Source: Gammaproteobacteria bacterium (GTDB lineage Bacteria; Pseudomonadota; Gammaproteobacteria; Pseudomonadales; Azotimanducaceae). Taken from it: DNA of 64,000 bases. Made by a program: the position numbers and the translations under genes. The notes under the pieces are model-generated. The model made no database searches. It was not told the DNA's origin and saw only the letters and a program-made list of their open reading frames with translations. The DNA is taken from NCBI GenBank assembly GCA_009840545.1, contig VXNM01000009.1, forward strand, positions 2,559-66,558, given 5' to 3'. Shown one piece after another: positions 1-64,000 of this stretch; position 1 is the first letter of the stretch; every line of letters starts with the position of its first letter.

Positions 1-45
1 GATGTCAACATCACCGTCACCGAAATAGATACCAATACACTATGA
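1..45 (+). CDS. 3' end of a gene entering from the left (partial)
   Basis: Frame 1 is open from the first base and ends with TGA at 43-45. It encodes only the tail DVNITVTEIDTNTL. The alternating beta-strand pattern (VNITVTEID) resembles the last strand of cadherin-like or other repeat domains of large surface proteins, but 14 residues are too few to assign a family. The truncation is caused by the window edge. Confidence 0.4.
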   Translation, partial: DVNITVTEIDTNTL

Positions 46-463
46 AAGCTTTGGGAATTACTGCTTTAAACAAGCGAACCCATTAAATTGGGCGAGAGCA
101 GTGTACCCAGCGCAGATTGGCATGAGCGAGAGAGTGAGAGTCCACTGTGTACTGCGCAGTTTTGGCTAGTATCGGTCAGAGACGCAGCTGAAACACTATC
201 CTTCTTCCCGATCAAGACAGAAACAGCAGGACAGTCCGTTTCAGTCTCGAAGATAGGATACCTGTTTACTTTAATGCAATAATTCCATAGTGGATCAAAC
301 CTGCAACTGCTCGTCCGCTCACATCACAATAGGCAGCTCCCTAGCCTACTGCAAATGAGCACGCATTGCATACAATTCCCGGTCGAATACCCAAATCGCA
401 ACGAGCGTCTAGCGACCTACATCTACAGAAATTCAATGCACGATTGCGAATCCAGGTTAGCTG
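46..463. other. Intergenic region, no gene recognised
   Basis: Short open frames here have no recognisable motif or plausible ribosome binding site. Nothing could be assigned between the tail of the left-edge gene and the dioxygenase pseudogene. Confidence 0.5.
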
Positions 464-1534
464 ATGGAACCTACGCGCATCAACACACCTAAAACGACTC
501 TTGAGTCTCAATTTGCGAAATCTGTCGGCAAGCTGCAAGCACTCTAAATTGATCAAGCTAGAGAATTCGTGGAAAACGGCTATGTCGTTGTCAAATCCGC
601 GTTTCCTAAAGAGATCGCCGAGCAAATATGCAAATACGCGTGGAGTGAACTTGGCGAAAACCATGTATTTCAATGGGTGACCGCTCGACTTGCCGTTCCC
701 ATCCCCACGGGTACATTCGCACAAATGGGCAGAACCTGCATATCAATCTTGCCGAGAATGCAAAAAGAGCATTGAGCGTACAAGCCGATGTCGCAGGAGG
801 AATAAACAGATTGCCCCAAGATGGTAAACACCTAGCGTTCACAGGGGGCGTTATCACGAATTTTGGTGTTGAAGACCATGGCGAGTGGCGACCGCCCGGA
901 CGACATCAAGGCGACTGGCACAAAGATGGCTGGCACTTTCGCCACTTTCTCGATTCGCCCGAACAGGGCTTGCTGACCGTACCCATCTATACACAGGTAT
1001 TGAAAGAAAGTGGCGGGACCTTTCTCGCCAGAGACTCCATAGCTCCCGTTGCTAGGCTCCTAGCCAAGTATCCAACAGGTTTCCACGCAGACAGCGTTCA
1101 AGGTGCAGGCTACCTCATCCATACCTGATCGACCAGTGCTCCGACTTTGTCGAACTGACGGGGGAGCCCGGCGGCTTGGCCATCCTGCATCCGTTCATCC
1201 TGCACCGTAGAAGCATCAATCCCACGGATCGACCGAGATTCATTGCGAATCTTGCTACTGTGCTAAAGGAACCTATGGTTTTTAGTCGTGGACCAAACGA
1301 CCACTATTCGCTTGTTGAGCTTGCAGTTCTCCGAGCGCTAAGCAAGTCTAGCCTTGGTTACGGTCCTGCGAATCCCCGTGAAGCCTTCGTGCCACTTCCG
1401 TTTCGCAACGAGGAGGAGAAAAGCTGCGGCACAAGCAATTGACAATCGAAATGAAGCAAATGGCTGCCGAGGGTATCTTGACTCCCGAATGGGGAACCCG
1501 CTATGGCTACATGTCAAACGCACTAGGAAACTAG
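464..1534 (+). pseudogene. Phytanoyl-CoA dioxygenase (PhyH)-family protein, multiply disrupted
   Basis: Fragments in three frames together spell one Fe(II)/2-oxoglutarate dioxygenase. An ATG at 464 opens a frame that hits an in-frame TAA at 545-547. The same frame then continues as FVENGYVVVKSAFPKEIAEQ, the usual PhyH N-terminus. A frameshift near 655-675 moves to the frame carrying the iron-binding HxD motif (GDWHKDGWHF, about 919-948). A second shift at about 1110-1130 leads to the distal histidine segment LHPFILHRRSINP (from about 1182). A third near 1415-1425 leads to the C-terminus ending in MSNALGN at a TAG at 1532-1534. With one stop and three shifts it cannot make a full enzyme. It is distinct from the intact PhyH gene at 37455-38330. 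Confidence 0.85.
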
Positions 1535-1927
1535 GTGGAACTAGATACAAGACTCGCATTCTTGCGGCTTAGACATTAGGGACTGTGTAAATCGAATGTT
1601 GAATATCACCTAGTGGTCATGACCTAGCATTGAAGAGAATTGGCTATCGGCAGTGATGCCGAATACGAACGCTCTTTGGCAAAACAGGTTTTGCTAAGCG
1701 GGTCCCTTCTCTGCAGTTTCAATTATGGCTCTTCTCCTCCATCTGTGCGATTTGCTCGAGATCGCTTCGCTCCAAGGGCTCTGAGCAGTTTGCTGTTGAC
1801 TGTTAGGAAGTTTTGGTCAATCTTCAATGTGTGAAAGATTGGATTCGAGTGCCAACCAAGAGAACTGTTGTCCTGCGAATTCTCTATTCTGCGTTAGTCA
1901 AAGAAAATATTGAAACGATAGCTAGCA
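1535..1927. other. Intergenic region, no gene recognised
   Basis: No convincing coding frame. It contains a 10-bp perfect palindrome (GGTCATGACC, 1615-1624) of unknown meaning. The right part is AT-rich and leads into the operator-like repeats before the Fic gene. Confidence 0.5.
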
Positions 1928-2020
1928 TGCGGAGAATAGCTATGTTTTCTCCGCAATTTCTGCAGAGATAGTTCGTTGTTGCGGAGAAAACGTCTATAAT
2001 ATACGCATAATTTACGGAGA
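1928..2020 (+). promoter_or_regulatory. Promoter with repeated GCGGAGAA operator-like elements upstream of fic
   Basis: A 9-bp perfect inverted repeat TGCGGAGAA (1928-1936) / TTCTCCGCA (1947-1955) is separated by 10 bp. The half site recurs as a direct copy at 1980-1988 and, degenerately, as ACGGAGA at 2014-2020. Between the last two copies lies a consensus -10 box TATAAT at 1995-2000, with a weak -35 (TTCGTT, 1972-1977) 17 bp upstream. The last element also serves as the ribosome binding site, 6 bp before the ATG. The downstream Fic protein has a C-terminal winged-helix domain, so autorepression through these repeats is a reasonable inference. Confidence 0.6.
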
Positions 2021-2026
2021 TTATAG

Positions 2027-3139
2027 ATGCCGTACTTGTGGGAACAAAAAGAATGGCCGAGAATGACATGGAATGAAGAACTTCTGACCACTCCTCTTGC
2101 TATTACTACCCATGAACAAGGACGTATGCAGGGCCAAATGGAAGCATTGGGGTTTGACTTCAAGAATGAAGCTCGGCTAATCACTCTCACGGAAGACGTA
2201 GTCAATTCGAGCGATATCGAAGGTGAACACCTTGACCCCAATCAGGTCCGCTCGTCCATAGCTCGCCGGCTTGGTATGGATATTGCGGGACTCGTAGAAG
2301 CTGATAGACAAGTAGAAGGCATTGTAGAAATGACGCTTGACGCCACTACCAACTTCGATGCAAAGTTAGATGAAGAAAGGTTATTCGCTTGGCACTCCTC
2401 TCTCTTTCCAACCGGTAGATCGGGGATGGTGCGAATCAATGTGGGATCTTGGCGCGATGATCGCAACCAGCCAATGCAAGTGGTCTCTGGTCCGATGGGC
2501 CGTGAAAGAGTTCACTTTCAAGCGCCTCCCGCAAATCGCGTTGAGGCGGAAATGGCAAACTTTCTGCATTGGTTTGAAAGTCCCAGCGAGGTACATCCAT
2601 TGTTCATCGCAGGACTAGCACACCTATGGTTCTTGACAATTCATCCGTTTGAAGATGGAAACGGACGCATTGCACGTGCCATTGCGGATATGGCGCTTGC
2701 GAGATCGGAAAAATCGATACACCGTTGCTACAGTATGTCTTCCCAAATCCGTCGAGAACGAAGGGATTACTATCAGATCCTAGAGTGGACACAAAAAGGA
2801 CCAATGGATGTCACCCAATGGATGGAGTGGTTCCTTGGGTGTCTACTCCGATCTATCAAGTTGAGTCAAAAAAATCTTGACATCATCCTTACAAAGGCTG
2901 AGTTTTGGTCGCGGTTTGCAACAGTACCCTTGAATCATCGCCAAATAAAGGTAATGAACAAGCTTCTCGACGGTTTTGAAGGAAAGCTCACGAGTTCAAA
3001 ATGGGCGAGAATAGCCAAATGCTCTCAGGACACGGCTACACGGGACATAAACGATCTAATAGATCGTGGCGGCTTGTGTAAAGATCCCGCTGGTGGCCGC
3101 AGCACAAGCTATTCCCCAGCAATCACGAAAACAAAGTAA
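2027..3139 (+). CDS. Fic family protein (probable AMP transferase) with C-terminal winged helix
   Basis: 370 aa. It carries the canonical Fic motif HPFEDGNGRIAR at residues 206-217. This motif binds the nucleotide alpha/beta phosphates, and its His is the catalytic base for transferring AMP to a target hydroxyl. The N-terminal WxxxxWPRMTWN stretch fits the DUF4172-type leader. SSDIEG at residues 61-66 matches the (S/T)xxxE(G/N) inhibitory helix, placed N-terminally as in class II Fic proteins. The last about 85 residues form a winged helix (TSSKWARIAKCS...TATRDINDLIDRGG), suggesting DNA binding. The start ATG has a good GGAGA Shine-Dalgarno. No antitoxin-like gene lies beside it, consistent with intramolecular inhibition. 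Confidence 0.9.
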   Translation: MPYLWEQKEWPRMTWNEELLTTPLAITTHEQGRMQGQMEALGFDFKNEARLITLTEDVVNSSDIEGEHLDPNQVRSSIARRLGMDIAGLVEADRQVEGIVEMTLDATTNFDAKLDEERLFAWHSSLFPTGRSGMVRINVGSWRDDRNQPMQVVSGPMGRERVHFQAPPANRVEAEMANFLHWFESPSEVHPLFIAGLAHLWFLTIHPFEDGNGRIARAIADMALARSEKSIHRCYSMSSQIRRERRDYYQILEWTQKGPMDVTQWMEWFLGCLLRSIKLSQKNLDIILTKAEFWSRFATVPLNHRQIKVMNKLLDGFEGKLTSSKWARIAKCSQDTATRDINDLIDRGGLCKDPAGGRSTSYSPAITKTK

Positions 3140-3252
3140 CCGAAGTACAGACGAATCCGATCCTCAAGGCGTATCTTCAGTTCGGTCTTAGCAAGGATTT
3201 TTAGCTCGGTCTACATCGCGAGAACTTCCCCGCGAATGGAAGAAAGATTTAC

Positions 3253-3955
3253 GTGTCCCGACTAGCCAACATTCTCATGTCGTTTCTTCTAGGCTTGCTT
3301 GGGACAGCCATCGTACTTGCTTAGGAGTTGTTGGCGTACCAACACTTGAGCAGCGATAAGACACCCGAGAGCCACGTCAGTCGGGGTTCCGCCGAAATTT
3401 AGCAATCAGATTTCTTAGAAAATACCAACCGTGCAAGGTAGAGAGTGCTTCAGAACAGACACTTGAAGATCTCGACCAAATCAGGAGCGATTACACACGC
3501 AGAGTCGCTCTGCGATCTATGTTGGCGACAACAGACGAACTCCGCGTTCTAGAACTGATCGATCAATCTAAGGAGCTTTTCACTAAAGGTGGCCGCCTGT
3601 TCATGTAGGGTCAAGTTCTCCGTCGTTACGCAGCTCTTGATCCCAAAAAAGCGCTAGCCCAAGCATCCGAAGTTCCTCAGATTGAACGCGACCATCTTGT
3701 TAGCGCAGTGTTTCATGAATGGGTTGTGACAGACCCAAAAGCTGCTATCCAACAAGCGAAGAAACTAGACCATCTCGATCAGAGAATTGCCTTGGAAGCG
3801 ATACTTCAGTTCAAGGAGGACTTGGACTACGATCAGTTTGCTGATATTTCTCAAGAAGTGGGGCACACAGATATTGGCGACAAATTCCGGAAGCGGTTTG
3901 CGATTGGAAAGTCGATCGGCGAGCAGGATGCGAAGTGGCTGGATGCCTTTTTAAA
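3253..3955 (+). pseudogene. Degraded first copy of the membrane-anchored helical-repeat protein family
   Basis: A GTG at 3253 starts a signal-anchor-like segment (SFLLGLLGTAIVLA). This is followed by in-frame TAG stops at 3322 and 3400, a frameshift around 3430, and another in-frame TAG at 3606-3608. From about 3440 the frame spells LEDLDQIRSDYTRRVALRSM and then HEWVVTDPKAAIQQAKKLDH. It lines up with YQEWAMGDLKQAVEHAKTL and YEEWSRSDLEAAVTFAQKL in the next two genes, so this is the first member of a tandem paralogue array. The homology ends at about residue KWLDAFL, where IS3-derived sequence begins. It is dead by several independent lesions. Confidence 0.8.
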
Positions 3956-4208
3956 AAAGTCCACTTCCTTGCGCAATCGGCGAAGCTCGCCTTCCACGGA
4001 CTTCGCTCGGATTTGTCACCTTCCTCGAATTCCCTGGCCCAGCGCTCACTTCGGAAACGCTTCCGTGGGTACTCCTCGGCAAGGCGACCGCCTTGCGCTT
4101 GAACTCGTCGCTGAAACGTCTCCGCTTGCGCTTCCTCGGGGAATGTATCATCTCAGTCATAAGCCTGTCGCTCCTTGTCAATTATGCTTATGAACTGTCC
4201 CCCTAACA
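3951..4208 (-). mobile_element. IS3-family element relic: left end and decayed orfA
   Basis: Read on the minus strand, a probable left tip TGTTAGGGGGACAGTTCA (4208 downward) is followed by a decayed orfA. It has the helix-turn-helix start KRRRFSDEFKRKAVAL, then SVSEV, then after frame changes RWAREFEEGD and finally ELRRLRKEVDFLK. These are the hallmark segments of IS3-family OrfA. At least two frameshifts break it. It stops at the A/T run near 3951-3962, where IS3 elements normally frameshift into orfB, so orfB and the right end are missing. The fragment lies exactly between the truncated first paralogue and the second one. The identity of the tip is inferred from similarity to typical IS3 ends, not from a matching second end. 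Confidence 0.75.
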
Positions 4209-6193
4209 GTACGCAAACCCCCACCAAATCTATAAGCGCCAAACCATTCCTAGCAGGCTTGCTTAGCGGCGTTGCAGCCGTTGGATTAGTCGCACTACTG
4301 ATTGTGCTTGTTTCTTCTTTAGGATCACCGCAAGTCGCCCAGCATTCGGATCAGTCTGCTACACGAGATGCATTCGGAGCTGATAGTGAGATAGACCCGA
4401 GTCAATTGATCATCGCGAACAACGTGGCTGAGAACCTAGCACACATTGCCGGATTAGGCACGTATTTTGAGCAAGAGTTGGAATTGCGTAGAGTCACGGG
4501 AGAAGCTGACTGGAAAACGCTGCTAGAGTACTTGTCACAGTCTACGGAACTCGAAAGCAAGAGATTTCGACACTTCGTTCAAGAAGTCGTTGTACAGTGT
4601 CTTGCAAATGTCAATCCGACCGAGGCAATGGAACGAATCTATGATGTTGCGCCACGACCGCCCGTGCCTGACCCCAACTGGGACGCGAGAACCCTGGCAT
4701 CTTGGCGTCAGATCTACTTGGTTCCCGGTCGTGCTGAAGAACTGATTCGAATTGTCTATCAAGAATGGGCGATGGGTGATTTGAAACAGGCCGTCGAACA
4801 CGCAAAGACGCTTGGTGAGCTTCAAATACAAGCAGCCTTGAACGGAATTGTGGATTCTCGCGATGATTTAGCGAGGGATGAACTACTTGAGATCGCAAGA
4901 CAGCTCAATATCGAGAATAGCGGCAGCGATTTCATTGCAGCCGTGGTGGCAAAGGAAACTATTGCAGACCCTGATGCTGCATGGCAAACGTTTCTAGAGA
5001 GCAATCGAGAAAGTCTCGCCGTTCGAGTTCGAGGCGAAGGCCAGACACGATTGCTGGAATCCATAGCTCGAGAGTTGCTGGACAAACACGGGATCGACGT
5101 CATTTACACAATTGACCAACAACTTCCAGAAGACGATAGGGCACGAAGTGGGATACTGATCCGATTTATTATCCAAGCCTTGAGTTTCGATCCGGAAGGA
5201 GCAATCCAGATTGCAACTTCCCTCAAGCCCGATCAGTTTGGGACTATCTATGGCACGCCAATGTTGCATTGGGCACGCTCAGATCCATTTGCTGCGTTAG
5301 ACGTGGCATTAGTACAACAAGACGATGCAATACGAGACGACCTTCTCAGGGGGGTACACCTCTCATCGCGAACATGGGAAGACCCCCAATCTCTCATCGA
5401 ACACATCGCTGCCTATCCCAAAGAGCGTACTGCAAGCACATTCAACCGAGCATTATCAACATTGGCAAGACAGTCCCCTGAGATTGCCGCGACGCACATA
5501 TCCGATGTTCTGGAACATAGGGAAAAACTCAGAATAGCGTCAGAAATCGTCCGAGAATGGGCTTCACGAGATGTCGTCTCTGCTTTAGCGTGGGTGAGCG
5601 AGAGTCAAGACATACAAGAGTTGAAAAATCCGCTGCTGAATGTAGTCTTGACCGAGTTGGTCTATACAGACCCCCAACTCGCATTGCAGACTGCACTTGA
5701 GCAACCGATCGGAGAAAACAATGTTGGATTGGAGTCACAGGTCATTCAAGCAATAGCTAACTTCGACCTTGAAAGTGCAGTGGCCTTGCTAACTCGATCA
5801 CGTAATGAGCAAACCAAGTTCGACACTGCTCTAGGACTCAGTGCCGTCATGTTAGAGAGTGCTGATTCCGATGGAATCTTCGAGGTGAGTGATCAGCTAT
5901 CTGCACCTCGTCGTGCCGCCTTTTTCGAGTCGTTGCTCTCAACGTGGACGTACCATGACCCATACGGACTGTATGAAAACATCAATCGCTTGGATTCAAA
6001 TGAACTTAGGTCCCATGCGGCCCTTTCGCTCCTCAGGGAATCTAACTTGGGCAGAGGGATCTTTTCTTTGTCCGACGAGCAACACGATGAAGTCACATCC
6101 TACCTGACAGAGAGTCAACTGACATCGCTCGACGAAATACTGGATGAATCTGCGCGTCGCTACCAAAATGTCCGACGTACGGGGTTCCGTTAG
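4190..6193 (+). CDS. Membrane-anchored helical-repeat protein, paralogue 2 (function unknown)
   Basis: 667 aa from ATG 4190; in-frame TTG 4175 and ATG 4184 are alternative starts. A single hydrophobic segment at about residues 15-38 (LAGLLSGVAAVGLVALLIVL) anchors it, with the rest probably periplasmic. The body is built of about 35-40-residue helical repeats, each with a 'W/A..DP..A...A' core, for example DPDAAWQTFL, DPEGAIQIATS, DPFAALDVAL, DPQLALQTAL. This suggests a HEAT/TPR-like superhelical scaffold. It is a close relative of the gene at 6198 and of the broken copy upstream. The first six codons (MNCPPN) fall inside the apparent IS3 end, so the native N-terminus may have been replaced. 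I know no function for the family. Confidence 0.8.
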   Translation: MNCPPNSTQTPTKSISAKPFLAGLLSGVAAVGLVALLIVLVSSLGSPQVAQHSDQSATRDAFGADSEIDPSQLIIANNVAENLAHIAGLGTYFEQELELRRVTGEADWKTLLEYLSQSTELESKRFRHFVQEVVVQCLANVNPTEAMERIYDVAPRPPVPDPNWDARTLASWRQIYLVPGRAEELIRIVYQEWAMGDLKQAVEHAKTLGELQIQAALNGIVDSRDDLARDELLEIARQLNIENSGSDFIAAVVAKETIADPDAAWQTFLESNRESLAVRVRGEGQTRLLESIARELLDKHGIDVIYTIDQQLPEDDRARSGILIRFIIQALSFDPEGAIQIATSLKPDQFGTIYGTPMLHWARSDPFAALDVALVQQDDAIRDDLLRGVHLSSRTWEDPQSLIEHIAAYPKERTASTFNRALSTLARQSPEIAATHISDVLEHREKLRIASEIVREWASRDVVSALAWVSESQDIQELKNPLLNVVLTELVYTDPQLALQTALEQPIGENNVGLESQVIQAIANFDLESAVALLTRSRNEQTKFDTALGLSAVMLESADSDGIFEVSDQLSAPRRAAFFESLLSTWTYHDPYGLYENINRLDSNELRSHAALSLLRESNLGRGIFSLSDEQHDEVTSYLTESQLTSLDEILDESARRYQNVRRTGFR

Positions 6194-6197
6194 ACAA

Positions 6198-8039
6198 ATG
6201 AGTGAATCGACCCAAAATCTCATGAAGAACAAATCTTTTCTCATTGGTCTTGCTGTTGGATTGGTTTTAGCTACAACAATTGCCGTAGCAAGTTTCTCCT
6301 TGCTTACGACGAACAATTCTCGCCAAGAGTCCGCTTCGGACGATATTGCTACCCAACCTGTCGACACACCAAGTTCAGTTAGGTATGGCGGTGGCGATAC
6401 TTCGAACTCGAACCAAGATGCAGGTGTGGATCTTCACCAACTCGTCGAGTTCAAGAACCGAGCAAACCGTTCCTTGGCACTTTACACCATGCTTGAACCT
6501 ATGGATGCAAGCTCTCTTAAGAGTCTATGGCAAAAATCAAAAAAACTCACGACTCGTTCATTGAAAAACGAAGTAGAAATTGCGATCGTACAGAAACTAG
6601 CAACTCTAGAACCTCGCTATGTCCTGTCCGAAACCGCCAGTCATCCGATAGTTCGATACCACGAGTTCCTTGAAATAGTCTATGAAGAGTGGTCTCGTTC
6701 TGACTTGGAGGCAGCCGTTACGTTTGCTCAGAAACTAGATGGAGCAGCACGTGAGGTTGTACTGCAAAGCATCATGAACTCTCGTGAAGATCTGTCTGCT
6801 GAAGTTCTTCTAGTCATAGCGCGCACCCTTGACTTGGAGCACTTTGCAAAAGGTCGAATCTCAAAACTACTTAGTGAGCAATCTATCACTGATCCCATAC
6901 AGTCGTGGAACACATTTGTAGAGGACCACAAACACTCTTTTTGGCATTTGGATTCAGATCAGCGTACTTGGCTCGGAAATATCACTGATGCGCTGGTTGA
7001 TGAACTCGGACCCGATGCATTTAATCTAGTGGATCAGGCACTCACCGATGATCGCGACAAGACTGTGGCTCTTAGTTCTGTTGCGCGACAGATTGCGAAG
7101 AAAGACCCAAGGCTCGCTTTCGAACTAATGCTGACGCAGCCACCCAGGCGCAACGAGACGGGAGCAATTTGGAACATTGCGCGGACTTGGGCTAGTACTG
7201 ATCCTGAAGCTGTTCTTGACGCCGCAGTGCAAATTAAACGAGGCAGAACGCAAAATGAATTGATTGCTGCAATAGTCGACCAGTGGACTTCCGTTGATCC
7301 AGGGACTCTGCTCGAGAGATTGGATAACCTTCCAGAAAAGTCACGCATTTATGCAGAGAGGCGAGCGTGGAATGCATTCGCTACCAAGTCACCAGCCCAA
7401 GCTTCTAAACTACTCAGTCAAGTTCGTGATGCAGCCACGAAAGAACGCATCGCTGAGTCTATTGCAACAAATTGGGCAAAAAGTGATGTGGAAGCAACTC
7501 TGGCTTGGATCAAATCCAACCAAGAGCTAGACCGTATACAAAGCCGCCTCACATCAATAGCCCTACGGCAATTTGCTGACTTGCACCCCACCAAGGCTAT
7601 TGAATTGGCATTAGCTCAGCCACTGCCTGATTCTGGAATAGGTCCCGTGGCCGATGTACTGGGCATACTCGCCAGACATAGTGTTGACGCATCAATCAAT
7701 GTGCTCAACAAATCACGAAACGATGAGACTAAGCTGGCAGGAATGATATCCATAGGATCAGCTTTGGTGTCCCGCGATTCGGACAGAGCGATGGAGCTGG
7801 CCAAATTAGCTCCCTCTGACGAAGCTCGCGACGAATACTTCCAGACACTAATTCGATATTGGACTTTGATGAAACCGGAGACCATTTACCCACGAATTGA
7901 GCAGTTCCCTACTGAGGAATTGAGGTCGATGGTCGCATCTCTCTTAATTCGTCGCGAGAAAGAGAACTTCTCAGCAGAAGAGTTAGAAACTCTCCAAACT
8001 CACCTCTCCAAAGAAGCACGAGCGAATCTCGAGAAGTAG
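6198..8039 (+). CDS. Membrane-anchored helical-repeat protein, paralogue 3 (function unknown)
   Basis: 613 aa from ATG 6198, which lies 4 nt after the stop of paralogue 2, so the two are cotranscribed and probably coupled. An upstream in-frame start at 6144 would overlap the previous gene and add 18 residues lacking in the relative. N-terminal anchor at residues 13-34 (FLIGLAVGLVLATTIAVASF), then helical repeats: DPIQSWNTFV, DPRLAFELML, DPEAVLDAAV, DPGTLLERLD, DVEATLAWIK, HPTKAIELAL. The repeat register and the motif ALAWV/TLAWIK plus a short linker are shared with paralogue 2. Likely an envelope scaffold or binding protein; no catalytic motif is visible. Confidence 0.8.
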   Translation: MSESTQNLMKNKSFLIGLAVGLVLATTIAVASFSLLTTNNSRQESASDDIATQPVDTPSSVRYGGGDTSNSNQDAGVDLHQLVEFKNRANRSLALYTMLEPMDASSLKSLWQKSKKLTTRSLKNEVEIAIVQKLATLEPRYVLSETASHPIVRYHEFLEIVYEEWSRSDLEAAVTFAQKLDGAAREVVLQSIMNSREDLSAEVLLVIARTLDLEHFAKGRISKLLSEQSITDPIQSWNTFVEDHKHSFWHLDSDQRTWLGNITDALVDELGPDAFNLVDQALTDDRDKTVALSSVARQIAKKDPRLAFELMLTQPPRRNETGAIWNIARTWASTDPEAVLDAAVQIKRGRTQNELIAAIVDQWTSVDPGTLLERLDNLPEKSRIYAERRAWNAFATKSPAQASKLLSQVRDAATKERIAESIATNWAKSDVEATLAWIKSNQELDRIQSRLTSIALRQFADLHPTKAIELALAQPLPDSGIGPVADVLGILARHSVDASINVLNKSRNDETKLAGMISIGSALVSRDSDRAMELAKLAPSDEARDEYFQTLIRYWTLMKPETIYPRIEQFPTEELRSMVASLLIRREKENFSAEELETLQTHLSKEARANLEK

Positions 8040-8469
8040 TGCTCAGGTTCGCGTTTGCGGGACCTTCTCGTTGCGGCGCTTCGGAATTGGAAATTCAAGC
8101 CCAGTGATCGGGCGATTGTCCAACCCATCTGAGATTGCAGTGCGCAGAGCATTAGAGCTGGTCGACAAACCGAACCTCAGCCCGTGTGGATTTTCAGAGA
8201 AAGGTGAGGAATTCTCGAATCGTATAGTTGGGACCATTCGATGTCGTCGAACAGGCCCAGCCGTCTGGTCTCGAGCCGCTCACCCCGAGGCTTTGGATGT
8301 AAGCTCTTGAAACAACAAGGTGGTGTCTAGTGTGTACGTTTATTCATTTCAACAGACTTTGTGCTAGTCCCACCGATGAGTGCATACGTACACAACTGTA
8401 TGAGCGATGCACGCACTAACAACAATCCCACGAATCCGAAATTGCTCCTTAAATAAAATGTAGCTTTGC
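8040..8469. other. Intergenic region, no gene recognised
   Basis: Open frames on both strands (for example 8071-8310 plus and 8043-8237 minus) mirror each other and have no recognisable motif or start signal. The stretch at about 8260-8300 vaguely resembles the T-arm half of a tRNA on the minus strand, but no full cloverleaf can be drawn. It probably contains the promoter of the carboxylase gene. Confidence 0.4.
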
Positions 8470-11400
8470 TTGGTCGCAATTCAATTGAAACGACTGTTAA
8501 TCGCCAATCGAGGCGAAATCGCGGCTCGTATAGCACGTGCTGCGTCGGATTTAGGTATCGAAACGGTCGCTGTCCACTCGGTCGACGATTCGAGTTGCTT
8601 ACATTGTCGAGTCGCCGATAAGGTTCGTCCACTAGTTAAGACTGGTGTGCGAGCCTACCTGGATATTGAAAATATCGTCTCCATTGCACGAGAGTCAGAT
8701 TGCGACCTAGTTCACCCAGGCTATGGATTCCTCGCCGAGAGCTCTGAATTCGCGCAAAGAACCTTGGACTCCGGTCTCGTCTTTGTCGGTCCCCAACCCA
8801 ACACTCTAGCGCTTTTTGGCGATAAAGCCAGAGCACGAGAAACGGCAAAGGAAATCAATGTACCAATAGTCAGAGGCATCGACGAAGCCATATCGCTAGA
8901 CGATGCTCGACAGTTTCTTAAAGAGCTTGAAGGTGGTCCAATGCTTCTCAAGGCAATTGCCGGTGGCGGGGGACGTGGGTCTAGGATCGTATCCCATGAG
9001 GAGGAGCTTGAAGACTCTTTCAATCGAGCAAGTTCCGAAGCAAAGTCCTCCTTTGGAAACGCCGAACTGTACGCAGAAGAGCTAATACCAAATGCCCGGC
9101 ATATCGAAGTTCAAATCGTTGGAGACTCGCAAGGTAGCGTCTGCCATCTGTATGAACGGGAGTGCAGCGCACAGCGACGTCATCAAAAGGTTGTCGAAGT
9201 CGCACCTGCAATTGGTTTGGACAACGGTGTCCGAGAGCGAATCATCGAGTCTGCAGTTCTACTGGCAAAACACACCAACTATCAGAATCTTGGCACTTTC
9301 GAGTTTCTGGTGAGCGACGATAGATTTTGGTTCATCGAGACCAACGCACGACTCCAGGTCGAACATACCGTTACCGAAGAAATTACGGGAGTGGACCTTG
9401 TCCAAACTCAGCTTCGAATAGCAAGTGGCGAGACCCTTGAAGATCTAGGCTTGGCCAAACCCGTCGGCTACCAAGGATGCGCAATACAAGCTCGCGTAAA
9501 TATGGAGACGATGAAATCCAACGGCGATGTATCCCCTTCCCAAGGAACATTGTCGGTCTACGACGTACCGACTGGGCCCGGAGTTCGAGTTGACGGTATG
9601 GGTTACACAGGCTATCAAACATCGCTCAATTTCGATTCACTGTTGGCCAAGGTGATTGTTCGAGGATCTTCAGTCAAGCAGGCGACCACGCGCTGTACAA
9701 GAGCACTCTCTGAATTCCGTATCGAAGGTCTAGAAACCAACATTCCATTCTTGTCCAACATCGTGAAGCATGAAGATTTCTCAACAGGATCCATAACCAC
9801 ACGCTGGATCGACGAGAACACTGAGAGGTTAACCAACTATGCCGATGGCGATGAGTTCTCTCCTGGATTAGATTCGGCTTCATCTGAACAATCCCAAGGT
9901 TTCGCTGGTGCCCGAGTCGACACCAGCGATCCACTTGCGTTGTTTGCTCATGACGCAAAGGTTAAGGCGGAGGCGAACAAAGAGGAATCTGGGATGGTCG
10001 CAGATGCCGTGGATGCGCCAGAAGGGTCTTCAGGCCTGAGTTCTCCAATTCAGGGGACGATCGTTTCTGTCGATGTTTCGGATGGCGACGAAGTGGTTAG
10101 CGGACAGCAAGTTGCCGTTGTAGAAGCAATGAAGATGGAACACGTGATTGCTGCAGAGCACAACGGCATTGTGCGTAAAGTCACTATGAATGAAGGTGAT
10201 GTTGTATTGGAAGGCTATCCGATCGTCTTCGTTGAACCCACTGAAATCTCTGCGACGGGATTGAAGAGTGTCGATGAAGTCGATCTAGATCACATTCGCG
10301 ATGATCTCAAGTTGACCTACGATCGGCACTCGTATATTTATGACGAGAACCGGCCAGAAGCGGTCGCCAAACGTTATGCCCGCGGGTATCGAATGCCTCG
10401 CGAAAATATTGCCGAGCTTATGGACGAGGGTAGCTTTAGAGAGTATTGGCCGCTAATCGTTGCGCGACAGCACAGTCGCCACGATATGGAAACACTGCGT
10501 AAGAACACCCCTGCTGACGGTTTGATCGCGGGCATAGGCACTGTCAATGCCGACTTGTTCGGTGAGGAAGCCGCGAGAACGATGCTGGTTCACTACGACT
10601 ACACCGTATTGGCGGGAACTCAGGGGGGACGCAATCACTACAAGCAAGACCGAATGTTCGAGCTCGCAAGTCGATTTCGAATTCCACTCATCCTCTTTGG
10701 AGAAGGAGGCGGAGGACGTCCAGGGGATGATAGTCGTGGTCCTGGAGTTGCTTTCGACACTCACACATTTACGCAGTTTTCAAAGCTCTCGGGCTTGGTT
10801 CCGTTGATAAGCGTGATAAATGGACGAACGTTCGCTGGAAACACCGCACTTGTGGCGTGTTGCGACGTGATCATTGCAACCGAGAAAACTACCGTTGCAA
10901 TGGGTGGACCTGCCATGATCGAGGGTGGTGGATTGGGCATCTACACACCCGAAGAAGTCGGTCCCATGTCGTTTCAGGTGCCGAACGGTGTAGTCGACCT
11001 ACTTGCGAAAGACGAAGCAGATGCAGTACAAGTGGCCAAGAAGTACCTTTCGTACTTTCAAGGATCCACGGAAACGTGGGAATCTCCCGACCAACGTCGA
11101 CTTCGCCACATCGTTCCAGAAAACCGACTACGCCTGTACAACATGAAAGACATTATCTACACGCTTGCAGATGTGGATTCAGTGCTGGAAATTCGAGAGA
11201 AATTTGGGATTGGCGTAATCACAGCGTTTATTCGGGTCGAAGGCAAGCCCATGGGAGTGATAGCCAACAATCCACACCATTTGGCAGGCGCAATTGATTC
11301 TGACGGAGCCGACAAAGGGGCTCGATTCATCCAACTTTGCGATGCTTTTGACATTCCTGTGCTGAGCCTGATGGATTGTCCCGGAATGATGGTCGGGCCG

Positions 11401-11850
11401 GACGTTGAGAAAACAGCTCTCGTGCGCCATTGTGTCCGCATGTTCAATGCAGGTGCAAATCTAACAACACCCCTATTTGGCGTCGTGGTACGCAAGGCGT
11501 ACGGACTTGGAGTTCAGGCGATGTGCGGAGCAAGCTCACTCGTAGGGTTCTTTACCGTCGCTTGGCCTACTGCCGAATTCGCCGGAATGAACATCGAGGG
11601 TTCGGTAAAACTTGGATTCCGCAAAGAACTCGAAGCTATAGAAGACCCCGAGAAAAGAAGACTCGAGTTCGAACGCAGAGTTGAGCGATCCTATGAGGGC
11701 GCGAAAGCCATCAACGCTGGCGTTGGGGGCGGCTTGGACGATGTCATCGATCCAGCTGATACGAGAGAATGGATCGCAAGCAGCCTCAAGCGACTACCAC
11801 CGACGCAGCCACGCACCGAGAAGAAATACCCCTACATTGACACATGGTAG
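8470..11850 (+). CDS. Single-chain biotin-dependent acyl-CoA carboxylase (biotin carboxylase-BCCP-carboxyltransferase)
   Basis: 1126 aa from TTG 8470; TTG 8485, giving LKRLLIANRGE, is equally possible. Biotin carboxylase N-domain at residues 5-115 (LLIANRGEIAARIAR), ATP-grasp domain to about 320 with the Gly-rich loop AGGGGRGS and the FIETNARLQVEHTVTE signature, and C-domain to about 445. Biotinyl domain at about 530-610 with biotinylation site EAMKMEH (Lys about 555). Carboxyltransferase half from about 640 to the end (GGRNHYKQDRMFELA..., GGPAMIEGGGLG, CPGMMVGPDVEK). All activities needed to carboxylate an acyl-CoA are on one chain, as in the long-chain acyl-CoA carboxylases (LCC). Acetyl-, propionyl- or longer-chain specificity cannot be read here. 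It converges on the threonine ammonia-lyase gene. Confidence 0.9.
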   Translation: MVAIQLKRLLIANRGEIAARIARAASDLGIETVAVHSVDDSSCLHCRVADKVRPLVKTGVRAYLDIENIVSIARESDCDLVHPGYGFLAESSEFAQRTLDSGLVFVGPQPNTLALFGDKARARETAKEINVPIVRGIDEAISLDDARQFLKELEGGPMLLKAIAGGGGRGSRIVSHEEELEDSFNRASSEAKSSFGNAELYAEELIPNARHIEVQIVGDSQGSVCHLYERECSAQRRHQKVVEVAPAIGLDNGVRERIIESAVLLAKHTNYQNLGTFEFLVSDDRFWFIETNARLQVEHTVTEEITGVDLVQTQLRIASGETLEDLGLAKPVGYQGCAIQARVNMETMKSNGDVSPSQGTLSVYDVPTGPGVRVDGMGYTGYQTSLNFDSLLAKVIVRGSSVKQATTRCTRALSEFRIEGLETNIPFLSNIVKHEDFSTGSITTRWIDENTERLTNYADGDEFSPGLDSASSEQSQGFAGARVDTSDPLALFAHDAKVKAEANKEESGMVADAVDAPEGSSGLSSPIQGTIVSVDVSDGDEVVSGQQVAVVEAMKMEHVIAAEHNGIVRKVTMNEGDVVLEGYPIVFVEPTEISATGLKSVDEVDLDHIRDDLKLTYDRHSYIYDENRPEAVAKRYARGYRMPRENIAELMDEGSFREYWPLIVARQHSRHDMETLRKNTPADGLIAGIGTVNADLFGEEAARTMLVHYDYTVLAGTQGGRNHYKQDRMFELASRFRIPLILFGEGGGGRPGDDSRGPGVAFDTHTFTQFSKLSGLVPLISVINGRTFAGNTALVACCDVIIATEKTTVAMGGPAMIEGGGLGIYTPEEVGPMSFQVPNGVVDLLAKDEADAVQVAKKYLSYFQGSTETWESPDQRRLRHIVPENRLRLYNMKDIIYTLADVDSVLEIREKFGIGVITAFIRVEGKPMGVIANNPHHLAGAIDSDGADKGARFIQLCDAFDIPVLSLMDCPGMMVGPDVEKTALVRHCVRMFNAGANLTTPLFGVVVRKAYGLGVQAMCGASSLVGFFTVAWPTAEFAGMNIEGSVKLGFRKELEAIEDPEKRRLEFERRVERSYEGAKAINAGVGGGLDDVIDPADTREWIASSLKRLPPTQPRTEKKYPYIDTW

Positions 11851-11888
11851 GCGTTCGTCGTGTACCGAACAGCCTCGGCAGAAGTTGG

Positions 11889-13103
11889 TCAATCGACCAG
11901 TATCTTTGCATCATATCCCTGCCTTCGTAGGGATCCGACCACAAACTCCGACTCCTCTTCCCCGCAAAGGTGGACAACGATGTCAAGTGGTTGTGCACCG
12001 ATCGTTGAAGAATGGGAGGTTCTCCGATGAACAATATCCACAATATTGCTATCAAGCAAACCTAGATGCTGAGCAAGTTTGGCTAGTGACCCGGGTACAT
12101 CCGGCATGATCACACGCATTCTCACAAGTCGACTCTTTCGCACCAATCCGCGCTGCAGTACGGCAGAGAGAGTGATCATTTCTATGTTTCCACCCGAAAC
12201 TATGAGCGCAGTCCGGCCTTTGGCGATGTCGGGATAGGCCGTCACAGCGGCAAGGGCTGCAGCTCCCGCACCCTCAACAACCGTTTTTTCGATCTCTAGC
12301 AAAGTAAAAATCGCCGATTCAATCTGCTGTTCCGAGACCTGCACGATTTCGTCAAGAAGGGACATGAGCAAAGGGCGTGTAACTGCGCCGGGTCGTTTAA
12401 CCGCAATCCCCTCAGCAATTGTCAACGCGGATCGTTCCTCTGTAGCTTCCATACCGTGAAATTGGGCATAGGCGGTATTGAACGTGTCCACTTGTACTCC
12501 AATGACTCGAACTGTCGGATTGACTTGCTTGACAGCGGATGCAATTCCCGATGCCAGTCCACCCCCACCGATCGGCACCACGATAGTTTCAATAGTGGGA
12601 TCTTGCTCCAATAGCTCCAACCCGAGAGTTCCCTGCCCTTCGATTACGTTGATGTCGTCAAAAGGATGTACGAGTGTATATGAATATTCCTTCGCTAGAT
12701 CCCGTGCGAGATTCATGCTTCCGTCGACGTTTTCACCTTGAATAGTTACCTTGGCCCCAAACACTTTTGTGTTTTCGACCTTGGTGTTTGGTGTGAACTT
12801 AGGCATCACAACATGTACTGGAATACCGAGCAGCTGCCCGTGTCTCGCTAAGGCCTGCGCATGATTTCCTGCAGATGCCGCGACCACCCCGTGCTCTCTT
12901 TGTTCGTCGGTCAGCAACAAGAGCTTGTTAAGTGCACCACGTTCCTTGAAGGATGCAGTAAATTGGTGGTTTTCGTACTTAAGAGCCAAGTCGCAACCGG
13001 TTTCGCTCGATAAGGTTTCGGAACGAGATAACTGTGTTCTTACCAAGTGTGAACTGACTCGTTCCTTTGCTTCGCGAATCGCTTCGAGCTTGATTTGAGT
13101 CAT
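11889..13103 (-). CDS. ilvA: Threonine ammonia-lyase (threonine dehydratase), PLP-dependent
   Basis: 404 aa from ATG 13103; a longer reading to 13181 adds 26 unlikely residues. It converts L-threonine to 2-oxobutanoate and ammonia, the first step of isoleucine synthesis. The PLP lysine is K53 in SFKERGA. The phosphate-binding loop is IGGGGLASGIA, with GNHAQA further upstream. The last about 75 residues (VRMRVIMPDVPGSLAKLAQHL...) form a single ACT-type regulatory domain, so the short IlvA/TdcB-with-ACT architecture applies rather than the double-ACT E. coli IlvA. The 3' ends of this gene and the carboxylase are 38 bp apart. The other isoleucine genes are not in the window, so the symbol is tentative. 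Confidence 0.85.
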   Translation of the reverse strand: MTQIKLEAIREAKERVSSHLVRTQLSRSETLSSETGCDLALKYENHQFTASFKERGALNKLLLLTDEQREHGVVAASAGNHAQALARHGQLLGIPVHVVMPKFTPNTKVENTKVFGAKVTIQGENVDGSMNLARDLAKEYSYTLVHPFDDINVIEGQGTLGLELLEQDPTIETIVVPIGGGGLASGIASAVKQVNPTVRVIGVQVDTFNTAYAQFHGMEATEERSALTIAEGIAVKRPGAVTRPLLMSLLDEIVQVSEQQIESAIFTLLEIEKTVVEGAGAAALAAVTAYPDIAKGRTALIVSGGNIEMITLSAVLQRGLVRKSRLVRMRVIMPDVPGSLAKLAQHLGLLDSNIVDIVHRRTSHSSTIGAQPLDIVVHLCGEEESEFVVGSLRRQGYDAKILVD

Positions 13104-13378
13104 GTGCGCCAAACTTGCCTTGGTGGTCTGGTTTTCATCTCTACTCCATTGTTTCGATTCGAATAGGAAAAGTACATACACTCATCTAGATTCAGGTACC
13201 ACGAGACGCTAAACTCTGCGGTCTACGATGAGTGCCATCGTTGGGAAGCGTCTGAAGCGCTGACATATTTTAGGTAAAACAGGACAATCGAATCTTCCAC
13301 TCTCTAGAGAGATCTACTAGTGAAACCACTTGTTTAAACCGATGCTAAAGGGAAAGTAAACCACGCCCTGTTGCAGCA

Positions 13379-13846
13379 ATGTCCAAGAAAACCCTATTAA
13401 TTGTCTATCACTCAAAATCTGGGTCAACGGAACGCATGGCTCGAGCAGTCATCGAAGGTGCCTCAAGTATTGATTCAACGACTGTCGATGTCGTTGCAAA
13501 AGCCGCACTTCAAGCTAACGATGAGGACTTGCTTACAGCCGATGCTCTCATCTTGGGAACGCCCGAAAACTTTGGGTATATGTCGGGCGCACTCAAGGAC
13601 TTCTTCGACCGAACCTTCTACGAGGTTGAAGGCAAGCTCAAGCCTCTGCCCTATGCTGTCTTCATTAAAGCCAGCAATGACGGAACTGGCGCACTCACAG
13701 CCATTCGAAGAATTGCAAACGGATATCCCTTTGTTGAGTCCCAAGAGCCGCTAATCGTAAAAGGGGACCTCACCGACGAAGATGTAGAAAAGTGCCGAGA
13801 ACTCGGTCTTACGCTGGCAGCGGGACTAGATTTGGGAATTTACTAG
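13379..13846 (+). CDS. Flavodoxin-family protein / FMN-dependent reductase
   Basis: 155 aa. The N-terminal LLIVYHSKSGSTERMARAV is the FMN phosphate loop of flavodoxins (S/T-x-[ST]-G-x-T/S). LGTPENFGYMSGALKDFFDR matches the second flavin contact of WrbA- or NAD(P)H:FMN-reductase-like flavodoxin folds. It is probably a cytoplasmic electron carrier or quinone/nitro reductase. The gene stands alone between the divergent threonine ammonia-lyase and the convergent ABC operon, only 4 bp from the latter's end. A purine-rich GGGAAAG element about 30 bp upstream is too far for a ribosome binding site, and I see no better one. Confidence 0.8.
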   Translation: MSKKTLLIVYHSKSGSTERMARAVIEGASSIDSTTVDVVAKAALQANDEDLLTADALILGTPENFGYMSGALKDFFDRTFYEVEGKLKPLPYAVFIKASNDGTGALTAIRRIANGYPFVESQEPLIVKGDLTDEDVEKCRELGLTLAAGLDLGIY

Positions 13847-13850
13847 AAAG

Positions 13851-15020
13851 TTACTCTCCGCGAAGTGCAGAAGTTACAGGCAATAGGATCGCCCGAAAAC
13901 CTGGAAAAATTCCCCCAATGAAACCCAGAGCTAGGCTCAGTATTAGACCGGAAGCCATGAGTTCCGGCGTCACCGCAAATTCAAACGCGACTTGACTAAA
14001 GGTTTGCTGATTGAGCGTCGATACCGTGAATCCATTGAACGCGAGAAACGACACTAACGCTCCAATCACTCCTCCCACCAGTGCCAGAAACATGGCTTCA
14101 AACATTACCGAAACCAGAACAGGTGCTCCACCGAATCCAATCGCTCGAAGGGTCGCAATTTCGAAGGTGCGCACCGCGACAGCGGAATACATCGTATTTA
14201 AGGCGGCAAACACAGCCCCTATGCTCATGATGATTGCTACCACGACACCAAAGACTTGGATCACTTGAGTAGAACTGTTAGATTGTGATGAGAACCACTC
14301 TTCCTCTTTGACGAGATCAGTCTCCAGTCTGGGATCGTCCTCAATTAGTGCAGCCACTAATTCAAAATCCGATGTTGAATCCAACTGCACTCGAACCACT
14401 GTTATCGACTGTTGGCGACGGAATGCTGCTTGCCCTACTGTCAGGTCTCCCCAAATCTCCGACTCGGCTACCGATCCGTCCGCTTCAAAAATTCCAACAA
14501 CTTCCCATGAACTGTCCCGGACGATGAGTTGATTTCCAATATCCACGCCGGCGAATTCAGCACGAGCCTTGACTCCCACAATGATCTCGTTACGGCCGGG
14601 CTCAAACATTCTTCCCTCAACAATCTTGAGCTCTGGACGAATGTCGAAGGACTGTACGTCCACTCCACGAACGACAGTATTAGCAGGCGTTCCGGTAGCA
14701 CGTTTCGGAACGTCCGCAACTACGTAAAGTTCCGGTGCGGCGATCGCGACACCATCCATGGCTGCAACGATTCTTGCAACTTCTCCATCGAGGTTGCTCG
14801 ACAGTTCTGAATCAGACCCGCTCCGAACAACCAGAGCCCTGTCTGGAGCCACCGACTTTGTAAAGACATTGGAGATCCCAGTTGCCATCGAGAGCATTGC
14901 AACAAGAACAGCGACTACTCCTGCAATTCCTACTACAACAACAGACGATGAACTCCATCGCGAGACGATGTTGCGGATGTTCATTACTGAAATCGTGAGA
15001 AACTGTTCAAACATGATCAA
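13851..15020 (-). CDS. ABC transporter permease, FtsX/MacB type (second permease of operon)
   Basis: 389 aa with one N-terminal membrane helix (SSVVVVGIAGVVAVLVAMLSMATGI), a large extracytoplasmic domain (about 45-260), and three C-terminal helices in the FtsX pattern (VVVAIIMSIGAVFAALNTMYSAV..., VSVMFEAMFLALVGGVIGALVSF, LILSLALGFIGGIFPGFRA). Such permeases drive mechanotransmission rather than channel transport, exporting lipids, peptides or macrolide-like compounds across the envelope with a HlyD-type adaptor. It is the last gene of the operon 18143-13851 and follows the first permease by 6 bp. Confidence 0.88.
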   Translation of the reverse strand: MIMFEQFLTISVMNIRNIVSRWSSSSVVVVGIAGVVAVLVAMLSMATGISNVFTKSVAPDRALVVRSGSDSELSSNLDGEVARIVAAMDGVAIAAPELYVVADVPKRATGTPANTVVRGVDVQSFDIRPELKIVEGRMFEPGRNEIIVGVKARAEFAGVDIGNQLIVRDSSWEVVGIFEADGSVAESEIWGDLTVGQAAFRRQQSITVVRVQLDSTSDFELVAALIEDDPRLETDLVKEEEWFSSQSNSSTQVIQVFGVVVAIIMSIGAVFAALNTMYSAVAVRTFEIATLRAIGFGGAPVLVSVMFEAMFLALVGGVIGALVSFLAFNGFTVSTLNQQTFSQVAFEFAVTPELMASGLILSLALGFIGGIFPGFRAILLPVTSALRGE

Positions 15021-15026
15021 AGGACA

Positions 15027-16172
15027 TTAGTGAGCTTGAAGCGCGTCGACAATGACCAAGCGATTCGCGTTTATTGCCGGAGCAGAACCGACGAAAACTC
15101 CGAGTCCAACGGCAATGGCACCAGCCCAAATACAGGTGACCGGATCAAAGTAGATTGGAATCATTGGAGGCATGTATTCCTGGACGCCCAAGACTACAAG
15201 AGTACCTATGCCGATCCCAACCGCTGCACTTAGAGAGCACATTAGCATCGCTTCGGCAAGTATGTATGCAGAGACGCTGGAGTTGGAGAATCCTAGCGTC
15301 TTCATGACAGCAAGCTCAGGAATTCTCTCCCGGTAGCCCTGAACCATGGTGTTTGCGGTTAACAGGATCATCGTGAAGAACACCGCACTGAGAATGCCAG
15401 TAACCATCAGACTAATGTCGCCAATTTGGGACGCAAACTGACGAAAGCTCTCTGATTCCGTCATTGATCGAGTTTCGTCGGATGAATTCTCGAATCGACT
15501 ATCAATTTCCCTCGCAATTTCATCTGCTCTCTCGGGGTCGTCAATCGTGAGCATGTACCAACCGACTCTACCGAATGCAAATGTATCCGTAAGGTATTCG
15601 TAATGAAACAAAAATGCTAGAAAGTCGTTTCCTTCATTAGTCGAACTGTAGGAACCGACAAGATCGAAGACAAATGGCCCCCCTGCGGGATTCGGAAAGA
15701 TTGGACTGATCACGGGAATCTTCTGACCAATTTCCCATCCATACTTGTCAATTAAAGACTGAGGCGCTAAAGCAGCCGTTCGCGTGGTCTTGAACTCGTC
15801 AAGTTGATCGGGGTCCACAACATATTCGGAGTACACATCGAAATAGGATTCGGGATCAACCGCAAAAGTCGCGTCTCCTGTCTCTCCTTCTTCGAATATT
15901 CCACCGAACCAAGACGCATGGGTTATGTCAACGACACCATCGATGGACAGGATCGTGTCTTGGTGTGACAGTGGCAACAACTCGATCATCGAGTACTTTG
16001 ACTGAGTCGTAAGTCGCACTTCCTCAAAATTCACCCACCCCGTTTCGAAAACAACTGCGACAGAACGCAACATCACAAACAGAAGAAACGCTGTAACTAG
16101 AGACAGCATGGTCAAAGTCGTCCGCAGCTTGTGGCGGAACATGCATCGAAGTAGAAACTGAATTCTTCCCAT
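15027..16172 (-). CDS. ABC transporter permease, FtsX/MacB type (first permease of operon)
   Basis: 381 aa with the same architecture as its downstream neighbour: an N-terminal helix (LRTTLTMLSLVTAFLLFVMLRSV), an extracytoplasmic domain at about residues 45-250, and three C-terminal helices (GILSAVFFTMILLTANTMV, AEAMLMCSLSAAVGIGIGTLVVL, IWAGAIAVGLGVFVGSAPAI). Sequence similarity to the other permease is low, so the pair probably forms a heterodimer. It lies 3 bp after the ATPase gene. Confidence 0.88.
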   Translation of the reverse strand: MGRIQFLLRCMFRHKLRTTLTMLSLVTAFLLFVMLRSVAVVFETGWVNFEEVRLTTQSKYSMIELLPLSHQDTILSIDGVVDITHASWFGGIFEEGETGDATFAVDPESYFDVYSEYVVDPDQLDEFKTTRTAALAPQSLIDKYGWEIGQKIPVISPIFPNPAGGPFVFDLVGSYSSTNEGNDFLAFLFHYEYLTDTFAFGRVGWYMLTIDDPERADEIAREIDSRFENSSDETRSMTESESFRQFASQIGDISLMVTGILSAVFFTMILLTANTMVQGYRERIPELAVMKTLGFSNSSVSAYILAEAMLMCSLSAAVGIGIGTLVVLGVQEYMPPMIPIYFDPVTCIWAGAIAVGLGVFVGSAPAINANRLVIVDALQAH

Positions 16173-16175
16173 CAG

Positions 16176-16874
16176 TCAGCTCGCTGACGAAACAGGTTCC
16201 TGGACAGTAAGCTGTCCTTTATCAAGGTACACCGTAGTTTTGGCATGATCCGCCGCTTTTGGATCATGTGTAACCATGACGATGGTTTTCTCATGCTTTT
16301 GATTCAACGTCTGAAGCAGGTCAAGGATTTCCTCAGCGTTTGCACGATCTAGATCGCCCGTCGGTTCATCGCAAACCAAAATGGAAGGATCAGCAACAAT
16401 AGCCCGAGCAATTGCGACTCTCTGTTGTTGGCCACCGGACAACTGCGAAGGCTTGTGCTTTGATCGATCCCCCAACCCCACGATATCCAACGCGGTAAGT
16501 GCGTTCTGTTTGCGTTCCTTTCCTCGGAGTTTAGTTAGCAAGAGAGGAAGCTCAATGTTCCTTTGCGCTGTCAAGGCGGGCAGTAGGTTGTAGAACTGAA
16601 ATACAAACCCGATGTTCTGCGACCTCCAGCGGGCAAGCTTACCCGGCGAAAGTGATTTCAATGAAGCCCCGTCCACTACAACATCGCCGGAGGTTGGATG
16701 ATCAAGACCACCAATCAAATTCAATACAGTCGTCTTGCCGCTCCCTGACGGACCCATGAGCGCAACAAAGTCGTTCTTCTCAATATCCAACGACAGATCC
16801 GAAAGGACGTCTACTCGCTCACGACCTTTTGTGTAGGTTTTCGAAACCGACTGTAGTGAAACTAATGACACCAA
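16176..16874 (-). CDS. ABC transporter ATP-binding protein, LolD/MacB class
   Basis: 232 aa, the standard size for a stand-alone LolD-like ATPase. Walker A GPSGSGKTT (residues about 41-49), Q-loop region FVFQFYNLLPALTA, signature LSGGQQQRVAIARA, Walker B ILVCDEPTGDLD, and H-loop VTHDPKAADH are all intact. It energises the two FtsX-type permeases downstream together with the HlyD adaptor upstream (15 bp gap). Confidence 0.93.
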   Translation of the reverse strand: MVSLVSLQSVSKTYTKGRERVDVLSDLSLDIEKNDFVALMGPSGSGKTTVLNLIGGLDHPTSGDVVVDGASLKSLSPGKLARWRSQNIGFVFQFYNLLPALTAQRNIELPLLLTKLRGKERKQNALTALDIVGLGDRSKHKPSQLSGGQQQRVAIARAIVADPSILVCDEPTGDLDRANAEEILDLLQTLNQKHEKTIVMVTHDPKAADHAKTTVYLDKGQLTVQEPVSSAS

Positions 16875-16889
16875 GAAACTCCTTACCAG

Positions 16890-18143
16890 CTAGTTCGTGA
16901 GAGCCACGGCCTGTCCATTTGTTAGCAATGCCTCTTTTTCAGGAGACAAATTCGCGACTACGAGCTCTCCCCTTTCCAGGCCAGATGAAACGACCGTCCG
17001 AGAACCGTTGGTAGCCGCGACCGATACATTTCGACGAAATACAGACTTGTCTTCAACTACCCAAACGTATTTGTTTTCGTCAGTTCCAAATATGGCAGTT
17101 GTAGGCACGTCGACTCCTGCCGGCAACTCCTGGCGTATGGTTTCCGTGCCCTCTTCCAAGAACGAGACACTAACTCCCATATCAGGTAGTACACGATCAT
17201 CTCGATCTAGGAACCTAATCCGCACACGAACAGTGGACCGAGAACGATCTGCGGTGGGAATGATAGCAATGACCTCTGCTGGCAGCCGAGTATCGGGATA
17301 GGAATTGAGCGTAACGGTTGCCGGTTGATCAGGTGAAACGCGGTTGATGTACTTTTCGTTGACATCAACCTGGACTTCAATGGAGTCCATGTCGACAATG
17401 GTGCAAATTCCGGTTCGAGTGAATCCTCCCCCGCCCGACACTGGCGAAATCATCTCCCCCGGTTGGGCCGCTTTAGCGATGACAATGCCATCAAATGGGG
17501 CTCGGATTTGCATGTCGTCCAAGTACTGTTGCTGAAGTTCCAAAGCGACCTCTGAAACTTCGATCGATTTCTCGAGCCGACGTTTTTGTGCGTTGAACCC
17601 GTCCAGAGCCAGCCGAGCCCGATCTAGTTCACTTTGGCTCGCATGTTTCTTCTCGACAAGCTTCGTGATACGACTGACATCTAAGTTCGCTTGTTCAATC
17701 TGAATATCGAGCTCTTTCAAGCTCGCCTGCGTTTCGTCGAGCTGAGCCTTGGAGAGTTCAAACTGGGTTCGTTGGAGACTGTCGTCAAGAGATGCCAGCA
17801 ATTGGCCTTCTTCGACAATCATTCCCTCTTCAATAAACACTTCAACGACTTTTCCTGTGGCCTTCGAGCTAACGGTTGCTTGGCGGCGTGCAACGACATA
17901 ACCGGTGCCATCAAGAACTGCACCTTCTACATTGGATGCAGTCGGTGTACGCGCAACAGCCGATTGAACTTCGAGTAGGCGGTCTCTTCCAAACCAAAAC
18001 CAACTCGCTGCAACCGCCCCAACGCCAACCACAATGGCAATAGCCACGAACCAGCCCCATGGCCGTCGACCTCCAGCTGATCTTGTTCTGTCGATCTTCA
18101 GATCTTGTAGCTTCTGTTCTAGATCCGTTTCGTTTTCTGACAC
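16890..18143 (-). CDS. HlyD/RND-type periplasmic adaptor subunit
   Basis: 417 aa from GTG 18143. Membrane anchor at residues 29-51 (WFVAIAIVVGVGAVAASWFWF). Biotinyl-lipoyl-like half motif about 65-100 (GYVVARRQATVSSKATGKVVEV). Alpha-helical coiled coil at about 115-200 rich in Q, E and L. Second lipoyl half (IRAPFDGIVIAKAAQPGEMI) followed by beta-barrel and membrane-proximal domains. It links the inner-membrane ABC permeases to an outer-membrane partner. No TolC-like gene is in the window. First gene of the four-gene export operon. Confidence 0.9.
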   Translation of the reverse strand: MSENETDLEQKLQDLKIDRTRSAGGRRPWGWFVAIAIVVGVGAVAASWFWFGRDRLLEVQSAVARTPTASNVEGAVLDGTGYVVARRQATVSSKATGKVVEVFIEEGMIVEEGQLLASLDDSLQRTQFELSKAQLDETQASLKELDIQIEQANLDVSRITKLVEKKHASQSELDRARLALDGFNAQKRRLEKSIEVSEVALELQQQYLDDMQIRAPFDGIVIAKAAQPGEMISPVSGGGGFTRTGICTIVDMDSIEVQVDVNEKYINRVSPDQPATVTLNSYPDTRLPAEVIAIIPTADRSRSTVRVRIRFLDRDDRVLPDMGVSVSFLEEGTETIRQELPAGVDVPTTAIFGTDENKYVWVVEDKSVFRRNVSVAATNGSRTVVSSGLERGELVVANLSPEKEALLTNGQAVALTN

Positions 18144-18233
18144 TCTAGGAGCTTCTCCTCTCTTTAAAGATGGCCAAGATGACTGGGCAACGCGGTCGTG
18201 TATTTGGTCTGGAAGTGGTTTCTATGACTTTCG

Positions 18234-19757
18234 CTACGTCAGATCAACGGTGGAGATACTGCCCTCTGCTCGGGCGCGCCACTGCTTGGGGCCACTTTGA
18301 TGTACGGAGTTTCCCTTCGAGTCTACAGCGACCGTAACGGGCATATCCTTGACTTCGAACTCGTAAATCGCCTCCATCATCAAGTCCTCGAAAGCTAGAA
18401 GCCTCGACGAGGTAATTGACTTGGAAACCAGATAAGCAGCACCTCCCACAGCAATTAGGGAAACGGCTCCATTTTCTCGTATGACATCAACAGCTTCCGC
18501 TCCTCGCTCTGCCTTGCCGATCATGCCTAATAGTCCGGTAGTCTCCAGCATTTGTCGAGTGAATCTGTCCATTCGGGTCGCAGTGGTCGGACCGGCTGGT
18601 CCAACTACTTCCTCCCGTACTGGGTCCACAGGACCAACGTAGTAGATGAAGCGGTCGGTGAAGTCAACGGGAAGAGATCTTCCTTCGTTCAAGTATTGGC
18701 ACAGTCGCTTGTGGGCAGCATCTCGTCCTGTAAGTATCTTTCCGGAAAGAAGCAATGTTTCTCCAGCCTTCCAATTCGCTACATCCTGTTTGGTTATTCC
18801 GTCTAGGTCTACGCGTCTAGCGATTGCGTTGGGTTCGTATTCAATATCTGGCCATAACGACAAGTCCGGGGCAGTAAATACCGCCGGCCCAGTTCCGTCG
18901 AGTTCAAACTTGATATGTCGAGTGGCGGTGCAATTTGGGATCACCGCAACTGGCTTATTGGCAGCGTGCGTGGGATATTCCAAGACTTTTACGTCCAAGA
19001 CTGTTGTCAAGCCTCCCAATCCCTGTGCACCAATACCTAGCGCATTAACTCGGTCGAAAATCTCCAGTCGCAATTCTTCTGCGTGGCTCTGCGCCCCTCG
19101 CTCCTTCAAGGCATGTATGTCGATCGGCTGCATCATTGCTTCTTTTGCAAGGACCATGGCTTTTTCTGGAGTTCCACCAACCCCAATTCCAAGAATTCCA
19201 GGTGGACACCAACCTGCACCCATCTTGGGCACTACAGACAGTATCCAATCCGCAACTGATTCGGAGGGTTCGAGCACTTTGAAGTTTGCCTTTGCTTCGC
19301 TTCCTCCTCCTTTGGCGGCAACTTCGATCTCCAGCTTGTCGCCGGCCACCAGCTTGGTATGAATGATGGCAGGTGTGTTGTCTTTCGTATTGGTCCGCTT
19401 GCCGTCGGGGTCGGCCATCATCGACCCTCTTAGCGGATTCTCCGAGTACAGATAGGCTTGCCGAACGCCTTCGTTAACGATGTCTTCTACCGGCAGACTT
19501 GCGTCCCAATGCACATCCATACCAACGTTCAGGAACACGTTTACGACTCCAGTGTCCTGACATATGGGGCGTTTTCCAATTGCACACATACGCGAATTGG
19601 CAAGGACCTGTCGTAGAGCATCCTTGGCGGCAGGGGATTCCTCCTTCTCCCATGCCTCAGTCATGGCTTGAATGAAGTCGGGTGGGTGGTAGTACGAGAC
19701 ATACTGCAAGGCATCGCAAATGCTCTTGGCAAGATCGTCCTGTCGGATAGTTGTCAT
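18234..19757 (-). CDS. fumA: Fumarate hydratase class I (4Fe-4S)
   Basis: 507 aa from ATG 19757; a longer frame to 19823 lacks support. It interconverts fumarate and malate in the citric acid cycle. The N-terminal alpha domain holds the first cluster ligand C66 in ICQDTG and the substrate segment ENPLRGSMM. The second and third ligands are in PNCTATRHIKFELDGTG and HKRLCQYL. The C-terminal beta domain (YYVGPVDP, GPAGPTTATRMDRFT) contributes the dicarboxylate site. The length matches one-chain FumA/FumB enzymes. The cluster makes it oxygen-sensitive. Stand-alone gene; the class is secure, the exact symbol (A or B) is conventional. Confidence 0.9.
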   Translation of the reverse strand: MTTIRQDDLAKSICDALQYVSYYHPPDFIQAMTEAWEKEESPAAKDALRQVLANSRMCAIGKRPICQDTGVVNVFLNVGMDVHWDASLPVEDIVNEGVRQAYLYSENPLRGSMMADPDGKRTNTKDNTPAIIHTKLVAGDKLEIEVAAKGGGSEAKANFKVLEPSESVADWILSVVPKMGAGWCPPGILGIGVGGTPEKAMVLAKEAMMQPIDIHALKERGAQSHAEELRLEIFDRVNALGIGAQGLGGLTTVLDVKVLEYPTHAANKPVAVIPNCTATRHIKFELDGTGPAVFTAPDLSLWPDIEYEPNAIARRVDLDGITKQDVANWKAGETLLLSGKILTGRDAAHKRLCQYLNEGRSLPVDFTDRFIYYVGPVDPVREEVVGPAGPTTATRMDRFTRQMLETTGLLGMIGKAERGAEAVDVIRENGAVSLIAVGGAAYLVSKSITSSRLLAFEDLMMEAIYEFEVKDMPVTVAVDSKGNSVHQSGPKQWRARAEGSISTVDLT

Positions 19758-19958
19758 GAGGTGAATTTCGAGCAGGTAGTCGAAGAGCCTGTATTGAATT
19801 TCGGTCTTGATCCTGAAAACCAACCGCGACGGAAGCCCATGGTAAAGTCCATGTGTTTGCAGCGGGACCGAGAGTGTCGTGTCTTAGTCACAAATTTTAC
19901 AAAGGAATCCACAACAAGAGAGTCCCCATCCCAATAATGCAGGTGGAAAAACTGTGAC

Positions 19959-21119
19959 ATGCGACTAAATCTCTCATTGCTTGCCCGTTGGAAACTTGCT
20001 TTCTTAGTCGTTCTTCTTCTCTTCGTCCTGATTATGATTTGCGGTGCACTCATCTTCGGATCTTCCAGATACGAGAGGCAAGCGGCAGTTGAGGTTGGCA
20101 CCGAGAAAGCAAATGAAGGGAGTGTCGGTTTGGGTTCCATTAGTTCTCGCGATCAACAACTTGAGCTAGCCACACTTTCGTCCAATGCCGAAAGTGCCAA
20201 AGATCACCGTGATCCCAGTATTGCATGCACAGGGGTGCAGTGGTGGAAAATCGAACACGAGAAAATGATTCCGCAAGAGTGTTTAGATGCGCTGGAGTAC
20301 AAATTTCTCGATGAGGATGCTGGCAAGTACGCCTATAGTGAAATGAGCTTTGGAACGACAATCACTTTCCGAAGAATTTTCGCTGATCCAGTGGGTGACA
20401 TAGAAAGGGTGTTAGAGGCTCTTCATCGCAACGATTGTTGGAGCGAGGAAGTCTATTGGAGTCGATCGGCGAGAAGAGAGAACTGTCACTCAGAATCCTT
20501 TGTCAGTTACGGAATCTTTCAGAATCTATGTGGTTACATTGATACGAAGAGAAGGAGAGCTTCACTGCAGGATCACTGGGTGAAAGCCCGCTGCCAACGA
20601 ATGATCGAAGGATTCGACGAGTCGATTTACTTGGAGAAGTTCTCCGCATCTCCTCTCTCTAACCTTATGCAAGAGTACTACGAGCGGGAGGACATTCGAT
20701 CCATCCATCACTCGATTCTGCTTCTGGCGGTGGACATGATTGACGAAACGGCTATCGGTCTGTCGTTTATGGATAGCGAACTTCACAGAAAATATGCTTG
20801 GAAAAGTCCCTTGCCGGTAATGCGGATGATTCCGCACTGGGACGAGATCGGGTTGATCGAGAGGATTGAAGTACCCACAATTGACCACAGACGGGCAATG
20901 GAAATCGCTCTTGATGTGGCATTGGGGTTGGAGGAACTTGGCGTTGAACCGAATTGGAAAAACTTGGTGGACGAGTCCCTACTGTGGGTAACGACCGACA
21001 CCGATACATTTCAGGACGCAATCGTCGAGCTCAGTACAAGTATAGATCCAATCAGTGACCATCGGAAGCTTCGTGCAATGCGCACAATGGAGCGTACGTT
21101 CTTGGATCAGAATAACTAG
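19959..21119 (+). CDS. Hypothetical membrane-anchored protein
   Basis: 386 aa, family not recognised. One strong N-terminal membrane helix at residues 12-35 (KLAFLVVLLLFVLIMICGALIFG) follows a basic start, so the long C-terminal part is probably periplasmic. That part contains conserved-looking Cys pairs (IACTG/PQECLDA, NDCWSEE/RENCHSE, NLCGYID/KARCQRM) that could form disulfides. It then has a mostly helical Glu/Asp-rich stretch with HHSILLLAVDMI and ALDVALGLEELG. The layout (anchor plus helical body) recalls the array at 4190-8039 but the DP-repeat is absent. No catalytic motif is visible. Confidence 0.7.
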   Translation: MRLNLSLLARWKLAFLVVLLLFVLIMICGALIFGSSRYERQAAVEVGTEKANEGSVGLGSISSRDQQLELATLSSNAESAKDHRDPSIACTGVQWWKIEHEKMIPQECLDALEYKFLDEDAGKYAYSEMSFGTTITFRRIFADPVGDIERVLEALHRNDCWSEEVYWSRSARRENCHSESFVSYGIFQNLCGYIDTKRRRASLQDHWVKARCQRMIEGFDESIYLEKFSASPLSNLMQEYYEREDIRSIHHSILLLAVDMIDETAIGLSFMDSELHRKYAWKSPLPVMRMIPHWDEIGLIERIEVPTIDHRRAMEIALDVALGLEELGVEPNWKNLVDESLLWVTTDTDTFQDAIVELSTSIDPISDHRKLRAMRTMERTFLDQNN

Positions 21120-21302
21120 ACGATAGAACACATGGAGCAAGTTACTTGCCCCTTGTAACGCCGTCAGTTCAACATCGCTTGACTTGTTGCCAGAAATTAC
21201 GCAACCAAGAGAGATAACAGGACGGCATCCAAACCATCCTCCACCCTTGTGTCGCCGCTCGTTGCACCAACAAGTACACTGTGCAGAGGGAGGAGACCGG
21301 TT

Positions 21303-22097
21303 GTGCAAGGTTCGAGCGAGTTCGAACAACTTCAGATCACGATACCCACAGGTGATGTCGCTTACATCAAAGCGGGCCACGGCGAACCGGTTGTTTATCT
21401 TCACCACAGCTGGGGAAGCCCGGGAGCCCTGCCCTTTCATCACAATCTTATAGCGACAGGCTTTAGCACAACCATTCCTGATATGCCGGGATGGGGAGGA
21501 TCCACCCGACCGGTCTGGGCACGTGATGTTCGTGATATCGCGATCCTCATCGGAATCGCGATCGACACTCTTGGGCTAGGTCCTGTCACGCTGATTGGCG
21601 CTGGGTTCGGAGGGTACGTTGCCGCGGAGCTGGCCACAATGAGCCCATCTCGAATTGCACGTCTTGTCTTGATGGGAGCAGTTGGACTTTATCCCGATGA
21701 AGGCGAAATCCTCGATCAAATGATGTTGTCGCACCGACAATACATTCAAGAGAGTTTTCGAGATCGACAAACGTACGTTGAGCACTTTGGCGAAGAACCC
21801 GACGCGCAGATACGAACTCTGTGGGATCTGTCTCGAGAAATGACCGCTCGGGTCTCATGGAAGCCCTACATGCACAACCGTCGATTGCAGCATCTCTTGC
21901 CCAACGTCACTTGTCCCTCCCTCATTGTGTATGGTGAGAAGGACAAAGTGGCACCTCGATCCCTAGCTCAGCAATTCGAGAAAATTCTTCCCAACGCGAA
22001 GTTGGAATTAGTGCCCAACGCGGGCCATTTGGTTGAATTTGAAGAACCAAAAGTTGTGGCAGACCTAGTTTGCGAACACATGAGAAGATGTAGCTAA
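21303..22097 (+). CDS. Alpha/beta-hydrolase-fold protein lacking the nucleophilic serine
   Basis: 264 aa from GTG 21303, chosen because a strong GGAGGGAGGAG ribosome binding site lies just upstream; a GTG at 21249 is possible. The fold is clear: oxyanion region HHSWGSPGA, DMPGWGGS, strand-loop IGAGFGGYVAAE, acid YGEKDKVAP and His NAGHLVEFEEP. In the nucleophile elbow, usually GxSxGG, the Ser position is Gly (codon GGG at 21603-21605). Converting it back to any Ser codon needs two base changes, so a read error is unlikely. The Asp and His are present. It may be a binding protein or a non-hydrolytic enzyme such as a cofactor-free dioxygenase. Only 16 bp precede the monooxygenase gene, so they share an operon. 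Confidence 0.85.
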   Translation: MQGSSEFEQLQITIPTGDVAYIKAGHGEPVVYLHHSWGSPGALPFHHNLIATGFSTTIPDMPGWGGSTRPVWARDVRDIAILIGIAIDTLGLGPVTLIGAGFGGYVAAELATMSPSRIARLVLMGAVGLYPDEGEILDQMMLSHRQYIQESFRDRQTYVEHFGEEPDAQIRTLWDLSREMTARVSWKPYMHNRRLQHLLPNVTCPSLIVYGEKDKVAPRSLAQQFEKILPNAKLELVPNAGHLVEFEEPKVVADLVCEHMRRCS

Positions 22098-22113
22098 GAG
22101 AGGAACCGTATAG

Positions 22114-23448
22114 ATGTTCATCGGCCACTTCACCGAACGCCCCTATCAGGATCCAGAGTCGGGCTACTTCGGCGCAACAGGACGAAGTATCACGGATCTG
22201 ACGATGTCTAACGCGTCCTATGACCCAAAACTTGGTGCTCGACTCTATAACCGCTACCTCGACGAGAAAATCTACGCCGAAGAAATGGGATTTGACGGAC
22301 TAATGCTCAATGAGCATCACTCCACGCCGTTCTGCATGGGAGGAGTGATGAATCTCGAAGCAGCAATTTTGGCGCGGATCACGCACAAGTCCAAGATTGT
22401 GCTACTTGGGAACATACTGCCGATTTGGGACGATCCTTTGTTTCTCGCTGAAGAGCTTGCGGAAATCGACATGATTTCAGAAGGTCGATTGGTCACTGGA
22501 TGGGTTCGGGGCACAGGAAGAGAGAGCGTCGCGCACAACGCGGTCGCACCCTACAACTGGGAACGATTTCAAGAAGCGCACGACTTCATCATTGATGCTT
22601 GGACACGACCAGGGCCATTTCGTTGGGAGGGTGAACACTACCACTTCAGATATGTCAATCCATGGGCTAGACCCTATCAGGATCCTCATCCACCTATTTG
22701 GATTCCGGGAGTCATGAGTCGCAACACGGTGGCTTGGGCCGCCGAGAAGCGTTATCCGTATGTCATGTTGGCCACCGAGCTAGAACCAACCAAGGAGTCC
22801 TATGCGTACTACACGGAGGTTGCTAAGGAACACGGATACGAAACCGGAACGCAGCATCGCGGTTACTTGTTTAAAGTTCACGTCGACGAAACGGAGGAAT
22901 TAGCGGAGCAGGCAGGTCGGAAATTCGTACAGGGACCGAGTAATCCGTTTCTGGAGGGAAACCAAGGTGTCGTACGTCCCTTCATTCAGAACCTGCCTGG
23001 GCTAACGCAACGAAACAATCTCTTGCCAACTATGAGGAGTTTTGCTGCGGCAGCTTCGCGAGGCAGAGTCGCTCAGCATAAGTCTGAGACCAAGAAACCC
23101 ACAGAGCAAAAGAAACCGGAGAAGTTTGATACGTACGTCGATCAAACCAAGAAGTACAGCATCATTTCGGGAACCCCTAAAACGGTTATCCCCAAGGTTA
23201 AACATGTACTGGAGACTCTGAGACCTGGTTCGATTTTCTTCTGGGACGGTGATGGTGCGATGTCACACGAAGACTCAATGCGAAGCTTGCGCTTGATGGG
23301 TTCGGATGTGATTCCCGCTGTACGGGAGATTGCTGACGAATTGGAGCTTAAGAGTCCCTTTGAAGTCGATCCCAAGACTAATCAACGTATAGTGGATTCG
23401 AACACAAGCGATTCGCCTGACAATTCCTCGGAGTCCGAATCTCCTTAG
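22114..23448 (+). CDS. Luciferase-like (LLM class) flavin-dependent monooxygenase
   Basis: 444 aa, longer than the usual 330-380. The TIM-barrel core shows bacterial-luciferase landmarks: FDGLMLNEHHSTPFCMGG, LARITHKSKIVLLGNILP, DMISEGRLVTGWVRGTG, and PPIWIPGVMSRNTVAWAA. These enzymes use reduced FMN (supplied by a separate reductase) and O2. The C-terminal tail (residues about 315-444) has a lysine-rich insert before the final barrel elements, ending in a Ser/Asp-rich tail. It sits 16 bp after the hydrolase-fold gene and 10 bp before the halogenase-like gene, so the three form one transcription unit. The substrate is unknown. Confidence 0.88.
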   Translation: MFIGHFTERPYQDPESGYFGATGRSITDLTMSNASYDPKLGARLYNRYLDEKIYAEEMGFDGLMLNEHHSTPFCMGGVMNLEAAILARITHKSKIVLLGNILPIWDDPLFLAEELAEIDMISEGRLVTGWVRGTGRESVAHNAVAPYNWERFQEAHDFIIDAWTRPGPFRWEGEHYHFRYVNPWARPYQDPHPPIWIPGVMSRNTVAWAAEKRYPYVMLATELEPTKESYAYYTEVAKEHGYETGTQHRGYLFKVHVDETEELAEQAGRKFVQGPSNPFLEGNQGVVRPFIQNLPGLTQRNNLLPTMRSFAAAASRGRVAQHKSETKKPTEQKKPEKFDTYVDQTKKYSIISGTPKTVIPKVKHVLETLRPGSIFFWDGDGAMSHEDSMRSLRLMGSDVIPAVREIADELELKSPFEVDPKTNQRIVDSNTSDSPDNSSESESP

Positions 23449-23458
23449 CAAGACATAG

Positions 23459-25048
23459 GTGAGTTCCTCCGCTCCCATACTTGTAGTTGGCGGCGGTCCT
23501 GCGGGCAGCACAGTCGCCACACTATTGGCCCAACGCGGTTATACCGTCTTCCTGTTTGAACAAGCAAAGTTTCCACGCGATCATATTGGAGAGTCGCTAC
23601 TTCCGGCAACGCTAGCCACGCTCGAACTCTCCGGTGCCCTTGATGCTGTCCGAAGGGCTGGATTCGTCGAGAAGGCTGGAGCAACGATGGTTTGGGGGAA
23701 GGAAACTGAACCATGGACGTGGTACTTCCGAGAGACTAACACCCGATTTCCGTACTCGTATCAGGTCAATCGTCCTGAATTTGATCAACTCCTGCTGCAG
23801 CATGCAGGGGAAGTTGGAGTGCAGATTCATGAGCAAACACGGGTTGACGAAGTGATATTTGACTCGGGCAGGGCTATTGGAGTTCGAATTCAAGACGAGC
23901 CAATCGAAGGCTCATTCGTAGTTGATGCAACTGGACAGAGTTGCCTTATCAGTTCGAAACTTCAAGGAAGAAACTGGGATGAAGACTTCGTAAATCTCGC
24001 AATTTACAACTACTTCTCAGGCGCAAATCACCTTATAGGCGATGATCGTGGAAACATTCTGATTGAGTCTGTGCCAAATGGCTGGCTATGGAAAATCCCA
24101 CTCAAGAACAACGTTTCCAGCGTTGGGCTGGTTGCTGATCGCGACTCAACCGTAAAAGCAATTCGAAGGACAAATACTGAGCACGTTTTTGCTACGGCCC
24201 GCGAAGAATCGAAGATCGTACGTGACCTACTATCTGGTTCACACTGCAATTCCAGATCCATTGTCACACGCGACTGGTCCTATCAGTCGAACAGATTCGC
24301 TGGATGCGGCTGGGTATCTGTAGGAGATGCAGCATGCTTCATCGATCCGTTGTTTTCCACTGGAGTACATCTTGCAGTCAGTGGCGCGTTTCTAGCGGCC
24401 GCCCTAGTGGACACTTCGCTTTCCGATGTTGGATTAGTAGCTGAAGCTACACAATCCTACGAGGGGCTCTACCGTCAACAGTATGAGCATTTCCGAGAAC
24501 TCACTTCTTTGTTCTATTCTGGAAACCGAACGGTTGACTCTTACTTCTGGGAATCTCGACGCATCACCAACCACGAGAATTACGCTCCCCGAGAGGCCTT
24601 TATTCGAACGGTCTCGGGCCAAAACGTAGCAGGTTATGAGCGTTCGGTACTACACCACGCTGCCACACCCGACAAGTTTGATGAAGAACTTCGCAAGTTT
24701 GATGTTGGACTCAATCGTCGGAGAGTCGAGCTGAACAACGCAAATCTTCTTGAATCTACTGTTGTTTGTATAGCCGGAGTTAAAGTTGCAAGCAGCGTGG
24801 TACTTGATGGCGCACGATTCTCGCGGAGCAAAGTAATTCGTGGTGAGGACCGTGTAGATTTAGCAGTGAGCGATTTTGTGGCAGAAGTCGTTCAGTATTG
24901 TGCGGTGCCCAGAACAGTCTCTTCACTAGTGCAACAAATGACGGTAACCAGTCAATCAAGCAAGATTGTGGAGATGGTCACATCAACCATAGGTCTACTT
25001 GTGATTGACGGAATTCTTGAGCTAGTTGGGTCTTCTACCAACAACTAA
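23459..25048 (+). CDS. FAD-dependent halogenase-like monooxygenase
   Basis: 529 aa from GTG 23459. FAD dinucleotide motif VGGGPAGSTVATLL at residues 7-20 and E-rich strand end VFLFEQ. The FPRDHIGESLLPATL segment is typical of the non-tryptophan flavin halogenases. WLWKIP (near residue 207) matches the WxWxIP fingerprint that separates halogenases from ordinary hydroxylases. The second FAD motif is GDAACFIDPLFSTGVHLAV. The last about 100 residues (from IAGVKVASSVVLDGARF) form an additional small domain reminiscent of winged-helix/PqqD-like carriers. It could chlorinate or brominate a carrier-bound or phenolic substrate; a simple hydroxylase is the alternative. It ends 4 bp from the convergent Rieske gene. 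Confidence 0.8.
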   Translation: MSSSAPILVVGGGPAGSTVATLLAQRGYTVFLFEQAKFPRDHIGESLLPATLATLELSGALDAVRRAGFVEKAGATMVWGKETEPWTWYFRETNTRFPYSYQVNRPEFDQLLLQHAGEVGVQIHEQTRVDEVIFDSGRAIGVRIQDEPIEGSFVVDATGQSCLISSKLQGRNWDEDFVNLAIYNYFSGANHLIGDDRGNILIESVPNGWLWKIPLKNNVSSVGLVADRDSTVKAIRRTNTEHVFATAREESKIVRDLLSGSHCNSRSIVTRDWSYQSNRFAGCGWVSVGDAACFIDPLFSTGVHLAVSGAFLAAALVDTSLSDVGLVAEATQSYEGLYRQQYEHFRELTSLFYSGNRTVDSYFWESRRITNHENYAPREAFIRTVSGQNVAGYERSVLHHAATPDKFDEELRKFDVGLNRRRVELNNANLLESTVVCIAGVKVASSVVLDGARFSRSKVIRGEDRVDLAVSDFVAEVVQYCAVPRTVSSLVQQMTVTSQSSKIVEMVTSTIGLLVIDGILELVGSSTNN

Positions 25049-25052
25049 GCAC

Positions 25053-26801
25053 CTAGAACATGTCGTCAGCCGTTTCTCGACGTGCGAATCTTCGCGCTGT
25101 GCGAGTTGCTCGGTCGTTATCGTTCCTCTGTCGAACATCTGTGGCAAATCGAGCAATGCCAATTAACAGTTTGTTACGTGCAGGATGTGATGAGCATTGC
25201 CCGTATTCATCCAAGACGGTGCGCAACGTTCCGAGCAAATCGGTTCCCGTGTCGTGCTTAAGAATGGTCAACGCTAATTCTGTAAGTAGTTCGTTTGGAT
25301 CGAAATCAGACCTCAAGTAAGCTCGAACCTGTCCTGCGACCTCAGCGGTTCGGATGGATTCGATGTGTTCAACAATTTCCTTACATGCTTCCGTCGAGTT
25401 TTCTTGTTGTGATGGTGCGCCGTCGTCAATACGCAACAGGTCACTAGGTTGAAGATTCAACCATCGATTTTGATAGAAATGCCATGCAGCAAAGTAAGTC
25501 GCGTTGATTGCATTCTGGTAGGTTCCATATTTCAACACTCGCCGAATCGAAGAGGAAAGTTGCATTTCGTTCGATATATTGAACCAACCGGGGCTGAAAC
25601 TCGCTGGAGTTCGCGCCATGCGATCACCAGCGAGCATGACCATAGTGTCGACAAGCTGCGAAACATGAGCACCTTGCTCAAATGCATGGGTAACGCCATT
25701 GAAGGTAGCCTTTAAATCTCCGCTGAACAGACACTCGGCCAGCATCGACTCGTCATATCGTTTGGCCAGAGAACTTGGCTCGTTTGAGAATTTCTCAATC
25801 AAAGGCTGAATTTCATTGAGAAACTCGATGCTGTCTCTTGTGTCTCCCTGAGGTGTTCCTCGATTCCTACCCGCAACTTTAGCTCCTAAATTGCAAACCA
25901 TAGGACCGCAGAGTTCCCAACCAAATGTATCGATGAGCTCAGCTAAATCACCAATATGCACGACGTTTTGGCTGAACATGAGGAAACTAGGTTCAAGAAC
26001 GCAGTCGTACAGGAGAGGAATAATCTTTGAGTCGTTGCTTCCACAGTTCCTTGCCGTGATCAAGCACTTTTCGATACCTTCCCACATACGGTCCCTTGAG
26101 AACATGCGAGTCCAGCTCGCCAACCGCTCCCAATCAAGATCCCCGGGTAATGGCTGCGGTCGAATACGATCTCCTGCACGCCCCGAAGCTGCCTTGGCTG
26201 CAATCATTAGCGGAATGAGCCGATCCTCCTTTTCGAGCCTGCGAGACACTGCAATGCCATTAAGAAGTTGATTCAGTAGGAACGCGCCATTTGCACCATG
26301 GTCGGATGCAATGTGCTTTCCCAAGTGTTCGATGAGATGGTCGAACGTTTCTTCCTCCGACACGCCTTGCGCAAGCATGATGGCTATTGCTTTGGACAGA
26401 ATCCAGTTGTCTCTACTGAGTAGCGCTTCTTTCAAAAGCAAATAGTGTGAGTCCGTGCGCTTCGAGGAAACTCCTGCTACTTGAACGTAAACGCTTCCGT
26501 TTTCGACGCGTACTGCAAATGTGTCGAGATCGTCGCAACCTCCGGTAAAGCACCCTCCTCCATCCATGGCATAGCTCCAACCATGCCAATCACATTGCAA
26601 GACACCGTTTCTTGTCCGGCCTCGAATAAGTGGGTAGCCCATATGCGGACATTGGTTGTCGGTGGCATAGAAACGTCCGTTGTGGTTGAACAACGCAACA
26701 CTTCGATTGCCAACGCGAACGGCCATCGCCTTTTCAGGCGGAAGGTCATCAGTGCTCGCGACGCGTACAAATTCTTTTGTGTTTTCGATTGCTTTGCTCA
26801 T
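25053..26801 (-). CDS. Rieske [2Fe-2S] domain protein with large helical C-terminal domain (copy B)
   Basis: 582 aa from ATG 26801; an in-frame TTG at 26816 would overlap the preceding stop. The Rieske domain occupies residues about 10-115, with cluster ligands C51/H53 (CPHMG) and C70/H73 (CDWHG) at the usual CxH-16-CxxH spacing, then GGCFTGGCDDLDTF. The remaining about 460 residues are helical, with IEHLGKHIASDHGANG, KIIPLLYDCVLEPSFLMFSQN and LAELIDTFGWELCGP as blocks shared with its neighbour. I do not recognise this domain. It is not the alpha subunit fold of ring-hydroxylating oxygenases, since no 2-His/1-Asp motif of the (D/E)xxHxxxxH type is seen. It lies directly downstream of copy A in the same operon. 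Confidence 0.8.
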   Translation of the reverse strand: MSKAIENTKEFVRVASTDDLPPEKAMAVRVGNRSVALFNHNGRFYATDNQCPHMGYPLIRGRTRNGVLQCDWHGWSYAMDGGGCFTGGCDDLDTFAVRVENGSVYVQVAGVSSKRTDSHYLLLKEALLSRDNWILSKAIAIMLAQGVSEEETFDHLIEHLGKHIASDHGANGAFLLNQLLNGIAVSRRLEKEDRLIPLMIAAKAASGRAGDRIRPQPLPGDLDWERLASWTRMFSRDRMWEGIEKCLITARNCGSNDSKIIPLLYDCVLEPSFLMFSQNVVHIGDLAELIDTFGWELCGPMVCNLGAKVAGRNRGTPQGDTRDSIEFLNEIQPLIEKFSNEPSSLAKRYDESMLAECLFSGDLKATFNGVTHAFEQGAHVSQLVDTMVMLAGDRMARTPASFSPGWFNISNEMQLSSSIRRVLKYGTYQNAINATYFAAWHFYQNRWLNLQPSDLLRIDDGAPSQQENSTEACKEIVEHIESIRTAEVAGQVRAYLRSDFDPNELLTELALTILKHDTGTDLLGTLRTVLDEYGQCSSHPARNKLLIGIARFATDVRQRNDNDRATRTARRFARRETADDMF

Positions 26802-26808
26802 TTTCGAT

Positions 26809-28566
26809 TTACTCAAAGATCTCTATTGTTGTCTTGCCTTGCGCAAACCTTGAGGCGGCATAGGCGGCCGAAGTGTCTTCAGTGTTTGATCGAATGTCGG
26901 TTGCGTATCGTGCCAGTCCAACAATCAGTTGAAAGCGAGCTGGATGCATCGAACCTAACTGTTCATCGTCTCCACTACAGTTTTCCCATTCCTCAAACAC
27001 TGTCCTTAAGGTGGGAAGGACGTCCTGCCCTGAGTCATCTCTAAGAATGGCTCGACCAAGTTCGTGTAATAGCCGGTTTCCACTATGACCCGCCTGTAAA
27101 TAGCCAAGAACTTGCGACCCTACAGCGTCAACGTTGAGAGTATTCACGGATTCGAGAATCACCCCAAGCGCCGAGTCTTCAGTCTTTCCTGGACTATCAA
27201 CCGACTCGAGGTCTCCCCGGATGTCTCGTTCCTGAATATTGATCCAGCGATCGGTAAAGACTTGATAGGCCACATGGAACAGTCCACTTGCTACGATCGA
27301 GAAGCCTCCATGTTCAATTGCCCGACGCATTGCTGATGCTACGTTCAATTCGACGGTCAGATTCTCCCATCCTGCATCAACAGAGACAGGGGAGCGCGCC
27401 ATGCGATCTGCCGCAAGTAGCACCAAAGTGGTAATGATTCGATTGATGGATATGCCCTTTCGTAGCTCGTTTGCTAGTGCATCGAAGGACTTGACGATGT
27501 CCACATCCAATAACGAGTTCACAAGTCCTCTCTCATCGAACTCGGCTCCGTTCGACCGTTGCGAAATCTCTAGACTGTCGATCTCAAGTTCAATCATGTG
27601 CCGAATTGCATCTCGGCGGAATCTCTCTGGCTCGCTTCTTCCCTGACCGACCAAGTTGGCACCAAGCCAAAATACGAGCTCGCTGGAGTTCTCCCATCCA
27701 AAAGTGCTCACAAGTTCAGCCAAGTAAGCCAATGAGATGAGGTTTTGTGAAAAACCCATGAAATAGGGTTGGACCGCACAGTCGTAAAGCAACGGAATGA
27801 TCTTTTTCGAATCTCCCTCGTTATGTGCTGTGAAAAGGCAGCGCTCAATCCGATGTCCTTGTCGGTCTCTAGAGAATTCCTTCACCCATCTGGCTGTTTG
27901 ATCCCAGTTGTACGGCGGCGGCATGGGTACGATTTCGGTCCTTTCGTGGGCTTCGCCAGCCGCTGACCTGGCAGCAGTGGTCAGTGCTATAAGCCGGTCC
28001 TCACCTGTGTAACGCCGACCAACATGCACACCGTTTACAAGCCTCGATACGTCTTCGCCACCTTCGGGACCATGTGAACTAGCAATGTGGCGTCCCATAT
28101 GGCTGAGAATGAGATCAACCACTTCTTGCTCATCTACGTTTGTATCCAGGAGCAATGCCAGAGCCTTGGACATTGTCCATCTGTCATCGCCTAACAAACC
28201 CTCCCAAAGCAGTCTCAAGTTGGCTTGAGTTTTGGGTGGTCTGTCGGAGATATATTGAACCCAAACAAAATCGTCTTCAATCTTGATGGGAAAGACATCC
28301 AAGTCGTCGCATTGAGAATGAAAGCAACCACCGGATTCGAGATCGAAGGCGCGTCCGTGCCAATCGCAGGTGAGTACTCCATTCTTGACACTCCCCCTGA
28401 CCAATGGGAACCCCATATGCGGGCATTGGTTGTCCGTTGCGAAGTAGCTTCCGTCCCAGAAAAAAACCGCCGCCGTTCTTCCGTTCGGCATTGCAATTGC
28501 TTCGGCTTGGCCATCTTGCAACGATCCGCAACGAATCGCCTTCACCCACTGGTTTTCTTGTGTCAC
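26809..28566 (-). CDS. Rieske [2Fe-2S] domain protein with large helical C-terminal domain (copy A)
   Basis: 585 aa from GTG 28566, supported by AAGGA 5 nt upstream and by the length of copy B. A reading from 28728 would add 54 non-homologous residues. Rieske ligands C48/H50 (CPHMGF) and C67/H70 (CDWHGR), then GGCFHSQCDDLDVF. The helical region shares LSHMGRHIASSHGPEG, KIIPLLYDCAVQPYFMGFSQN, LAELVSTFGWEN and a C-terminal LHELGRAILRDDSGQDVLPT with copy B, so the pair arose by duplication and then diverged. The conserved His-rich block (H-G-x-H-I-A-S-x-H-G) could bind metal or haem, making a mixed Rieske oxygenase or electron-transfer enzyme conceivable. Its start faces the TonB receptor gene. 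Confidence 0.8.
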   Translation of the reverse strand: MTQENQWVKAIRCGSLQDGQAEAIAMPNGRTAAVFFWDGSYFATDNQCPHMGFPLVRGSVKNGVLTCDWHGRAFDLESGGCFHSQCDDLDVFPIKIEDDFVWVQYISDRPPKTQANLRLLWEGLLGDDRWTMSKALALLLDTNVDEQEVVDLILSHMGRHIASSHGPEGGEDVSRLVNGVHVGRRYTGEDRLIALTTAARSAAGEAHERTEIVPMPPPYNWDQTARWVKEFSRDRQGHRIERCLFTAHNEGDSKKIIPLLYDCAVQPYFMGFSQNLISLAYLAELVSTFGWENSSELVFWLGANLVGQGRSEPERFRRDAIRHMIELEIDSLEISQRSNGAEFDERGLVNSLLDVDIVKSFDALANELRKGISINRIITTLVLLAADRMARSPVSVDAGWENLTVELNVASAMRRAIEHGGFSIVASGLFHVAYQVFTDRWINIQERDIRGDLESVDSPGKTEDSALGVILESVNTLNVDAVGSQVLGYLQAGHSGNRLLHELGRAILRDDSGQDVLPTLRTVFEEWENCSGDDEQLGSMHPARFQLIVGLARYATDIRSNTEDTSAAYAASRFAQGKTTIEIFE

Positions 28567-28798
28567 GAGGGTCCTTAAGTTGGTGTTTTGCAATATCTTA
28601 TTACATGCCCAACGCAAAGAGACGGCTGGGTAAACCGTGCTCCAATTCTTGAATCGGTTACTCCAATCGATCGCAGATTGTCCCGACAAGAACCAAAAAA
28701 ACTGCGATTGAACCAGTCTTGCCGGCATCGATACAATTTGTTAGAAATCGCGAACGACTCGGTCCCACTGACGCTCTACTCTCACCACTAAACAGAGG

Positions 28799-31663
28799 AT
28801 GACATTGACTCAATACGTGCTTCAAACTTGCCCAATCGATATCAAGAAACTAGTCGCTCTCCCTGTGCTGCTAACCCTTGCTACAACTTTAAACGTCGTC
28901 CTCGCAGAAGAACCGGCGTTAACCGAATCAACCGTAGTCACCATCGATGAGGAGATCATTACGGTTGGAACTCGCGTTCCGAGCAGAACAACGCTAGACA
29001 GCACTGTGCCAGTTCAATTCTTGTCTGAGGAAGATGTCGAGAGTGTCGCGACAGCAACGGATTTGGTCGACGTGGTACAACGCCTGGTGCCTTCCTTCAA
29101 TGTATCGCGGGAACCCATTTCGGATGGAGCATCCTTTATGCGTCCTCCCTTCGTACGAGGGCTGGATTCGGACAAGGTGTTGGTGTTAGTCAATGGAAAA
29201 CGCCGTCACAAGGGTGCGCTTGTTCGACCAGGAGGGAGTGGTACCCATGGTCCTGATATCGCTGGTATTCCAGCCTGTGCTCTCAAGTCGATTGAAGTAT
29301 TACAGGACGGAGCTAGCGCACTGTATGGATCCGATGCAATAGCCGGAGTAATCAACTTTAACCTCAGGGAAGAAGTCAAAACGACTTCATTTGTTGCCAC
29401 GGCTGGTGAGTACACGCAAGGAGGGGGAGACGTTCGATTTGCGGGAAACGTAGGAGTCGATTTTCTAAAGGGATTTTTAACGTTGTCGGGTGAATTCAGC
29501 GATTCAAGAGGAACATCTCGTGGAAAGAGATATGACCTAGCTGTGGGAGGTGGCAGTGGATTGACGCCTCAGCAAAGTGCTGAAGTTGCTATCGATACTG
29601 ACGGAGACGGCATTTTGGATCGATTTGGTCCCGACTCACTGACGGAGATACGAGACTCAGACGGCAGGCTGCTAAGTTTGGTCTGGGGCGCAGACGGTCT
29701 GCCAGACGATCTCACTCCAAAGTACAAGGAAAACCTCCCCATTCCTGAACAAGTCTGGGGAGAACCGAGTCGAGAAGACTTCAAACTTGTGGCAAATTTT
29801 TCACTGCCCGTTGAATTTGACGCTTTTCAAGGCGCACACCTGTACGGTTTTGGGACGTTGCGCGACAGCGAAAGTAGTGGGTCTTTCTTCTACCGCCGAC
29901 CGGGAGTAGGTCAACTGAATCCCATTCGACTGGCAGATGGATCGATTTACAACCCGCGTGATCGTTTTCCTGGCGGATTCACCCCAAGATTTACCGGCAA
30001 TGTCAGCGATGCATCTTGGGTCTTCGGCATAAGACAAGATTCCAACGAACTTCTCACTTGGGATGTCAGCACCAGATATGGCCGAAGCGCAATGGCTTAC
30101 GAGTTGGAAAACACATGGAATCCGTCGATGGGACCAAGTTCGCCGACACACTTCCGACCCGGCGAGTTGGTCTCCACAGAAATGGCGGTCAACGGAGACT
30201 TCGAATGGATATGGACCGATCTGTACGCACATCCAATTTTCGTCGCATTTGGACTCGAATACCGCAATGACTCATATGAAATACTTGCTGGAGACGAAGC
30301 ATCCTACTCTGCAGGTATATTTGCTCGATTGGATCCATTCAACTGGGACGTAACCCAACAAGAGGTGGATGCCGATCCAAACGACGACTTAGTTACGTCT
30401 GGCTGTAGGCTGGATGGCCATGCGGAACTCATTGCGTCCGACCCCAGTGTCTTCGCACACCCAGGAGGGAACTGTATTGCTGGCGACCCCATCTATAACG
30501 TCATGTCAGTAGGCTCAAACGGATTTCCGGGGTACTCTCCGAGATACTCTACGGATCGTTCTAGGGGCGGTTTCGCTCTTTACTTGGATCTGGCAACGTC
30601 GCCTAGTCCGCAGTTGACGACAGACTTCGCACTCAGACTCGAAGACGCTGGTGCCTATGGTTTTGTAACTACCGCCAAATTTGCTGCTAAGTATGACCTC
30701 TCCGATCTAACAGCCGTTCGGTCCTCACTGAGCACGGGCTTCAGAGCACCCACTATTGGTCAGATTTCAACCATCAGCGTGAGTACACGGATCAATGCAG
30801 ATGGAAATCCTGTCGCAGAAGGAATTTTTCCGACAAGCCATCCTGTTTCAGAGTATTTTGGTTCACAACCACTAGATCCAGAACGTTCAAGACACTTCAC
30901 TGCGGGACTCATCATTGCTTCGACTCCAGGACGAGGACCTCAATCCCTTCTTGGAATTGCACCCATTTCAAGCAGTCAATGGCACATAACGCTGGACGGT
31001 TATATAGTAGATCTCAACGACAGACTCACTCTGACTTCGCCGTTTGTCGTCGACGATGTTGCGCTCAGGGATCTTCGTGCTTTGGGAGTTGCAGAGGCTA
31101 ATTCAATTGCGCAAGTCATTTATTTCTCTAACGCGTTGGCAACCAGATCAATGGGTGTTGAACTAGTTGGAGAGTATGAGTTCGCATCAAGTCTGGGAGA
31201 GACCCGTGTTTCTAGCGCTTTAAATTGGAACAAGATCGAAATCACAGACCAGGACCCTCAAACGAGGTCCGATGGAACTACGTTTCTGCTCGTAAATGCG
31301 GAAGGCCTTTTTGACTTTGAACACACTTGGCCCCAGTATCGTGGCGTCTTTTCGTTAAATCACCTACTCAGAAATGGGATGAAAGTGATGGTGCGAGCAA
31401 ACAGATTTGGTTCTCACAAAAACGCAAGTAACAGTTCTCTTTCAACAATTCAGGAATTTGATGCGAAGTGGCAATGGGATATGCGATTCGAATTGCCGTT
31501 TACCCGCAACTACAGTGCTACCGTGAGCGTAGTCAACGCATTTGATGCAGTTCCCGACACTGCCCAGTTTGAGGCGTGTTGTGGTCGGATTGTGCGTTCC
31601 GACTCCCTCGTTCCATGGCAGGGACCTTACTACTCATTAACAGTAAGGTACCGTAGCAATTGA
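28799..31663 (+). CDS. TonB-dependent outer-membrane receptor
   Basis: 954 aa. Signal peptide of about 36 residues ending in NVVLA before EEPALTES. A TonB-box-like EEIITVGTR at about residues 51-59. Plug domain about 60-190 with PPFVRGLDSDKVLVLVNGKR, PACALKSIEVLQDGASALYG and SDAIAGVINFNL. The rest is a 22-strand-type barrel ending in YYSLTVRYRSN. It imports a large or scarce ligand (siderophore, cobamide, glycan or lipid) using TonB-ExbBD energy; none of those partners is in the window. RPGGSGTHGPDI and the insert DTDGDGILDRFGPD (calcium-loop-like) are family features. SD AGAGG just before the ATG. The 232 bp between it and Rieske copy A should hold both promoters. Confidence 0.92.
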   Translation: MTLTQYVLQTCPIDIKKLVALPVLLTLATTLNVVLAEEPALTESTVVTIDEEIITVGTRVPSRTTLDSTVPVQFLSEEDVESVATATDLVDVVQRLVPSFNVSREPISDGASFMRPPFVRGLDSDKVLVLVNGKRRHKGALVRPGGSGTHGPDIAGIPACALKSIEVLQDGASALYGSDAIAGVINFNLREEVKTTSFVATAGEYTQGGGDVRFAGNVGVDFLKGFLTLSGEFSDSRGTSRGKRYDLAVGGGSGLTPQQSAEVAIDTDGDGILDRFGPDSLTEIRDSDGRLLSLVWGADGLPDDLTPKYKENLPIPEQVWGEPSREDFKLVANFSLPVEFDAFQGAHLYGFGTLRDSESSGSFFYRRPGVGQLNPIRLADGSIYNPRDRFPGGFTPRFTGNVSDASWVFGIRQDSNELLTWDVSTRYGRSAMAYELENTWNPSMGPSSPTHFRPGELVSTEMAVNGDFEWIWTDLYAHPIFVAFGLEYRNDSYEILAGDEASYSAGIFARLDPFNWDVTQQEVDADPNDDLVTSGCRLDGHAELIASDPSVFAHPGGNCIAGDPIYNVMSVGSNGFPGYSPRYSTDRSRGGFALYLDLATSPSPQLTTDFALRLEDAGAYGFVTTAKFAAKYDLSDLTAVRSSLSTGFRAPTIGQISTISVSTRINADGNPVAEGIFPTSHPVSEYFGSQPLDPERSRHFTAGLIIASTPGRGPQSLLGIAPISSSQWHITLDGYIVDLNDRLTLTSPFVVDDVALRDLRALGVAEANSIAQVIYFSNALATRSMGVELVGEYEFASSLGETRVSSALNWNKIEITDQDPQTRSDGTTFLLVNAEGLFDFEHTWPQYRGVFSLNHLLRNGMKVMVRANRFGSHKNASNSSLSTIQEFDAKWQWDMRFELPFTRNYSATVSVVNAFDAVPDTAQFEACCGRIVRSDSLVPWQGPYYSLTVRYRSN

Positions 31664-31877
31664 CTCTCCTTGCTTTCGTCTAGTCAACCTCAATGAAATT
31701 CCTGCCGAGGGTTGCATTTTGAGGATAGTAGCAAGGGTTCTGCGCCAATTTTGGAGCTTCAAGTCCTTGCTATAAGGCAAGTATCATGCGAGGGGCACGA
31801 AGTGCTTCAGTTCGCTATCGGAGAACTAAAATCTTGTGTAGCATCTTCCATCTAACAGTACACCCAATTCCGCTTGC

Positions 31878-33665
31878 ATGATCTCAAAAATTGCTTGGGG
31901 CTTGATCATTGTCTCTGTTGTCGTTGTCGCAGTGTTTCTATTCTTCGTGCTACCAGAAGACAACATTGAGGAACTTGACCCTGAACCCAGTTTAGTGACT
32001 CTACGAGGTACCGAAGCCGGGGAAGTCGTTGGTTTCATAGACAACTTCGGTTCGCGGGCATGGATGGGAATTCCGTTCGCCAAGCCTCCTGTTGGAGACT
32101 TGCGCTGGGAAGCACCACAAAGACCAAGTAGATCTACTGAGAGAATCAAAGCAATCAGACCAAGTTCCGACTGTGTTCAATACACTTCAGCGCTCACAAC
32201 AGGTCAAGGTGGTTCTCCAGACTCAATAGTCGGAAACGAAGATTGCCTCTACTTGAATGTCTGGTCTCCACCTAATGCAGTTGATCTTCCAGTCATGCTT
32301 TGGATCCATGGCGGCGGTAACAGCATTGGTTCTGGAAGTCCATACAACGGATCGATTCTCGCAGCTCGATACAAAGTGGTCGTAGTGACGATTAACTATC
32401 GACTTGGCGTTCTCGGATGGTTTCACCATCCCAAGCTGATTCGGAATGCAAAGGTCAAGTCTGGAAATTTCGGCTTGCTAGACATAGTTCGTAGCTTGGA
32501 GTGGACACGAGACAACATTGACGAATTTGGAGGAGATCCAGGCAACGTAACGATCTTTGGTGAATCGTCTGGAGGAGCAAACGTACTTGCACTTATGGCC
32601 TCTCCACTGGTTGAAGGCTTGTTTCACAAAGCAATCATCCAAAGTGGAGGATTACGTTCGACACCGTTAGAAAGTGCTACAGACCACTTGGCCGACAACG
32701 GTCATCCCAATAGTTCCAGAGAATTAGTATCCCGATGGTTCGAAACTGACGGATCCGCCAAGAGTCGTACGAACGTTGACGACTTGCAGGAAACTCTAGG
32801 ACCGAAGGACTTCGCAACAACTTTGCGTAGAAAGAGTGCAGCGGAACTGGTAGCAGCCGTAGAACCCGGCGCGTTTGGGATGGTTCCCATCCCGACGTTA
32901 ATTGCCGATGGAACTGTCTTGCCTGAACAACCATTGAATGTGTCGAAGTTACCAACTGACATCCCCGTAATCCTCGGGTCCAATCGAGACGAGCCTGCTC
33001 TTTTCATGGTTCAGGATCCGAAATTCGTTCGCACTTTTCTTGGCGTCTTCAATTCCCTCAAGAACAAAGTCGACTACCGAAAACGTGTGCATTACGGCGG
33101 GTTGCAATGGAAAGCCCGAGGAGTCGACTCGCTTGCAGTACAAATGACCAATGCGGGCAACGAGAACGTCTATGCCTACCGATTTGACTGGGACGAAGAG
33201 CCCACGGTGATGTTCTTCGACTTGAGCATCGCTTTAGGAGCTGCGCACGGATTGGAAATTGCCTTTGTATTCGGTCACGACGACTTTCTAGCGAATACGC
33301 AGATCTATCCGGACAAAGCGGATCAGCATGAGCTGTCCGACCAAATGATGACATACTGGACCAATTTCGCTCGTAACGGAAGCCCTGGCAAGGGCAAAAA
33401 TTCTGCGGATCCGGAATGGCTCAGCTGGGGAACAGCCGGCAAGTCCAGCATTGTGTTCGACACCGTCTCAGACCGAGGTGTTCGAATGACCGACGAAGTG
33501 GTCACATGGGAGTCGATCAGGCAAGAACTGCTAGCTGATGAAGAGTTCAGTGATCTACAAACAAAATGTGAGTTGTACTCAGAGATTTTCGATCCTCTGG
33601 GATTGTCGAGATCCGAGGATCTGGTCAAGATGGGTTGTACGACAGGCCTCAACCCTTCGAGTTAG
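31878..33665 (+). CDS. Type-B carboxylesterase, membrane anchored
   Basis: 595 aa. An N-terminal hydrophobic segment at residues 5-27 (IAWGLIIVSVVVVAVFLFFVL) acts as signal anchor. Hallmarks of the family are FAKPPVGDLRWEAP, EDCLYLNVWSP, the oxyanion segment WIHGGGNSIGSG, and nucleophile elbow IFGESSGGANV. A late His lies in LGAAHGLEIAFVFGH. The acid residue lies in the region VPIPTLIADGTVLPE to LGSNRDEPALF. It hydrolyses carboxyl esters, probably in the periplasm. The position between the TonB receptor and amino-acid-type enzymes suggests it may cleave an imported ester. A gap of 214 bp from the receptor argues for its own promoter. Confidence 0.88.
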   Translation: MISKIAWGLIIVSVVVVAVFLFFVLPEDNIEELDPEPSLVTLRGTEAGEVVGFIDNFGSRAWMGIPFAKPPVGDLRWEAPQRPSRSTERIKAIRPSSDCVQYTSALTTGQGGSPDSIVGNEDCLYLNVWSPPNAVDLPVMLWIHGGGNSIGSGSPYNGSILAARYKVVVVTINYRLGVLGWFHHPKLIRNAKVKSGNFGLLDIVRSLEWTRDNIDEFGGDPGNVTIFGESSGGANVLALMASPLVEGLFHKAIIQSGGLRSTPLESATDHLADNGHPNSSRELVSRWFETDGSAKSRTNVDDLQETLGPKDFATTLRRKSAAELVAAVEPGAFGMVPIPTLIADGTVLPEQPLNVSKLPTDIPVILGSNRDEPALFMVQDPKFVRTFLGVFNSLKNKVDYRKRVHYGGLQWKARGVDSLAVQMTNAGNENVYAYRFDWDEEPTVMFFDLSIALGAAHGLEIAFVFGHDDFLANTQIYPDKADQHELSDQMMTYWTNFARNGSPGKGKNSADPEWLSWGTAGKSSIVFDTVSDRGVRMTDEVVTWESIRQELLADEEFSDLQTKCELYSEIFDPLGLSRSEDLVKMGCTTGLNPSS

Positions 33666-33898
33666 AGCTAGATCAATTGAGCCGATTCTGGGGATAAGTA
33701 CATCAAAGTTCAATCAATGGTGGTACAAGATCGTGTTGCAATCTAAACTTATTCGGTGCTAATGGGTCAAATTGATCGTATTAAGGGAGGAACTCAAACA
33801 CCAAATTGAGAGACGACATAACAAAACCATCCGAGGCGCACTTGCCTCGCGAAAATCAGGAGTATTTCGAATCCAGCCTGTCTTACGATAGACCCAGT

Positions 33899-35080
33899 AT
33901 GTCTAAACTGCCAATTAGCTCTGTCTCTCAGCGTCTCAGTTTCGCAGATAACTCTGCTTGGGCAGTTCACACTGACGCTATGCAGCGTCTTGCCCAAGGC
34001 GAATCGATCATTCCACTCTCCCTAGGCGACCCGGACTTCAATACTCCAGACTACATCAATGTAGGACTCATTGAAGCAATTAAGCAGCACCGCACTCACT
34101 ATACGTCTCCCGCTGGCGAAGAACGATTGAAGATTGAACTTGCCCGATTGGAGACTCGATCCTCAGGCTTCCAACGGCATCCTAACCAGTTCACTGTCTT
34201 TCACGGTGCCACAGGAGCAATCCATGCAACACTAAGCTGCATTGCAAATCCCGGTGACAACGTAGTAACCAGCGAGCCAAAATACATCGGTTACGAACCA
34301 ACTTGTATGGCGATTGGCGTCGAACTCAAAACTGTTGCGATGCAAGCTCCCAAGTTTGAGGTGGACGTCGCTGCTCTACTAAGCGCGGTCGACGAACGTA
34401 CTGTTGGAGTGATCGTAAACACGCCTTCGAACCCAATGGGAAATGTCACGCCAGCAGACGATTTGAAGCGTCTTGCTGAGGAATGCCGCAGACGCAATCT
34501 GTGGCTGATTTCAGACGAAGTCTATTCGCTACTTTGTTTTGAAGAGAAGCACGTCTCTATGCTGAACGTTGTTGAACACCTTGAAAACGTAATTGTGGTG
34601 GACAGTCTGTCAAAGTCCCATGCCATGAGTGGTTGGCGCGTTGGCTGGACGGCGAGCAGCCCTGAATTCAGTGAACGATTAGCTGACTTTGCACTCGGAG
34701 CATTTTTCTGCGGAAGTCCTTTCATTCAAGACGGTGCTACATATGCTCTCAAACACAATACCCAACGAGTGCAAAAAATGGTCGAACAGTACAAGCAGAG
34801 GCGAAACTACACACTGGACCGCATCCAATGTATCGAGGGATTGAGCGCGGAACAACCTGCAGGCGGAATGTTTGTTATGGTTAACGTTCACGAGAACGGA
34901 GATAGGTTTGCTCGACAATTGCTTGATGAAACAGGTGTTTCCGTTTTTCCGGGTTCTGCATCCGGAGAATGTACGCGAAACTACGTTCGGATAGGTCTGG
35001 CAAAACCAGTACATGAACTGGAAGAAGCATGGAATCGGATCCAAGACTGGCTTGATAGCCGCAAGAAAACAGCAGCCTAG
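33899..35080 (+). CDS. Class I/II PLP-dependent aminotransferase
   Basis: 393 aa from ATG 33899; the frame is open back to a TTG at 33806, but the shorter form matches the family length of about 390. PLP lysine K239 in SLSKSHAMSGWRVGW, aromatic-pair and phosphate contacts GATGAIHATLS, NTPSNPMGN and SDEVYS, and C-terminal Arg in NYVRIGLAKP. It transfers an amino group between an amino acid and a 2-oxo acid; aspartate/aromatic-type subgroup I gamma is most likely. It lies 21 bp before the pyroglutamyl-peptidase-like gene, so the two are likely cotranscribed. Confidence 0.88.
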   Translation: MSKLPISSVSQRLSFADNSAWAVHTDAMQRLAQGESIIPLSLGDPDFNTPDYINVGLIEAIKQHRTHYTSPAGEERLKIELARLETRSSGFQRHPNQFTVFHGATGAIHATLSCIANPGDNVVTSEPKYIGYEPTCMAIGVELKTVAMQAPKFEVDVAALLSAVDERTVGVIVNTPSNPMGNVTPADDLKRLAEECRRRNLWLISDEVYSLLCFEEKHVSMLNVVEHLENVIVVDSLSKSHAMSGWRVGWTASSPEFSERLADFALGAFFCGSPFIQDGATYALKHNTQRVQKMVEQYKQRRNYTLDRIQCIEGLSAEQPAGGMFVMVNVHENGDRFARQLLDETGVSVFPGSASGECTRNYVRIGLAKPVHELEEAWNRIQDWLDSRKKTAA

Positions 35081-35101
35081 TTCATACAAGCGGGCGTCAA
35101 C

Positions 35102-36220
35102 GTGAAGACCGACGCTCTTCCTCCCGACCTCGATTCAATACTGCACGAGTCCAACTCCTCGCTAGACACGGAAGAATCACGACTCGTTAGTGCCAGAAAA
35201 GAACTTCCCGATATCGCGAACAGGTTCGATCCGCTTCTTAGCAAACTCTATGTGGCGCTCGCCGATCAGGCGACTAACGCAATTGAACTTGCCACACGCT
35301 TTGGTCGTGCTTTGCTTCTAGAGTCGATCAATACACCAAACAGTGCGGATTTAATAGTCGATGATCGATCTCTTTACTGGTCGCGTCTAATGGGACTGGT
35401 TTTAATTCGAACCGCACTGTCTACGAGGTTGAGTGCAAGTCCAGAATTGATACTCAAAGCGAGCGAACTATTCGAACGAGAGAGTCGGATTCGCCTAAAT
35501 GACACACCGGACCGAGCACAAGCAGAGAAACAGCCGATATTCTTGAGTTGCTTCGACCCATTCACTCTCGACAACAATCTCGCTCAGTCTAATCCTTCGG
35601 CAGTCATTGCCTTCTCACTTTGTCGAGAGAGGATTTGTGGGCACCCGGTGGCGGTGGCTGTATTTCCAGTCCGGTATGACGACTTCGATGCTGGGATCGT
35701 CGAATCTTCCTTCAAACCTGTTTTTTTGAGTTCCGTTCGACTAGTGCTAACCATTAGCATGGGACGAGATCGGTTCGACCTGGAGCGATTTCCTGGAAGA
35801 CGAAGATCGTCCAGTGCTCCAGACAATCGGGGAAGAATCGGTCCAGTTGACAACAAACCAACACCATGTATGGATGGACCCGAGTTTCTTGAATTCTCTT
35901 TGCCGGCTACTTCCATGTCCATGGAGAAAGGAGATTGGAAGGTTGTAGACAACCGACATGTAAGTACGGAGGAAAACGGTGATTTCGACGCTACCTCCCT
36001 AGTGGAAATCACGGGGCAGACCGCTGTTAACGGTTCGGGCGGAGGGTTTCTCTCGAATGAAATCGCATATAGAACTCTCTTGCTTCAAGCAAAATTGAAC
36101 CGACAATTCCCACTGGGGCACCTTCATGTACCGCGAATCTCCGATTACGAACCTAAAACCCTCAGTAATATGACATCACAGACTCGTTCACTGATTGTTG
36201 CGGCCCTCGAATCCACATAA
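35102..36220 (+). CDS. Pyroglutamyl-peptidase-I-like (C15) protein with N-terminal extension and Cys-to-Ser change
   Basis: 372 aa from GTG 35102. Residues about 145-372 follow the pyrrolidone-carboxylate peptidase fold: CFDPFTLDNN...NPSAV (usual GFDPFGG...NPS), FPVRYDD, ISMGRDRFDLERFPG with catalytic-type Glu228, APDNRGR, and GHLHVPRISD with His342. At the usual Cys position (consensus YLCN) the protein reads FLSNE, so Ser318 (codon TCG) replaces Cys. The first about 140 residues form a helical extension absent from the usual 200-215-aa enzymes. It may be a serine variant, a dead binding protein or an enzyme with a new amide substrate. It follows an aminotransferase and precedes an enolase-superfamily gene. 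Confidence 0.72.
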   Translation: MKTDALPPDLDSILHESNSSLDTEESRLVSARKELPDIANRFDPLLSKLYVALADQATNAIELATRFGRALLLESINTPNSADLIVDDRSLYWSRLMGLVLIRTALSTRLSASPELILKASELFERESRIRLNDTPDRAQAEKQPIFLSCFDPFTLDNNLAQSNPSAVIAFSLCRERICGHPVAVAVFPVRYDDFDAGIVESSFKPVFLSSVRLVLTISMGRDRFDLERFPGRRRSSSAPDNRGRIGPVDNKPTPCMDGPEFLEFSLPATSMSMEKGDWKVVDNRHVSTEENGDFDATSLVEITGQTAVNGSGGGFLSNEIAYRTLLLQAKLNRQFPLGHLHVPRISDYEPKTLSNMTSQTRSLIVAALEST

Positions 36221-36272
36221 AGGAGACTTCGTAGCGGTCTAACAAGCCCGTAGTCGTTGAAGGTATCCAAAA

Positions 36273-37442
36273 ATGAAAATCGCAGACCTAGAGACATTCC
36301 ACTGCAAGTCAGGATGGCGGAATTACCACTTTGTGAAACTGACTCTGGAGAACGGAGTCATCGGGTGGAGCGAATACGATGAGAGCTGGACATCAGTCGG
36401 TGTCACAGCAGCAATACAAAGTGCAAGAGGTCGAGTCATCGGACAGGATGTCATGCAAAACGAGCGCATCTATGCTCGTCTCGCTGCGTCGACTCGGCAA
36501 TCGCCCACTGGAGTTCTTCCCCGAGCCAATGGTGCTATAGAAAACGCAGTATTGGATGCAAAGGCGAAGCTCCTCGACATCCCTTGCTATGAGTTGTTAG
36601 GTGGTGCAGTGCGAGACAAGGTACGTGTCTACTGGTCACACTGTGGCACATGGAGGATTTCTCGGCCGGAGTACTTTCCACCTGGCATTCACAATCTAGA
36701 CGACGTGGTAGCGTTGGGACAAGAAGTACGCGATAGTGGTTTCAGCGCACTAAAAACCAACATCTTTCGAGCGACTCCTAATGGAATGGTCGGATGGTCG
36801 CCCGGATTTGGTTTTCCACCGGACGAACATGGCAGAACGCCGAGCAGAGAGGTCTTGAATGGTCTGCATGAATATCTTTCCGCCCTACGGGAAGGTACTG
36901 GTCCAGATATCGACATGCTGCTCGACCTCAATTACAACTGTCGTACCGAAGGCTATCTGTCGATATTGCGCAAACTTCGTGACTTAGATGTCTTTTGGGT
37001 CGAAATCGACACCCAACACGCATCAGCGCTAGCAACCATTCGCAGTCAAAGTCCGTTTACCGTGAGCGGCTGCGAATCTTTAACCGGGCTTGTTGAATTC
37101 TTGCCCTTCTTTCAACAGGAGGCGTTAGATGTAGCGATTATTGATGCCATGTGGATTGGGATATGGCAGTCGCTCAAGATTGCTTCGGCAGCTGATGCTT
37201 ATCAAGTGAATGTAGCCCCGCACAATTACTACGGACACCTGGCAACCCTAATGGCCGGACACTTCTGCGCAGTCGTACCAAACTTAAAGATCATGGAAAC
37301 AGACATTGATCGTGTCTCCGATGACAAACATGTCTTTAGCGATGAACCGTTGTACAGAGATGGATACTTGCATCTACCCGACACTCCTGGCTGGGGTATT
37401 GAACCCGTTCCAGAAAAATTGAGTGCTGAACTTCAGTCCTAG
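36273..37442 (+). CDS. Enolase-superfamily (mandelate racemase/muconate-lactonizing type) enzyme
   Basis: 389 aa. The N-terminal capping domain begins MKIADLETFHC and runs to about residue 120, with ENAVLDAKAKLLDIPCYELLGG, the usual hinge. Metal ligands on the barrel strands are D in LLDLNYNC, E in FWVEIDTQ and E in SGCESL. The general base candidates are K in ALKTNIF and H in NVAPHNYYGHL. These enzymes abstract the proton alpha to a carboxylate (sugar-acid dehydration or racemisation). The KxN and APHN pattern points to the acid-sugar dehydratase / galactonate dehydratase side rather than to muconate cycloisomerases. The substrate is unknown. Confidence 0.87.
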   Translation: MKIADLETFHCKSGWRNYHFVKLTLENGVIGWSEYDESWTSVGVTAAIQSARGRVIGQDVMQNERIYARLAASTRQSPTGVLPRANGAIENAVLDAKAKLLDIPCYELLGGAVRDKVRVYWSHCGTWRISRPEYFPPGIHNLDDVVALGQEVRDSGFSALKTNIFRATPNGMVGWSPGFGFPPDEHGRTPSREVLNGLHEYLSALREGTGPDIDMLLDLNYNCRTEGYLSILRKLRDLDVFWVEIDTQHASALATIRSQSPFTVSGCESLTGLVEFLPFFQQEALDVAIIDAMWIGIWQSLKIASAADAYQVNVAPHNYYGHLATLMAGHFCAVVPNLKIMETDIDRVSDDKHVFSDEPLYRDGYLHLPDTPGWGIEPVPEKLSAELQS

Positions 37443-37454
37443 ATTGTCTATTAG

Positions 37455-38330
37455 CTAGCTAATTTGGGAACGAAGCTTGCGCTGCTGTCGCTGATAGTCG
37501 TACAAACGTCTAGTTGGTGCGATCAAGTAATCGATCGTTTCGTCAACGTAGTCTGCATTAGGATTTACAGCATTTCCCTCAAGTTCAAGCTCACAGCCCT
37601 TTTGAAATCGCAGGCGCCCTCGAACTTCTGAACTCCCATCGACAAGGACTAACGCGATCATATGCCGTGGCCGATTAGATCGGTTAGGAACACCTCGATG
37701 CCACAGCCTAATGTCTCGGATCAATACATCACCGGTTTCCGTGCACGGCTGAATCGGCGGATGGCTCTTCTTGCGCTGCGACATTTGCTCTGAGCTGATT
37801 GCTCGGTTTCCATCAGGTGTCCGCACCAGATGGGATCCAGGCCAGAGTTCAATGGCACCGTTTGAAGTATCCATAGGACCAGGTGGAATATTGACCACCA
37901 CAGACCATGTCCGTTCGACAGGATCAGGATCCTGTGTACGGTGTGCACTGTCCATATGCAGATGTTGAGTGCCGCTGCGAGGACAGTTTGTGTTGCCGTT
38001 GTAGAACGTTAACGTGGGAGATTCTCCGAGCAGCTTGACACATACATTCAAGACGAATGGGTTCATCACAATGTCTCTGAATACGAAATCACAAAGTGGC
38101 GGTGGTCCTTGTTGCAAATGCCCTCTCTCACGCGGATTACCACCAATCGAAGTGCAGTAGTCCTGCAATTCCTTCGTATCTTGATCCATTCGGCGACGAA
38201 TTATTGTGAGTGGTTTCTTCGGCAATGCCTGTTTGAGCACCACAAACCCATGAAGCCGAATGGAATCAACGGCCTCATCGAGAGAGTCGAGTGTTACAGC
38301 AAATCGATCTCTAGTCTGTTCCATTTGCAT
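37455..38330 (-). CDS. Phytanoyl-CoA dioxygenase (PhyH) family protein
   Basis: 291 aa. Fe(II)/2-oxoglutarate dioxygenase: the iron triad is H and D in HLHMDSAHR and the distal H in IRLWHRGVPNRS. The 2-oxoglutarate-binding Arg is in NRPRHMIAL. The N-terminal IRLHGFVVLKQALPK is the usual beta-strand start of PhyH proteins. It hydroxylates an unactivated carbon of a small organic substrate. It converges on the enolase-superfamily gene with a 12-bp gap. A second Met at position 3 is an alternative start. Unlike the copy at 464-1534, it is intact. Confidence 0.87.
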   Translation of the reverse strand: MQMEQTRDRFAVTLDSLDEAVDSIRLHGFVVLKQALPKKPLTIIRRRMDQDTKELQDYCTSIGGNPRERGHLQQGPPPLCDFVFRDIVMNPFVLNVCVKLLGESPTLTFYNGNTNCPRSGTQHLHMDSAHRTQDPDPVERTWSVVVNIPPGPMDTSNGAIELWPGSHLVRTPDGNRAISSEQMSQRKKSHPPIQPCTETGDVLIRDIRLWHRGVPNRSNRPRHMIALVLVDGSSEVRGRLRFQKGCELELEGNAVNPNADYVDETIDYLIAPTRRLYDYQRQQRKLRSQIS

Positions 38331-38568
38331 AGGTACGGATCTTTACCTCTCCGATGACCTTCAGCCGGACGAATGCCGAGGAGAACCATGCTCCTACTGT
38401 TTGGCAAACACCTCTTTTGAACTGTGTTTAGGTTTTCTTGAATTGAGCTAAGAGTATTTGTCGGAAATCTTGCCTTTGAGTTCGTCCTGAACTGACTATT
38501 TTTCGAACTCGACGTATTTAAGTCTCAATCGACTCCGTGAAATGGTGCAACATAGCTAGTTCCGAAAA

Positions 38569-39432
38569 TCATTGAGATCCCGTATTTACGACAGGTTGAG
38601 GGCTATTGTGCGAGCACAATACGACAAGCAAATTGGCAACCATTGCGGCTTTCCGTTCTTCAGACAATTGCACCATATCGTCCGCTGAAATCGAGTCCAG
38701 CGCACTCTTGACCATTCCCACAGCACCTTCAACAATCCGAGCACGGGCATCCACAACCGCTTGCGCCTGTTGTCGCTGAAGCATTGCCGCAGCTATTTCT
38801 TGCGCATATGCCAAGTGGCTAATTCGCGCTTCTTCGACCAGAACACCTGCTTTCTCAAGTCGATCTTGAATGTCTTCGCGCAATTGACTAGAAATTTCGT
38901 CGGTGCTGCGACGCAGTGAGACCTCTGCATCTCCCGGAGAGTCGTAGGGATGCCTCGTTGCGAGATTACGCAAAGCCGCATCACTCTGTACCTCAACATA
39001 GTTTTCGAAATCAATTACCTCAAAGCTTGCCTTAGCAGTATCAACTACCTTCCACGCCACTACCGCGGAAATCTCTATTGGATTTCCATCCCGATCATTG
39101 ACCTTAGATATCGCTCCCTCGCCTGTCTGAAAATTTCGTACGCGGAGACTAATGAAATTCTTGGTATAGAACGGATTGACCCAATGGAATCCAGATGTCC
39201 TCACAGATCCTACGTAGTTTCCGAACAATAACAGTACTCGAGCATCATTGGGTTGAACGGTGAAGAACCCGGGTATTCCAAAAATCAAAAGCAAGAAAAA
39301 CGACACCACTCCTATGAGGATGAGAACGACACTCAGAGTGACAATCGATAAAAGCGCTAAAGCGATCAATAGAAGCAGAGCAGGCAAGGCAATCCAACCT
39401 GACAGTGGGGTTACAGTTTTCTCTTCAACCAT
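38569..39432 (-). CDS. SPFH/stomatin-like (Band 7) membrane protein
   Basis: 287 aa. Two hydrophobic segments at residues about 11-52 form a hairpin. Then comes the SPFH domain: FFTVQPNDARVLLLFGNYVGSVRTSG, GFHWVNPFYT, NPIEISAVVAWKVVDTAKASF, and YVEVQSDAALRNLATRHPYD. A coiled-coil-prone stretch rich in Ala, Gln and Arg (EIAAAMLQRQQAQAVVDARA) ends in an oligomerisation tail. Members form ring-shaped membrane scaffolds that support quality control or microdomains. Often a NfeD partner is adjacent; none is seen here. Function unassigned. Confidence 0.88.
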   Translation of the reverse strand: MVEEKTVTPLSGWIALPALLLLIALALLSIVTLSVVLILIGVVSFFLLLIFGIPGFFTVQPNDARVLLLFGNYVGSVRTSGFHWVNPFYTKNFISLRVRNFQTGEGAISKVNDRDGNPIEISAVVAWKVVDTAKASFEVIDFENYVEVQSDAALRNLATRHPYDSPGDAEVSLRRSTDEISSQLREDIQDRLEKAGVLVEEARISHLAYAQEIAAAMLQRQQAQAVVDARARIVEGAVGMVKSALDSISADDMVQLSEERKAAMVANLLVVLCSHNSPQPVVNTGSQ

Positions 39433-39764
39433 GTGTCTCGTGCTGGCAAAAGAGTCATTGTATGGTCGGATTGGACAGACTTAGAGTGCGCCTAGCCGAG
39501 AAAGACGATCTTTGGAAACCCACTGCCGACGCCGTCAACTGAACCAAAAATAGCCTCACACAGAAGTAATTAGACGCAGCGAGTTCTCAGCAATTGAACA
39601 AGACTGGTGTATTGTTGGTCAAACAGTGGGATACGTGGAATTGAACTGCACTACACTCTGAACTGAACCGTTCATCAGCGAATTGACTGAAAAAGCAGAG
39701 ACAAACCAAATGTAACAAGAGAAGACTCTGTGAATGTCTGCACCCTCGCTCTCTTCCTTGCACT
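39433..39764. other. Intergenic region, no gene recognised
   Basis: No coding frame longer than about 30 codons with a plausible start. The start codons of the SPFH gene (minus strand) and of the small ORF at 39765 bracket it, so divergent promoters may lie here, but no clear -10/-35 pair stands out. Confidence 0.4.
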
Positions 39765-39905
39765 ATGAACCGAATTCTTGCAATCCTCTTTCCAGTTTTC
39801 GTCCTGCTTTCTGTTCAGGTTCAAGGTGAGGAGACATCTCCTTCGATTCCAAGAAGCAGTAATTCTTGCTTAGACATAGCCAAAGGAACGGCTGCTCGTT
39901 CGTAG
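39765..39905 (+). CDS. Small predicted secreted protein, possibly a truncated remnant
   Basis: 46 codons. MNRILAILFPVFVLLSVQVQG is a textbook signal peptide with cleavage before EETSPS, followed by a short mature part with one Cys (SSNSCLDIAKGTAARS) and a TAG at 39903-39905. After the stop the frame continues for 20 codons (HDALAVCQEETTITRQDIQE) before a TAA. This suggests a longer ancestral protein with an in-frame nonsense change. No family recognised. Confidence 0.35.
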   Translation: MNRILAILFPVFVLLSVQVQGEETSPSIPRSSNSCLDIAKGTAARS

Positions 39906-40202
39906 CATGATGCGTTGGCGGTGTGTCAAGAAGAAACAACCATTACACGACAAGATATCCAGGAATAAATAGCTCAATCCCGCATTTAATGCTAGGGATG
40001 AATCGATTGGAAACTCTATAGCGAAATCAAGCAAGTCCTAAGGTGAATAATCGACCTATAACTTGATCTCAATATACTTTCGAAATTCTCACTGGAACCG
40101 TCTCTTCCAGCGCATACGCCCCGAAGGCAAGTTCAAGTGTTACTTCTTCAATTGAATGACACTTAGATGCCGCAAGAAATACCGCCCAGAAGGAAGCACG
40201 AA
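39906..40202. other. Intergenic region, possible decayed tail of the small secreted ORF
   Basis: The first 60 nt keep the frame of the preceding small ORF. After that nothing protein-like is visible until the dehydrogenase gene. Confidence 0.3.
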
Positions 40203-41192
40203 ATGTCAGAAACACTAAGAATCGGAACCTTAGGAGCTGCAGGCATCACTCCAGCTGCACTAATGGCTCCCGCAAGTGAAAACGAAGACGTTGAAGTTAT
40301 AGCAGTCGCAGCTCGAGACAAGTCTCGAGCGAACGCATTTGCACAACGTTTTGACATACCGACTGTTCATGACACTTACGATGATGTGATCTCAGATTCA
40401 ACACTAGACATCATCTACAACCCTCTTCCGATTCACCTGCATCACGAATACTCAATCAAAGCCCTCCGAGCAGGCAAGCATGTGCTGTGCGAGAAGTCCT
40501 TTTCGATGAATGCCGACGAAGCAAGGGAAATGGCTCAGGTCGCGGAAGAAACCGGTCTGGTGCTCATTGAAGCCTTCCACTATCGATATCACCCAGTTTT
40601 CCTGACAGCGATTGAAATCTTCGACTCCGGTGTGCTGGGCAAGATTAGAGAGTTGCATGCCGAATTTACCGTTGGTACCCCCAATGCAGAGAACATTCGT
40701 ATGCACCATGAAACCGGCGGAGGTGCAACCATGGACATGGGTTGCTACCCCATATCGTGGGTTCGACACATCATGCGTGAAGAGCCCAAGGTAACTGCGG
40801 CAGCAGCCACCACAGGCAATCCGCAGGTGGACATGAAGCTCGAAGTGAGCATGATGTTTAGTGATGGTGCAGAGGCACGCACTATCGGATCTATGTGTGA
40901 TCCTGGATTCAGTGCATACCTCTTGGTAACCGGCGAAAACGGAGCCCTGCGGGTGCAAAACCCACTTGTTCCACAACATGGAAACAAAATCGAGCTGACA
41001 ATTGACGGTGAAAAAATCCGCGATGAAGAGCTAACCCGTCGACCAACTTATTCCTATCAATTGGAAGCTTTTGTCGACGCTGTGAAGAATGGGACCAAAC
41101 TGCCCACGGATGCTGAAGACGCAATAAAGCAAATGGAATTGATCGACGCAGCTTACATAGCTGCGGGCCTTGAGCCAAGACGAACTACTTAG
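40203..41192 (+). CDS. Gfo/Idh/MocA-family NAD(P)-dependent oxidoreductase
   Basis: 329 aa from ATG 40203, with AAGGAAG just upstream; the frame opens at 40167 but the Rossmann start fixes the N-terminus. Rossmann motif IGTLGAAGITPAAL at residues 5-18, AREMAQVAEETG helix, and the family signature EKSFSMNADEARE with the catalytic-type Lys (CEKSF). The C-terminal domain contains HHETGGGATMDMGCYPISWV, where the D/H pair of this family lies. Members oxidise or reduce sugars, polyols or trans-dihydrodiols; the EALHYR-like EAFHYRYHPVF is shared with the dihydrodiol/glucose-fructose group. Stand-alone gene. Confidence 0.88.
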   Translation: MSETLRIGTLGAAGITPAALMAPASENEDVEVIAVAARDKSRANAFAQRFDIPTVHDTYDDVISDSTLDIIYNPLPIHLHHEYSIKALRAGKHVLCEKSFSMNADEAREMAQVAEETGLVLIEAFHYRYHPVFLTAIEIFDSGVLGKIRELHAEFTVGTPNAENIRMHHETGGGATMDMGCYPISWVRHIMREEPKVTAAAATTGNPQVDMKLEVSMMFSDGAEARTIGSMCDPGFSAYLLVTGENGALRVQNPLVPQHGNKIELTIDGEKIRDEELTRRPTYSYQLEAFVDAVKNGTKLPTDAEDAIKQMELIDAAYIAAGLEPRRTT

Positions 41193-41220
41193 TATTAGAT
41201 AGCTCGATTTCTAAAATCCT

Positions 41221-42111
41221 CTACGCCAGCGCATCCCGGAACACTTCTCGGCGATGCCACTGAATATAGTCAGTATTTGGATGGAGCGAGGGCTTTCTAG
41301 GCAACCGAAGATTCTGTCCTTCAAAATTCAATAGCATCTCCATCGCTTGGCCGCTCCCGTTGAGTTCGGAAGATACTTGAATGGAGTAGTCCGAATCCAG
41401 CAATCCCCATGCACCTCGATCAAAAGCCTTGTGATGAAATCCGCACAACGCAAGACCGTTGCTGATTTCATCGGGACCTCCATGCGAATGCCACATGATG
41501 TGAGCCGCTTCCAAGTCGAATAGTGAGTTATCCAGTCGTAGATTAGATCCACAGACACAACATTCGCGACCGTATGCACGAAGTACGTTTTCCCTAAATT
41601 GTGGATCTCGCACATTCTTCTTTGTTGTAGCAGTCGTCTCTTCCACGTCCAAGCCAACCATCCTGCGGATTTCATCGTGATAGGTAGTTGGGAAATTCGT
41701 TGCCAGAAGTCTAGAAGCAATCGTTTCAACCAAGTCATTTCGATTGGTCAAATAGTCGTATATTTCCTGTGGAAACCCGCCAGCCACATTGAATTTCCTT
41801 AATTCAGTGAGATTGAGGGATGTGGAGGGTCTTCCTTCCAATTCAGCGGGAAACTGCAGTTCCCACAGATTGTCTCCAGGCAACCGTTTAAAAGGATCGT
41901 CGGGATGGTGACTCCTGCGAGGACGTCCGAATAGCCCTAGCAGTTCCGTCAAAGTGTGCTCAATGTCGGAATATGCAACTAGTCGATTTAAGCGATTGCG
42001 AAGTCGCCCGAGAGCGCAGAGGATGAGTAAAGGCTTGTGTGGTGCTCTCTGATCGTATTGCCGCCACACTCTGATGTTTGCGACCCGTTCTAGCAGATCT
42101 TGATCGTTCAC
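41221..42111 (-). CDS. HNH endonuclease with SBD-type N-terminal domain (phosphorothioate-DNA restriction enzyme candidate)
   Basis: 296 aa. The N-terminal half opens with RVWRQYDQRAPHKPLLILCALGRL. It resembles the sulfur-binding domain proteins of the ScoMcrA/SprMcrA group, which recognise phosphorothioated DNA. The C-terminal half is a beta-beta-alpha-metal HNH nuclease: CCVCGSNL, LEAAHIMWHSHGGPDEISNGLALCGFHHKAFDRGAWGL, with zinc-type Cys pairs and catalytic His. Such type IV enzymes cut sulfur-modified DNA and are incompatible with dnd/ssp modification genes, none of which is here. The SBD assignment comes from recognising the sequence pattern and is less sure than the nuclease call. Confidence 0.75.
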   Translation of the reverse strand: MNDQDLLERVANIRVWRQYDQRAPHKPLLILCALGRLRNRLNRLVAYSDIEHTLTELLGLFGRPRRSHHPDDPFKRLPGDNLWELQFPAELEGRPSTSLNLTELRKFNVAGGFPQEIYDYLTNRNDLVETIASRLLATNFPTTYHDEIRRMVGLDVEETTATTKKNVRDPQFRENVLRAYGRECCVCGSNLRLDNSLFDLEAAHIMWHSHGGPDEISNGLALCGFHHKAFDRGAWGLLDSDYSIQVSSELNGSGQAMEMLLNFEGQNLRLPRKPSLHPNTDYIQWHRREVFRDALA

Positions 42112-42182
42112 AGGATCAAGCTCTCTAATCCCACCAGAGTATCGGCTTCCAAGAACTAGTTCGCAGAACTGCGGGGCAGGTA

Positions 42183-43382
42183 CTAGTTAATCAAAATACT
42201 TTCGTCAGAAGCTACCCATCTTCCATTCTCAATTACCCCGAGCACGGATTCCTTCACACCATTGTGGTTTTCAGGCGAAAAGTGCAATGTGTAGCCAAAG
42301 ATGTCCTTGTATTCACCAATAGATTCCAGTGCTTCCACAAATTTCTCTCTCGTCAAGTCTCGACCAGCTTTCTCTAGTGCAATCACGATCAAATCTGCGC
42401 CTCTGTAGCCTTCCATTCCAGTTACGTCGGGTTCATGGCCGTAGATCTCCGTATATCGGTTGAACCAATCCACCGCTTCTTGGTTTGTCTCAGTGTCTGG
42501 ATAAATGCGAAGAGAATGAATGAACGCGTAGTAGCCTTCGCCTACTCCACTTTCCAGTTCCGCAATTACGGATGGAGCTCCGGCATTCGAGCCAACAAAA
42601 TCCACATCTTCCCAGCCGATTTCCTTGGCAATTGTGAGAATACCGATCGTATCAGTTGCCACGGTTCCCATTAGTACCAAGTCACATCCTGCGTCGCGTA
42701 GCCTAAGCACAGATGCAGTGAATTCTGTCTCTGTGCTCTTGTGCGCAGTTACTGCAGCGATTTCCAACTCCATTTCGGCCGCTTGGTCTTCAGCTCCATC
42801 CAAGATTTCTTTTCCAAAGTCGTTGTCGACATGTGCGACACAAGGCGTCGACCTGCCTTTATTCTCTACAAAGTACCGCAGAGCTGCTCGAATCTCGTAG
42901 TAATAGATCCCGCGCTGCGTGAACATGAGCTTCATATATGGCTCTGCCATCTGCACAGAACCGGTAATGGGAAAGAGGTTCGGTATTCCTGCGTCGAATA
43001 AGTCGTCCATGACCGCGAGATTATTTGGAGTACCCAAGGCAAGGTACATAGCAAAAATCTTGTCGAGATTTATGAGTTTGTCCACAGCTCGAATTGTGTT
43101 GGGTACTTCATATCGAGTGTCTTCGACAACGAAACGGATTTCTCTCCCATGTACGCCGCCTTTCTCGTTCGCTTCCTCAAACCTCATGCGCGCACCGTTC
43201 ACGGAATCAGCTCCATAGAAGGCTATGGGTCCAGTTAAATCGGTGTGGGAACCAAACAGAATTTCGTCGTCTGTTACACCTTGGACAGACTTTCCTGTCG
43301 AGGAGCTAGTGGACTGAGGAGCGCAACCGACAATCAAGAGCATCACTAGAGTTGTTGCTATCGCAAGCGCGGATTTACGCAT
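42183..43382 (-). CDS. ABC transporter substrate-binding lipoprotein, LivK family
   Basis: 399 aa. Lipoprotein signal peptide ending at the lipobox LIVGC (C20). The mature part is a type I periplasmic binding protein: VTDDEILFGSHTDLTGPIAFYG, the family start, then RGIYYYEIRAAL, VAHVDNDFGKEILDGAE and VTGMEGYRGADLIVIALEKAGRD. It captures ligand for the LivHMGF permease encoded upstream in the same operon. The acyl-CoA synthetase immediately upstream (4 bp) hints that the ligand is an organic acid rather than an amino acid. Confidence 0.9.
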   Translation of the reverse strand: MRKSALAIATTLVMLLIVGCAPQSTSSSTGKSVQGVTDDEILFGSHTDLTGPIAFYGADSVNGARMRFEEANEKGGVHGREIRFVVEDTRYEVPNTIRAVDKLINLDKIFAMYLALGTPNNLAVMDDLFDAGIPNLFPITGSVQMAEPYMKLMFTQRGIYYYEIRAALRYFVENKGRSTPCVAHVDNDFGKEILDGAEDQAAEMELEIAAVTAHKSTETEFTASVLRLRDAGCDLVLMGTVATDTIGILTIAKEIGWEDVDFVGSNAGAPSVIAELESGVGEGYYAFIHSLRIYPDTETNQEAVDWFNRYTEIYGHEPDVTGMEGYRGADLIVIALEKAGRDLTREKFVEALESIGEYKDIFGYTLHFSPENHNGVKESVLGVIENGRWVASDESILIN

Positions 43383-43386
43383 ATCT

Positions 43387-45237
43387 TCAACCTCCGGAGT
43401 ACATTTCGTCGATCAAGCTACTGTACTTTTCGTTTACAACTTTACGCTTCAACTTCTGCGTGGGAGTCAGCTCTTCGTCCTCCGCATCCAGTAGCTGATC
43501 GATCAATCTAAACTTCTTAATCGTCTCGACCTGTGCAAACATGGAATTGACCCGATCAACTTCCTTGCCAATCAAGTCAGTTACTTCCGTAGTATGACAC
43601 AGGCTCGTGTAGTTCGTGAACGGCACATCATTATCCTGAGCAAAGTGCGTCACATTCTCATGATCGATCATGATTAGACATGTTAGGTAGGGTCGTCGAT
43701 CGCCAACGACGACGGCATCTGTAATGTAGGGTGAGAACTTGAGCTGATTCTCGATTTCGCTTGGAGTAATGTTCTTGCCACCGGCCGTAATCAGGATGTC
43801 TTTCATGCGATCCACAATGTACACATATCCATCGTCATCGATCCTACCTACGTCGCCTGTATACAACCATCCCTGACGGATGGTGTCGGCGGTCTTCTCC
43901 GGCTGCTTCCAGTAACCCCGGATTACACCCGGGCTTCGAATCAGAATCTCGCCGTCTTCCGAGAGTTCAACCTCCACATCCTTGATCGCTCTGCCAACAC
44001 TTCCTATTCGATGGGCGGACTCCACATTGCAAGTAGCGAGTCCGGTACATTCAGTTTGTCCGTACAACTCGTACATTGGTCTTCCGAGTGCCCAATACCA
44101 CTCGATCAGGTCTGGAGCAATCGGAGCTGCTGCGGTCGCGAGCCACCGACATTGATCGATCCCGAGTGCGCGGCGAACGTTGCGCAACACAGCAAAATTA
44201 AAGAAAGCATAGTAAATTGCGAGTCCAAGAGGAATCTTCTTCGACTCCTTCAGAAAGGAGGCACGACGATATCCCACACTGATGGCCTGGTCATACGCCC
44301 ACTGACCTAGAGCTGTCGAGTCCTTCCGCATGATGGTGATTGCCGAGTATTGTTTTTCCCAAACTCTGGGAACCGCAAAGTGGACGGTCGGCTCCACTTC
44401 TTGGATATCGTTGTTCATGGTCTCCAAGCTCTCCACAAGATGAACTTCGGATTCAGCTTGGATAACCGAGAAGACATAGAACATGCGTCCGGCAATATGC
44501 GCTAACGGAAGAAACCCAAGTTGTCGATCATTGGAACTCATTGAGAAACAGTTTTGAGCGCAATTCATCATGAATCTCATGTTGCGTTGGGTGATCATTG
44601 CACCTTTGGGGGGACCTGTAGTACCCGACGTGTACGTCAGGATCATAAGATCGTCGATATCTGAAGCACGGATTTCCTCCGACCATGCATCAGGATGTTC
44701 GGTCCGATATTGGCTCCCTAGTTCGCAAAGTGCTTCAAGCGACATGCATAGGTCGTCATCGAGGTTTCTGAGTCCTTCCATGTCAAAGACAATGACCTTC
44801 TCGAGCGTAGGAACCTGTTCTCGAATCTGAAGAACTTTGTCTAGCTGTTCTTCGTCTTCCGCGAAATAGAACTTGGTTTCACTGTCGTTGATCAGGTATT
44901 CCACCTGATTTGGAGCGTCGGTAGGATATACGCCATTGCACACTGCCCCGATGCATATAGAGCCCAAGTCTGCATACATCCACTCCTTGTTCACTTCTGA
45001 GGCTATCGAAACGGTGTCTCCCCTCTGAAGTCCTAGAGCTTTTAGTCCCAGACCAATAAGCTGTGCCTGTTCGCCCCAATCGGACCAGGTGTATTCGTTC
45101 CAAATTCCAAAGTCCTTCTCTCGAATTACTACTTTTTCAGCTAGTTTGTCTACTTTGCCCTGAAACAGCTGTGGTACCGATTCCTCCTCTTTCGGCACAA
45201 TCTCTACACTCATCGCCATGTCTTCCTTTGTTTCCAT
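43387..45237 (-). CDS. Long-chain acyl-CoA synthetase (AMP-forming)
   Basis: 616 aa from ATG 45237; ATG 45219 (MAMSVEIV), preceded by AAGGAAG, is an alternative. AMP-binding signature TYTSGTTGPPKGAMITQRN, motif YELYGQTECTG, and YTGDVGRIDDDGYVYIVDRMKD. The acyl-lysine region lies near the end (TPTQKLKRKVV). The length and the inserted QPE-type segments match eukaryote-like FACS/FadD15 enzymes that activate long-chain or bulky carboxylic acids. Embedded between livF (27-bp overlap of the reading frames) and livK, it presumably acts on the imported compound: carboxylate + ATP + CoA to acyl-CoA + AMP + PPi. Confidence 0.9.
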   Translation of the reverse strand: METKEDMAMSVEIVPKEEESVPQLFQGKVDKLAEKVVIREKDFGIWNEYTWSDWGEQAQLIGLGLKALGLQRGDTVSIASEVNKEWMYADLGSICIGAVCNGVYPTDAPNQVEYLINDSETKFYFAEDEEQLDKVLQIREQVPTLEKVIVFDMEGLRNLDDDLCMSLEALCELGSQYRTEHPDAWSEEIRASDIDDLMILTYTSGTTGPPKGAMITQRNMRFMMNCAQNCFSMSSNDRQLGFLPLAHIAGRMFYVFSVIQAESEVHLVESLETMNNDIQEVEPTVHFAVPRVWEKQYSAITIMRKDSTALGQWAYDQAISVGYRRASFLKESKKIPLGLAIYYAFFNFAVLRNVRRALGIDQCRWLATAAAPIAPDLIEWYWALGRPMYELYGQTECTGLATCNVESAHRIGSVGRAIKDVEVELSEDGEILIRSPGVIRGYWKQPEKTADTIRQGWLYTGDVGRIDDDGYVYIVDRMKDILITAGGKNITPSEIENQLKFSPYITDAVVVGDRRPYLTCLIMIDHENVTHFAQDNDVPFTNYTSLCHTTEVTDLIGKEVDRVNSMFAQVETIKKFRLIDQLLDAEDEELTPTQKLKRKVVNEKYSSLIDEMYSGG

Positions 45238-45980
45238 CGGCGTTGTCCTCGCACCCCCTTGTCCTTCATTCCCAGATAAAACTCTTGGACATCAGTTGCT
45301 TGGGACAATCTCTCACAGGTATCCTCCATCACGACTCTACCGTTCTCCATGATGTACCCGTAGTCTGCCAACTCCAAAGCCATTTTGGCGTTTTGTTCAA
45401 CAAGCAAAACGGTTACTCCCTGTTCATCATTGATTGTCTTGATAATCTCAGCGATCTCGCCTACCAGTTTGGGTGCCAAACCAAGTGACGGCTCATCGAG
45501 GAGCATGAGCTTGGGAGCGAGCATGAGAGCTCGACCAATAGCCAACATCTGTTGTTGCCCACCAGATAAGTAACCGGCCGTTAGCTTGCGGTTTTCCCAA
45601 AGCGGTGGAAAGTACGCGTAGATGAGCTCTAGGTCTGAACCCACGCTTAGTCCTCGACGGCTAAAAGCACCCATCATTAGGTTTTCTTCAGTAGTCAAGA
45701 AAGGAAAGATCTCTCGACCTTCCGGAACGTGCCCAATTCCCATTCGCGCGACTTTATCGGGTTCCCTTCCTGTGATTTCCTCGCCTTGGAAATGGACACT
45801 TCCCTTTTGTGGAGCCATCGCCCCTGAAATGGTCTTCAACACCGTTGTCTTACCCGCTCCATTCGCACCCAATACGGTGACGATGGATTCTCTGGGGATC
45901 TCAAGAGATACGCCGCGAATTGCAACAATCGGACCGTAGTAGGTCTCGATATTCCGAACAGTTAGTTGGTTCTCTTCCAT
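45210..45980 (-). CDS. livF: ABC transporter ATP-binding protein, LivF family
   Basis: 256 aa. Walker A GANGAGKTTVL, LivF-typical MGIGHVPEGREIFPFLT, signature LSGGQQQMLAIGRALM, Walker B LMLLDEPSLGLAP. It pairs with LivG to power the LivHM permease. Its 3' end overlaps the start of the acyl-CoA synthetase gene, indicating translational coupling. LivF is short-looped as expected. Confidence 0.92.
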   Translation of the reverse strand: MEENQLTVRNIETYYGPIVAIRGVSLEIPRESIVTVLGANGAGKTTVLKTISGAMAPQKGSVHFQGEEITGREPDKVARMGIGHVPEGREIFPFLTTEENLMMGAFSRRGLSVGSDLELIYAYFPPLWENRKLTAGYLSGGQQQMLAIGRALMLAPKLMLLDEPSLGLAPKLVGEIAEIIKTINDEQGVTVLLVEQNAKMALELADYGYIMENGRVVMEDTCERLSQATDVQEFYLGMKDKGVRGQRRWKQRKTWR

Positions 45981-45983
45981 GAC

Positions 45984-46736
45984 CTAAGTACCGAGATACG
46001 CATCGATCACATCGGGGTGGCTCTGAACTTCCGACGGCGTACCAGTAACAACATGCCGTCCATCCGCCATGACAAGGACCCTATTCGATACTTGTCCGAT
46101 CAAGTTCATGTCGTGTTCCACCATCATAATCGTGACACCTAGTTCTTCATTGATGTCGTCGATCCAAAACGAGAGATCCTCAGACTCTTCTGGGTTTAGT
46201 CCGGACGAAGGTTCGTCGAGAAGCAGCAACTTGGGATCCAAGCACAGGGCTCGTCCCACCTCGACAATTTTTCGTATGCCGAATGGAAGGGAGTCTACAG
46301 TCTTCTCTCGATAGCTTTGGAGGTGTAGCAAGTCGATGATGTCCTCAGCCTTGCTTCTGAACTCCAGCTCTTGCTTTCGAACCTTCGGCAAGAAAAAGAC
46401 TTCGGATAGCAGCATTGTCTGGCGTCGTGTGTGTTGTCCAATCAGCAGGTTTTGTAGAACCGTTTCGTGGTCGAACAACTCAACATTCTGAAAGGTTCTG
46501 GCGATTCCTCGTCTTGCTATGACATGGGGTGCAACTTTCGTTATGTCTTCGTCCTCAAAGGAGATCTTGCCAGTGTCAACATCATTGAAACGACTGATGA
46601 CGTTAAAGACTGTGGTCTTCCCAGCACCATTTGGTCCCATGATGCTAAATATTTCCCCTTCATTGACTTGAAAGGAGAGATCTTGCACTGCATGAACGCC
46701 TCCGAAGCTCACAGAAACATCAGTGACTTCCAACAT
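45984..46736 (-). CDS. livG: ABC transporter ATP-binding protein, LivG family
   Basis: 250 aa from ATG 46736 (MLEVTDVSVSFGG); a longer frame to 46871 would overlap livM. Walker A GPNGAGKTTVFNVISRF, LivG-specific ARTFQNVELFDHETV, Walker B LLLLDEPSSGLNPEE, and H-loop MVEHDMNLI. The ABC signature is unusual: LPFGIRKIVEVGRAL instead of LSYGQQRRLEIARAL. The glycine and the following helix are kept, so it is probably functional. 4 bp separate it from both neighbours. Confidence 0.9.
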   Translation of the reverse strand: MLEVTDVSVSFGGVHAVQDLSFQVNEGEIFSIMGPNGAGKTTVFNVISRFNDVDTGKISFEDEDITKVAPHVIARRGIARTFQNVELFDHETVLQNLLIGQHTRRQTMLLSEVFFLPKVRKQELEFRSKAEDIIDLLHLQSYREKTVDSLPFGIRKIVEVGRALCLDPKLLLLDEPSSGLNPEESEDLSFWIDDINEELGVTIMMVEHDMNLIGQVSNRVLVMADGRHVVTGTPSEVQSHPDVIDAYLGT

Positions 46737-46740
46737 GTTC

Positions 46741-47817
46741 CTAATGGACTCTCTCTGTCTTGAGGTAAGACTTCTGACGAAGGAAGGTCTTCTTGCGGTA
46801 CAACGGGAACTGGCTGAAGAACAAGCGTATCTTGACCCAACGTCCGTATATTCCAAGTGGTTCGAACACAAGGAACAAGATCAAGACGCCACCAAAAACC
46901 AACGGCTCAAGGCCTCCACTCTGAGCTATTCCGGTCGGAAGCCAGTCGCGGGCGATTGCGATGATCTGGGGCACAATCGTTATGAAGAATGCTCCAAATA
47001 TGACCCCGTGTAAAGAACCCAAACCACCGACCACAACGAGCATCAGAAGCATGATTGAAGTCATGATCGTGAACGCATCGGGAAACAAAAATCCAATTCT
47101 GTGCGCGTAGAGAGCTCCGGCGAGCCCTGTCAAACCTGCCGAAAGTGCAAACGCAAGCGTCTTGGTCTGAAGTAGGTTCACACCCATTGCCTGTGCCGAA
47201 ATTTCGGAGTCCCGTACAGCAATGAATGATCGACCTGTGGGAGATCGCAGCAAGTTTATGACCCCGAAGAACACCAGGACGAGCGCTGTTAGACACGTGT
47301 AGTAGTAAGCCGTTGAAGAGTCGAGCGAGTAACCAAACATTGCTGGATCGTCGACGCGGAATCCCGAGTGCCCCCCAGTAAGCGCTGGCCAATGCGCAAT
47401 TACTTTCTCGACAATCATCGCAAAGGCGAGAGTCGCAATGGCCAAGTAGATACCGGTCATTCGTAACGATGCGACACCGATCAGAACTCCGATTCCGCCC
47501 GTAATCAATGCGGAAGTGGGGATGCTCAGGAACAAAGGCCATCCACGTGAATACAAAATTGCATGAATGTATGCGCCGAGTGCCATAAACGCTACATGAC
47601 CCAGACTGACTAATCCGGAATAGCCGGTCAATAACATCAAGCCCGCTCCAGCAATCGCCCAGATAAACAACTCGGTGAGTTGCTTCTCGTAGAAGACATC
47701 AAGCACAAGCGGTGCTAGCAGCAAGGCTGCGATCAGCACGAAATACCAACTTGCGTGAGCACGATGCTTGAAAATATCGATGTCGCGACCATAGTTGGTT
47801 TTGAGTACGAAGCGCAT
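46741..47817 (-). CDS. livM: Branched-chain-type ABC transporter permease, LivM family
   Basis: 358 aa with about nine membrane helices. Family landmarks are LTGYSGLVSLGHVAFMALGAY (the LivM EAA-like start), TLAFAMIVEKV, GRSFIAVRDSEISAQAMGVNLLQTK and VVGGLGSLHGVIFGAFFI. Its start codon overlaps the stop of livH by one base (TGATG). Forms the transmembrane channel with LivH. Confidence 0.92.
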   Translation of the reverse strand: MRFVLKTNYGRDIDIFKHRAHASWYFVLIAALLLAPLVLDVFYEKQLTELFIWAIAGAGLMLLTGYSGLVSLGHVAFMALGAYIHAILYSRGWPLFLSIPTSALITGGIGVLIGVASLRMTGIYLAIATLAFAMIVEKVIAHWPALTGGHSGFRVDDPAMFGYSLDSSTAYYYTCLTALVLVFFGVINLLRSPTGRSFIAVRDSEISAQAMGVNLLQTKTLAFALSAGLTGLAGALYAHRIGFLFPDAFTIMTSIMLLMLVVVGGLGSLHGVIFGAFFITIVPQIIAIARDWLPTGIAQSGGLEPLVFGGVLILFLVFEPLGIYGRWVKIRLFFSQFPLYRKKTFLRQKSYLKTERVH

Positions 47818-48689
47818 CAGACTTTCTTCTTTTGTGTAGAAGCTATTAACCCAGATGGGCGCACTAGCAACATGAGAAGCAACATGAAGTACGCGCTCGT
47901 GTCACCCAGTCCTTTTCCAAAGTTGTACTGCATGAATTGCTCAACAATTCCTATAGCTAATCCACCGATGATTGCGCCTGGCAGACTGCCGAATCCTCCG
48001 ACTATCGCGGCTGCAAAAGCCTTGATTCCTGAAAACCCGATGTTGGGAGTTATTGCGGTGAGCGGGGCGAACAGAATTCCGGCGATTGCAGCAATTCCAG
48101 CCGACAATGCCCAAGTGAAAGCGACTATTCGCTTGACGGGAATTCCAAGGTAGTACGCTGCCAGTTGATTCTGGGACGATGCCTGCATGGCAATTCCAAT
48201 CCGAGTGTAACGGAAGAATAGAAACAGAGCGATACACAGAGCGATTGTTCCTCCGATCACTACGAGATTCGAAACACCGACAAAGACGTCACCCATACTA
48301 ATTACGGCATCCGAATAAGGCGTGCGTAATTCTTGAGGGTCGTGTCCCCAAATCATGCCCGCGAGAGCACGGAGAACAAAGCCCAAACCAATAGTGACCA
48401 TAAGGACCGCAAAGGGAGGTTCTCCAATCATTCGTCGAAGCAGGGAGCGTTCAAGCAGCAGCCCGATGAATCCCGTGGCCAAAATTGTTAGGACAACTGC
48501 AACAAAATAGTTCCATTGCAGGTATTCGGTAAATGTGACTGCAATGAGAGCTCCGATCATCATCAATTCGCCTTGAGCAAAATTGATCATTTCGGTAGCC
48601 TTGTAAATCAACACGAACCCGAGAGCAATCAGTCCGTAGACACACCCCTGCGATATGCCTTTCAGTAAGAGTTGAAGGATCGTATCCAT
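47817..48689 (-). CDS. livH: Branched-chain-type ABC transporter permease, LivH family
   Basis: 290 aa. MDTILQLLLKGISQGCVYGLIALGFVLIYKATEMINFAQGELMMIGA is the standard LivH beginning, in two pieces here (ISQGCVYGLIALGFVLIYK and MINFAQGELMMIG). IGIAMQASSQNQLAAYYLGI and FAAAIVGGFGSLPGAIIGG follow. Eight membrane helices are expected. First gene of the six-gene operon livH-livM-livG-livF-acyl-CoA synthetase-livK on the minus strand. No -10/-35 is obvious in the upstream gap. Confidence 0.92.
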   Translation of the reverse strand: MDTILQLLLKGISQGCVYGLIALGFVLIYKATEMINFAQGELMMIGALIAVTFTEYLQWNYFVAVVLTILATGFIGLLLERSLLRRMIGEPPFAVLMVTIGLGFVLRALAGMIWGHDPQELRTPYSDAVISMGDVFVGVSNLVVIGGTIALCIALFLFFRYTRIGIAMQASSQNQLAAYYLGIPVKRIVAFTWALSAGIAAIAGILFAPLTAITPNIGFSGIKAFAAAIVGGFGSLPGAIIGGLAIGIVEQFMQYNFGKGLGDTSAYFMLLLMLLVRPSGLIASTQKKKV

Positions 48690-48941
48690 TAAGCGGTTGA
48701 AAGCGTGCTTGCAGTCTTCAGAGGTAGATCCCTAGGTGTCTACCAGAGTTTGTTTCTCCACTCATCTTTCTCTCACAGAGGTCGCTGATCTTCGAATTCC
48801 ACGAGTCAACCTAGACTTCGAACGCATCGGAGCGGAGCAGGAATTATAGTTTCGCTAAAACTACGCAAGAGGCACATGTGTGAGCTTGTACTAGTCGTCG
48901 CAATCAACTCGGAAATGAACCTTTGTGTTGATAGTCGAGCA

Positions 48942-49847
48942 TCAATCGATGAGTCTTCCTTGTTCATCACGCAGCTCAGGACCATTGACCCGAACTCGGC
49001 CATCGCCAAACTTTGAGTCTCGTGCTCGAAGTGCTTCCCGTAGTCCCAGTTCTTGGACCGACTTTCGAAACCCATCGGCCGCACGCGTATTGTGTCCCCG
49101 TACATCGTTTTCGGAAGCCATTCGTTGCAATGTACGAGCACCCATCAATTCCATGGCCATATTGATAATCCGTTTGTTAGTCGACAACAAATCGGGATCA
49201 ATGCGAGTGAGTCGATCGGCAAGTTGCTCTACTTCGTTTTCTAGATGTTCTGTGGGTACTGCCTTCATAACGAGACCAATCTGCTGAGCTTCCTTGCCAC
49301 TGATCATGTCACCGGTCAGATTCAGACGTTTTGCCCACTGTGGACCCACGTGGTAGATCCACATGTTGTTCGGTAGTGCTCCTAAATCACGGGCTGGTGG
49401 AAATCCAATTAGTACGTCGTCAGACGCGATGATCATGTCACACATCAAAGCTATGTCTGTACCTCCAGCCAAGCAGAATCCGTGAATTTGACAAATGACA
49501 GGCTTGTGCATGTCAAAAATCGCCATTCGATAGCGCTGAGCACGTTCCAGTTGCCAAGCGTCGTCATCGATGCTTTGACCCCCACGGTATTTGTTGTCTG
49601 AAGACTGGATTCGCGACACGGGAACGTTACCATCCGCACCCGTCAAGTCGTAGCCTGCCGAGAACGCCCGACCTGCTCCTCTCAAAATCACGCAATGTAC
49701 GTCGGTATTATTGTCGGCTTCCCACAAAGCTTCATTCAGCTCTGACTGCAGACTCAGCGACAAAGCATTGAGTTTCTCTGGACGATTAAGGGTAATTCGA
49801 GCCCTTCCGCGATCAACTTCGTACAAAATGCTATTGAAGTCGGACAT
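48942..49847 (-). CDS. Enoyl-CoA hydratase/isomerase (crotonase) family protein
   Basis: 301 aa from ATG 49847 (MSDFNSIL), for which AGGAG lies 8 nt upstream; the frame continues to 49913. Crotonase features: RITLNRPEKLNALSLSLQSEL, oxyanion loops GAGRAFSAGYDLTG and KPVICQIHGFCLAGGTDIALMCD. The usual hydratase Glu pair is changed, and PPARDLGALPNNMWIYHVGPQ stands where the second Glu normally lies. It may be an isomerase, a hydrolase or a hydratase. Upstream of the liv operon by 250 bp in the same direction, consistent with a role in degrading the imported acyl-CoA. Confidence 0.87.
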   Translation of the reverse strand: MSDFNSILYEVDRGRARITLNRPEKLNALSLSLQSELNEALWEADNNTDVHCVILRGAGRAFSAGYDLTGADGNVPVSRIQSSDNKYRGGQSIDDDAWQLERAQRYRMAIFDMHKPVICQIHGFCLAGGTDIALMCDMIIASDDVLIGFPPARDLGALPNNMWIYHVGPQWAKRLNLTGDMISGKEAQQIGLVMKAVPTEHLENEVEQLADRLTRIDPDLLSTNKRIINMAMELMGARTLQRMASENDVRGHNTRAADGFRKSVQELGLREALRARDSKFGDGRVRVNGPELRDEQGRLID

Positions 49848-50192
49848 AGCCATTTCTCCTAGTGCTACCAAAAAATCCAATCCGAAGTTACCTTCGGATC
49901 GATACCGATTCAATTAAACCAAATGGCCTGCGCCATGAGGGCAAAGTGCTGAGAGAGTGCACTCGAGTCTCTACAATGCCTCTATAGATTTCAAGACAGA
50001 GAGTCAAAAGCACTGTTGGGAACCTTCCTCGAAGCAAACCGTCGAATTAACAAAGGTCCAACATTTGCAGCGCTCATCCATTTGCACGAGAAGCTTCTCC
50101 TGAACGAAGACCGTTTTGGATCAATCCAAATCGTTTAATAATCCGGGTTGAGCAGAAGTTGCGAACACCAACTATTGCGGAGATTTGAAACT
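49848..50192. other. Intergenic region, one unexplained open frame
   Basis: A plus-strand frame is open from 49953 to a TAA at 50136-50138 with fairly protein-like composition (LLGTFLEANRRINK, FAALIHLHEKLLL). It has no ATG or GTG start and no recognised family, and may be a gene remnant. It probably also contains the promoter of the DUF4139 gene. Confidence 0.3.
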
Positions 50193-51842
50193 GTGGTACT
50201 ACTTGATCGAAAGCGCCCTATCTTACTGTTAACACTAGGTATTCTTCTGCTAATACCTGGACATCTCCATGGATCGGAGATTGTGGTCGAACCCGAAATA
50301 TCCGAAGTCAAGGTGTACATCAATGGGGCAGAAGTTCTTAGAAAGTTCAAAGTTGACGTACCCCAAGGACGCTCCCGAATTATCGTTCAAGGAATACCGT
50401 CTCAAGTTTCCGACTTTGACGCATATACATCGCAGCGCGGAAGCGACATTAGAGTGGTCGACACCAGTACTGTTACCCGCTACACCACCGAGCCCTTTTC
50501 CGAGGCTATCTTGGAAATTGATGAGAGAATCGAAGCTCTAAACCAGAAAATCAGACTTCATGAAGACGATTTGAAATCCATCGATATGGAATTGAAGTTT
50601 GTTCAAAAGTTGGTTGAACACTACCCAACCCACAATATTCACCAATCAACGGACGTAGCCACCAGCGTCGATATCGCTGACGAAGTTCTCAATCTAGTTC
50701 GCAATCGAAGCAAGAACGCTCTAGAAGCCAAGCGAGCGACAAGCATTGAATTAAGAAACTCCAATACCGAATTGGATAGTCTCGAGAAAGAGAGAGGTGC
50801 AATGGGCGGCGAACAACGACGGTTCACCGATCTGTCGCTAGGCATAGTGGCGTCGCAATCAAGCACTACTGAGTTTGTAGTCTCCTATTTCGTTCGAACC
50901 TCTAGCTGGCGTCCGCGCTATTCTGCTTACTTGGATAGCAATACCAACAAAGTGACCATCTTTCACGATGCGGTGGTGTATCAGAGATCTCCTGAACCTT
51001 GGAATGAAGTAATGCTGACCCTAACCACAGCAAATCCTCGACGCATTGCTAATCCACCTCAGTTGTTCAGCCACTTTGTCGACAAGCAAGAATCAGTCTC
51101 TGCAGTAGCAATGGCTGGTGTGGGTTCTCGTCCGAGAGAAACATTGAGTGTTTCGGACGCCGATTTCGCTGAGGCGGCGCCATCGGTAGAAACGGCCTCG
51201 TTTGCCTATACGACTGTCTTTGAACCCAACGAACCTCAGTCGGTAGACAACAACAATTCAGAACACGGAATAGTGGGACTAGGTACCTATGAATTCAACG
51301 ATGTCAAGGTCACGACCACTGTAATTCCTCGACACGATGACCTAGGATACCTGGCCGCACAATTCACATTTGACGGGCAGTTTCCCTTACCAGGAGGCAA
51401 CATGCGGTGTTTCGTGGACGGAAGCTACGTCGGAAAGGTCATAGTCTCTACTATCAATCCCAACAAGGAAGTATCGTTGCCTTTGGGAAGAGACGACATG
51501 ATAGGGGTCACTCTCGAAAGTCAAGGCGGCACAAAAGGAAGAGAAGGTTTCTTTAGAAATCGAAAGGTTGAGGAAACCTACTTTCTCGTTACGATACAAA
51601 ATCACCGTTCAACGCCGTCAAGTATTGAAGTACTCGACTACTATCCTGTCTCACGTCACGATGATGTGGAAGTAGAAGTTCACAGCGACGCCACACCGCC
51701 GGACAAGAAAGACGTTGATGATCGCCCCGGTAGACTTGCATGGATCAAGACAGTCGGTCCGAACGAGTCGTGGAAGATAGTTCAACGCTATTCGGTCAGC
51801 TATCCCCGAGATTCGGACATCACAACATCCTATAACCGTTAG
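50193..51842 (+). CDS. DUF4139 / mucoidy-inhibitor MuiA-like secreted protein
   Basis: 549 aa from GTG 50193 (GGAG 10 nt upstream); a TTG at 50148 is also possible. Signal peptide at residues about 9-26 (ILLLTLGILLLIPGHLHG). The N-terminal domain (VKVYINGAEVLRKFKVDVPQGRSRIIVQGIP) is the DUF4140 strand pattern. A long coiled coil follows at about 100-200 (EIDERIEALNQKIRLHEDDL... ELDSLEKERGAM). The DUF4139 beta domain (SYFVRTSSWRPRYSAYLD, to YYPVSRHDDVEVEV) ends the chain. Periplasmic or cell-surface; molecular function unknown. Confidence 0.8.
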   Translation: MVLLDRKRPILLLTLGILLLIPGHLHGSEIVVEPEISEVKVYINGAEVLRKFKVDVPQGRSRIIVQGIPSQVSDFDAYTSQRGSDIRVVDTSTVTRYTTEPFSEAILEIDERIEALNQKIRLHEDDLKSIDMELKFVQKLVEHYPTHNIHQSTDVATSVDIADEVLNLVRNRSKNALEAKRATSIELRNSNTELDSLEKERGAMGGEQRRFTDLSLGIVASQSSTTEFVVSYFVRTSSWRPRYSAYLDSNTNKVTIFHDAVVYQRSPEPWNEVMLTLTTANPRRIANPPQLFSHFVDKQESVSAVAMAGVGSRPRETLSVSDADFAEAAPSVETASFAYTTVFEPNEPQSVDNNNSEHGIVGLGTYEFNDVKVTTTVIPRHDDLGYLAAQFTFDGQFPLPGGNMRCFVDGSYVGKVIVSTINPNKEVSLPLGRDDMIGVTLESQGGTKGREGFFRNRKVEETYFLVTIQNHRSTPSSIEVLDYYPVSRHDDVEVEVHSDATPPDKKDVDDRPGRLAWIKTVGPNESWKIVQRYSVSYPRDSDITTSYNR

Positions 51843-52103
51843 ATTGGCATCTGTCGGGTCTTTGGTTGGATTTCAAGCGTACAAGAGACAGCAATCAGCT
51901 CGTATTCTGAGAGGTATGCGCTGACTTCTCGAGCTTGTAGGGGTCAACCGAACCTTTGAGTTATCGGATTGAGCCTCACCCTAATGTAGCTATCGGCGTG
52001 TGGCCCGATCATCGGACCAGTTCAATTAAACTCGTAAAGAGAGCTCAGGTTCTTCTTTGCTAATGTTGAAGGCTAGACTTCCCAATAGAGCTAGCAACAC
52101 TCT
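51843..52103. other. Intergenic region, no gene recognised
   Basis: No coding frame. It separates two convergent genes. No clear GC-rich hairpin followed by T-run was found. Confidence 0.4.
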
Positions 52104-52811
52104 TCATATGGAAAACGAATAGGAAGCACTCATTTTCCATTGGGTCACTTGAAAGTAATACTTGATGAATTCGACATCGGAAAGTTCGGGAAAATCAACG
52201 CTACGTGATAGCCGGTATAGTTCCCAATACAAGCCCACATCCAACGTCCTTTTCTTCTTTGCATCTCCGATCAGCACACCTAAGCCCGCCATTCCGGTAT
52301 CCCCATAGGCAGTATAGGGCGACGTTCCGGGCAGTCCAGACACGCCAAATTCATTCTTGGTTCGACCTAGACTGATTCCAAAGTATGGGGTAGCTGTTCT
52401 TCCTGATATATTCCACTGGAGGTGGTCGTTCCCCATTTTGTAGGAAAACATGAGGCTGGAGTATCTGCCAAGTGACCAAGGTTCTCCCGCATCGCTTGCA
52501 CTAGCTCCGGTAAATCGATTGGCGCCAGAATCCTTAAAGGCGAACGAGTACTCAATGGAAGGTTCCACCCACCATCGCCACGGCGCAGAAAAGAGGTAAC
52601 CGAGTTCAATGGCCAATCCTGGCGCATTGGTCGAGTCTTGATCTTCGACCAAGAATCCCCTCCAACTAGGACCACCGTCAATGGGTTCTGCTAGTGCCAA
52701 GTCAAATTGGACATCCACATGGTCGTTGGTCAGACCAACACCAATTCGAAACCCATCGGCAAACGAAGCTGTACAAAGTATCAGAGCCAAGAAACAAAGT
52801 ACCTTCTGCAT
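52104..52811 (-). CDS. Predicted outer-membrane beta-barrel protein
   Basis: 235 aa from ATG 52811 (MQKVLCFLALILCTASFADG signal peptide, cut before FRIGVG); the frame extends to 52859. The mature protein alternates polar and apolar residues in strands (ALAIELGYLFSAPWRWWVEPSIEYSF in parts, YSSLMFSYKMG, TPYFGISLGRTKNEF, TLDVGLYWELYRLS). It ends with the aromatic-rich MSASYSFSI. A small 8-strand barrel is likely. No specific family recognised. Confidence 0.7.
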   Translation of the reverse strand: MQKVLCFLALILCTASFADGFRIGVGLTNDHVDVQFDLALAEPIDGGPSWRGFLVEDQDSTNAPGLAIELGYLFSAPWRWWVEPSIEYSFAFKDSGANRFTGASASDAGEPWSLGRYSSLMFSYKMGNDHLQWNISGRTATPYFGISLGRTKNEFGVSGLPGTSPYTAYGDTGMAGLGVLIGDAKKKRTLDVGLYWELYRLSRSVDFPELSDVEFIKYYFQVTQWKMSASYSFSI

Positions 52812-52990
52812 CAACAACGCTACCTTGAAATTTAGTAAGTGAAACAAAGTGTTTGGCATTGTAAGCCAGTATTAACTCGAGAGCATCTTGGGTTGTGCCG
52901 GTCTCATGTGCAATCGCGAACGAACGACCTTCCCGGTTGCAACCTCTTGTTAGGCGTCATGAGCCTGCTTTGTCTAGTCTTTTGCAGCTC

Positions 52991-55174
52991 TCAAGCAACG
53001 GCGTCGTTTCTGGAACTCCATGCTACGAGATGTCGATACAGCGACATAGCCAAGCTCTGATTCTCCGTATCCAGCAAGGCAAGTTGTTCGGGCGTAACCA
53101 AAACAGTGCGACATGGACCTTCCGCAACAGTTGTCAATGACGCGTCCCGCTGATCCAACACACTCCCCTGCTCAATAACCGCTCCCGGATCACACTGATA
53201 CAGAACCCGTCCTTCGGAGTCCTTAACCGATGCACGGCCAGCCACGAGCAACTGAAGCCCCTTCTGGGGCTCGTCGGCACTTGCTATGGGATCTTGGTCC
53301 GAGAATTCCAACGTGCCGCAGGTTGTACTAAGAGCTTCAGCCAAATCCTCAAAAGTGACCTGACGATTGAGGTACTCCGTCAAGTCTTCCGAGGTGCTTC
53401 GGAGTACTAGATCTCGAATGGTCGGATCTCGAGCTGCGTCTTGATTGTAGAACTCCAAGACCAATTCCTCAGCGTGTTCAAGGGCGGATTCCTCACTGTC
53501 GACCCAGACCAGTCTTTCCCGAACGGCAGCACTTAGGTCTCGTTCGAGTTCCCTGTGAATGTCCTCTGAGGCATTACTGAGAATCGTCGTGATGTTCTCT
53601 GCATGTGCGTTGCGAATGTAGCCGCGCAAACTATCGAGGGCAGAGAGATCGAATCCTGTGACATTCATGAAATCGAGAGTTACACATACTGGGTGGGGAT
53701 CGGACTTGAGACCTTGGTTTAGTCTTTTTGCAAGTGCGAATGCGCTTCCAAAGAAAGCGTAACCTCGCAATTGAAATACTCGAGCACGCAATCCATATAC
53801 ACGCAAGATCGACTGATCGGGTATGGATCTCGCTTGCGGACTGCGCTTTTCTCGAATGCTGTAGCTGGCCTCAACTAACGGGACTTGACTTAACCGATAT
53901 GCAAAAAACACCAGGCTAAGGACGAGACCCAACACAATGCCTTCCAGAAAACCCCGCAAGACAATTGTTGTGGCAATCAACAGCAACATGCAGTAGTCGG
54001 GAATTTGGAGGCGCCCTTTGCTCCTGAGCAACCACTCATTAACGAGCAAGTAAGCAATGAACAGGAGATAACCCGAAGATGCGGCTAGTGGAACAAATCG
54101 CAACAAGTCGATTCCGAATATCACAAACAGAACCATCACGATTGCGACAACCATGCTATTCAGAGGCGTGTTAGCTTTCAAAGCAATGTTGGGGATAGTC
54201 ATAGACGCAACCATGCCACCAGGAATTCCCCCTCCAATACCTGACGCTACGTTGGCGAAACCATGAAGACGAAACTCCGAATTCCAGTCGAATTCTCTTC
54301 GTGTTGTAATTTCCAGTTGTGCATAGCCCACAGCAGTGAGAACAAGCAAGACAAAGAACAGCGTCAACACATTAGGAATCTGTGAGACAACAGCCATCCA
54401 ATTTACTGCTTGAATGTTGGAAAGCTCATAGAAGGGCCATCCTCGGCTTGACCAATCTGCTGTTACGAAAAACCCCGCACTAGTTGCTTCATCTATTGAG
54501 ATACCAAGCAGGAACAGACACAAATGAAACGCAGCGCAAAATAGAAGGAAAATGGCGGGCATAGTCCAAAACGAGCCCCAAAACCTGTTTGCAATTAAGA
54601 AAAGAGCAAACAGGAGGAGACCCGAAAGGACCCGCGCAAGAACTACAGGTTCCTGAAGGGATCCCCAAAACTCGAAAGTCCAGTTAAACCCCAGAAGTTT
54701 CATTGCTAACAGTGCTATTAATATTCCCGCTCCTGTTAGCACTCCCGCGGAGACAGAGAAAGGCACAAATCTAAACACGTTAGCGAGCTTCAGGCTTCCT
54801 AATACGAAGAACAGGATTCCACTGAGAACCGCACTCAAAAAAATCACACAAGCAAATGTGATAAATAGCTCGAAGCCAGATAGGTCAATGGATTGCGCAA
54901 TAGCCACCAGAACAACAACCGCCGGAAGCGGCGTTGTTGCTAACGGGGACTCAAACTTGCTGGTCAGCGCAAGAATCACACATAGTATTGCTGTGCCGAG
55001 AAACCAAATTTCCGTTCCGCTACGGATGAACGGTTCCAGACCCCCCGCAAAGACAATGCTGGTGACTCCCAACAAGGAAATTCCGATACCTAGGCTATGA
55101 ACAAACCCCACCGATATGCCGGCTTTCAGATCTTCCTTTTTGAACCTAGACCATTTTGAACTGGATTCTTGCAC
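52991..55174 (-). CDS. SulP-family anion transporter with STAS and cyclic-nucleotide-binding-like domains
   Basis: 727 aa from GTG 55174. Residues about 10-420 hold 10-12 membrane helices of the SulP/SLC26 type (VGFVHSLGIGISLLGV..., GGGIPGGMVASMTIPNIALKANTPLNS). A STAS domain at about 475-580 (VCVTLDFMNVTGFDLSALDSLRGYI) and a C-terminal cNMP-binding-like domain at about 600-727 (LQLLVAGRASVKDSEGRVLY..., GAVIEQGSVLD) follow. SulP proteins carry sulfate, bicarbonate or dicarboxylates. The cNMP-like fold lacks a clear RTA/E signature, so nucleotide binding is uncertain. Confidence 0.85.
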   Translation of the reverse strand: MQESSSKWSRFKKEDLKAGISVGFVHSLGIGISLLGVTSIVFAGGLEPFIRSGTEIWFLGTAILCVILALTSKFESPLATTPLPAVVVLVAIAQSIDLSGFELFITFACVIFLSAVLSGILFFVLGSLKLANVFRFVPFSVSAGVLTGAGILIALLAMKLLGFNWTFEFWGSLQEPVVLARVLSGLLLFALFLIANRFWGSFWTMPAIFLLFCAAFHLCLFLLGISIDEATSAGFFVTADWSSRGWPFYELSNIQAVNWMAVVSQIPNVLTLFFVLLVLTAVGYAQLEITTRREFDWNSEFRLHGFANVASGIGGGIPGGMVASMTIPNIALKANTPLNSMVVAIVMVLFVIFGIDLLRFVPLAASSGYLLFIAYLLVNEWLLRSKGRLQIPDYCMLLLIATTIVLRGFLEGIVLGLVLSLVFFAYRLSQVPLVEASYSIREKRSPQARSIPDQSILRVYGLRARVFQLRGYAFFGSAFALAKRLNQGLKSDPHPVCVTLDFMNVTGFDLSALDSLRGYIRNAHAENITTILSNASEDIHRELERDLSAAVRERLVWVDSEESALEHAEELVLEFYNQDAARDPTIRDLVLRSTSEDLTEYLNRQVTFEDLAEALSTTCGTLEFSDQDPIASADEPQKGLQLLVAGRASVKDSEGRVLYQCDPGAVIEQGSVLDQRDASLTTVAEGPCRTVLVTPEQLALLDTENQSLAMSLYRHLVAWSSRNDAVA

Positions 55175-55319
55175 AGTGTCCCTACCAAAGCCGAATTCCC
55201 TCTTGGAGATGTCCGAGAGAGAAGATTCTTGATTTTTTCATATCATACGAATCACACTAAGTGGGCGCGAAATTCCAGCATCTAACAGTATTTTCAAGGC
55301 TTATCTAAAGGGATCAGAA
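55175..55319. other. Intergenic region, no gene recognised
   Basis: Upstream of the SulP gene start on the minus strand; likely contains its promoter. No coding frame. Confidence 0.4.
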
Positions 55320-55403
55320 TTGTCGTCACAAGAGCTTTCAAGAATTGCAATCGACGGCATGGCTTGTAGGTTTCCAGGCTCGCCCGATCTCTCTTCGTTT
55401 TAG
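55320..55403 (+). pseudogene. Fragment of a polyketide-synthase ketosynthase N-terminus
   Basis: A 27-codon frame reads LSSQELSRIAIDGMACRFPG followed by SPDLSSF, then TAG at 55401-55403. The core IAIDGMACRFPGSPDL is almost the canonical start of type I PKS ketosynthase domains (consensus IAIVGMACRFPGA.D...FW). The stop sits where the consensus has Trp (TGG to TAG is one change). No further KS sequence follows downstream, so this is a remnant of a larger gene that is otherwise gone. Confidence 0.6.
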
Positions 55404-55583
55404 ATGAGCATTGCCAGTGTGTTGTCACAAATCTGTGCTGTCGGCGGTTAGCTTGTATGCGAATACCTTATTCGAGTACGCACAGGATTAAGTTCTGAAG
55501 TTTCGAGACCTTTCTGTAGCCGACACAATTGGCAAAAGGACCTGTTCTAGAATGAGAACGTCTTGCTAGCGACAATTACAAGC
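55404..55583. other. Intergenic region, no further gene recognised
   Basis: After the ketosynthase scrap no additional KS sequence (for example the active-site TACSS region) is visible in any frame. Probably contains the promoter of the quinohemoprotein gene. Confidence 0.4.
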
Positions 55584-57386
55584 ATGAATCACTTTGCGAT
55601 ATGGGGGTCCCTGTTGATCCTGATGTGCTCGACATCTGTTTTCGGAGGACCGGAGGACATTTACAAGCAACGTTGTGCAGTATGTCATGACAATCCAGTG
55701 GACGTGAAGACCCCGCATCGTAGTGCCATTGGCGCTATGGGAAAGACACGCATTCAATACTCGCTCACATCTGGAAGCATGGCTATCCATACCGATGGAT
55801 TGACACACGACATGATTGCCGATATAGCAGCACATTTGGACACGACTGACGAACAGTCCATAGATCCTTCGCAAAAGTGTTCTGATCGCCCGATTTCGCC
55901 TGACGTAGTGGTTTCCCACTGGGGCGTGGATCTTCAAAACACTCGGAATCAGTCCAACAGTGCTATCGACAGTTCTAACATTTCCGAATTGCGGCTCAAG
56001 TATGCCTTCGGTATCCCCAACACAGGAGAAGTCCGGTCTTGGCCTGCACTTTCGGCAGATACGATTTTCTTGCCCACAACAAGTGGAACACTCTATGCCA
56101 TTGATCGGGACATCGGCTGCATCAAATGGACCTATGACTCCGACAAACCCTTGAGAACATCCGCTCACCTGGTAAATACCGAACAGGGATTGCAAGTGGC
56201 CGTTGGCGATTTTGGAGCCAGAACCCACCTTATTGATGCCACTTCAGGTGAGCTAATCTGGTTGCAGCAAGTTGGCGATTCCCCCCTAAATATGAACACG
56301 GGTGCACCTGTCTTCTATGAAGACGATTGGTACATCCCCGTATCTGCATATGAGATTGCGGCTGCTATGAATTTTCGACATGAATGTTGTAAGTCCCATG
56401 GAATCGTAAAACGGTTGGCAGGAACGACCGGAGAAGCAGTTTGGTCAACTCCAATGACTCCGCCGGCTAGACCCACTAAGAAGAATGATGCTGGCACTCA
56501 GATGTACGGTCCTTCGGGAGCTCCAGTTTGGACTACACCAGCCATAGATACAAAACGGGGTGTTCTATACGTGGGAACCGGTGAGAATACCTCACGACCC
56601 TCAACGTATAAGTCGGATTCGATAGTCACGCTCAATCTGATTACTGGAGAAGTCGCTTCGTTCTTTCAAGGCTATAAAGACGATGCTTTCAATATGGCTT
56701 GCGGATCGAGAAATCCTCAGAACTGTCCTGAAGACGCAGGACCTGACTTTGACTTCGGAGCCTCACCGATCTTGGTAACAACCGACTTGGGTTACGACCT
56801 AGTTTTGGCAGGTCAAAAATCCGGAGACGTTTGGGCACTTGATCCGGACAACGATCTGGAGCTGGTCTGGCAGAACAAGCTTTCGAATGGGAGCGCCCTG
56901 GGCGGTGTTCATTGGGGTATGACAGTAGTGGAAAACACGCTTTTCGTACCTATAGCCGACCCCGATGGTGTGCCCGACGCAAAGCCTGGAGTTTACGCCA
57001 TTGATATTGATTCCGGCGAAACTATTTGGGAATATAGGGCAGAACGTGGTTGCGAAGTTGATTGGAACGAATTGAGAAGGCGCGGCAATTCTTGGCCTGA
57101 TTGTCCGTGGCAGTATTCATTCTCTGCAGCAGCAAGTTCTACGAACGACTTGGTCTTCGCTGGTTCCTTGAACGGTAAGGTGCACGCGTTTAACGCAAAA
57201 GATGGGCGGATCGTGTGGACCTACGACACCAAGAAAGAATTTGAGACAGTCAATGGAATAGAAGCTCATGGCGGTGCAATTGACAATCCAGGCGTCGTCA
57301 TAGCAGGTGATCAATTGATTGTGCTGTCCGGTTATGGTTTGTTTGGCCAAATGCCCGGTAACGTAATGTTGGTTTTTGAGCTATAG
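55584..57386 (+). CDS. PQQ-dependent dehydrogenase-like quinohemoprotein with N-terminal cytochrome c
   Basis: 600 aa from ATG 55584; a TTG at 55563 adds seven residues. Signal peptide ends at SVFG, then a c-type haem site CAVCH at residues 31-35 with a likely Met ligand in GSMAIH. The remaining chain is an eight-bladed PQQ propeller with repeated W-motif cores: GTLYAIDRDIGCIKWTY, DATSGELIWLQQ, GTTGEAVWST, DIDSGETIWEYRAE, FNAKDGRIVWTY. The haem-then-propeller order matches polyvinyl-alcohol dehydrogenases rather than alcohol dehydrogenases, which carry haem at the C-terminus. Periplasmic oxidation of an alcohol with electrons passed to cytochrome c is expected. PQQ synthesis genes are not in the window. 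Confidence 0.85.
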   Translation: MNHFAIWGSLLILMCSTSVFGGPEDIYKQRCAVCHDNPVDVKTPHRSAIGAMGKTRIQYSLTSGSMAIHTDGLTHDMIADIAAHLDTTDEQSIDPSQKCSDRPISPDVVVSHWGVDLQNTRNQSNSAIDSSNISELRLKYAFGIPNTGEVRSWPALSADTIFLPTTSGTLYAIDRDIGCIKWTYDSDKPLRTSAHLVNTEQGLQVAVGDFGARTHLIDATSGELIWLQQVGDSPLNMNTGAPVFYEDDWYIPVSAYEIAAAMNFRHECCKSHGIVKRLAGTTGEAVWSTPMTPPARPTKKNDAGTQMYGPSGAPVWTTPAIDTKRGVLYVGTGENTSRPSTYKSDSIVTLNLITGEVASFFQGYKDDAFNMACGSRNPQNCPEDAGPDFDFGASPILVTTDLGYDLVLAGQKSGDVWALDPDNDLELVWQNKLSNGSALGGVHWGMTVVENTLFVPIADPDGVPDAKPGVYAIDIDSGETIWEYRAERGCEVDWNELRRRGNSWPDCPWQYSFSAAASSTNDLVFAGSLNGKVHAFNAKDGRIVWTYDTKKEFETVNGIEAHGGAIDNPGVVIAGDQLIVLSGYGLFGQMPGNVMLVFEL

Positions 57387-57403
57387 CTGTCCCGAGCCTC
57401 TCT

Positions 57404-58312
57404 ATGAACTACCAAACTCTTGGTAGGCGTGATGCACGAAAAGCACTTGTCGCCGCGGTGCTAAACCAAGATCGGTCGCTTGTTAGTCAGATTCTTGCCG
57501 AGAGACCAGATATCGTGGACGCTCGGAACTCGCACGGACACACGGCACTAAGCGAAGCGGTAACAGTTGGGAATTTGGCGTTGGTACGCCAGCTTGTCGA
57601 AGCTGGAGCCGATCCCAAGCAATACAACCACGGCGGTTCGTCCCTCATTGATGCCGCTGCGTGGGTCGGAAATTCCACAATCGCAGAATTCCTGAGAGAA
57701 AAGGGATGTGTTGTCACACCGTATCACGAAGCCGCTCTTGGTTACTACGAAGCTATCAAGCAGAGAGTTGATCAAGACACGTCATTTGTGAATAGTCCTA
57801 CTGCTCGTGGAACAACGATGCTTCACCATGCAGCTCATGGGAACCATCTCAGAGTATGCGAGGTGCTTTTCTCTTCCGGTGCGATAGTAGATGCATTTGA
57901 TTTTCATGGTCACACGCCGTTGTGTCACGCCGTCGAACGTAACTCGGTGGATTGCGCACGGTTCTTGATCCAGAAGGGTGCAAACGTAGATCAATCTGCA
58001 GGGTATTTCGGTGGAACGGTTTTGCATCGAGCAATCATGCTTGGCTTCGTTGACATGTCCCTGCTCTTGCTTGAGAGCGGATCTGATCCCAACGCACAAG
58101 ACTTCTCTGGAAAGTCTGCATTGCACACATCCGTCTCGAGTGGAAAAGCCGATATTGTTCATGCTGTCTTGCAGACTCATGTCGATACGAACCTTCGAAC
58201 CAAGAAGACAAAGCTCCAAAAGGGGAATGAAACGGCATTGGAGTACGCCCGACGACTCAAGAAGAAGAGAATTGTGAGTTTGATAGAGCAGCATCTAGCC
58301 ACGGCTTCTTAG
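57404..58312 (+). CDS. Ankyrin-repeat protein
   Basis: 302 aa containing about seven ankyrin repeats of 33 residues (SHGHTALSEAVTVGNLALVRQLVEAGADP, NHGGSSLIDAAAWVG, RGTTMLHHAAHGNH, FHGHTPLCHAVERNSV, FGGTVLHRAIMLGFVD, FSGKSALHTSVSSGKAD, GNETALEYARRLKKK; each written in part). No signal peptide, so cytoplasmic. The scaffold binds a protein partner, unknown here. It starts 17 bp after the quinohemoprotein gene and is probably cotranscribed with it. Confidence 0.88.
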   Translation: MNYQTLGRRDARKALVAAVLNQDRSLVSQILAERPDIVDARNSHGHTALSEAVTVGNLALVRQLVEAGADPKQYNHGGSSLIDAAAWVGNSTIAEFLREKGCVVTPYHEAALGYYEAIKQRVDQDTSFVNSPTARGTTMLHHAAHGNHLRVCEVLFSSGAIVDAFDFHGHTPLCHAVERNSVDCARFLIQKGANVDQSAGYFGGTVLHRAIMLGFVDMSLLLLESGSDPNAQDFSGKSALHTSVSSGKADIVHAVLQTHVDTNLRTKKTKLQKGNETALEYARRLKKKRIVSLIEQHLATAS

Positions 58313-58417
58313 TTAGCCACATTTCTTGAGTAGCATCTCGTAGTTCGTCCGCGACAAGCTCGTCTAACATGAGATCGTTCAACCTGACAAATAAACCCTA
58401 ACAATAAGGATTAGAAC

Positions 58418-59542
58418 ATGCCCTCTCCTCGACCATTCACGATTGAAGTTCCCGAAGCAACCTTGATTGACTTAATGGATCGGCTGGATCGGACTCGCTG
58501 GCCCGATCGAGAGCTCGTTTCCGACTGGACACAGGGCATTCCTCTCAGCTACGTGCAAGACATATGCGGCTATTGGCTCAATACATACGATTGGCGCAAG
58601 ACCGAAGACAGACTGAACTCATTTGACAATTTCCTGATAACCATAGACGGTGTAGACATTCACTTCATGTACAAGAAGTCACAAGCCGCTAAGAGCCGTC
58701 CTCTTCTCATCACTCATGGTTGGCCCGGTTCAATCATCGAGTTTCTCAACTTGATTGATCTTCTCGTTCAACCGCTTCAAGAAGGAGATGAGACATTTGA
58801 TGTCGTCGTTCCATCGCTACCCGGTTTTGGGTTTTCGGGAAAGCCTAAAGCGGTTGGATGGGGCGTAGACAAGATTGCAGATGTCTGGGTCGAAATTATG
58901 GGCAGTCTTGGCTACACCAAATTCTTGGTCCAAGGGGGAGACTGGGGTGCGGCTGTAAGTGGTTCAATTGCGGCTAACTACTCCGATAGCTGTCTCGGCA
59001 TTCATACAAATATGCCGTCAGTCGGACCGCGACGAGACACCTTTGACGATCTCACTCCGCAGGAAGAAGAAGCATTACGAGGATCCAAGTTCTATCAAGA
59101 TTGGGACTCGGGCTACTCCAAGCAACAAAGTACCCGTCCTCAAACCTTGGGTTACGGACTGGTGGATTCACCGGCAGCACAGGCTGCATGGATCCTTGAG
59201 AAGTTCTACCAGTGGACGGATTGTGACGGTCACCCCGAAAACGCGGTCTCTCGCGATGAATTGCTAGATAACGTAATGATGTATTGGCTCTCGGCATCTG
59301 GCACATCATCGGCACGAATTTATTGGGAGAGTTTCGGGCGAGGTTCGCGAAAGGATGTCCTTGTTCCGTCAGGATGCAGCATTTTTCCCAAGGAGATCTT
59401 TAAGCCATCCAAACGATGGGTGGAGGCCGTATACAAGGATTTCAGATACTACAAAGTACTGGAGAAAGGTGGGCATTTTGCAGCGTTCGAGAACCCAGAA
59501 CAATTCGCGCTCGAACTTCGTGCCTGCTTTAGCAAAATGTAG
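58418..59542 (+). CDS. Epoxide hydrolase (EHN plus alpha/beta hydrolase)
   Basis: 374 aa, ATG 58418 with AAGGA 8 nt upstream. The N-terminal EHN domain (RPFTIEVPEATLIDLMDRLDRTRWP, then YWLNTYDWRKTEDRLNSF) is the hallmark of microsomal-type epoxide hydrolases. Oxyanion HGWPGSIIEF, nucleophile Asp175 in QGGDWGAAVSG, His in EKGGHFAAFENPE, and lid Tyr residues (YWLSASGTSSARIYWE). It opens epoxides to diols. The size fits bacterial EHN-type enzymes. Confidence 0.92.
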   Translation: MPSPRPFTIEVPEATLIDLMDRLDRTRWPDRELVSDWTQGIPLSYVQDICGYWLNTYDWRKTEDRLNSFDNFLITIDGVDIHFMYKKSQAAKSRPLLITHGWPGSIIEFLNLIDLLVQPLQEGDETFDVVVPSLPGFGFSGKPKAVGWGVDKIADVWVEIMGSLGYTKFLVQGGDWGAAVSGSIAANYSDSCLGIHTNMPSVGPRRDTFDDLTPQEEEALRGSKFYQDWDSGYSKQQSTRPQTLGYGLVDSPAAQAAWILEKFYQWTDCDGHPENAVSRDELLDNVMMYWLSASGTSSARIYWESFGRGSRKDVLVPSGCSIFPKEIFKPSKRWVEAVYKDFRYYKVLEKGGHFAAFENPEQFALELRACFSKM

Positions 59543-59577
59543 TGGACTAGGTTCATCAGGTTCCCCGCAATACTCTG

Positions 59578-60762
59578 CTAAGGGCTCACCATTGCGTGAT
59601 AGACAAGCCTCTTGAATTCGTGGCTATAGGGGTGCCAAAAACCGGGCATCCTCTGGGTGAACACTAACGCCGCCAGATTGCCTCTGGGCGACATCCAAGA
59701 ATGGGTACCTGCTAAGCCGCCCCAGTGAAATTCGTCGATCGCTTCTTGAGGTTCGCCTTGTGCAGGCTTCTGTTTCAAGGCAAAACCAAGTCCAAATACG
59801 GTATCGGGCATTACCCAACTCGGCAATTGCAAGGCAACTCCATCCGGGAGTTGATTCGTTCGCATCATGTTCAACGTACTTTCGGAAACAATTCGAACTC
59901 CGTTGGATTCCCCTCCTCCCATTAGCATTTGCACGAACTTGGAGTAGTCGATAATTGTTCCAACTAGCCCTCCGCCACCAGATTCCAACGGTCTCGGTCT
60001 CGTATAGTCACCAAACAGGTCAGGTGTCTTTGAAAGACCCGGTTTCAATGGATCCTCCGGGTCTGCCGCTGCGTACAGAGAGCAAAATCGATCGTGCTTG
60101 GATTCAGGTACGTAGAAATCCGTATCACCCATATCCAAGGGTTCGAAGATGTTCTTGGCTATGTACTCTCCGAAAGTCTGCCCAGACCAGATTTCGATGA
60201 GCCTGCCCAAAATGTCCGATGAAACACTGTACTGAAAACGCCGCCCGGGCTGGTAGGCCAATGGAATCTCGCTGAGCGTCTCGACCATCGATGTCAACGT
60301 ACTGGCAGGATGCAGCACGCCCCGTTCTGTGTAGAGCGCATCGACGGGCGATTCAAGAAAGAGTCCGTAGGAGAATCCTGCCGTATGGCACATCAACTGC
60401 CGAACGGTGGGTGCTTGGCCTAATGGTTCTGTGTCAGAGACGTCCGTTGAACCTTCTTTAAGCACGCGAAGCTCATTGAATTGAGGGAGATAAGCAGCGA
60501 TCTCATCATCCAGCTGGAATTTTCCTTCCTCCCACAAAGTCATTGCTGCAATCGCGGTGATCGGTTTTGTATTGGAGAACAATCGAAATATGGAGTTTAG
60601 TGCTAGCGGGATCTCTTCTTCACGATCTTGAAATCCGCAGGTGTACTCGTCGACGATCTCCTGGCCATCGAAGATGACGCATGAACCCATGGCAATGAAC
60701 TCGTCGTCCTTCCATCGCTGTAGCGACGCATGAACGTCGTCAAACCCGTACTTCTTGCTCAA
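59578..60762 (-). CDS. Serine beta-lactamase-like hydrolase (class C/EstB-type)
   Basis: 394 aa from TTG 60762. Active-site SxxK is SNTKPIT (Ser near residue 63). The second motif Y-S-V-S lies in FQYSVSSDILGRLIE, and the third region GLAGTHSWM replaces the KTG box with a His-Ser variant, as in esterases of this superfamily. DFYVPESKHDRF and GGGGLVGTIIDYSKFVQML are typical. No signal peptide, so a cytoplasmic esterase or peptidase is more likely than antibiotic resistance. It ends 35 bp from the convergent epoxide hydrolase gene and follows an acyl-CoA dehydrogenase by 35 bp in the same direction. Confidence 0.88.
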   Translation of the reverse strand: MSKKYGFDDVHASLQRWKDDEFIAMGSCVIFDGQEIVDEYTCGFQDREEEIPLALNSIFRLFSNTKPITAIAAMTLWEEGKFQLDDEIAAYLPQFNELRVLKEGSTDVSDTEPLGQAPTVRQLMCHTAGFSYGLFLESPVDALYTERGVLHPASTLTSMVETLSEIPLAYQPGRRFQYSVSSDILGRLIEIWSGQTFGEYIAKNIFEPLDMGDTDFYVPESKHDRFCSLYAAADPEDPLKPGLSKTPDLFGDYTRPRPLESGGGGLVGTIIDYSKFVQMLMGGGESNGVRIVSESTLNMMRTNQLPDGVALQLPSWVMPDTVFGLGFALKQKPAQGEPQEAIDEFHWGGLAGTHSWMSPRGNLAALVFTQRMPGFWHPYSHEFKRLVYHAMVSP

Positions 60763-60797
60763 TTCTCTTACCTCAAGTACTGAATCTAGTTGTGTGT

Positions 60798-62075
60798 TTA
60801 GCCCGAACGACCATACTCGGCATCATACTTGCGCAATTCAGCACGTCCGACAACAAGATGGTGAACTTCGTCTGGTCCATCAGCAATTCGAAGCGTCCGT
60901 TGCCCTGTGTACATTCTTGCGAGTGGCGTCCACTGGGAAACGCCTGTCGCCCCATGCAGCTGAATTGCCTGATCAATAATCTGGCAAACACGCTCAGGAA
61001 TGACTGCTTTGATCATATGAACCCAAACCCGTGCTTCGCGATTGCCCAAGACATCCATCGCCTTGGCTGCCTTGAGAACAAGCAGTCGCATCATTTCGAT
61101 TTCTATTCGCGCCCGCGAAACCAGTTCGAGATTCTTTCCCAAGTTCACCAGTGGGCGTCCAAAGGCTTCGCGCGACATTCCTCGTCGAACCATCAGATCC
61201 AGTGCCCGCTCAGCCTGTCCAATGGACCGCATGCAATGGTGGATACGACCAGGACCTAGCCGACCTTGTGAGATCTCAAATCCTCTACCCTCTCCAAGAA
61301 TCATGTTGTCCTTTGGTACGCGCACGTCCTCCAATAAGATGTGCATATGACCGTGTGGAGCGTCGTCGTGACCAAACACTGTCATTGGTTCGATGATGTT
61401 TACACCGGGTGTATCCAACGGAACCAAGATCTGAGACTGCTGCTGGTGGGGAGCTGCATCGGGGCTGGTCTTGACCATGCAGATCATGATCTTGCATCGT
61501 TTGTCTCCCGCGCCGGAGATGTAGAACTTCTCGCCGTTGATGACCCACTCATCTCCCTCCAGTACAGCTCGAGTACCAATTTGTTTGGCGTCAGAGGATG
61601 CCAAGTTGGGTTCAGTCATGCCGTAGGCGGATCTGATCTCTCCGTTTAACAGTGGCTTCAACCATCGTTCCTTCTGTTCGGCGGAACCGTACCTTTCGAG
61701 AACTTCCATGTTGCCGGTATCTGGCGCACTGCAATTCAACGACTCGGAAGCGATAGGGTTCTTCCCTAACTCTGTTGCTATATACGCATAGTCGAGGTTC
61801 TTAAGTCCCTCTCCTGTTTCTGCATCGGGAAGGAAGAAATTCCACAGGCCAATTGACTTTGCCTTAGTTTTCAAATCATTGAGAATTCGTTCCTGTCGCG
61901 GAGATAGGCTCCAACGATCTCCGTGTTCGGCTGCTGCTTCTTCAAATTCGGGAGTTCGAGGCTGAATCTCGGATTCGATGAAACTCTTTACGGAAGCAAG
62001 CAGCGGCTCTGCTTCTGCACTCATCGTTAGATTGTTAAGGTCGGCTTCAATGTCCGGTGAAATCGCTTCCGCCAT
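60798..62075 (-). CDS. Acyl-CoA dehydrogenase (ACAD10/11-like)
   Basis: 425 aa. FAD and substrate signatures: YGMTEPNLASSDAKQIGTRA, GEKFYISGAGDKRCKI, VPKDNMILGEGRGFEISQGRLGPGRIHHCMRSIGQAERAL, and C-terminal QLHGATGVSQWTPLARMY. The catalytic Glu lies in GPDEVHHLVVGRAELRK, matching the position in ACAD10/11 and related bacterial enzymes acting on unusual or 4-hydroxy acyl-CoAs. It oxidises an acyl-CoA to the 2-enoyl-CoA, fitting the crotonase and acyl-CoA synthetase genes elsewhere in the window. First gene of a two-gene unit with the serine hydrolase. Confidence 0.9.
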   Translation of the reverse strand: MAEAISPDIEADLNNLTMSAEAEPLLASVKSFIESEIQPRTPEFEEAAAEHGDRWSLSPRQERILNDLKTKAKSIGLWNFFLPDAETGEGLKNLDYAYIATELGKNPIASESLNCSAPDTGNMEVLERYGSAEQKERWLKPLLNGEIRSAYGMTEPNLASSDAKQIGTRAVLEGDEWVINGEKFYISGAGDKRCKIMICMVKTSPDAAPHQQQSQILVPLDTPGVNIIEPMTVFGHDDAPHGHMHILLEDVRVPKDNMILGEGRGFEISQGRLGPGRIHHCMRSIGQAERALDLMVRRGMSREAFGRPLVNLGKNLELVSRARIEIEMMRLLVLKAAKAMDVLGNREARVWVHMIKAVIPERVCQIIDQAIQLHGATGVSQWTPLARMYTGQRTLRIADGPDEVHHLVVGRAELRKYDAEYGRSG

Positions 62076-62195
62076 GTTTTAATTCCTAGTTCAATCAATC
62101 GAGGAGACTGATTTTATTCGGAGGCCCAAACCACGTCTTAGAATGATCGATGCCACGCACCCAAGAAATAGCCAGAAAGCATCTAACAGGTCATC

Positions 62196-63464
62196 ATGAA
62201 CGATAGTCTTAAGACACGAGAGGTCTCAGCTATTCAACGGCCTTTTAAAGTATCGATGAATCTGCCTGGCAGCAAGTCGATTATCTTGCGTCAGCTGGTT
62301 ATTTCAGCCCTATGTCGAAACTCCACCACCCTTCTCGGGTGTACTCCAAGCGACGATGTCGAAACAATGGTGGATTGCCTCCGGCGACTTGGTGCTCACG
62401 TGGATATAGAGCAAGACCAATTCAATGTGGACCCTAAGCAGATCGACTGGCTTAGCGATGTGGAGCTAAATTTACGTCAGAGCGGCTTGTCGCTCAGACT
62501 GCTCCTCGGGTTTGCCGCTCTAAGAATGGGCGAGACTAGATTCGTAGGTGACGAATCACTTAGATTGCGACCTCAGAAAGACTTGCTCGACGCTCTCCGA
62601 AGTCTGGACTGTCAAATCGAGTGCTCGAACGACACTCTTCCGATCACGATCCGTGGAAACCGGACGGGAGGTGCAGTCAAATTGAACACTAGCGTATCGA
62701 GCCAGTACCTTACCGCGCTCCTTGTAGCAGGACCACTTTTTGAAGAGGGGCTCAACATTAGGCTTACAGATCAACAAGTAAGTTCGTCCTACATAGACAT
62801 CACTATCAATGAGATGCGAAGGCGCGGATACGTGCCCAAGCGACACGAACAGGGGTATTGGGTATCCCCTGGTAATTACGATGAAGGTAAATTTAGGATT
62901 GAAGGAGATGCCTCGGCTGCATCGTACTTTGCTGCGTTGGCAACGCTTCATGGCTCTAGAGTTACTTTTCGAAACTTAGGTTCTGAATCGCGCCAAGGTG
63001 ATTGCGGATTCTTTAATGTGTGTTCAGATTTAGGTGCACGTCTGAGTCAGACTCTGGACTCAACAACAGTTGAGGGGAATGGAACATTGAGGGGTCTCGA
63101 AACTGTCGACATGATTCAAATGCCAGATGCGGCCTTGACAGTGATGGCGCTTGCTCCTTACTTGCCAACTCCTACTTCAATTACAGGATTGGCCAGCTTG
63201 CCGTTCAAGGAATGCGATCGAATTGCGTGTCCTTCGAAAGAGCTTCGAAAGGCCGGGGTGGTTGTTCATGAAGACTCGGATCGAGTCCTGGTTGAACCCT
63301 CACTTCCAGTTGCCACTCGTTTCGAGACATATCGGGACCATCGCATGGCCATGGCACTCTCGGTACTTGCAAGCAAGATACCAAACTGCAGTATCGTTGA
63401 CCCCGATTGCGTTAACAAGACTTATCCAGGTTATTGGAACGACTTTGATGCACTCTACTCGTAA
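62196..63464 (+). CDS. aroA: 3-phosphoshikimate 1-carboxyvinyltransferase (EPSP synthase), divergent
   Basis: 422 aa. It joins shikimate-3-phosphate and PEP in chorismate synthesis. Substrate motif LPGSKSIILRQLVISAL at residues 23-39 holds the conserved Lys, Ser and Arg; SSQYLTALLVAGPL, GDASAASYFAALATL, QMPDAALTVMALA with the catalytic Asp, FKECDRIACPSKELRKAG and DHRMAMALSVLA follow. The glyphosate-region Gly (NAGT in E. coli) is replaced by LRQSGLSLRLLLG. All core residues are present, so an active AroA is expected, but the divergence leaves open a specialised paralogue. Stand-alone gene. Confidence 0.85.
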   Translation: MNDSLKTREVSAIQRPFKVSMNLPGSKSIILRQLVISALCRNSTTLLGCTPSDDVETMVDCLRRLGAHVDIEQDQFNVDPKQIDWLSDVELNLRQSGLSLRLLLGFAALRMGETRFVGDESLRLRPQKDLLDALRSLDCQIECSNDTLPITIRGNRTGGAVKLNTSVSSQYLTALLVAGPLFEEGLNIRLTDQQVSSSYIDITINEMRRRGYVPKRHEQGYWVSPGNYDEGKFRIEGDASAASYFAALATLHGSRVTFRNLGSESRQGDCGFFNVCSDLGARLSQTLDSTTVEGNGTLRGLETVDMIQMPDAALTVMALAPYLPTPTSITGLASLPFKECDRIACPSKELRKAGVVVHEDSDRVLVEPSLPVATRFETYRDHRMAMALSVLASKIPNCSIVDPDCVNKTYPGYWNDFDALYS

Positions 63465-63536
63465 AGATTACCAACGAGTTTCGGTCGGCAGTACAAGCGC
63501 CGCGGAGTTAATGGTGGGCAGTTTTTCGTGGAGTGA

Positions 63537-64000
63537 CTAGTGGGGAATTTGCCTGGGAGTCTCCACTTCGATAGTGGACGACTTGACGTCGTCACGAGTC
63601 TCGACCTTCTTTGAAAACTTCAACGGATGGACTTTCTTCGGCAAGTTGACTATTGCAAAACCCAACTCAGGGAAGGCTTTCCCGCTCTTGGCTTCTGTCT
63701 CCTCAATAAGGTCCTTTAGCTTGTCGTAGTCTTCCATAACTATTTTCACAGAGTGAGTTAGTCGCTCAAATCTCTTCTTATCCTCGTTGTAGACAAAGCG
63801 TCCGAACTCGTCTGTCTCGGAAACCCACTGAACACGCTCAATATTGCCCGTAGTCGCTTTGAACCTTATGTTTTCAGTGTGCAGTTCAACCGTAATTTCC
63901 GTATTTCCAATTCGATAGGCACCAGGCACTGCCTCTTTGAATTCGGGCAGAGTAAAAGCCTTGGCTTTTTCCTCAATTTGCACTTCAACGGGACGGAATT
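63537..64000 (-). CDS. Hypothetical protein, 5' end outside the window
   Basis: The minus-strand frame is open from the right edge (64000) to a stop at 63537-63539, at least 154 codons. A GTG at 63983 is a possible start but the frame continues beyond it. The visible chain mixes beta strands (NTEITVELHTENIRFKATTG) with an acidic/basic helix (MEDYDKLKDLIEETEAKSGK). I recognise no family. No signal peptide in the visible part. Confidence 0.5.
   Translation of the reverse strand, partial: FRPVEVQIEEKAKAFTLPEFKEAVPGAYRIGNTEITVELHTENIRFKATTGNIERVQWVSETDEFGRFVYNEDKKRFERLTHSVKIVMEDYDKLKDLIEETEAKSGKAFPELGFAIVNLPKKVHPLKFSKKVETRDDVKSSTIEVETPRQIPH

Follow-up and report, generated by a model that had tools for sequence, protein, structure and literature searches.

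The window, by which we mean the whole stretch of 64,000 nucleotides analysed here, contains two neighbouring genes, A and B, that each encode an N-terminal Rieske [2Fe-2S] domain fused to a large helical domain. The two genes form a conserved pair under purifying selection and belong to a real, little-known family of Rieske proteins, in which the window pair is a strongly changed branch that has lost the histidine residues aligned in its sister groups. The reading we put first, with somewhat less than even confidence, is that A and B work as a pair, as a Rieske oxidoreductase whose active site has been remodelled.

The gene pair and its Rieske domains

Both genes are encoded on the reverse strand. 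Gene B, the upstream copy (26809..28566, GTG start), gives a Rieske-helical protein of 585 aa and falls into clade iB (14 alignment rows), and gene A, the downstream copy (25053..26816, TTG start), gives one of 587 aa and falls into clade iA (19 rows). An earlier note on this DNA had described two neighbouring Rieske and helical proteins, and this description was borne out, with a helical part of approximately 470 residues in each. If the ATG at codon 6 (26801) is taken as the start of gene A the protein is shortened to 582 aa, and the reading frame of gene B is open further up to an ATG at 28728, which would lead to 639 aa. Taking the TTG and GTG starts, one obtains an overlap of 8 bp between the genes; if A starts at its ATG, a gap of 7 bp separates them. 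A and B share 38% identity across 587 aligned columns, and the E-value of 3e-157 indicates that this resemblance is not by chance. Compared with their counterparts in a second locus of the pair (L010), gene B shows a dN of 0.095 and a dS of 2.9, and gene A a dN of 0.11 with saturated dS; in each gene the Rieske and the helical domain alike are under purifying selection. Between the pair and a divergent TonB-dependent receptor gene lies an intergenic region (28567..28798, no strand assigned), and L010 and L011 share this divergent arrangement.

The Rieske domain of A comprises residues 16-112 (26481..26771, reverse strand; PF00355, E 2.2e-17), and that of B residues 6-104 with an intact CxH...CxxH motif (28255..28551, reverse strand; PF00355, E 2.2e-14; PF13806, E 2e-10). 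With PF00355 bit scores of 63.2 for A and 53.5 for B at a curated cut-off of 20.3 both proteins are members of this Pfam family; the Rieske part was also matched in NCBIfam, but under the NCBIfam cut-offs. The cluster ligands C56, H58, C75 and H78 are unchanged in all 14 aligned proteins. A Foldseek comparison of the A model over its full length (pLDDT 84.2) with the PDB gives 423 matches with E <= 10, the best 50 of which are all Rieske proteins; among these, oxygenases are aligned over 116-157 columns, much like the 97-131 columns for stand-alone ferredoxins. The likeness to Rieske-type ferredoxins and NirD/HcaC-like domains (PF00355, PF13806), as found by Pfam, NCBIfam and Foldseek, concerns the N-terminal ~100 residues with the CxH...CxxH motif; unlike those proteins, A and B carry the fused helical domain of ~470 aa.

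The pair as a conserved unit

In all 17 pair loci, which come from genomes of three phyla and were picked for holding both genes (the window, L010-L013, L065-L068, L091-L096, L118 and L119), B precedes A on one strand. The overlap of the longest open reading frames is 8 bp in L010 and L011 as it is in the window, and 4 bp in L013. In the family tree A and B form separate orthologue clades, each covering the window's genus and two other phyla, which argues for one duplication before their spread.

The window's genus contains the pair in 5 out of 18 genomes and a single gene alone in none, while the rest of the window's family provides one long match each in three genomes and a fragment in one. 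The matches of L010 and L011 are found again, with identical coordinates, in genomes placed in the window's genus. A and B are adjacent in 11 out of 16 genomes of Latescibacterota, where B is split in one further genome and partial in another, and the pair occurs in 6 out of 64 genomes of Gemmatimonadota. The conserved unit is the two-gene pair.

The surroundings of this unit differ between loci. The gene polA lies directly upstream of the pair on the same strand in 7 out of 17 loci (L013 and L091-L096, with a gap of 17 bp in L013), and a divergent TonB-dependent receptor gene lies beside it in 3 out of 17. Within the DNA fetched for the 17 pair loci, which bounds all of these counts, no constant substrate-linked neighbour was found, and as the neighbours vary among them no single pathway is indicated.

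The helical domain

The helical domain comprises residues 118-587 of A (25056..26465, reverse strand) and residues 108-585 of B (26812..28245, reverse strand), and the two align end to end. The AlphaFold2 model of residues 118-587 of A, which was built on an alignment of 10 sequences and covers A only, reaches a mean pLDDT of 88.6 and a pTM of 0.89 and is predicted to contain 24 helices and no strands, in line with the helical nature that had been claimed for the large domain. No Pfam model (E <= 1) and no NCBIfam model (E <= 0.1) was found for the helical part of A or B. Foldseek reported 265 PDB matches with E <= 10 for the A helical domain and 153 matches with E <= 10 in BFVD, in both cases with none at E <= 0.001, and the family profiles found no credible relative among PDB chain sequences. 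Structure prediction and fold search, which the earlier note had proposed as a check, matched no characterised enzyme. While one must keep in mind that all-helical folds are hard for Foldseek, so that the lack of a fold match does not prove the fold to be new, the earlier statement that this is not the fold of the ring-hydroxylating oxygenases agrees with the absence of any such Pfam family, with the all-alpha model and with the absence of a PDB match at E <= 0.001.

The Rieske non-heme iron oxygenases (e.g. PDB 6wn3 and 1ww9) resemble A and B in the succession of an N-terminal Rieske domain and a larger domain. Unlike in these enzymes, the larger domain of A is all-helical in the model and no oxygenase catalytic domain was matched. 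Membership among the alpha subunits of the Rieske non-heme iron oxygenases was rejected, as neither Pfam nor Foldseek (PDB, E <= 0.001) found a ring-hydroxylating C-terminal domain; A and B offer no homologous domain onto which the 2-His-1-carboxylate iron site could be placed.

Some marginal matches were rejected. The best Foldseek match of the A helical domain in the PDB is a transporter (E 0.43, TM 0.13) and was regarded as noise. Chance or coiled-coil similarity was assumed for a cadherin match of A (E 0.33), an MgsA_C match (E 0.066) and an optineurin match (E 0.0015 over 80 residues) of one group ii protein each, a B12-binding_2 match of one group iii protein (E 0.014), and an HIV capsid match of the family profile A7 (E 0.06).

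The wider family

Family members were defined by a Rieske motif followed by a helical part of 350-600 aa that matches the family profile A4, and the window pair shows both features. All 87 family open reading frames of at least 500 aa carry the CxWH Rieske motif in front, and 82 of them remained after five truncated duplicate copies were removed before the groups were counted; family open reading frames below 500 aa were left out as well. The tree of the family contains four groups: the pair type with its sub-clades A and B (i), a single-copy group (ii), a group from Gemmatimonadota (iii) and a distant group (iv). A and B thus belong to a broad Rieske-fused family, within which they form a branch that is both derived and duplicated.

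Genomes of Latescibacterota (16 out of 16 sampled) and Gemmatimonadota (45 out of 64) often contain the family, which occurs in 4 out of 398 genomes of the window's phylum, source genome included. A single-sequence search of 369 genomes of the window's class matched the source genome alone. Group iv was found in 5 out of the 398 genomes of the window's phylum, i.e. the source genome, where its copy (L003) extends from G000:C3:240477 onward, and four more. A tblastn search of plasmids with the A helical domain returned 11 records at ~20% identity, ten of them annotated as Rieske and one unannotated. A group ii query returned 89 records; 24 of these cover at least 80% of the query (cyanobacteria, haloarchaea, Bacilli, rhizobia and Paraburkholderia), and among the other 65 the 36 listed aligned to about 14-22% of the query, namely its Rieske end. 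Viral contigs yielded three pattern matches and no relatives.

The proteins of group ii, which come from cyanobacteria, haloarchaea, Bacilli and rhizobia, are ~580 aa long and are annotated as “Rieske (2Fe-2S) protein”, have the architecture of A and B with a helical identity of about 20%. They differ from the window pair in being single copy at the loci read, and in possessing invariant histidine and lysine residues that the pair lacks. In 5 out of 12 annotated group ii loci (L015, L020, L022, L023 and L024) an alpha/beta hydrolase gene lies within about 3 kb; none was found near L016-L019, L021, L025 and L026, and the 12 loci have no constant partner. Going by the profiles in the libraries used, the family carries no name and is filed under no known enzyme family, and a literature search on the Rieske-helical family, which covered titles and abstract openings, found nothing.

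Conserved residues and a candidate metal site

To describe the conservation of the helical domain, residues were counted by column in 19 A, 14 B, 42 group ii, 5 group iii and 5 group iv rows, which include near-identical rows from related genomes, so that the fractions given below overstate independence. Taken over the whole family, the helical domain has no invariant His, Cys, Asp or Glu. Invariance is observed within clade i on the one hand and within groups ii-iv on the other.

Within clade i, H164, C272, D398, E417, E537 and H544 occur in 33 out of 33 rows, as do E130, D136, E249, C251, D522 and D560. D522 is common to clade i and groups ii and iii. In L118 and L119 gene A encodes Gly instead of D560, which means that invariance drops with wider sampling. 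The earlier note had pointed to a His-rich block (HIAS.HG) and an LLYDC motif. Both are present in both window copies, and the cysteine of LLYDC is the fully conserved C272; the block is less well kept, as the His of HIAS (H168) occurs in 26 out of 33 rows and the HG end is missing in some relatives.

The sister groups show a different set of residues. In group iv numbering, His 165 and His 368 are each present in 42 out of 42 rows of group ii, 5 out of 5 of group iii and 5 out of 5 of group iv. His 293 occurs in 42 out of 42, 0 out of 5 and 5 out of 5 rows, respectively, and group iii has a His six columns after the missing 293 position in all 5 rows; Lys 172 occurs in 42 out of 42, 5 out of 5 and 4 out of 5. 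Pooled over the 52 rows of groups ii-iv, two His positions are kept in 52, the third in 47 and the Lys in 51. As far as an alignment can tell, these invariant His and Lys residues look like a putative metal site.

This His site is not kept in either paralogue. The A rows contain Asn (9), Glu (5), Asp (2), Gln (2) and His (1) at position 165, Arg (10), His (6), Asn (2) and Trp (1) at position 293, and Asn (10), His (5), Asp (3) and Glu (1) at position 368. In the B rows the same positions are occupied by Asp (5), Arg (5), Gln (3) and Gly (1), by Thr (5), Arg (4), Val (2), Met (1), Leu (1) and Asn (1), and by Glu (5), Gln (5), Asp (2), Val (1) and Arg (1). Two of the residues invariant in clade i lie close to lost positions: E417 is one residue away from position 293, and C272 precedes position 165 by eleven residues. 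The second metal or cofactor site that the earlier note had suggested, on the basis of conserved His, Cys, Asp and Glu, is consistent with the residues that clade i has of its own. Over the whole family no metal-type residue is invariant, which is the outcome that the earlier note had named as a refutation; within clade i and within the sister groups such residues are present. A second site in the window pair is possible, and it would be a remodelled one.

Possible function of the pair

Under the reading put first, A and B would be two subunits of one redox enzyme. Both genes go back to an old duplication and have since been kept adjacent, so that a hetero-pair is the most likely arrangement of their proteins. 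We infer that each Rieske cluster would take electrons from a cellular donor and hand them to the helical domain. A His-rich non-heme metal site is probably present in this domain in the sister branches; in the window branch, where the old ligands are lost, a site rebuilt from residues such as H164, C272, E417 and H544, together with D522, would take over. The pair would then be expected to bind a metal or cofactor and to oxidize or reduce a small molecule. In favor of this reading we counted the constant gene order, the two clades, the overlap or near-touch of the genes, the selection, the unchanged Rieske ligands, the His and Lys of the sister groups and the invariant residues of clade i. 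Counted against it were the loss of the His in both paralogues, which is expected of a non-catalytic scaffold too, the lack of a constant substrate-linked neighbour, and the decrease of invariance with sampling together with the many near-identical rows.

Ranked close behind, though in our view somewhat improbable, is a redox scaffold or sensor, in which the helical domains would have ceased to be catalytic and would bind partners or ligands, and the Rieske clusters would report the redox state or shuttle electrons. The loss of the sister-group His in both copies while the Rieske ligands stay intact is what such a role would predict, and the variation of the neighbours by locus, with polA upstream in several, points the same way. 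The purifying selection over the helical domain and the new invariant polar residues suggest a specific site instead.

A Rieske-fused non-heme iron dioxygenase of the questin-oxidase type, with the same ligand set as the solved structures of BTG13 (PDB 7y3w), PaD (8z4q) and AflY (8yxs), is quite unlikely. The iron site of BTG13 consists of four His and a carboxylated lysine. The likeness of groups ii-iv to this family (PF14027) is at motif level, i.e. in His order and spacing, in an H-x-x-T motif and, for group iv, in HxxK. The five group iv sequences possess five invariant His (62, 159, 165, 293 and 368) and HxxK in 5 out of 5, and eight bacterial questin oxidases have the invariant His 132, 248 and 320, with an N-terminal His 39 in the seven that reach that far. 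Four of the five group iv His (62, 165, 293 and 368) match these in order and, approximately, in spacing, with gaps of 103, 128 and 75 compared to 93, 116 and 72 residues. A profile of the eight questin oxidases finds PaD, BTG13 and AflY in the PDB. Aligned by hhalign to a profile of nine, group ii obtains a score of 29.0; for groups ii-iv combined the score against the questin-oxidase profile is 27.2, with the alignment placed at the H-x-x-T motif; in neither case did any of 150 column shuffles reach the score. Against this stand an hhalign probability of 5% at best between the families, and scores that are reached by shuffles for group iv alone (12 out of 150), clade A (33 out of 150) and clade B (85 out of 150).

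PF14027 gave no match in the 14 family proteins scanned (the two of the window, seven relatives and five more), and the PDB sequence searches with profiles A4, A7 and A9 returned no questin oxidase (for A7 among the 60 of 86 matches listed). The 7y3w / 8z4q fold was also absent from the best 50 of the 265 Foldseek matches of the A helical domain. The questin oxidases fetched are mostly of ~350 aa, lack the Rieske front of ~100 aa and show no significant sequence match to the family nor, among the fold matches listed, a structural one. PF14027 itself was found in 1 out of 150 genomes of the window's phylum and in 0 out of 64 genomes of Gemmatimonadota, where the search controls gave no match either. 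Of the three tabulated His positions (165, 293 and 368), group ii keeps three, group iii two and group iv three, and in clade i they are variable. The window pair is without questin-oxidase-like His and without a PF14027 match, and its membership in this family was rejected. A distant kinship of groups ii-iv to questin oxidases may be followed as a lead, and the lead offers nothing for the window pair.

It is very unlikely that A and B are a pair of Rieske ferredoxins serving a neighbouring halogenase or LLM monooxygenase with the helical part as a structural tail, as the flavin halogenase, LLM monooxygenase and hydrolase genes that adjoin the pair in the window and L010 (2 out of 17 loci) did not turn up in the DNA fetched for the remaining 15 loci, two of which are on short contigs (L012 with 9 kb and L068 with 8 kb), and as ~470 aa are large for a tail.

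Rieske proteins are textbook electron donors, and to our knowledge the enzymes fed by a Rieske domain within one chain are nearly all of one fold. The Rieske and helical family, with members in haloarchaea and several bacterial phyla, may represent a second way of using Rieske domains. In its widest form, which we consider doubtful at present, this idea would amount to a new class of Rieske-dependent enzymes whose fold has no counterpart in the PDB; the sister groups would retain the ancestral metal site rich in His, and the window pair would be a duplicated heterodimer in which that site was rebuilt, so that electron delivery by a fused Rieske domain would have evolved independently of the ring-hydroxylating oxygenases. 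The window pair provides an example of how a metal site may be rebuilt or lost following duplication.

A further observation concerns the haloarchaeal single-copy members, which adjoin ribonucleotide reductase genes in 3 out of 4 loci read. Together with polA beside the pair in 7 out of 17 loci, this hints at a possible connection with the metabolism of nucleotides or DNA.

Genomic neighborhood of the Rieske-helical genes

In 7 of the 17 pair loci (L013 and L091-L096), the gene immediately upstream of the pair encodes DNA polymerase I (polA) and has the same orientation as the pair; this arrangement spans genomes assigned to two phyla. The polA assignment was made by Pfam in L013 (982-3804) and L094 (6002-8764), and by tblastn in L091-L093, L095 and L096. 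In one of these genomes (G825) the B gene of the pair is split as assembled (L096, about 9525-9540), which may represent a real break or an assembly error.

In the window the pair is adjoined by consecutive genes for an alpha/beta hydrolase, a luciferase-like monooxygenase and a flavin halogenase-like protein (21249-25048), the last with CmlS and QhpG as best NCBIfam models, both below the cut-off. This row is also present in L010 and was not found when looked for in L011. Upstream of the hydrolase gene, a 386-residue open reading frame (19959-21119) gave no NCBIfam match and a single, chance-level Pfam match. A TonB-dependent receptor gene (28799-31663) is oriented divergently from the pair, as is likewise the case in L010 and L011. 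Two genes from the pair in L065, a single open reading frame (6481-7962) carries a PhyH dioxygenase domain and HEAT repeats; it belongs to G800, a genome sharing its phylum with the Gemmatimonadaceae bin G372.

For the single-copy sister branch (group ii), ribonucleotide reductase alpha and beta genes directly follow the Rieske-helical gene in three of the four haloarchaeal plasmid loci read (L016:7568-10983, L017:7166-10593, L026:10084-13556), and are absent from this position in the fourth, L025.

A further Rieske-helical gene in the same genome

The window's own genome possesses, outside the window, a second, distantly related Rieske-helical gene (L003:1453-3090; G000:C3 from 240477 on). 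Its 545-residue product has the invariant His and the HxxK of the distant branch, group iv, and its Pfam match is confined to the Rieske part.
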